This document shows positions 1-17,694 of a stretch of 17,694 bases of DNA, piece after piece. The DNA is taken from the NCBI GenBank assembly GCA_002780065.1, contig PEWQ01000070.1:1-17694 (forward strand), read 5' to 3'. The stretch's first letter is position 1. The number at the start of each line of letters is the position of its first letter. The position numbers were made by a program, and so were the translations under genes. Below the pieces are notes generated by a model. The model was not told where the DNA came from. It searched no databases and was given only the letters and a program-made list of their open reading frames with translations. Source of the stretch: Candidatus Hydrogenedentes bacterium CG07_land_8_20_14_0_80_42_17. GTDB taxonomy: Bacteria; UBA8481.

Positions 1-3000
1 GATCTTTTAAAGAACAAACGAAGCGAGATTCTTATTCTTCTCGAGGTCGATACTGCGGATTACGGAAAATATACAGGCATCAATGGAACAACATGCAGAC
101 GCGTGAACAGACCTGATTCAATGGTTGCATGGAATCTTTCATGGGATACAGGAGGAAGATGCCTCTCATGGTCGCGCGATATTAAAGGTAATTTCAATTA
201 TATCTTGATGTGGTTTTATCATGCGGCGCCTGAGGCGGCATATCAATATACTGATTTCGATGTTGAAGCTATCTATGTCTCCGATACGTGGTTTACTCCG
301 AATAAACCTACTTCGCTCATTAATAACAGTGGAGGATTTAACGATCATTCAGCCGCGTTTTCACCTGGAGCTAAAGCTCGAGCCGCGTACGTTTCTTATG
401 ATTCGATAAACTCTTCGGTCAAACTCAACGTTCTCGATATCGACGGAGTGACTCAGGTAAATACGGATGGAGGAATACTTTTTGAAGACGGAAGAGTGAC
501 TGCAATTGTTGACGAGGGAGATTTATTGTCAGGCTCCGTAAAAATTCAAATTGCCAAACCCAGTGGAGCTCCTTCAAATCCAAATCCTGACTCGATTGCT
601 TTGACCGGCAACGCGCGTAATCTCTTCCCGAACGGACAGATTTTTGATGACTCGATTACGGTTATACTTTATTACGATGCTGCAGATCTTGCCTCTGCAG
701 GAATTACTAACGGTTCACCTGATGAATACCAGATGCGAGTTTATTGGTATAATTCTTCTTCAGGCGCATGGGAGGATTATCATGCAACAGTTGATCCGAC
801 CGACCAATTAGGCGCTTTAGGAAAACTCACATTTACAACAAATCACTTTTCGACTTATGGAATTGGTTATGCCCCTCAACATCCAAATCGTCCGACACTG
901 CTTTCTCCGACAGACGGAGAAACTATGACGAGTTTCTTCCCGACATTTTCGTGGATTCACAATGATCCTCAAAATCGTCCGCAGATTGCCTTTAAGTTGG
1001 AAATTAGTATCAACTCTAATTTTACATCAACTTTATTGAGCGAAGAACGAAATACATCTGAAAGCACAGTTGCCCTTGTATCACCGCTTCCAGCAGGCGA
1101 CAGCAGGCTTTACTGGAGAGTTCGAACGAGCGCTGTTGAAGGAGCATTTGGTGCTTGGAGTGAAGGAGATTCTTTCTTCTTTACGAAAATACATTATCCT
1201 TCTGCTCCGACTTTATTGCTTCCTGATGATTCTTTAGAAACTCGAACTAACGCTGTAGAGTTCTACTGGCTTCACAATGACATAGACGGGAATCCACAAA
1301 AAGGTTTTCAAATAGTTCTTTCAAATGATAGTTCGTTTACGACTGAGAAATACTCGTTAGCAACGGATACTTCTGGAAGTAGAGTTGCATTGGAGCCGCT
1401 GGAAGACGGAACATATTGGTGGAGAGTCCGCACTTCAGATTCGAATGGATTTGGAGACTGGTCGTTATCAAGAAGACTTACAATCAATACGAGACCGTTT
1501 GCTCCAAGCAGTCTTATTTTGCCTGCAAGAATAACGGCACCGTCAGCTTTAATTTCATGGACACATTCCGATCCTGATTCGCGTCCTCAAACTGCTTGCA
1601 GAATTCTGTTGGCTCTCGATTCGTTATTTGATAATAAATTTGCCGATATAATTTTAGACACTTCAACGAACAGCCTCAATATCTCTTCTGTATTTTTCGA
1701 CAACATCTCCGGCAACGAGACTATTTTTGTTCAAGTAATGACTGCGAGTGTAAGCAGAAACTTTGGAGAATCGGTCATAGGTTCGTTTGCGGCAAACTTC
1801 AATCCTCCATCAGCGCCGTCTTTGCTTGAGCCTTTAGACGGAACAGAAACGACTGAACGTAATATTATTCTGAAATGGTTGCATTCTGATCCGGACGGAG
1901 ATTCTCAGGAAGGATTTGCTTTGCAAGTAGCAAGGGATTTAGGGTTCAGCCAGATGATTTTGAATGAGGCTTACACTTCATTGAATTCTGTCGTTGATAT
2001 CAATGGTTTGTCAGGCGATACATATTTCTGGAGAATTGCAACTCGTGACGGTTACGGACAAGGCTTGTGGTCTGCGTCCAGATCATTCAGAGTTATTTCT
2101 ATTGCACAAACTCCGATCTTGACTGATCCTCAAGACAGTTCGATTATCAATTCGCATTATCCTTCTTTCAAGTGGACTCACAGAGATCCTAACGGTTACG
2201 GGCAGAGCGCGGCTCGAATTGAAATTTCTACTGATTCTTCATTCGGATCGATCTGGCGAACAAAAGATATTTTAGGAAATACTCAAAATTATACCTTGAC
2301 TCAAAATGACAGCCTTTATTTTGTAGGCGAGACCAAAGTATATTGGAGGGTAAAGACTGCTTCATTCGGCATGGATTTCGGACCGGTTTCTAATGCGTCG
2401 AGTTTTATGCTCCAAACATCGTTGCCTTCTACTCCAATTACTTTTTCGCCTGTAAACGAAATTGTCACCAGAGCGAATGAACTCGAATTTTTGTGGCAGC
2501 ATAATTCTCCGCAGGCTCTCTCTCAGTCAGCTTTTGAATTTCAGTTGGCAACTGATTCTACATTCTCTGATTCAGTTGTTTTTAGAGGACTGAACGAAGA
2601 TGGAATAGCTGTAGGGCTGACAGATTGGCGTCGAAAATACTGGAGAGTTCGCACTGCAAATGCGATAGGTTGGTCTGATTTTTCCGATTCCAGAACATTC
2701 AATCCTCCGGTTTGGAATGAAGTTGCTCTGAAGAGTGTCAAGGAAGTTCCGGCAGGAGAGACCGTTAACATTACACTGCAATTGCTTTCGGGAGGAAGTT
2801 CTCCGACTGAATGGACCGGAGGACAATCTATAAAAATCGGAAGCACAACCGTTCCTTTGAATGAAATAAAAGTGTCTGGTGATTATACTACGGCAGTTTA
2901 TTCGGTAAGAATGGATACAGCCGGAGCATATTCGATTAATGTCAGTGAAGAAAATATCTTCGACAGTGTGGCGTTGTTTGTTCTTTACAGACCTCTAAGA

Positions 3001-4077
3001 GAAACCTATGTCATTGCATGCGGAGCAAGCAGAGTAAGTCAAAAGTTTTTGTCAATCGATACATCTATGACGAGTATTTTAAAAACTGTATCGCCTGATT
3101 CGACATATAGACTTAAATTAACAACATTGCAGGATACAGTATTGGTTGCGCCTACTGCTCCGACGCTTATTGATTCAGCCGGATTTGTTTATTGGGAAAG
3201 TATTCCGATTAATATTTCGGGCGGCCGCAAAGTTAATATTGAGGTTTATCAGGGCGGCCAATTAGTGACTTCAGCTCTTGCTTATGTTCTGATGAAGCCT
3301 TCGGATACAACTCAATTCGTCGAGTATGAAACCAGTTCCACACGCGTATCGCTGACGGTTCCGGACAATGCAGTTTCTGTTCCTGTTTGGATTCAATTCA
3401 ATAGAAGCAAGTCGGATTCAGATTTGGAAAGTCCGAATAGTTATGCAAGGCAATCAGGACGAAAATATGTTGAAGGCTCTGTTATTGAGATTATTGCCGA
3501 AGATATTAATGGAAATCCCGTCACTAATTTTTCAAAAGATTTGACTCTGCATATTCCGGCTTCAAGCGGCTTTGCTATGAAGATAGCTTATCTTGACGGA
3601 GACAAATGGGTTGAACTGAATGAAACGGAATTTGATTCTGAGGCGCAGGAAGCGAGAGCGAAGACGAATCATCTTTCAGTTTGGGGACTGACCGTAGGGT
3701 TCCCTGGAACAGGTTCTGTGGCTTATGCAAGGCTCTATCCGAATCCATGGCGGAGCGACGGACCGACAGGAAATCTATTATCTTCTGATCCAAGATACGG
3801 AATGAAGATCGATCAGCTTCCGACAGGGCAGGTGCGATTCAGAGTCTTTACAATCTCAGGAGAACTAGTTCTTGATGGAACTCTTGATCCTTCGTCGCTG
3901 GGCGCTACTTCAGCGAATGGTCATCTGCAAGTGGTGGATGTTGGCGGAGCGACAGGACAGGTGACGAGGTGGGATTTAAAGAATCAACACGGCCGCGATG
4001 CTGCATCAGGACTTTACATGATTGTAATGGAAGGCCCCGGAGGAAAAGCAGTTAAGCAATATGCAATTATAAGATAG
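1..4077 (+). CDS. Giant exported surface protein with six FN3-like repeats and C-terminal FlgD-Ig/T9SS-like domain (5' truncated)
   Basis: The frame is open from base 1, so the gene begins left of the window; the first in-frame start-type codon (GTG at 103) lies inside the reading frame and is not taken as the start. Six repeats of about 100 residues span about 871-2712. Each has a W-x-H-[NSR]-[DS] core leading to a conserved Gln (for example WIHNDPQNRPQ, WLHSDPDGDSQ), and most close with YWRVRT-like strands, as in fibronectin-III modules. An earlier domain (about 540-870) and a later one (about 3330-3705) both end in a Trp...T-N-H-[FL]-S pattern and look related. The C-terminus (about 3706-4077) holds LYPNPW and ends GLYMIVMEGPGG...KQYAIIR, like FlgD-Ig or type IX-style sorting domains. 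No membrane segment is visible, so I infer a secreted adhesin or scaffold protein. The function is unknown. Confidence is high for the class and low for the role. Confidence 0.85.
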   Translation, partial: DLLKNKRSEILILLEVDTADYGKYTGINGTTCRRVNRPDSMVAWNLSWDTGGRCLSWSRDIKGNFNYILMWFYHAAPEAAYQYTDFDVEAIYVSDTWFTPNKPTSLINNSGGFNDHSAAFSPGAKARAAYVSYDSINSSVKLNVLDIDGVTQVNTDGGILFEDGRVTAIVDEGDLLSGSVKIQIAKPSGAPSNPNPDSIALTGNARNLFPNGQIFDDSITVILYYDAADLASAGITNGSPDEYQMRVYWYNSSSGAWEDYHATVDPTDQLGALGKLTFTTNHFSTYGIGYAPQHPNRPTLLSPTDGETMTSFFPTFSWIHNDPQNRPQIAFKLEISINSNFTSTLLSEERNTSESTVALVSPLPAGDSRLYWRVRTSAVEGAFGAWSEGDSFFFTKIHYPSAPTLLLPDDSLETRTNAVEFYWLHNDIDGNPQKGFQIVLSNDSSFTTEKYSLATDTSGSRVALEPLEDGTYWWRVRTSDSNGFGDWSLSRRLTINTRPFAPSSLILPARITAPSALISWTHSDPDSRPQTACRILLALDSLFDNKFADIILDTSTNSLNISSVFFDNISGNETIFVQVMTASVSRNFGESVIGSFAANFNPPSAPSLLEPLDGTETTERNIILKWLHSDPDGDSQEGFALQVARDLGFSQMILNEAYTSLNSVVDINGLSGDTYFWRIATRDGYGQGLWSASRSFRVISIAQTPILTDPQDSSIINSHYPSFKWTHRDPNGYGQSAARIEISTDSSFGSIWRTKDILGNTQNYTLTQNDSLYFVGETKVYWRVKTASFGMDFGPVSNASSFMLQTSLPSTPITFSPVNEIVTRANELEFLWQHNSPQALSQSAFEFQLATDSTFSDSVVFRGLNEDGIAVGLTDWRRKYWRVRTANAIGWSDFSDSRTFNPPVWNEVALKSVKEVPAGETVNITLQLLSGGSSPTEWTGGQSIKIGSTTVPLNEIKVSGDYTTAVYSVRMDTAGAYSINVSEENIFDSVALFVLYRPLRETYVIACGASRVSQKFLSIDTSMTSILKTVSPDSTYRLKLTTLQDTVLVAPTAPTLIDSAGFVYWESIPINISGGRKVNIEVYQGGQLVTSALAYVLMKPSDTTQFVEYETSSTRVSLTVPDNAVSVPVWIQFNRSKSDSDLESPNSYARQSGRKYVEGSVIEIIAEDINGNPVTNFSKDLTLHIPASSGFAMKIAYLDGDKWVELNETEFDSEAQEARAKTNHLSVWGLTVGFPGTGSVAYARLYPNPWRSDGPTGNLLSSDPRYGMKIDQLPTGQVRFRVFTISGELVLDGTLDPSSLGATSANGHLQVVDVGGATGQVTRWDLKNQHGRDAASGLYMIVMEGPGGKAVKQYAIIR

Positions 4078-4086
4078 GAGATTTTT

Positions 4087-4100
4087 GCGCCACGTGGCGC
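4087..4100. repeat. Perfect 14-bp GC-rich palindrome after the surface-protein gene
   Basis: GCGCCACGTGGCGC is its own reverse complement and lies 9 bp after the stop codon of the surface protein. It can form a 5-bp GC stem with an ACGT loop. The T run lies before the stem and there is none after it, so it is not a classical intrinsic terminator for the + strand. It could be an mRNA 3'-end hairpin or a protein-binding site. Confidence 0.5.
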
Positions 4101-4125
4101 TTAGTAGCGAAATGTCTATGATGTA

Positions 4126-4144
4126 AAGTTAGAAATTCTAACTT
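4126..4144. promoter_or_regulatory. Probable operator of the toxin-antitoxin operon
   Basis: AAGTTAGAA-A-TTCTAACTT is a perfect inverted repeat with 9-bp arms and a single central base. Its right end overlaps the first two bases of the proposed -35 box (4143-4148). AbrB-family antitoxins usually bind DNA as dimers and repress their own operon, so this is the expected place and shape for their binding site. The sequence symmetry is seen directly; the binding is inferred. Confidence 0.6.
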
Positions 4145-4171
4145 GATATACTTTCATTTAAATTGTATATA
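4143..4171 (+). promoter_or_regulatory. Sigma70-type promoter of the toxin-antitoxin operon
   Basis: TTGATA at 4143-4148 and TATATA at 4166-4171 are separated by 17 bp. TATATT at 4168-4173 is an alternative -10. Transcription would begin near 4178, leaving a leader of only about 12 nt that consists mostly of the Shine-Dalgarno sequence GAGGTG ahead of the ATG at 4191. Confidence 0.5.
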
Positions 4172-4190
4172 TTGTTTAGAGGTGAGATTA

Positions 4191-4460
4191 ATGAGGGAGA
4201 TGACTATTACAAAATTAAAGGCAAAGAATCAGCTAACGATACCAAATAGTATCGTAAAGCGACTGCAATTAAAACCAAATGAACTCTTTGCCGTGGACAT
4301 AGCGGAAAATTTTATCAAACTTATTCCTGTAAAAGTAGAACCCAAATATACTGCTAAAGAACTTATGGCTATTGATAAAATCGTGATGCAGGAAAAGACG
4401 AAAGGCAAAGTTACAAGAGCCGGCAAGGACTTTTTGAACTATATTAAAAAGATTTCCTGA
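4191..4460 (+). CDS. AbrB/MazE-family (SpoVT-AbrB domain) antitoxin
   Basis: An 89-residue protein. The N-terminal half carries the swapped-hairpin AbrB signature: KLKAKNQLTIPNSIVKRL, then LKPNELFAVDIAENFIKLIPV, typical of DNA-binding antitoxins and AbrB-like regulators. The C-terminal half is charged (KELMAIDKIVMQ...GKDFLNYIKKIS) and would be the toxin-wrapping tail. The ATG at 4191 is chosen because GAGGTG sits six bases upstream; an in-frame TTG at 4143 lies inside the promoter and operator and has no ribosome site. The toxin gene follows after three bases, so the two are co-transcribed and probably translationally coupled. Autoregulation through the 4126-4144 palindrome is likely. The pair looks richer in A+T than the flanking genes, which fits a mobile module. 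The family is confident; the partner role is inferred from the neighbour. Confidence 0.85.
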   Translation: MREMTITKLKAKNQLTIPNSIVKRLQLKPNELFAVDIAENFIKLIPVKVEPKYTAKELMAIDKIVMQEKTKGKVTRAGKDFLNYIKKIS

Positions 4461-4463
4461 GTA

Positions 4464-4745
4464 ATGAAAAAAATAGTGGTTTTGCCTTCATTTGAACGCT
4501 CTTTTAATAAACTTTCTGCTCAAGAAAAAAAACTAACAACAGAAAGCCTTAAGCGTTTCAACTTTATGCTTGTTTCTAAAAAAATTTTTGTTGGATTGGG
4601 TTTCAAAAAGATTAATCATGATAAATACGAATTAAGAGTTAATATCAGATTACGTGTAATAATAAAGTCGGAAAAAGATGCATATTATCTGGTATTAGTC
4701 GGCAGGCATGATGAGGTAAGAAAATATTTGAGGAATTATAGATAA
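4464..4745 (+). CDS. RelE/ParE-superfamily toxin
   Basis: A 93-residue basic protein with the RelE/ParE layout: an N-terminal strand and helical hairpin (VVLPSFERSFNKLSAQEKK), then beta strands YELRVNIRLRVIIKSEKDAYYLVLVGRHDEV and the C-terminal RKYLRNYR. The strand-rich part resembles ribosome-dependent mRNA interferases that read HDEVYRFL near the end, where a His/Arg pair supports catalysis. The actual activity (mRNA cleavage or gyrase poisoning) cannot be told from sequence. It begins three bases after the antitoxin stop and has no clear ribosome-binding site, so it depends on coupling to the antitoxin, which keeps toxin output low. Antitoxin-first gene order supports a type II module. Confidence is good for the superfamily and moderate for subfamily and activity. 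Confidence 0.8.
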   Translation: MKKIVVLPSFERSFNKLSAQEKKLTTESLKRFNFMLVSKKIFVGLGFKKINHDKYELRVNIRLRVIIKSEKDAYYLVLVGRHDEVRKYLRNYR

Positions 4746-4763
4746 GTAAAAAAATGAAACAAA

Positions 4764-5780
4764 ATGAATAATAAATTGTTAACAGTTGTTTATCCATGGA
4801 AAGCAACTTTTTGTCTTACATACAGATGTAATTTGAGATGCGGATTCTGCAGAATTTGGGAGAAAGATTCTTCTGATGAGTTGTCATTTGATGAATGGAT
4901 TCAAGTATTCAAAAAGTCTCCGCAATTTTTGTGGATTGATTTTACCGGAGGAGAAATTCTCACAAGACCTGATTGGCTCGATATCATATCCGCCGCCTAT
5001 AATATTTTAAAACCATTTGCGATTCATCTTCCGACTAACGGCTGGTTGGGAGATAAACTTTCTTTGCTCGCTGAAACAAAATTCAAAAATAAGCTGACAA
5101 TTACAGTTTCGATTGACGGTCCGACTGAGCTTCACGACAAAATGCGCGGCAGAGCCGGTTCGTGGTCTCGTGCTGCGGAAACTTTAAAAATGTTAAGACG
5201 GCTTGGCATTAAATCTGTTGCAGGAATGACTTTGACAAAAGAAAACGAAGATTTTATTTTAGAGACTGTAAGTGAAATTAAAAGATGTGTTCCTGATTTT
5301 AAGGAATCGGAATTGCATATTAATCTCGCTCAGATTTCAGAGCATTATTACGGCAACTCAAGGCGTGATTTCGAACAGGCAGAAAAAATTCCTTCTTGCA
5401 AAGTTAGATTTTGGCCCCCTAAAGAATTTGTAAGATCTATTTTAGAGCGGCGATATCTCGCTCTCTTGCCTGAATTTCTGAAGACTCGAAGATGTCCAAT
5501 GCCCTGCAAAGCGCTCACCTCGTCGCTTTTTGTTTCGCCGCAAGGTAAAGTTTATCCATGCATAACCGACTCCAGAACGATCGGAAATCTTCGAGAAAAT
5601 GGTTTCAATTTAATTGAGATACTATCCTCTCTGCAAAAAGAAAAATTGCGTCAGTCAATAATTGACGGCGATTGCCCTCACTGCTGGACACCGTGCGAAG
5701 CCTATCCAACCGTAATCGAGTCGAATAGTTTTTTGCGATTGACGAAAGATATATTACGAGCGGCAAGGATTATGCTCTAA
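4764..5780 (+). CDS. Radical SAM protein with SPASM-like C-terminal cysteine cluster
   Basis: A 338-residue enzyme. The cluster motif CNLRCGFC places Cys22, Cys26 and Cys29 as ligands of the SAM-cleaving 4Fe-4S cluster. FTGGE at 60-64 is the SAM-binding GGE motif, and TVSIDGPTELHDKMRG is the usual barrel strand of this class. The C-terminus has further cysteines at 244, 248, 266, 304, 307 and 311 (CPMPC, YPC, CPHCWTPCEAYP), as expected for a twitch/SPASM domain binding auxiliary Fe-S clusters. Such proteins act in peptide maturation, cofactor or polysaccharide-linked pathways. No precursor peptide was found beside it, so the substrate is unknown. It starts 18 bp after the toxin stop with no clear ribosome site and no room for a separate promoter, suggesting co-transcription with the toxin-antitoxin pair. 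Its last 11 bases overlap the deacylase gene on the other strand. Confidence 0.88.
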   Translation: MNNKLLTVVYPWKATFCLTYRCNLRCGFCRIWEKDSSDELSFDEWIQVFKKSPQFLWIDFTGGEILTRPDWLDIISAAYNILKPFAIHLPTNGWLGDKLSLLAETKFKNKLTITVSIDGPTELHDKMRGRAGSWSRAAETLKMLRRLGIKSVAGMTLTKENEDFILETVSEIKRCVPDFKESELHINLAQISEHYYGNSRRDFEQAEKIPSCKVRFWPPKEFVRSILERRYLALLPEFLKTRRCPMPCKALTSSLFVSPQGKVYPCITDSRTIGNLRENGFNLIEILSSLQKEKLRQSIIDGDCPHCWTPCEAYPTVIESNSFLRLTKDILRAARIML

Positions 5781-7272
5781 GCACTTTTCCGTTTCTGACT
5801 TCATTTATTATTCCGTTTTGCACAGCAACTTTTCCGTTGACCCAAACCTCTTTTATTCCAATTGGAAATTTTTTTGGATACTGGAATGTGGCTTTGTCTT
5901 TTATTTTGGAAGGATCGAAGATTACGAGATCGGCTGACATTCCGATTTTTATCAATCCGCGGTCAGTTAGCCCTAGCCTTTCTGCCGGCAGAGAAGTGAC
6001 TCTTCTAATTCCTTCCTCTAATGACAAAAGTTTTCCTTCTCCCGTGTATTTGCTGATAAATCTCGGAAAGGTTCCGAATGCTCTAGGATGAGAAAAGTCT
6101 TCAGAAAGCGGCCCCACGATATTTCTATTCGATGAATCGGAACCTATTGCTGTTATATGTTGGGAAATAAATTTGTCGATATTTTTGTAACTCAATTCTT
6201 CGAAAGCCGCAGATGTGTGCGGGTCGGCTTCTAGTATCCGAGCGATTTCTTCTGCTGGATTTTTCAAATTAAATAGTCTTTTACCTCTAAAATTTTCTAC
6301 TTTTGAAGATAGAATTCTTATTCTGTGATTCCAATAAGGATCTTTAGACAATAATTCTTGGATGTGATTTTTAATTTCATCGATGGATTTAATATTTTGA
6401 ACTCCCATTCCGGAAATGAGTTCTGTAGCCGCGGAATCGTAAGGATATAAATCCGTACTGATGTCTATTCCTGATTCGATTCCATTTTTAATTAGTTCTA
6501 AAATTTTATTTGCTTTATTCCAGTTTTGATATCCCCATGCTTTGATATGCGAATACTGAAACTTGACTTTTACTATTCGAGCTATATCTATTGCTTCGTA
6601 TAACGACTCCACTACAAAATCCGATTCGTTTCGAATGTGCGCCGCATAAAGTCTCTTCATATCTGATACTGGTGTAAGAGAGTCGAGCAACTCCAATTTA
6701 TCCGCAGAGCTTCCCGGCACGTAAAAAGTTCCGGTCGACAATCCGAATGCTCCTTCTTCAAGAGCTTTTTTGACCGCATGTAAAATCGATAATCTATCTT
6801 TCGGCGTAGCGGCTCTTGTTTCAGGAATGCCGGCGTAAGTCCGGAGAGTTCCATGCCCTACAAGAGCACACACATTTACAGCAGGTTGAGCTTCTTCAAG
6901 CCGCTGTAAATAATCTCCAAAACTTTCCCAGTTCGGTTTGAGCTTGAATCGCTCCAGCCCTCTACCTCGTCTTTCTCTCATATTGGAATTAATTGGCGCC
7001 GCTGAATATCCGCAGTTCCCAATTACATCCGTGGTCACTCCCTGTTGAATTTTAGATGCTGCGCTCGGATCGATTAGAAGGAAATGATCTCCATGAGAAT
7101 GGATATCTATGAATCCCGGCGCTATGTAATCCGAACATTCATGCCTTTCGCTTGATATTTCGGAGATATCAGTTATTTTGCCGTTTTCTATCGATAGCTT
7201 TCCAAAAAATATTTTTCGTCCGCTTCCATCGATAATATTTCCCTGCAAATTATTTAACCGTTCATTGTTCAT
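5770..7272 (-). CDS. N-acyl-D-amino-acid deacylase (D-aminoacylase family amidohydrolase)
   Basis: A 500-residue cytoplasmic metal-dependent hydrolase that removes acyl groups from N-acyl-D-amino acids, which may serve in recycling peptidoglycan-derived or scavenged D-amino acids. Family landmarks in order: PGFIDIHSHGDH with the metal-binding His58 and His60; QGVTTDVIGNCGYSAAP with the metal-bridging Cys87; GHGTLR; GAFGLSTGTFYVPG; AAHIRNESD and SHIKAWG with further His ligands; AIGSDSS with the catalytic Asp; and RAFGTFPRF with the SLPAERLGLTDRG closing segment. Length matches the family. I use the ATG at 7272; two GTG codons at 7281 and 7278 would add three residues, but those bases belong to an intergenic repeat. 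No clear ribosome-binding site is visible. The 3' end overlaps the radical SAM gene. Confidence 0.92.
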   Translation of the reverse strand: MNNERLNNLQGNIIDGSGRKIFFGKLSIENGKITDISEISSERHECSDYIAPGFIDIHSHGDHFLLIDPSAASKIQQGVTTDVIGNCGYSAAPINSNMRERRGRGLERFKLKPNWESFGDYLQRLEEAQPAVNVCALVGHGTLRTYAGIPETRAATPKDRLSILHAVKKALEEGAFGLSTGTFYVPGSSADKLELLDSLTPVSDMKRLYAAHIRNESDFVVESLYEAIDIARIVKVKFQYSHIKAWGYQNWNKANKILELIKNGIESGIDISTDLYPYDSAATELISGMGVQNIKSIDEIKNHIQELLSKDPYWNHRIRILSSKVENFRGKRLFNLKNPAEEIARILEADPHTSAAFEELSYKNIDKFISQHITAIGSDSSNRNIVGPLSEDFSHPRAFGTFPRFISKYTGEGKLLSLEEGIRRVTSLPAERLGLTDRGLIKIGMSADLVIFDPSKIKDKATFQYPKKFPIGIKEVWVNGKVAVQNGIINEVRNGKVLRA

Positions 7273-7277
7273 ATGCA

Positions 7278-7345
7278 CCACGAATGCTTACTAATGAAAA
7301 AATTATTAAACCACGAATGGACATGAATTTACACAAATAAAAAAA
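7278..7345. repeat. CCACGAATG-family intergenic repeat, two copies
   Basis: CCACGAATG occurs at 7278-7286 and 7311-7319, 33 bp apart. The second continues as GACATGAATTTACACAAATA. The first copy abuts the ATG of the deacylase gene, so the repeat supplies its immediate upstream sequence. An inverted relative lies at 7852-7884. Confidence 0.6.
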
Positions 7346-7403
7346 GAAATATTATTTTCGGAGTCATGCAAATCGATGTTGAATGAAACCGCAGAGAGAG
7401 GCG

Positions 7404-7448
7404 CTGAGACACGGAGAAAAAAATAGATAAAAAATCTCAGTGTCTTGG
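7404..7448. repeat. Imperfect hairpin built from GAGACACGGAG / CTCAGTGTCTT arms
   Basis: Bases 7404-7417 pair with 7435-7448 over 14 positions with one mismatch and two G-T pairs, around an A-rich loop. A second, weaker version is formed around 7555-7612, where one G-C pair of the first copy is replaced by A-T on both sides. Confidence 0.5.
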
Positions 7449-7772
7449 TATGTTATTATATTTGAAATTGCAAATTGGAAAGTGCAAATTGAAAATTTCA
7501 TTTTTCCAATTTTCATTTTTCAATTATTTCACACGTTCTTTGAAAAATAGGCTGGAGACAAGGAAAAAAAGATAAAATAAAAAATTATTTTAAAAATTTC
7601 AGTGTCTTGGTATCTGGTATGTTATTATATTTAAAATTGCAAATTGGAAAGTGCAAATTGAAAATTTCATTTTTCCAATTTTTATTTTTCAATTATTTCA
7701 CACGTTCTTTGGAAGATAGGCTGGAGACAAGGAAAAAAATAAAAAATTATTTAAAAAATCTCCGTGGCTCGG
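7437..7772. repeat. Tandem duplication, two copies of about 165 bp
   Basis: Copy 1 (about 7437-7598) and copy 2 (about 7599-7772) are nearly identical over most of their length. The offset is 162 bp at the left end and 169 bp after a small insertion (TCTGGTA) in copy 2. Each contains a strong AT-rich hairpin with AATTGGAAA and TTTCCAATT arms (7473-7511 and 7642-7680) and the shared block ACACGTTCTTTG followed by GGCTGGAGACAAGG. Confidence 0.85.
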
Positions 7773-7853
7773 TGACTCCGTGATAAAATTCTCTGTATTT
7801 CCGTAGTTTAAAAATGTGACTTACACGGTTCCGGTTAATTATTTATTAAAAAT

Positions 7854-7948
7854 ATTAGTGTGTATTAGTGTTCATTAGTGGTTCGTATTTTTTCGTCTTC
7901 ATTAGCGGTTCGTATTTTTTCGTCTTCTTTAGCGGTTCGTCTTTTGTA
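7854..7948. repeat. Short tandem repeats: 10-bp ATTAGTG series grading into a 27-bp repeat
   Basis: ATTAGTG recurs at 7854, 7864 and 7874 (10-bp period). From 7874 a 27-bp unit, ATTAG[T/C]GGTTCGTA followed by T-rich sequence and CGTCTTC, repeats at 7901 and, with changes, at 7928. The block ends 12 bp before the stop codon of rho. Confidence 0.8.
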
Positions 7949-7960
7949 TTAACTATCTTT

Positions 7961-9058
7961 TTATCTTACCGGGATTGTTTTCAGAAAATCATCATTTGTT
8001 TCATACTTATTTATTTTGTCTAGAAGCAGAACCATAGCATCATAAGGAGAAAGTGAGCCGATAGCTCGCCTGAGAATACGCATCTTCATCAGACGCTCTA
8101 TGGAGAAAAGCTTCTCTTCTCTTCGAGTACTTGTTTGAATTAAATCCAAAGAAGGAAACATTCTTTGTTCAGCCAATTTTCTTGATAGGACTATTTCAGT
8201 ATTGCCTGTTCCTTTGAACTCCTGAAAGATTATATCGTCCATTCTACTGCCTGTCTCTATAAGCGCAGTTGCGATTACAGTTAGACTTCCGCCTTGATCG
8301 ATCTTCCTGGCGGCGCCGAAGAATTTTCTGGGTCTCTGCATTGCGGCAGAATCAAGCCCGCCTGTTAAAGTTTTTCCGGAAGATTCGGTAAACTGATTGT
8401 AGGCCCTTGCAAGTCTGGTTAGAGAATCGAGCAGAATAACTACGTCTTTTCCTTCCAGAGCCGATTGTCTTGCGGCAAGAAATGTGTCTTCGACAGCTTT
8501 AACATGCTCATTGACCGTTTGGTCGGAACAAGAAGCTATAACTTCCGCGGGAACACTGCGCCGAAAATCTGTCACCTCTTCGGGACGCTCATCCACAAGA
8601 AGAGCAATGACTCTGACTTCAGGATGATTTACATTGAGCGCGTGCGCGATTTTTTGAAGCATGATAGTTTTTCCTGTTTTCGGCGGAGCAACAATCATTG
8701 CGCGTTGCCCTCTGCCGATTGGCGCAAATAGGTCTATCAGCCTTGTGGTCAATTCGCCTTTTGAAGTTTCAAATTTGAATACATCGTGCGGGTCAACTGC
8801 TACAAGCCGGTCAAATTTCTTTTCGATTTCGCGAATGAGAATCATTCGCTCCCTGCTCGGACGGGTATCAGATTTCTTTTCCGCCCCAAAAAGATAATCC
8901 TCTCGACTGTGTTTTCTAAATCTGTCTCGATTGTTTCTGCTACGGTTATCATGCCTGCTGCGCTTTTGATTTCGGTCACGCCTGCCGAATTCTCGGCGCT
9001 CGTTTCTGTTATCGTTTTCTTTTTCGACTTTTTTCCAGTCCGGTCTGTTTGAGTTCAT
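7961..9058 (-). CDS. rho: Transcription termination factor Rho lacking the OB-fold RNA-binding domain
   Basis: A 365-residue RNA-dependent ATPase, shorter than the roughly 420 residues of E. coli Rho. Residues about 76-365 match the connector and RecA-like core: FAPIGRGQRAMIVAPPKTGKT (P-loop 124-131), LLVDERPEEVTDFRR, ILLDSLTRLARAYN, the Q-loop region TLTGGLDSAAMQRPRKFFGA, and TNDDF near the end. Residues 1-72 are low complexity, with 18 Arg, 9 Asn and many Asp/Glu/Lys, and show neither the Rho_N helices nor the cold-shock-like OB fold that forms the primary RNA site. The start overlaps the glmS stop by four bases, so there is no upstream room for a missing domain. It is the last gene of the operon. 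It may be the only Rho or a paralogue; this window cannot tell. Identity is certain; altered RNA loading is inference. Confidence 0.95.
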   Translation of the reverse strand: MNSNRPDWKKVEKENDNRNERREFGRRDRNQKRSRHDNRSRNNRDRFRKHSREDYLFGAEKKSDTRPSRERMILIREIEKKFDRLVAVDPHDVFKFETSKGELTTRLIDLFAPIGRGQRAMIVAPPKTGKTIMLQKIAHALNVNHPEVRVIALLVDERPEEVTDFRRSVPAEVIASCSDQTVNEHVKAVEDTFLAARQSALEGKDVVILLDSLTRLARAYNQFTESSGKTLTGGLDSAAMQRPRKFFGAARKIDQGGSLTVIATALIETGSRMDDIIFQEFKGTGNTEIVLSRKLAEQRMFPSLDLIQTSTRREEKLFSIERLMKMRILRRAIGSLSPYDAMVLLLDKINKYETNDDFLKTIPVR

Positions 9059-10884
9059 TCTACTGTTACCGACTTAGCTAGATTTCTCGGTTGATCCACA
9101 TTGCAACCGCGTTTTACGGCAATGTGATAAGCGAGCAGTTGAAGCGGAATTACATTTAGCAAAGGTGAGAGAAGATGATGCGTTGCCGGAACTTCGATTA
9201 TATGATCCGCATATTTGGAAATTTCTGTGTCGCCTTCTGTTGCAATTGCGATTACTTTGCCTTTTCTTGCCTTTACTTCTTGTATGTTCGAAATGATCTT
9301 CTCATACGCACTGTCTTTAGTCGCAATTACAACAACCGGCATGTTCTCATCTATCAGAGCTATTGGTCCGTGCTTCATCTCAGATGCTGGATACCCTTCA
9401 GCATGAATGTAGCTTATTTCTTTCATCTTCAAAGCGCCTTCGAGCGCTACTGGAAAATTTATTCCTCTTCCTAAATATAGAAAGTTAGATGTATTGCAAT
9501 ATTCGTCTGCGATTTTTTTGATCTCATCGCTCGTAGCCAAAATTCTTTTTATCTTTCCGGGAATGTCGAGTAAACCTCTCAATATCTTTTTTCCTTCTGT
9601 TGATGAAAGATCTCTCTGCCGCCCGAGCAAAATGCCGATAAGAGCCAATACTGTAATTTGTGAGGTGAAGGCTTTAGTAGAGGCAACTCCGATTTCAGGA
9701 CCCGCATGTATGTAAACTCCGCCCATCGATTCTCTGGCGATTGTGGAGCCTACTACATTAACTATCCCAAGTCCGAGTCCGCTCTTTTCTTTTGCTTCGC
9801 GTAATGCCGCTAATGTATCGGCGGTTTCGCCTGATTGGCTTATTACAAACAAAACAGTAGACTCATCGATGATTGGATTTCTGTATCGGAACTCCGATGC
9901 GTATTCCACTTCTACAGGCGTTCTCGCAAGCTCTTCGATGATGTATTCCCCGACTAGAGCCGCATGCCACGATGTTCCGCATCCTGCAATTATTACTCGT
10001 TTGATTGAACGAAGATTTTCTAAGTTTAAGTTCAAACCTTGAAGTCTCGATGTTCCTGATGCAAGTATCATTCTGCCGCGCATTGAGTTCGCTACGGTCT
10101 CTGGCTGTTCAAATATCTCTTTCAGCATGAAATGTTCGAAGCCGCTCTTCTCGATTGAACTTATATCCCAATCAACTGTGCAGCTCTCTTTGTTTACCGG
10201 AACTGCGTCTAAAGTCATTGTCTTGTAGCCGTCACGCCCAACTACAACCATTTCGTTGTCTTCGAAATAGATTACTTCTCGGGTGTAAGGAACGATTGGA
10301 GCTACGTCCGAGGCGAGAAAATATTCGTTTTCACCAACGCCTAGTACAAGCGGCGAACCATTTCGAGCGGCAACAAGCAGGTCGGGTTCAGAGACTGAAG
10401 CCGCAATAATTCCGAAAGTTCCGTGAAGCATTCTCAATGCCTGCCCAACTGCACTTGGCAAATTGGAGCCGTTGTAAAATTTTTCGATAAGGTGAACTAT
10501 TACTTCCGTGTCGGTTTCGGAAACAAATATATGCCCGTCTTTCTCCAAAAGTTTTCTAAGTGATGCATGATTCTCGATGATTCCGTTGTGAACAACTGCT
10601 AGTTGCTTCTTCTCGTCTGTGTGAGGATGTGCGTTTATATCGCTGGGAGCTCCGTGCGTTGCCCATCTGGTGTGAGCTATTCCTGCCTTGCCTTTCATAG
10701 AACAGGTTGGAATTCGTTTTTCCAGCTCGCTTATTTTTCCGACTGATTTTACGATGAAAAATTTGTTATCGTCTATTAGAGCAACTCCGGCAGAGTCATA
10801 TCCTCTGTATTCAAGTCTCTTTAAACCTTCAATCAATATCTGCAGAGAATCTCGATTGCCTATGTATCCGACTATTCCACACAT
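9055..10884 (-). CDS. glmS: Glutamine--fructose-6-phosphate aminotransferase (isomerizing)
   Basis: A 609-residue cytoplasmic enzyme converting fructose-6-phosphate and glutamine to glucosamine-6-phosphate, the first step toward UDP-N-acetylglucosamine for peptidoglycan and lipopolysaccharide. It begins MCGIVGYIG, giving the N-terminal Cys nucleophile of class II glutaminases, followed by the glutaminase features YRGYDSAGVAL, HTRWATHG and HPHTD. Two SIS sugar-isomerase domains follow (about 285-420 with CGTSWHA and ISQSGETADT; about 455-590 with EGALKMKEISYIHAEGYPASEMKHGP). The C-terminal NLAKSVTVE is the canonical tail. Length is normal. An AAGGAAGGG ribosome site precedes the ATG. It lies three bases after the CpsB-like gene and overlaps rho by four. 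No glmS ribozyme fits in the upstream gap, so control is probably at the operon promoter. Confidence 0.98.
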   Translation of the reverse strand: MCGIVGYIGNRDSLQILIEGLKRLEYRGYDSAGVALIDDNKFFIVKSVGKISELEKRIPTCSMKGKAGIAHTRWATHGAPSDINAHPHTDEKKQLAVVHNGIIENHASLRKLLEKDGHIFVSETDTEVIVHLIEKFYNGSNLPSAVGQALRMLHGTFGIIAASVSEPDLLVAARNGSPLVLGVGENEYFLASDVAPIVPYTREVIYFEDNEMVVVGRDGYKTMTLDAVPVNKESCTVDWDISSIEKSGFEHFMLKEIFEQPETVANSMRGRMILASGTSRLQGLNLNLENLRSIKRVIIAGCGTSWHAALVGEYIIEELARTPVEVEYASEFRYRNPIIDESTVLFVISQSGETADTLAALREAKEKSGLGLGIVNVVGSTIARESMGGVYIHAGPEIGVASTKAFTSQITVLALIGILLGRQRDLSSTEGKKILRGLLDIPGKIKRILATSDEIKKIADEYCNTSNFLYLGRGINFPVALEGALKMKEISYIHAEGYPASEMKHGPIALIDENMPVVVIATKDSAYEKIISNIQEVKARKGKVIAIATEGDTEISKYADHIIEVPATHHLLSPLLNVIPLQLLAYHIAVKRGCNVDQPRNLAKSVTVE

Positions 10885-10887
10885 CTT

Positions 10888-11682
10888 TTAACCCTTCCTT
10901 ATTCCGAAAATGCGGCTGAGAAAATCTTCTGGTTCCGATTCGATTGGAATAGGTTCCGGAACTATTATGCTCTCTCCAGCTAACGCCATCTTTGGATGAG
11001 TTCTGAATAATTTTTCCGCGCTGTCCTTTCCACACAACTCTTCTACTTTTAAATATGCTTTAGATAATTCAGGTTTGCGCTCTTCTGAATCGTGAGCGTC
11101 TGACGCTACAAAATGAACAAACCCGTTTCTCAATAGCTTTTCGGCTAAAAGCTTCGTTGCTTCCCCAAAATATCCAAGCAGACTGCTTGCGGTAATCTGT
11201 ATCATACATCCTTTCTGAATCAGTTCATAGAGCCTCATTGGATTTTTGTGCACACCTCTGTTGCGTTCAGGATGAGCTATTATTGGCGTCATATCTTCAA
11301 GTTCTAATTCAAAAAGCATTTGATCCATCCAGATAGGAATATCTACCGGCGGCATCTCAAGCAAAAGATACCTCGATTTGTCTCCGTAAGCAAGTATTTC
11401 TCCACTTTTTATTCGAGGTATTAAACCTGCTCCAGCTCTGATTTCATGAGCACAACTAATTTTTGTAGAGATTTTATTCTCCGCCGCACGCTCTGATAAT
11501 TCATGGCACGCCTCTTTTACTTCTTTTCCGTGAGGAGCAAAACTTCCTGGAATAAAATGCGGTGTGCCGACTATGCATCCGATTCCGTCTGCTTCCGCTT
11601 CGGCAAGCATTGCTAGAGCTTCATCGAAATCGCGCGCTCCGTCGTCAAATCCCGGTAGTATGTGTGTGTGAATATCTATCAT
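10888..11682 (-). CDS. CpsB/YwqE-family PHP-domain tyrosine-protein phosphatase
   Basis: A 264-residue metal-dependent phosphatase of the PHP superfamily. In capsule-forming bacteria this family dephosphorylates the tyrosine kinase that controls polysaccharide chain length and export. Visible ligands: DIHTHILPGFDDGA (His5, His7), TPHF (His42), Glu80 and Glu109, AHPERN (His137) and SDAHD (Asp195, His197), all in the order expected for this family. Length is near the usual 255. The start overlaps the fmt stop by four bases and the stop is three bases from glmS, so it is fully embedded in the operon. No cognate tyrosine kinase lies in the window, so the substrate is unknown. The DUF4330-like and O-antigen ligase genes, divergent from the operon, fit a surface-polysaccharide role. 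Confidence 0.9.
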   Translation of the reverse strand: MIDIHTHILPGFDDGARDFDEALAMLAEAEADGIGCIVGTPHFIPGSFAPHGKEVKEACHELSERAAENKISTKISCAHEIRAGAGLIPRIKSGEILAYGDKSRYLLLEMPPVDIPIWMDQMLFELELEDMTPIIAHPERNRGVHKNPMRLYELIQKGCMIQITASSLLGYFGEATKLLAEKLLRNGFVHFVASDAHDSEERKPELSKAYLKVEELCGKDSAEKLFRTHPKMALAGESIIVPEPIPIESEPEDFLSRIFGIRKG

Positions 11683-12581
11683 ATAAAAAAATCGCCTTTT
11701 TTTAAATGTTTGCCGTTTGCATATTCGATTCCTTTAATCTTTTTTCTTCCTGGAGCTTGAAGTTCTTCGATGATTACTGAACCGTTTGACGTTCCAATAG
11801 TCAGCGGATTTAGAGAAATTATCTCGCCTGCTTTGGATTTCTGTTCGGAGATGCTGATCGAAATTAGTTTAATTCCACCTACACTTATTCCCGGCCATGG
11901 CTGAAACGCTCGGAACTTATTATGGATTTCTGAAGCGCTTAAATTAAAATCAATATTGCCTTCTTCTTTTTTTATTTTTTTTGCATAAATTGCTTCTCCG
12001 CTATTTTGCGATTTTGAAATTAATTCTCCATTATAGATGTTGTGAATTGTTTCGGGAAGAAGTTCGCACGCAATTTTTTCCAGTCTTTGCATAAGCTCGA
12101 CTGCAGTTTCATTAGGTTTGATTTCGGTAGAAACCGAAGAAAAAATGGGACCTGTGTCAACACCTTCATCGAGCTGGAAGATTGTTATTCCGGTTGAAGT
12201 GTCGCCTGCTTCGATTGCTCGTTGAATTGGAGCAGCTCCGCGCCATTGTGGAAGCAGAGAAGCGTGAACGTTTATTGCTCCAAATTTCGTCGCACGTAAA
12301 GCATCATTCGGAATGATAAGCCCGTATGCCGCAGTGACAAGAAGTTCGGCTCCTGAATTCTTCAGGTCCTCTGTGACAACTGAATCCCATCTCTCGGTTG
12401 CGTACGTCAATAAATTATTTTCTCTGGCGACAACTTCCACTTCGCTGGGACTAATTGATAAACCTCTGCCTTTCGGCCGAGCAGGCTGAGTGTAAACCCT
12501 GACAATTTCAAAATGAGATTTAAGAAGAGCTTTCAATAGATTTGAGCTGAATTCAGGAGTTCCGGCAAATGCTATCTTCAT
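11679..12581 (-). CDS. fmt: Methionyl-tRNA formyltransferase
   Basis: A 300-residue enzyme that formylates the initiator Met-tRNA using 10-formyltetrahydrofolate, allowing IF2-dependent initiation. It starts MKIAFAGTPEFSS; the catalytic set is Asn104, His106 and Asp142 within INVHASLLPQWRGAAPIQRA and LDEGVDTGPI. The C-terminal OB-like domain begins around residue 205 (IDFNLSASEIHNKFRAFQPWPG). Length is slightly short of the usual 310-315 but no motif is missing. The ATG is preceded by GAAAGG at good spacing. It lies 24 bp downstream of def, the classic pairing of formylation and deformylation, and overlaps the CpsB-like gene by four bases. Confidence 0.97.
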   Translation of the reverse strand: MKIAFAGTPEFSSNLLKALLKSHFEIVRVYTQPARPKGRGLSISPSEVEVVARENNLLTYATERWDSVVTEDLKNSGAELLVTAAYGLIIPNDALRATKFGAINVHASLLPQWRGAAPIQRAIEAGDTSTGITIFQLDEGVDTGPIFSSVSTEIKPNETAVELMQRLEKIACELLPETIHNIYNGELISKSQNSGEAIYAKKIKKEEGNIDFNLSASEIHNKFRAFQPWPGISVGGIKLISISISEQKSKAGEIISLNPLTIGTSNGSVIIEELQAPGRKKIKGIEYANGKHLKKGDFFI

Positions 12582-12605
12582 ATATGCCTTTCGATGATAG
12601 AAATG

Positions 12606-13118
12606 TTAGCTCTCGCTTTTTACTTTTTTCTTCGAAATTATTTCAGCCGCTTCTTTTTCTGAAATACCTGCTCTGTCGATAAAAAGTTTTCCGTCGAGAT
12701 GATCTATTTCGTGCATAATGCATCTCGCTAGCAATCCCTCGGCTTCAAAATTTGTCTTTTTCTTTTTGATTCCGTCGATAGCGCGGACTTTTATTGCAAC
12801 GGGCCTTTTGACTTCTGCTACTACTCCAGGCACTGAAAGACACCCTTCTTCTAATATATCCTCTTCGACAGAGTATTGAGCTATTTCGGGATTGATCAGT
12901 GCGGCTTTGTGCACCCCTTCATCTTCCATTGGCACGCTTATTACTATGACCCGCTTTGAAACTCCAACTTGCGGCGCGGCTAGTCCAATCCCGTTCGACT
13001 CTTTCATGGTTTCGAACATGTCGGATATTAATTTTGATAAATCAGGTGTAATTCTGGATACGGGTTCGGCAACCTTTCTCAGCACTTTATCTCCGACTAT
13101 TCTTACTTTTCGCTTCAT
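12606..13118 (-). CDS. def: Peptide deformylase
   Basis: A 170-residue Fe2+ or Zn2+ hydrolase removing the formyl group from nascent proteins. The three family motifs are present: GIGLAAPQ (43-50), EGCLS with metal ligand Cys93, and HEIDHLDG with ligands His136 and His140 and catalytic Glu137. The C-terminus is lysine-rich (SKKKVKSES). It is the first gene of the def-fmt-cpsB-glmS-rho operon and diverges from the DUF4330-like gene across 84 bp. No clear Shine-Dalgarno sequence precedes the ATG; a possible -10 (TATGAT on the minus strand) lies only 11 nt upstream, so the transcript leader may be very short. Confidence 0.97.
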   Translation of the reverse strand: MKRKVRIVGDKVLRKVAEPVSRITPDLSKLISDMFETMKESNGIGLAAPQVGVSKRVIVISVPMEDEGVHKAALINPEIAQYSVEEDILEEGCLSVPGVVAEVKRPVAIKVRAIDGIKKKKTNFEAEGLLARCIMHEIDHLDGKLFIDRAGISEKEAAEIISKKKVKSES

Positions 13119-13202
13119 ATATTAATTTCATCATAAATTTATCAAAAAGAAAATGATTTTGAGTTTGAGGATTGGAAAAAAGAAGCAATAATATAATTTG
13201 TT
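13119..13202. promoter_or_regulatory. Divergent promoter region between def and the DUF4330-like gene
   Basis: On the + strand a perfect TATAAT lies at 13192-13197, only five bases before the ATG at 13203. No -35 at ideal spacing is evident (TTGAGG at 13165 gives a 21-bp gap). On the minus strand TATGAT ends 11 nt before the def ATG, with a T-rich upstream region. Both would give leaderless or near-leaderless mRNAs. Confidence 0.45.
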
Positions 13203-13640
13203 ATGCTAAAAAAACCTCTCTTGTTATTGGATATTGCTTTGATAGCCGCAGTCATTTCTGTAGCTTCAGGCCTGCTCTTTAGAGCCTGTCATGAGGATAC
13301 AGTTTCTGATCTGCTTACAGATCTTTCTAAACGCGAGGAGCGTACCGCATACGTTGCATTGCCAAATCCGTGGAGGCGCGAACCGCTTTCTGCTCTTCCG
13401 AAAGTTGGAGATAGTGAAATTGGCATCGGAAAAAAAGATGCGGCGACATTTTTGAGAATGGAGGATAGAGGTGAAACAGCTTATCCCGTCGCAGTCTTTA
13501 AAGTTAAAGCTCGGGTCGATGATGAAAGCAGAGTATGGTTTAATTATTCCCAATTGATTCCTGGAGCTAATTTTGCCTTTCGGACTGATAGATACAAAAT
13601 GGAAGGAATTATTTTAGAGGTTAGACCTGTTGAAAAATGA
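13203..13640 (+). CDS. DUF4330-like single-pass membrane-anchored protein
   Basis: A 145-residue protein. Residues 7-27 (LLLLDIALIAAVISVASGLLF) form one N-terminal membrane segment. The C-terminal domain (about 90-143) alternates strands, with VAVFKVKARVDD, WFNYSQLIPGANFAFRTDRYKMEGIILEV, resembling DUF4330 proteins with their G-x-x-x-x-[FL]-x-T-[DE]-x-Y-x-[VM]-x-G pattern. The assignment is by eye. The middle contains a charged linker with LPNPWRREPL. The ATG at 13203 has no ribosome site, and a TATAAT box sits five bases upstream, suggesting leaderless expression. The next gene starts inside its last codons, so the two are coupled. The function is unknown; its pairing with an O-antigen ligase suggests a role at the membrane in surface polysaccharide. 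Confidence 0.7.
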   Translation: MLKKPLLLLDIALIAAVISVASGLLFRACHEDTVSDLLTDLSKREERTAYVALPNPWRREPLSALPKVGDSEIGIGKKDAATFLRMEDRGETAYPVAVFKVKARVDDESRVWFNYSQLIPGANFAFRTDRYKMEGIILEVRPVEK

Positions 13641-14703
13641 TCTCCTCTGCTTGAAGACAATCTATAAATTTCTTTTCGAATGGAGCTCTCCACTGCTTCT
13701 TTTGACATTCGTATTTTCTCCAAAAATTTTTTATTCAGTGAGATTGGGAGATCTTTTTATTTTGTTTTTTTTGGTGGCATTTATTCCTGAGTGGCTTAGC
13801 AAAAAAAACATAGAGCTTTTTCCTGAAGAAAAAGCAGGCTTATTATTTTTATTATGGGTATCTGTAGTCTCATTTTTTTCTTTGATAATTGGAGTAAATT
13901 GCGGCGGAGGCCGAATGGCTTTGACTTTAGGACGATTTATCGAATTCGGTGCAGTGTATGCTTTGGCGGCAACTTCGAATAAAAATTATTCCAAGACTTT
14001 ATTGAGCGCGAAAATTTCGGTTTTATTTCTTCTCCTCTGGGCATTATTTGAGGCGTTTTTCGGATACTTCATGGATAATTATGAATACATTAGAACTTTC
14101 AACGAAGGTTTTTTTGAAGGAGAAGCTAATCATGTTGCCGGAGCTATTGCAATTCTGGCAAATCTTTCTTCAATCCTTTTTTTACCGGGATTTATTGCGG
14201 TATTTTTTTCCGGCTCCAGAATTGCTTTGGTTGGACTTCTTGCCGGTGCTATACGCATTTTTTGCTCTGAAAAATCCAGAATCGGTCTTGCTTCACTTGT
14301 TATAGTTGTGTTAGTGATTATTATGGCTCCTTCTATTTGGAAAGCTAGATACATGGACTCTCTTCAACTGGATTCGATTTATTCCGGGCCGCACGTTGAT
14401 AGATTTCATTCTTGGAAAATAGCTATTGAAGAGACTCCGGTTTTATGGGGAACAGGTTTAGGCTCTAGACCTTCCAGCGTTTACGAATCGCTTTACGTTA
14501 TGATTTATGCTGAAACAGGAATTGTTGGATTGATTTTGCTTATAGCAACGTTTGCTGTCAGATTCGTTCGACAACAAAATATAAACTCTGTTGCAACCGC
14601 TTTGATAGTTCTATCAGTGCTTTCCTTGACAATGAATACTTTGATAATTGCTAGAGTCTCGCTTCCTCTTGCAATTATTTTGGGAACATTTCGTAAGAAT
14701 TAA
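13630..14703 (+). CDS. O-antigen ligase/polymerase-family membrane protein
   Basis: A 357-residue polytopic protein with about ten hydrophobic segments. The central stretch FFSGSRIALVGLLAGAI and the periplasmic-loop region with VDRFHSWKIAIEETPVLWGTGLGSRPSSVYESLY...YAETGIVGL match the Wzy_C pattern of O-antigen ligases and polymerases (SGSR, Arg-x-x-x-W, G-x-G, and E-x-G-x-x-G-L). Such enzymes transfer or polymerise undecaprenyl-linked glycans on the outer face of the inner membrane. The start is TTG at 13630, supported by AGAGGT upstream; the ATG at 13637 is in another frame and stops after five codons. The gene overlaps the preceding gene by 11 bases and the helicase gene by four bases tail-to-tail. 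It is shorter than many WaaL proteins. Whether it is a ligase or a polymerase is unresolved. Confidence 0.82.
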   Translation: MKNDLLCLKTIYKFLFEWSSPLLLLTFVFSPKIFYSVRLGDLFILFFLVAFIPEWLSKKNIELFPEEKAGLLFLLWVSVVSFFSLIIGVNCGGGRMALTLGRFIEFGAVYALAATSNKNYSKTLLSAKISVLFLLLWALFEAFFGYFMDNYEYIRTFNEGFFEGEANHVAGAIAILANLSSILFLPGFIAVFFSGSRIALVGLLAGAIRIFCSEKSRIGLASLVIVVLVIIMAPSIWKARYMDSLQLDSIYSGPHVDRFHSWKIAIEETPVLWGTGLGSRPSSVYESLYVMIYAETGIVGLILLIATFAVRFVRQQNINSVATALIVLSVLSLTMNTLIIARVSLPLAIILGTFRKN

Positions 14704-16913
14704 ATTTTCTTTTTTTCGGTCAGCTCTGATGGAATAAGTTCGATAAAAGGTGAAGGCTTTGATTCTCGCTCTAAGTATTCGTTCTTGCGTTTTCTAGACA
14801 TTGTTATGTAAAGCCGCTTTCGCGCTCTTGAAACTCCGACATAAAAGAGCCGCTTCTCTTCACCGTATCGAAATTCTAGATCGTCTGTTTTTCTGTCGTC
14901 TTTGCGGCGCCGAACAGGAATTATTCCGTCTTCCATAGCGGACAGAAATACTACTTCGAATTCCAGACCTTTGGCGGCATGAAGAGTCATTAGCTGAACA
15001 GCAGGTTTTGAGTTTGAATCGGTTTCGGTTGATTCTCCTTCGTCAGGCAATAATCCAGCTCTGGCTCTGGTCTCTTCGGTAAATTGAAGAATCGATTCGA
15101 AAGGCTGATTTGTTCTTCGGACTGATGCGATCTCTGCAAGCTCACGCATTCGCCTCAAAGCCCGCCATGAAGGACTCTCTGTATCGTCATTATCGAGAGG
15201 ATTTGCGAGTTTGAAAATGTAATCGAAGAGCGCCGTCGGTCTCCATATCGAGCTATTGCTCATAGAACTTTTTACAATTGATGAAATATGGTCGATCGTA
15301 TAGGAAAGCCGCTTGTCAAATACTTGAGAGCTTTGTGCTCTGGCAGTGTCGTCGAGCAATAGACTGGATGGATCGGGCAACTGCAACAAATCTTCAAGCA
15401 GTTCCGAAGGACAGTTATATGAAGGAGATGTTATCGCTTGCATCAGCGCGTGATTTATAGCTTCGAGATCTCCAGTGTGCCATTCACCAGGCACTGAGAT
15501 TCTGCGCGCGGTCAATGCGATGACTTCCATTATGGAAACTATCGCTAATACTTCTGGCCGAGCTAGGCTTTTTATTGAGCCGGCTTGAACCCATGGAATG
15601 TCGAACTCTTCGAGAACTGCGACGATTGGAGCTAGAAGATAGTGTGATCGCACGAGAAGCGCAATTTCATTCAAAGGAAAACTTTGCCCGAGTAAGTCGA
15701 TTATCTCCGTTGCTATGAATCTTGCTTCTTCATCTTCGTTCTCTGCAGATATAATTCGGATTGGTTCTGAATTGCGGTTCCCATCCGCTTTTGAACAGAT
15801 AAGAACCTTTCTCAACTCTTCGGGTTTGTCTTTCCAAATAGAATTGGCCGCCTTCAGTATTGTAGCGTCGGACCGATAGTTTCTAACGAGTTTTGTTAAT
15901 CTGACGTCAGGATAATCTGCCATGAATCTTGTTAAATTGGTGACTTCAGCTCCGCGCCAACCATATATGGATTGATCATCGTCGCCCACAGCCATGATTT
16001 TTCGGTGCTTTTTCGCCAGCATCATTCCAATCAGATATTGAGACAGATTTATGTCTTGATATTCATCGATCAGAAGTGTTTGAAAACGGTCCTGATAGTG
16101 TTCGAGTATCTCCGGATGCTTCTCGAATAATTCATAGACCTTAAATATTAAATCATCGAAATCCAAAAGACTTCTGCGGTCAAGCTCCGCTTGATATTCA
16201 GGGTAAACTAGCGCCGCAATCTCTTCGATTCTCGTTCGAACAATATAATGGAATCCTTCGGGATATACGAACGCGCCTTTTGCATTGGAAATTAATGAAC
16301 CGATCTCTTCAACGCTGACTTCTTCATTCTCATAACTTTTAACGAGGTTTTTTAGAATTAAATTACGTTCCTCCTCGTTGATAATTCGCGAATGAGCTCC
16401 TTTTCCGATTAGAAGAAGATTTGCTCCTATGCCGAAAGGATCATCACGCAGAATTCTTAGTCCTGCCGAGTGAAAAGTTGTAATCCAAGCGTTTTCGAGC
16501 TCCATTGATATGTTATTCAACCATGTGCGGTAAGGTTCTGATGCGGAATCTCTAAGATAATAGAAGAGCTGTCGAGTGCGTTCAGTCATTTCACGCGCGG
16601 CCTTTCTTGTGAAAGTCACTGCGAATATTCTTTCGGGAGAAATTCCGGCGAGTACCAGAAACGCAAGTCGCCTTGTCAGTGTAGAAGTTTTACCGCTTCC
16701 GGCTCCACCTAGTACCAGAGTCGGAGGTCCGTCAAATGGATACGCAACAACTTCAAGCTGTTCTGAATTTAGACCTTCAAGCAGACGAACAATTATTTCA
16801 AACGCATCAGGATTAGATACAAATGGAGTTAAACTACGTTCAATTAAATTCCGTTCCGACGGGCGAATATTATTCAGTATTTGATTAAATTTTTCGATTA
16901 CATCCAGATTCAT
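14700..16913 (-). CDS. UvrD/PcrA/Rep-family superfamily 1A DNA helicase
   Basis: A 737-residue 3'-5' helicase, probably for repair or replication restart. Motifs in order: Q motif LNSEQLEVV (48-56), Walker A GGAGSGKT (69-76), TFTRKAAREM, TTFHSAGLRILR, LLIDEYQDIN (about 281-290), VGDDDQSIYGWRGAE (about 308-322), LVRNYRS, LHAAKGLEFEVVFL (about 645) and EEKRLFYVGVSRARKRLYI (about 690). The N-terminal 47 residues before the Q motif are longer than in UvrD or PcrA, which begin near the Q motif, and resemble nothing I recognise. The 2B region and C-terminus are somewhat divergent, so the split between UvrD, PcrA and Rep is not made. The ATG lacks a clear ribosome site; GATACT lies 11 nt upstream on this strand. 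It stands alone on its strand. Confidence 0.93.
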   Translation of the reverse strand: MNLDVIEKFNQILNNIRPSERNLIERSLTPFVSNPDAFEIIVRLLEGLNSEQLEVVAYPFDGPPTLVLGGAGSGKTSTLTRRLAFLVLAGISPERIFAVTFTRKAAREMTERTRQLFYYLRDSASEPYRTWLNNISMELENAWITTFHSAGLRILRDDPFGIGANLLLIGKGAHSRIINEEERNLILKNLVKSYENEEVSVEEIGSLISNAKGAFVYPEGFHYIVRTRIEEIAALVYPEYQAELDRRSLLDFDDLIFKVYELFEKHPEILEHYQDRFQTLLIDEYQDINLSQYLIGMMLAKKHRKIMAVGDDDQSIYGWRGAEVTNLTRFMADYPDVRLTKLVRNYRSDATILKAANSIWKDKPEELRKVLICSKADGNRNSEPIRIISAENEDEEARFIATEIIDLLGQSFPLNEIALLVRSHYLLAPIVAVLEEFDIPWVQAGSIKSLARPEVLAIVSIMEVIALTARRISVPGEWHTGDLEAINHALMQAITSPSYNCPSELLEDLLQLPDPSSLLLDDTARAQSSQVFDKRLSYTIDHISSIVKSSMSNSSIWRPTALFDYIFKLANPLDNDDTESPSWRALRRMRELAEIASVRRTNQPFESILQFTEETRARAGLLPDEGESTETDSNSKPAVQLMTLHAAKGLEFEVVFLSAMEDGIIPVRRRKDDRKTDDLEFRYGEEKRLFYVGVSRARKRLYITMSRKRKNEYLERESKPSPFIELIPSELTEKKKI

Positions 16914-17027
16914 TGCTGATGCAGAGTATCAAAATAAGTTACTTTGTGGAATTATTTTATGAGCATGGTGTTTACGGCCAAATTTAGAGCTAATAATGCA
17001 TAAAGGTTCTTGATGATATTTTTAATA

Positions 17028-17064
17028 TTGATAAATAAAGAGTTATCAAATAAGGGTTATTTGA
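17028..17064. repeat. Two overlapping inverted repeats
   Basis: TTGATAA (17028-17034) pairs with TTATCAA (17043-17049). TCAAATAA (17046-17053) pairs with TTATTTGA (17057-17064) around a GGG loop. They share bases 17046-17049, so the two hairpins exclude each other. Alternatively the first is a 22-bp dyad operator. Confidence 0.5.
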
Positions 17065-17145
17065 GTTTAATTTCACAATATCAAAGAGAATTAATGTGTT
17101 TGATGTGGTGACAAATTGTGGAAAAGCTAGGGAAAGTTCTAACTC

Positions 17146-17284
17146 TATAATTTCCAAACATTATTTATTTTGTTGAAAAAATTTATGAATTTTTTGCTTT
17201 TTAGCTACTTGACATCTTACGAGAAGTAAAACATGATTTATTTATTACCGTCTTCTTGGCCGCCTTCTTGGCGGCTTTTTTTTT
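17146..17284 (+). ncRNA. Possible small transcript ending at the orphan terminator
   Basis: A strong + strand terminator at 17259-17284 has no + strand gene upstream of it for more than 2.5 kb. A TATAAT at 17146-17151 would start an RNA of about 125 nt; TTGACA at 17209 with CATGAT at 17232 would give only about 40 nt. Neither promoter is convincing, and the sequence matches no RNA family I recognise (not tmRNA, RNase P RNA or SRP RNA). Confidence 0.25.
17259..17284 (+). terminator. Rho-independent terminator
   Basis: GCCGCC-TTCTT-GGCGGC forms a perfect 6-bp GC stem with a 5-nt loop, directly followed by nine T residues. It works only for + strand transcription; the minus strand has no T run after the stem. 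Confidence 0.9.
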
Positions 17285-17306
17285 GAAATTAAAAATGATC
17301 TATGAG

Positions 17307-17335
17307 TTGAAAATTATTTTTCAAGAAGCTATAAT
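17307..17335 (+). promoter_or_regulatory. Sigma70-type promoter of the right-edge gene
   Basis: TTGAAA (17307-17312) and TATAAT (17330-17335) are separated by exactly 17 bp. Transcription would start near 17342, giving a leader of about 78 nt. It lies just downstream of the terminator, so the gene is insulated from upstream transcription. Confidence 0.75.
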
Positions 17336-17341
17336 TATTGT

Positions 17342-17419
17342 GACCGACAAACATAGAGGTCGAATGCGATCGTAGCGGAAAAAGTTTCATGGATGTGATC
17401 GCGGGAGGGACATGGATGT
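17342..17419 (+). promoter_or_regulatory. Structured 5' leader with ribosome-binding site
   Basis: GACC (17342-17345) can pair with GGTC (17358-17361), and GCGATC (17366-17371) with GATCGC (17397-17402). The second stem ends directly before GGGAGGG, the ribosome-binding site. CATGGATGT is repeated exactly at 17388-17396 and 17411-17419, the second copy abutting the ATG. It matches no riboswitch class I recognise. Confidence 0.4.
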
Positions 17420-17694
17420 ATGAATTCTCTAGGGCTTGAACCTTTAGCTGGAGTCAGAACTGCCGGTATTTCTCAACAAACCGGTATTATTGAGCCCATT
17501 GCTGCAGAGCAGTTTGTTATACCTGAAAAGTTAAAAGAAGATTCATTCATAAGGCGGAAGCCTGCCATATTTTCGAGACCGACTGCTACTTACGATAGAA
17601 AAGGAACTTATCCTGCAATGAGAATTTTTCAGATTGCTAAACCTCTTCCTGAACAAAAACCTTTTGGAGCATTAGTAAAAGATATTTCTTCCGG
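17420..17694 (+). CDS. Unidentified protein, 3' end beyond the window
   Basis: The frame is open from the ATG at 17420 to the window edge (91 codons seen). The ATG is preceded by GGGAGGG with about 10 bases of spacing, and by a good promoter and leader. Two upstream ATGs (17412 and 17416) run into stops after three and seven codons. The visible part (MNSLGLEPLAGVRTAG, then a Pro/Lys/Arg-rich middle with RRKPAIFSRP) has no signal peptide, membrane segment or recognised motif and looks partly disordered. The function is unknown. Confidence 0.7.
   Translation, partial: MNSLGLEPLAGVRTAGISQQTGIIEPIAAEQFVIPEKLKEDSFIRRKPAIFSRPTATYDRKGTYPAMRIFQIAKPLPEQKPFGALVKDISS

What the first reader, a model, noticed from the sequence alone, without database searches (positions are those of the whole stretch)
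7961..9058. A Rho factor without its RNA-binding OB fold
The ATPase core is complete (P-loop, DERPEEV, LLDS, Q-loop and R-loop regions), but in place of the Rho_N and OB domains there are about 72 residues dominated by Arg, Asn, Asp, Lys and Glu. Known Rho proteins with disordered insertions normally keep the OB fold, which captures C-rich RNA. The gene starts inside the glmS stop codon, so the domain is not hidden upstream. If this is the only Rho, RNA loading must rely on the basic tail or on a partner; if a paralogue, it may be a regulator or a specialised helicase.
Basis: partly seen in the sequence, partly recalled or inferred. Interest (0 to 1): 0.72.

Follow-up and report, generated by a model that had tools for sequence, protein, structure and literature searches.

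The report
Second Rho factor lacking its RNA-binding domain
Beside a normal copy of the transcription-stopping motor Rho, this uncultured bacterium and members of several other bacterial families carry a second, intact-looking Rho motor that has lost the domain used to grab RNA and usually carries a floppy arginine-rich tail instead, which makes it a natural test of how much of Rho's job needs that domain.

Summary
The ORF at 7961-9058 (-) encodes 365 aa: a complete Rho ATPase core (residues ~80-362) behind a ~72-residue Arg/Asn/Asp/Lys/Glu tail, with no Rho_N or OB domain by Pfam or AlphaFold2 (residues 1-65 at pLDDT ~30; a control Rho in the same alignment gives a confident OB barrel). It is not the only Rho: contig C6 of the same genome encodes a normal 490-aa Rho with Rho_N and OB. 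It is not an assembly deletion: the only other genome held from this phylum has a 64%-identical orthologue, also without OB, also overlapping the glmS stop codon by ATGA, also beside an amidohydrolase gene and also accompanied by a normal Rho. Similar OB-less paralogues occur in 14 of 386 sampled genomes (8 families), nearly always beside a full-length Rho. In trees they belong to an old 'Rho2' branch, separate from canonical Rho, in which the OB domain is weak in some members and gone in others. Catalytic, Q-loop and R-loop residues are kept; primary-site RNA binding is lost. Most likely it is a working ATP-driven RNA translocase that loads without rut recognition, through its central channel helped by basic tails or a partner. 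Function is inferred. New variant of a known kind.

The parts
7961..9058 (-). rho2: OB-less Rho paralogue, 365 aa
   Evidence: ORF; Pfam/NCBIfam; orthologue L209:4949-6010 in G001
8843..9058 (-). codons 1-72: disordered, Arg-rich polyampholyte tail (R18 N9 D7 K7 E7, net +11) in place of Rho_N and OB
   Evidence: composition; AlphaFold2 residues 1-65 pLDDT ~30; no Pfam match
8810..8854 (-). codons 69-83: predicted helix joining tail and ATPase core
7973..8821 (-). codons 80-362: Rho/RecA-type ATPase domain; E. coli Rho residue = window residue + 54
   Evidence: Foldseek best match Thermotoga Rho 3l0o, rmsd 1.1 A over 281 columns
8666..8686 (-). Walker A PPKTGKT (125-131; K130 = E. coli K184)
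8573..8593 (-). DERPEEV (156-162; E157 = catalytic E211, R158 = R212)
8423..8434 (-). Walker B LLDS (209-212; D211 = D265)
8351..8389 (-). Q-loop region TESSGKTLTGGLD (224-236; secondary RNA site; K229 = K283)
8243..8257 (-). R-loop ETGSR (268-272; R272 = K326, R in most canonical Rhos as well)
8123..8125 (-). R312 = E. coli R366 (arginine finger); R353 is also kept as R299 (8162-8164)
   Evidence: invariant in 15 OB-less and 46 canonical Rhos
9055..9058 (-). ATGA overlap: rho2 start codon and glmS stop codon; same overlap in G001
9055..10884 (-). glmS (609 aa), upstream neighbour, conserved synteny
5770..7281 (-). amidohydrolase (PF07969), downstream neighbour in both genomes of this phylum

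Best explanation
An old, functional paralogue of Rho ('Rho2') that kept the ATP-driven ring motor and its central RNA channel but lost the N-terminal helix bundle and OB fold. It probably forms its own ring and translocates on single-stranded RNA, but does not recognise C-rich rut sites. Loading is expected through direct capture in the central channel, helped in most lineages by flexible arginine-rich N-terminal tails on the face where the OB domains normally sit, and/or by NusG or another partner. It works beside a canonical Rho, so its likely job is a less selective or targeted termination or RNA/RNA:DNA-remodelling activity. Shown here: gene, domain loss, disorder, conservation, paralogy, intact catalytic and channel residues. 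Inferred: ring formation, translocation, tail-assisted loading, cellular role.
For: All hydrolysis residues (E. coli K184, E211, R212, D265, R353, R366) and secondary-site residues (T323, K326 as R/Q, K283 as K/R, G287, G337) are kept in 15 of 15 OB-less proteins (numbering). Core predicted at pLDDT above 90 and within 1.1-1.5 A of solved Rho. Retained as an orthologue pair with conserved synteny, in 3 of 3 held genomes of one small phylum and in 4 of 5 of another, the fifth being 67% complete. Tails differ in sequence but are basic in nearly all lineages (net +4 to +33). Canonical Rho is present in nearly all the same genomes. Literature: E. coli Rho with defective primary-site binding still terminates at most sites with NusG help, unlike secondary-site mutants (PMC4150792); a charged disordered region in Bacteroides Rho drives RNA-dependent condensation (PMC13269538).
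Against: No biochemical data. The tail is not universal: the complete G019 protein (305 aa) has about 9 residues before the core, so tail-driven loading cannot be the whole story. Unwinding of RNA:DNA hybrids by E. coli Rho is rut- and primary-site-dependent (PMC12203952). Diagnostic substitutions in the core (M219F, F232S, L294M, K298R in all 15; W381 lost in all 15) may alter coupling or partner contacts. The model is a monomer.
Confidence: 0.5

Rival explanations
1. Subunit of mixed hexamers: Rho2 inserts into canonical Rho rings, lowering the number of OB domains and tuning or damping termination.
For: Both sides of the ATPase interface (E211/R212 and R353/R366) are conserved, so hetero-interfaces are plausible; nearly always found with a canonical Rho; works even for the tail-less G019 form.
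Against: Rho2 has diverged far from its own canonical Rho (48% identity) and has its own fixed substitutions; all own-ring catalytic residues are kept, which a pure modulator would not need. No direct test.
Confidence: 0.22
2. RNA-remodelling helicase unrelated to termination, working like tail-bearing RNA helicases (RNP, mRNA or RNA:DNA hybrid remodelling).
For: [quoted passage not shown] RG-rich tails of 120-230 aa in families f68, f160, f175.
Against: No genomic context tie to RNA metabolism was found; neighbours are housekeeping and differ between lineages. The window's own tail has only one RG/GR.
Confidence: 0.18
3. Decaying duplicate or pseudogene of the local canonical rho.
For: Missing domain.
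Against: No stop or frameshift; catalytic residues invariant; orthologue at 64% identity; a clade of Rho2 with its own canonical Rho is rejected (AU p = 0.012).
Confidence: 0.02
4. Assembly deletion or wrong start that removed the OB region.
For: MAG of 207 contigs.
Against: glmS is intact and abuts the start; same junction and same domain loss in G001; stop-to-stop frame only 370 aa.
Confidence: 0.01

Closest known systems
Canonical transcription termination factor Rho (E. coli type; TIGR00767, NF006886)
   Same: ATPase core, Walker motifs, catalytic Glu, Arg finger, Q- and R-loops; about 50% identity in the core
   Different: No Rho_N helix bundle, no OB fold, so no primary RNA site; M219F, F232S, L294M, K298R; lies on a separate branch from canonical Rho (100/98)
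NCBIfam NF041509 'paralog_Rho2, transcription termination factor Rho, short form'
   Same: Second Rho, short, 360-position profile
   Different: The first ~77 profile positions are matched by canonical Rhos and so hold the OB region; the window protein matches only 77-359 and scores 349 against a cut-off of 628. It is not this family
Rho with disordered insertion (Bacteroides thetaiotaomicron, Mycobacterium)
   Same: Charged, disordered N-terminal region that binds RNA or forms condensates (PMC13269538, PMC8828861)
   Different: Those keep the OB fold and are the main Rho; here the disordered stretch replaces the OB fold in a second copy
FliI/SctN and F1 ATPases (PF00006 relatives)
   Same: Same RecA-like ring ATPase superfamily
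   Different: Far lower scores (below 92 bits); no Q/R-loop signature

Membership tests
Rho (NF006886 equivalog) | Score above curated cut-off | tested here: met
   402.5 bits against 315; but TIGR00767 387.6 against 509 is not met
[quoted passage not shown]
   numbering
Rho | Secondary RNA site (Q-loop, R-loop) | tested here: met
Rho | Primary RNA site: OB fold PF07497 and Rho_N PF07498 | tested here: not met
   control
Rho | Hexameric ring, RNA-stimulated ATPase, 5'-3' translocation, termination | not testable with these tools
   needs purified protein
NF041509 paralog_Rho2 short form | Score above cut-off 628 over the whole profile including the OB region | tested here: not met
   349 bits, positions 77-359 only
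OB-less Rho2 group described here | Rho core with F219, S232, M294, R298 (E. coli numbers), no PF07497, second copy beside a canonical Rho | tested here: met
   exceptions: G177 without a detected canonical Rho (81% complete), two members cut by contig ends

The most novel reading that the evidence does not exclude
A distinct branch of Rho motors, spread over several small uncultivated phyla and missed by surveys that start from the OB domain, that works without a primary RNA site and in most lineages uses disordered arginine-rich tails to collect RNA, giving these bacteria two functionally separate Rho machines in one cell.
Probability: 0.4. Interest if true: 0.75.

Novelty: new variant of a known kind. 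Interest (0 to 1): 0.56.

Why it matters
Rho's OB domain is taken as its entry point for RNA, yet genetic work in E. coli suggests most terminators tolerate weak primary binding if NusG helps. A natural Rho with no OB domain, kept over long evolutionary times next to a normal Rho, makes that question directly testable, and could provide a minimal Rho motor. It also shows a blind spot: a 643-genus Rho survey began with PF07497 (PMC11829017) and could not have seen these proteins, while annotation by NF006886 would simply call them 'Rho'.

Tried and rejected
Assembly deletion or misplaced start: rejected. Recent duplication of the local rho: rejected. NF041509 as its family: rejected. Genome-contig scan with a 34-aa Rho2 motif: one of the two patterns chosen was generic and every Rho ORF recovered kept an OB-like signature, so no named organism with an OB-less Rho was obtained. 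Plasmid searches gave only relatives below 60% identity; the two with at least 80% coverage were not examined. glmS linkage outside this phylum: a glmS lies 3.7 kb from rho2 in G030 with other genes between and was not seen in the other loci read, so it is not treated as a functional link. A partner NusG paralogue: only one NusG found in G000 and G001. One single loss of the OB domain: supported with 12 proteins (98/88) but one or two losses fit equally once L219 and L249 are added (AU p 0.285). Moreira et al. 2024 (NAR 52:8979), the main survey of Rho architectures, is not held, so an earlier mention of OB-less Rhos cannot be excluded.

Full report
What is there. The ORF at 7961-9058 (-) encodes 365 aa. 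Residues 80-362 match the Rho ATPase core (NF006886 402 bits; E. coli Rho 1pv4 E = 5e-90; Foldseek best match Thermotoga Rho, rmsd 1.1 A). Nothing matches Rho_N (PF07498) or the OB domain (PF07497). The first 72 residues are 67% R/N/D/K/E, net +11, a composition reached by no other 72-residue stretch of the main window proteins tested. AlphaFold2 with a 30-sequence alignment of mostly canonical Rhos leaves residues 1-65 at pLDDT about 30, predicts a helix at 69-83 and a core above 90. The same alignment led by a canonical Rho gives a confident OB barrel at residues 73-143, so the method would have shown one.

Is it real. The start codon overlaps the glmS stop codon (ATGA) and the stop-to-stop frame is 370 aa, so nothing is hidden upstream. 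The only other genome held from this phylum, G001 (another family of the same order), has a 353-aa orthologue at 64% identity with the same ATGA overlap behind glmS, the same amidohydrolase behind it, an Arg/Gly-rich tail and no OB. An assembly deletion is therefore excluded for practical purposes.

Only Rho or paralogue. Contig C6 of the window's genome encodes a 490-aa Rho with Rho_N (61 bits) and OB (116 bits); G001 likewise. The window protein is a paralogue, 48% identical. Holding the two Rho2s with their own two canonical Rhos as one clade is rejected (AU p = 0.012).

How widespread. Profile searches over 386 genomes of about 260 families and reading of the loci with Pfam checks give OB-less second Rhos in 14 genomes of 8 families: f1 and f2 (own phylum, 2 of 2 genomes), f31 (3 of 3 genomes of its phylum), f68 (4 of 5 genomes of its phylum hold a high-scoring Rho2, the fifth being 67% complete; three read in full), f160, f175, f20 and f161; one more lies on an IMG/VR contig (L219). 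Two of the 14 (G166, G312) run to or near a contig end, so absence of OB is unproven there. A canonical Rho, or at least a second Rho match, was found in every one of these genomes except G177, which is 81% complete.

Where it comes from. In the 63-row tree Rho2 proteins separate from canonical Rho with 100/98 support. Within Rho2, L046, L045, L198, L203 and L044 keep an OB domain of falling strength (45, 41, 28, 24 and 21 bits, against 116 for the canonical copy), and the OB-less forms group together (98/88). Adding L219 and L249 leaves one or two losses equally likely. The simplest history is an old duplication followed by weakening and loss of the primary RNA site.

What it probably does. 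All 15 OB-less proteins compared keep the residues for ATP hydrolysis and the central RNA channel. They share substitutions not usual in canonical Rho: M219F, F232S, L294M, K298R (15 of 15) and loss of W381. M219 lies just after the DERPEEV segment near the nucleotide site; from general knowledge, M219 changes alter bicyclomycin response in E. coli, so altered drug sensitivity is a prediction, not a result. A motor that keeps the engine and loses the rut reader should load less selectively. Precedent: in E. coli, primary-site mutants still terminate at most sites with NusG help while secondary-site mutants do not (PMC4150792). The basic tails resemble in charge the disordered region that drives RNA-dependent condensation of Bacteroides Rho (PMC13269538). 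But G019's protein has almost no tail, so tail-assisted loading is at most lineage-specific, and mixed hexamers remain a serious rival.

Novelty. NF041509 'Rho2 short form' keeps the OB region and is not this. Published conservation work started from PF07497 (PMC11829017) and would have missed OB-less forms. I found no description of OB-less Rhos in the held papers, but the most relevant survey (Moreira et al. 2024) could not be read. I rate it a new variant of a known kind.

Noticed in passing
L219:2908-3867: An IMG/VR contig (28 kb, IMGVR_UViG_2909979649_000009) carries a 319-aa OB-less Rho; another ORF in the piece read looks like a phage terminase small subunit. Phage gene or host flank is unclear.
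   Followed up: partly
L220:1445-3212: A 3.2-kb IMG/VR contig where a Rho fragment overlaps the 3' end of a T4-like major capsid gene; probably an assembly chimera.
   Followed up: partly
L045:4039-5349, L046:4083-5183, L198:718-2148, L203:625-1983, L044:3723-5282: Rho paralogues with a weak, apparently degenerating OB domain (21-45 bits), intermediate between canonical and OB-less Rho.
   Followed up: yes
window 4143-4460 and 4464-4745 (+): Adjacent small genes: a weak MazE-type antitoxin match (17.7 bits, below the cut-off) and an ORF that by eye resembles a RelE/HigB-type toxin but has no Pfam match; possible toxin-antitoxin pair.
   Followed up: partly
window 7700-7960: Short repeats (variants of 'aatacgaaccgctaatgaagacgaaaaa') in the 679-bp gap between rho2 and the amidohydrolase gene.
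   Followed up: no
G177 (f31): OB-less Rho present but no canonical Rho OB domain over threshold; genome only 81% complete, so possibly missing data.
   Followed up: partly
G174: Two NusG-family genes in a genome with an OB-less Rho.
   Followed up: no
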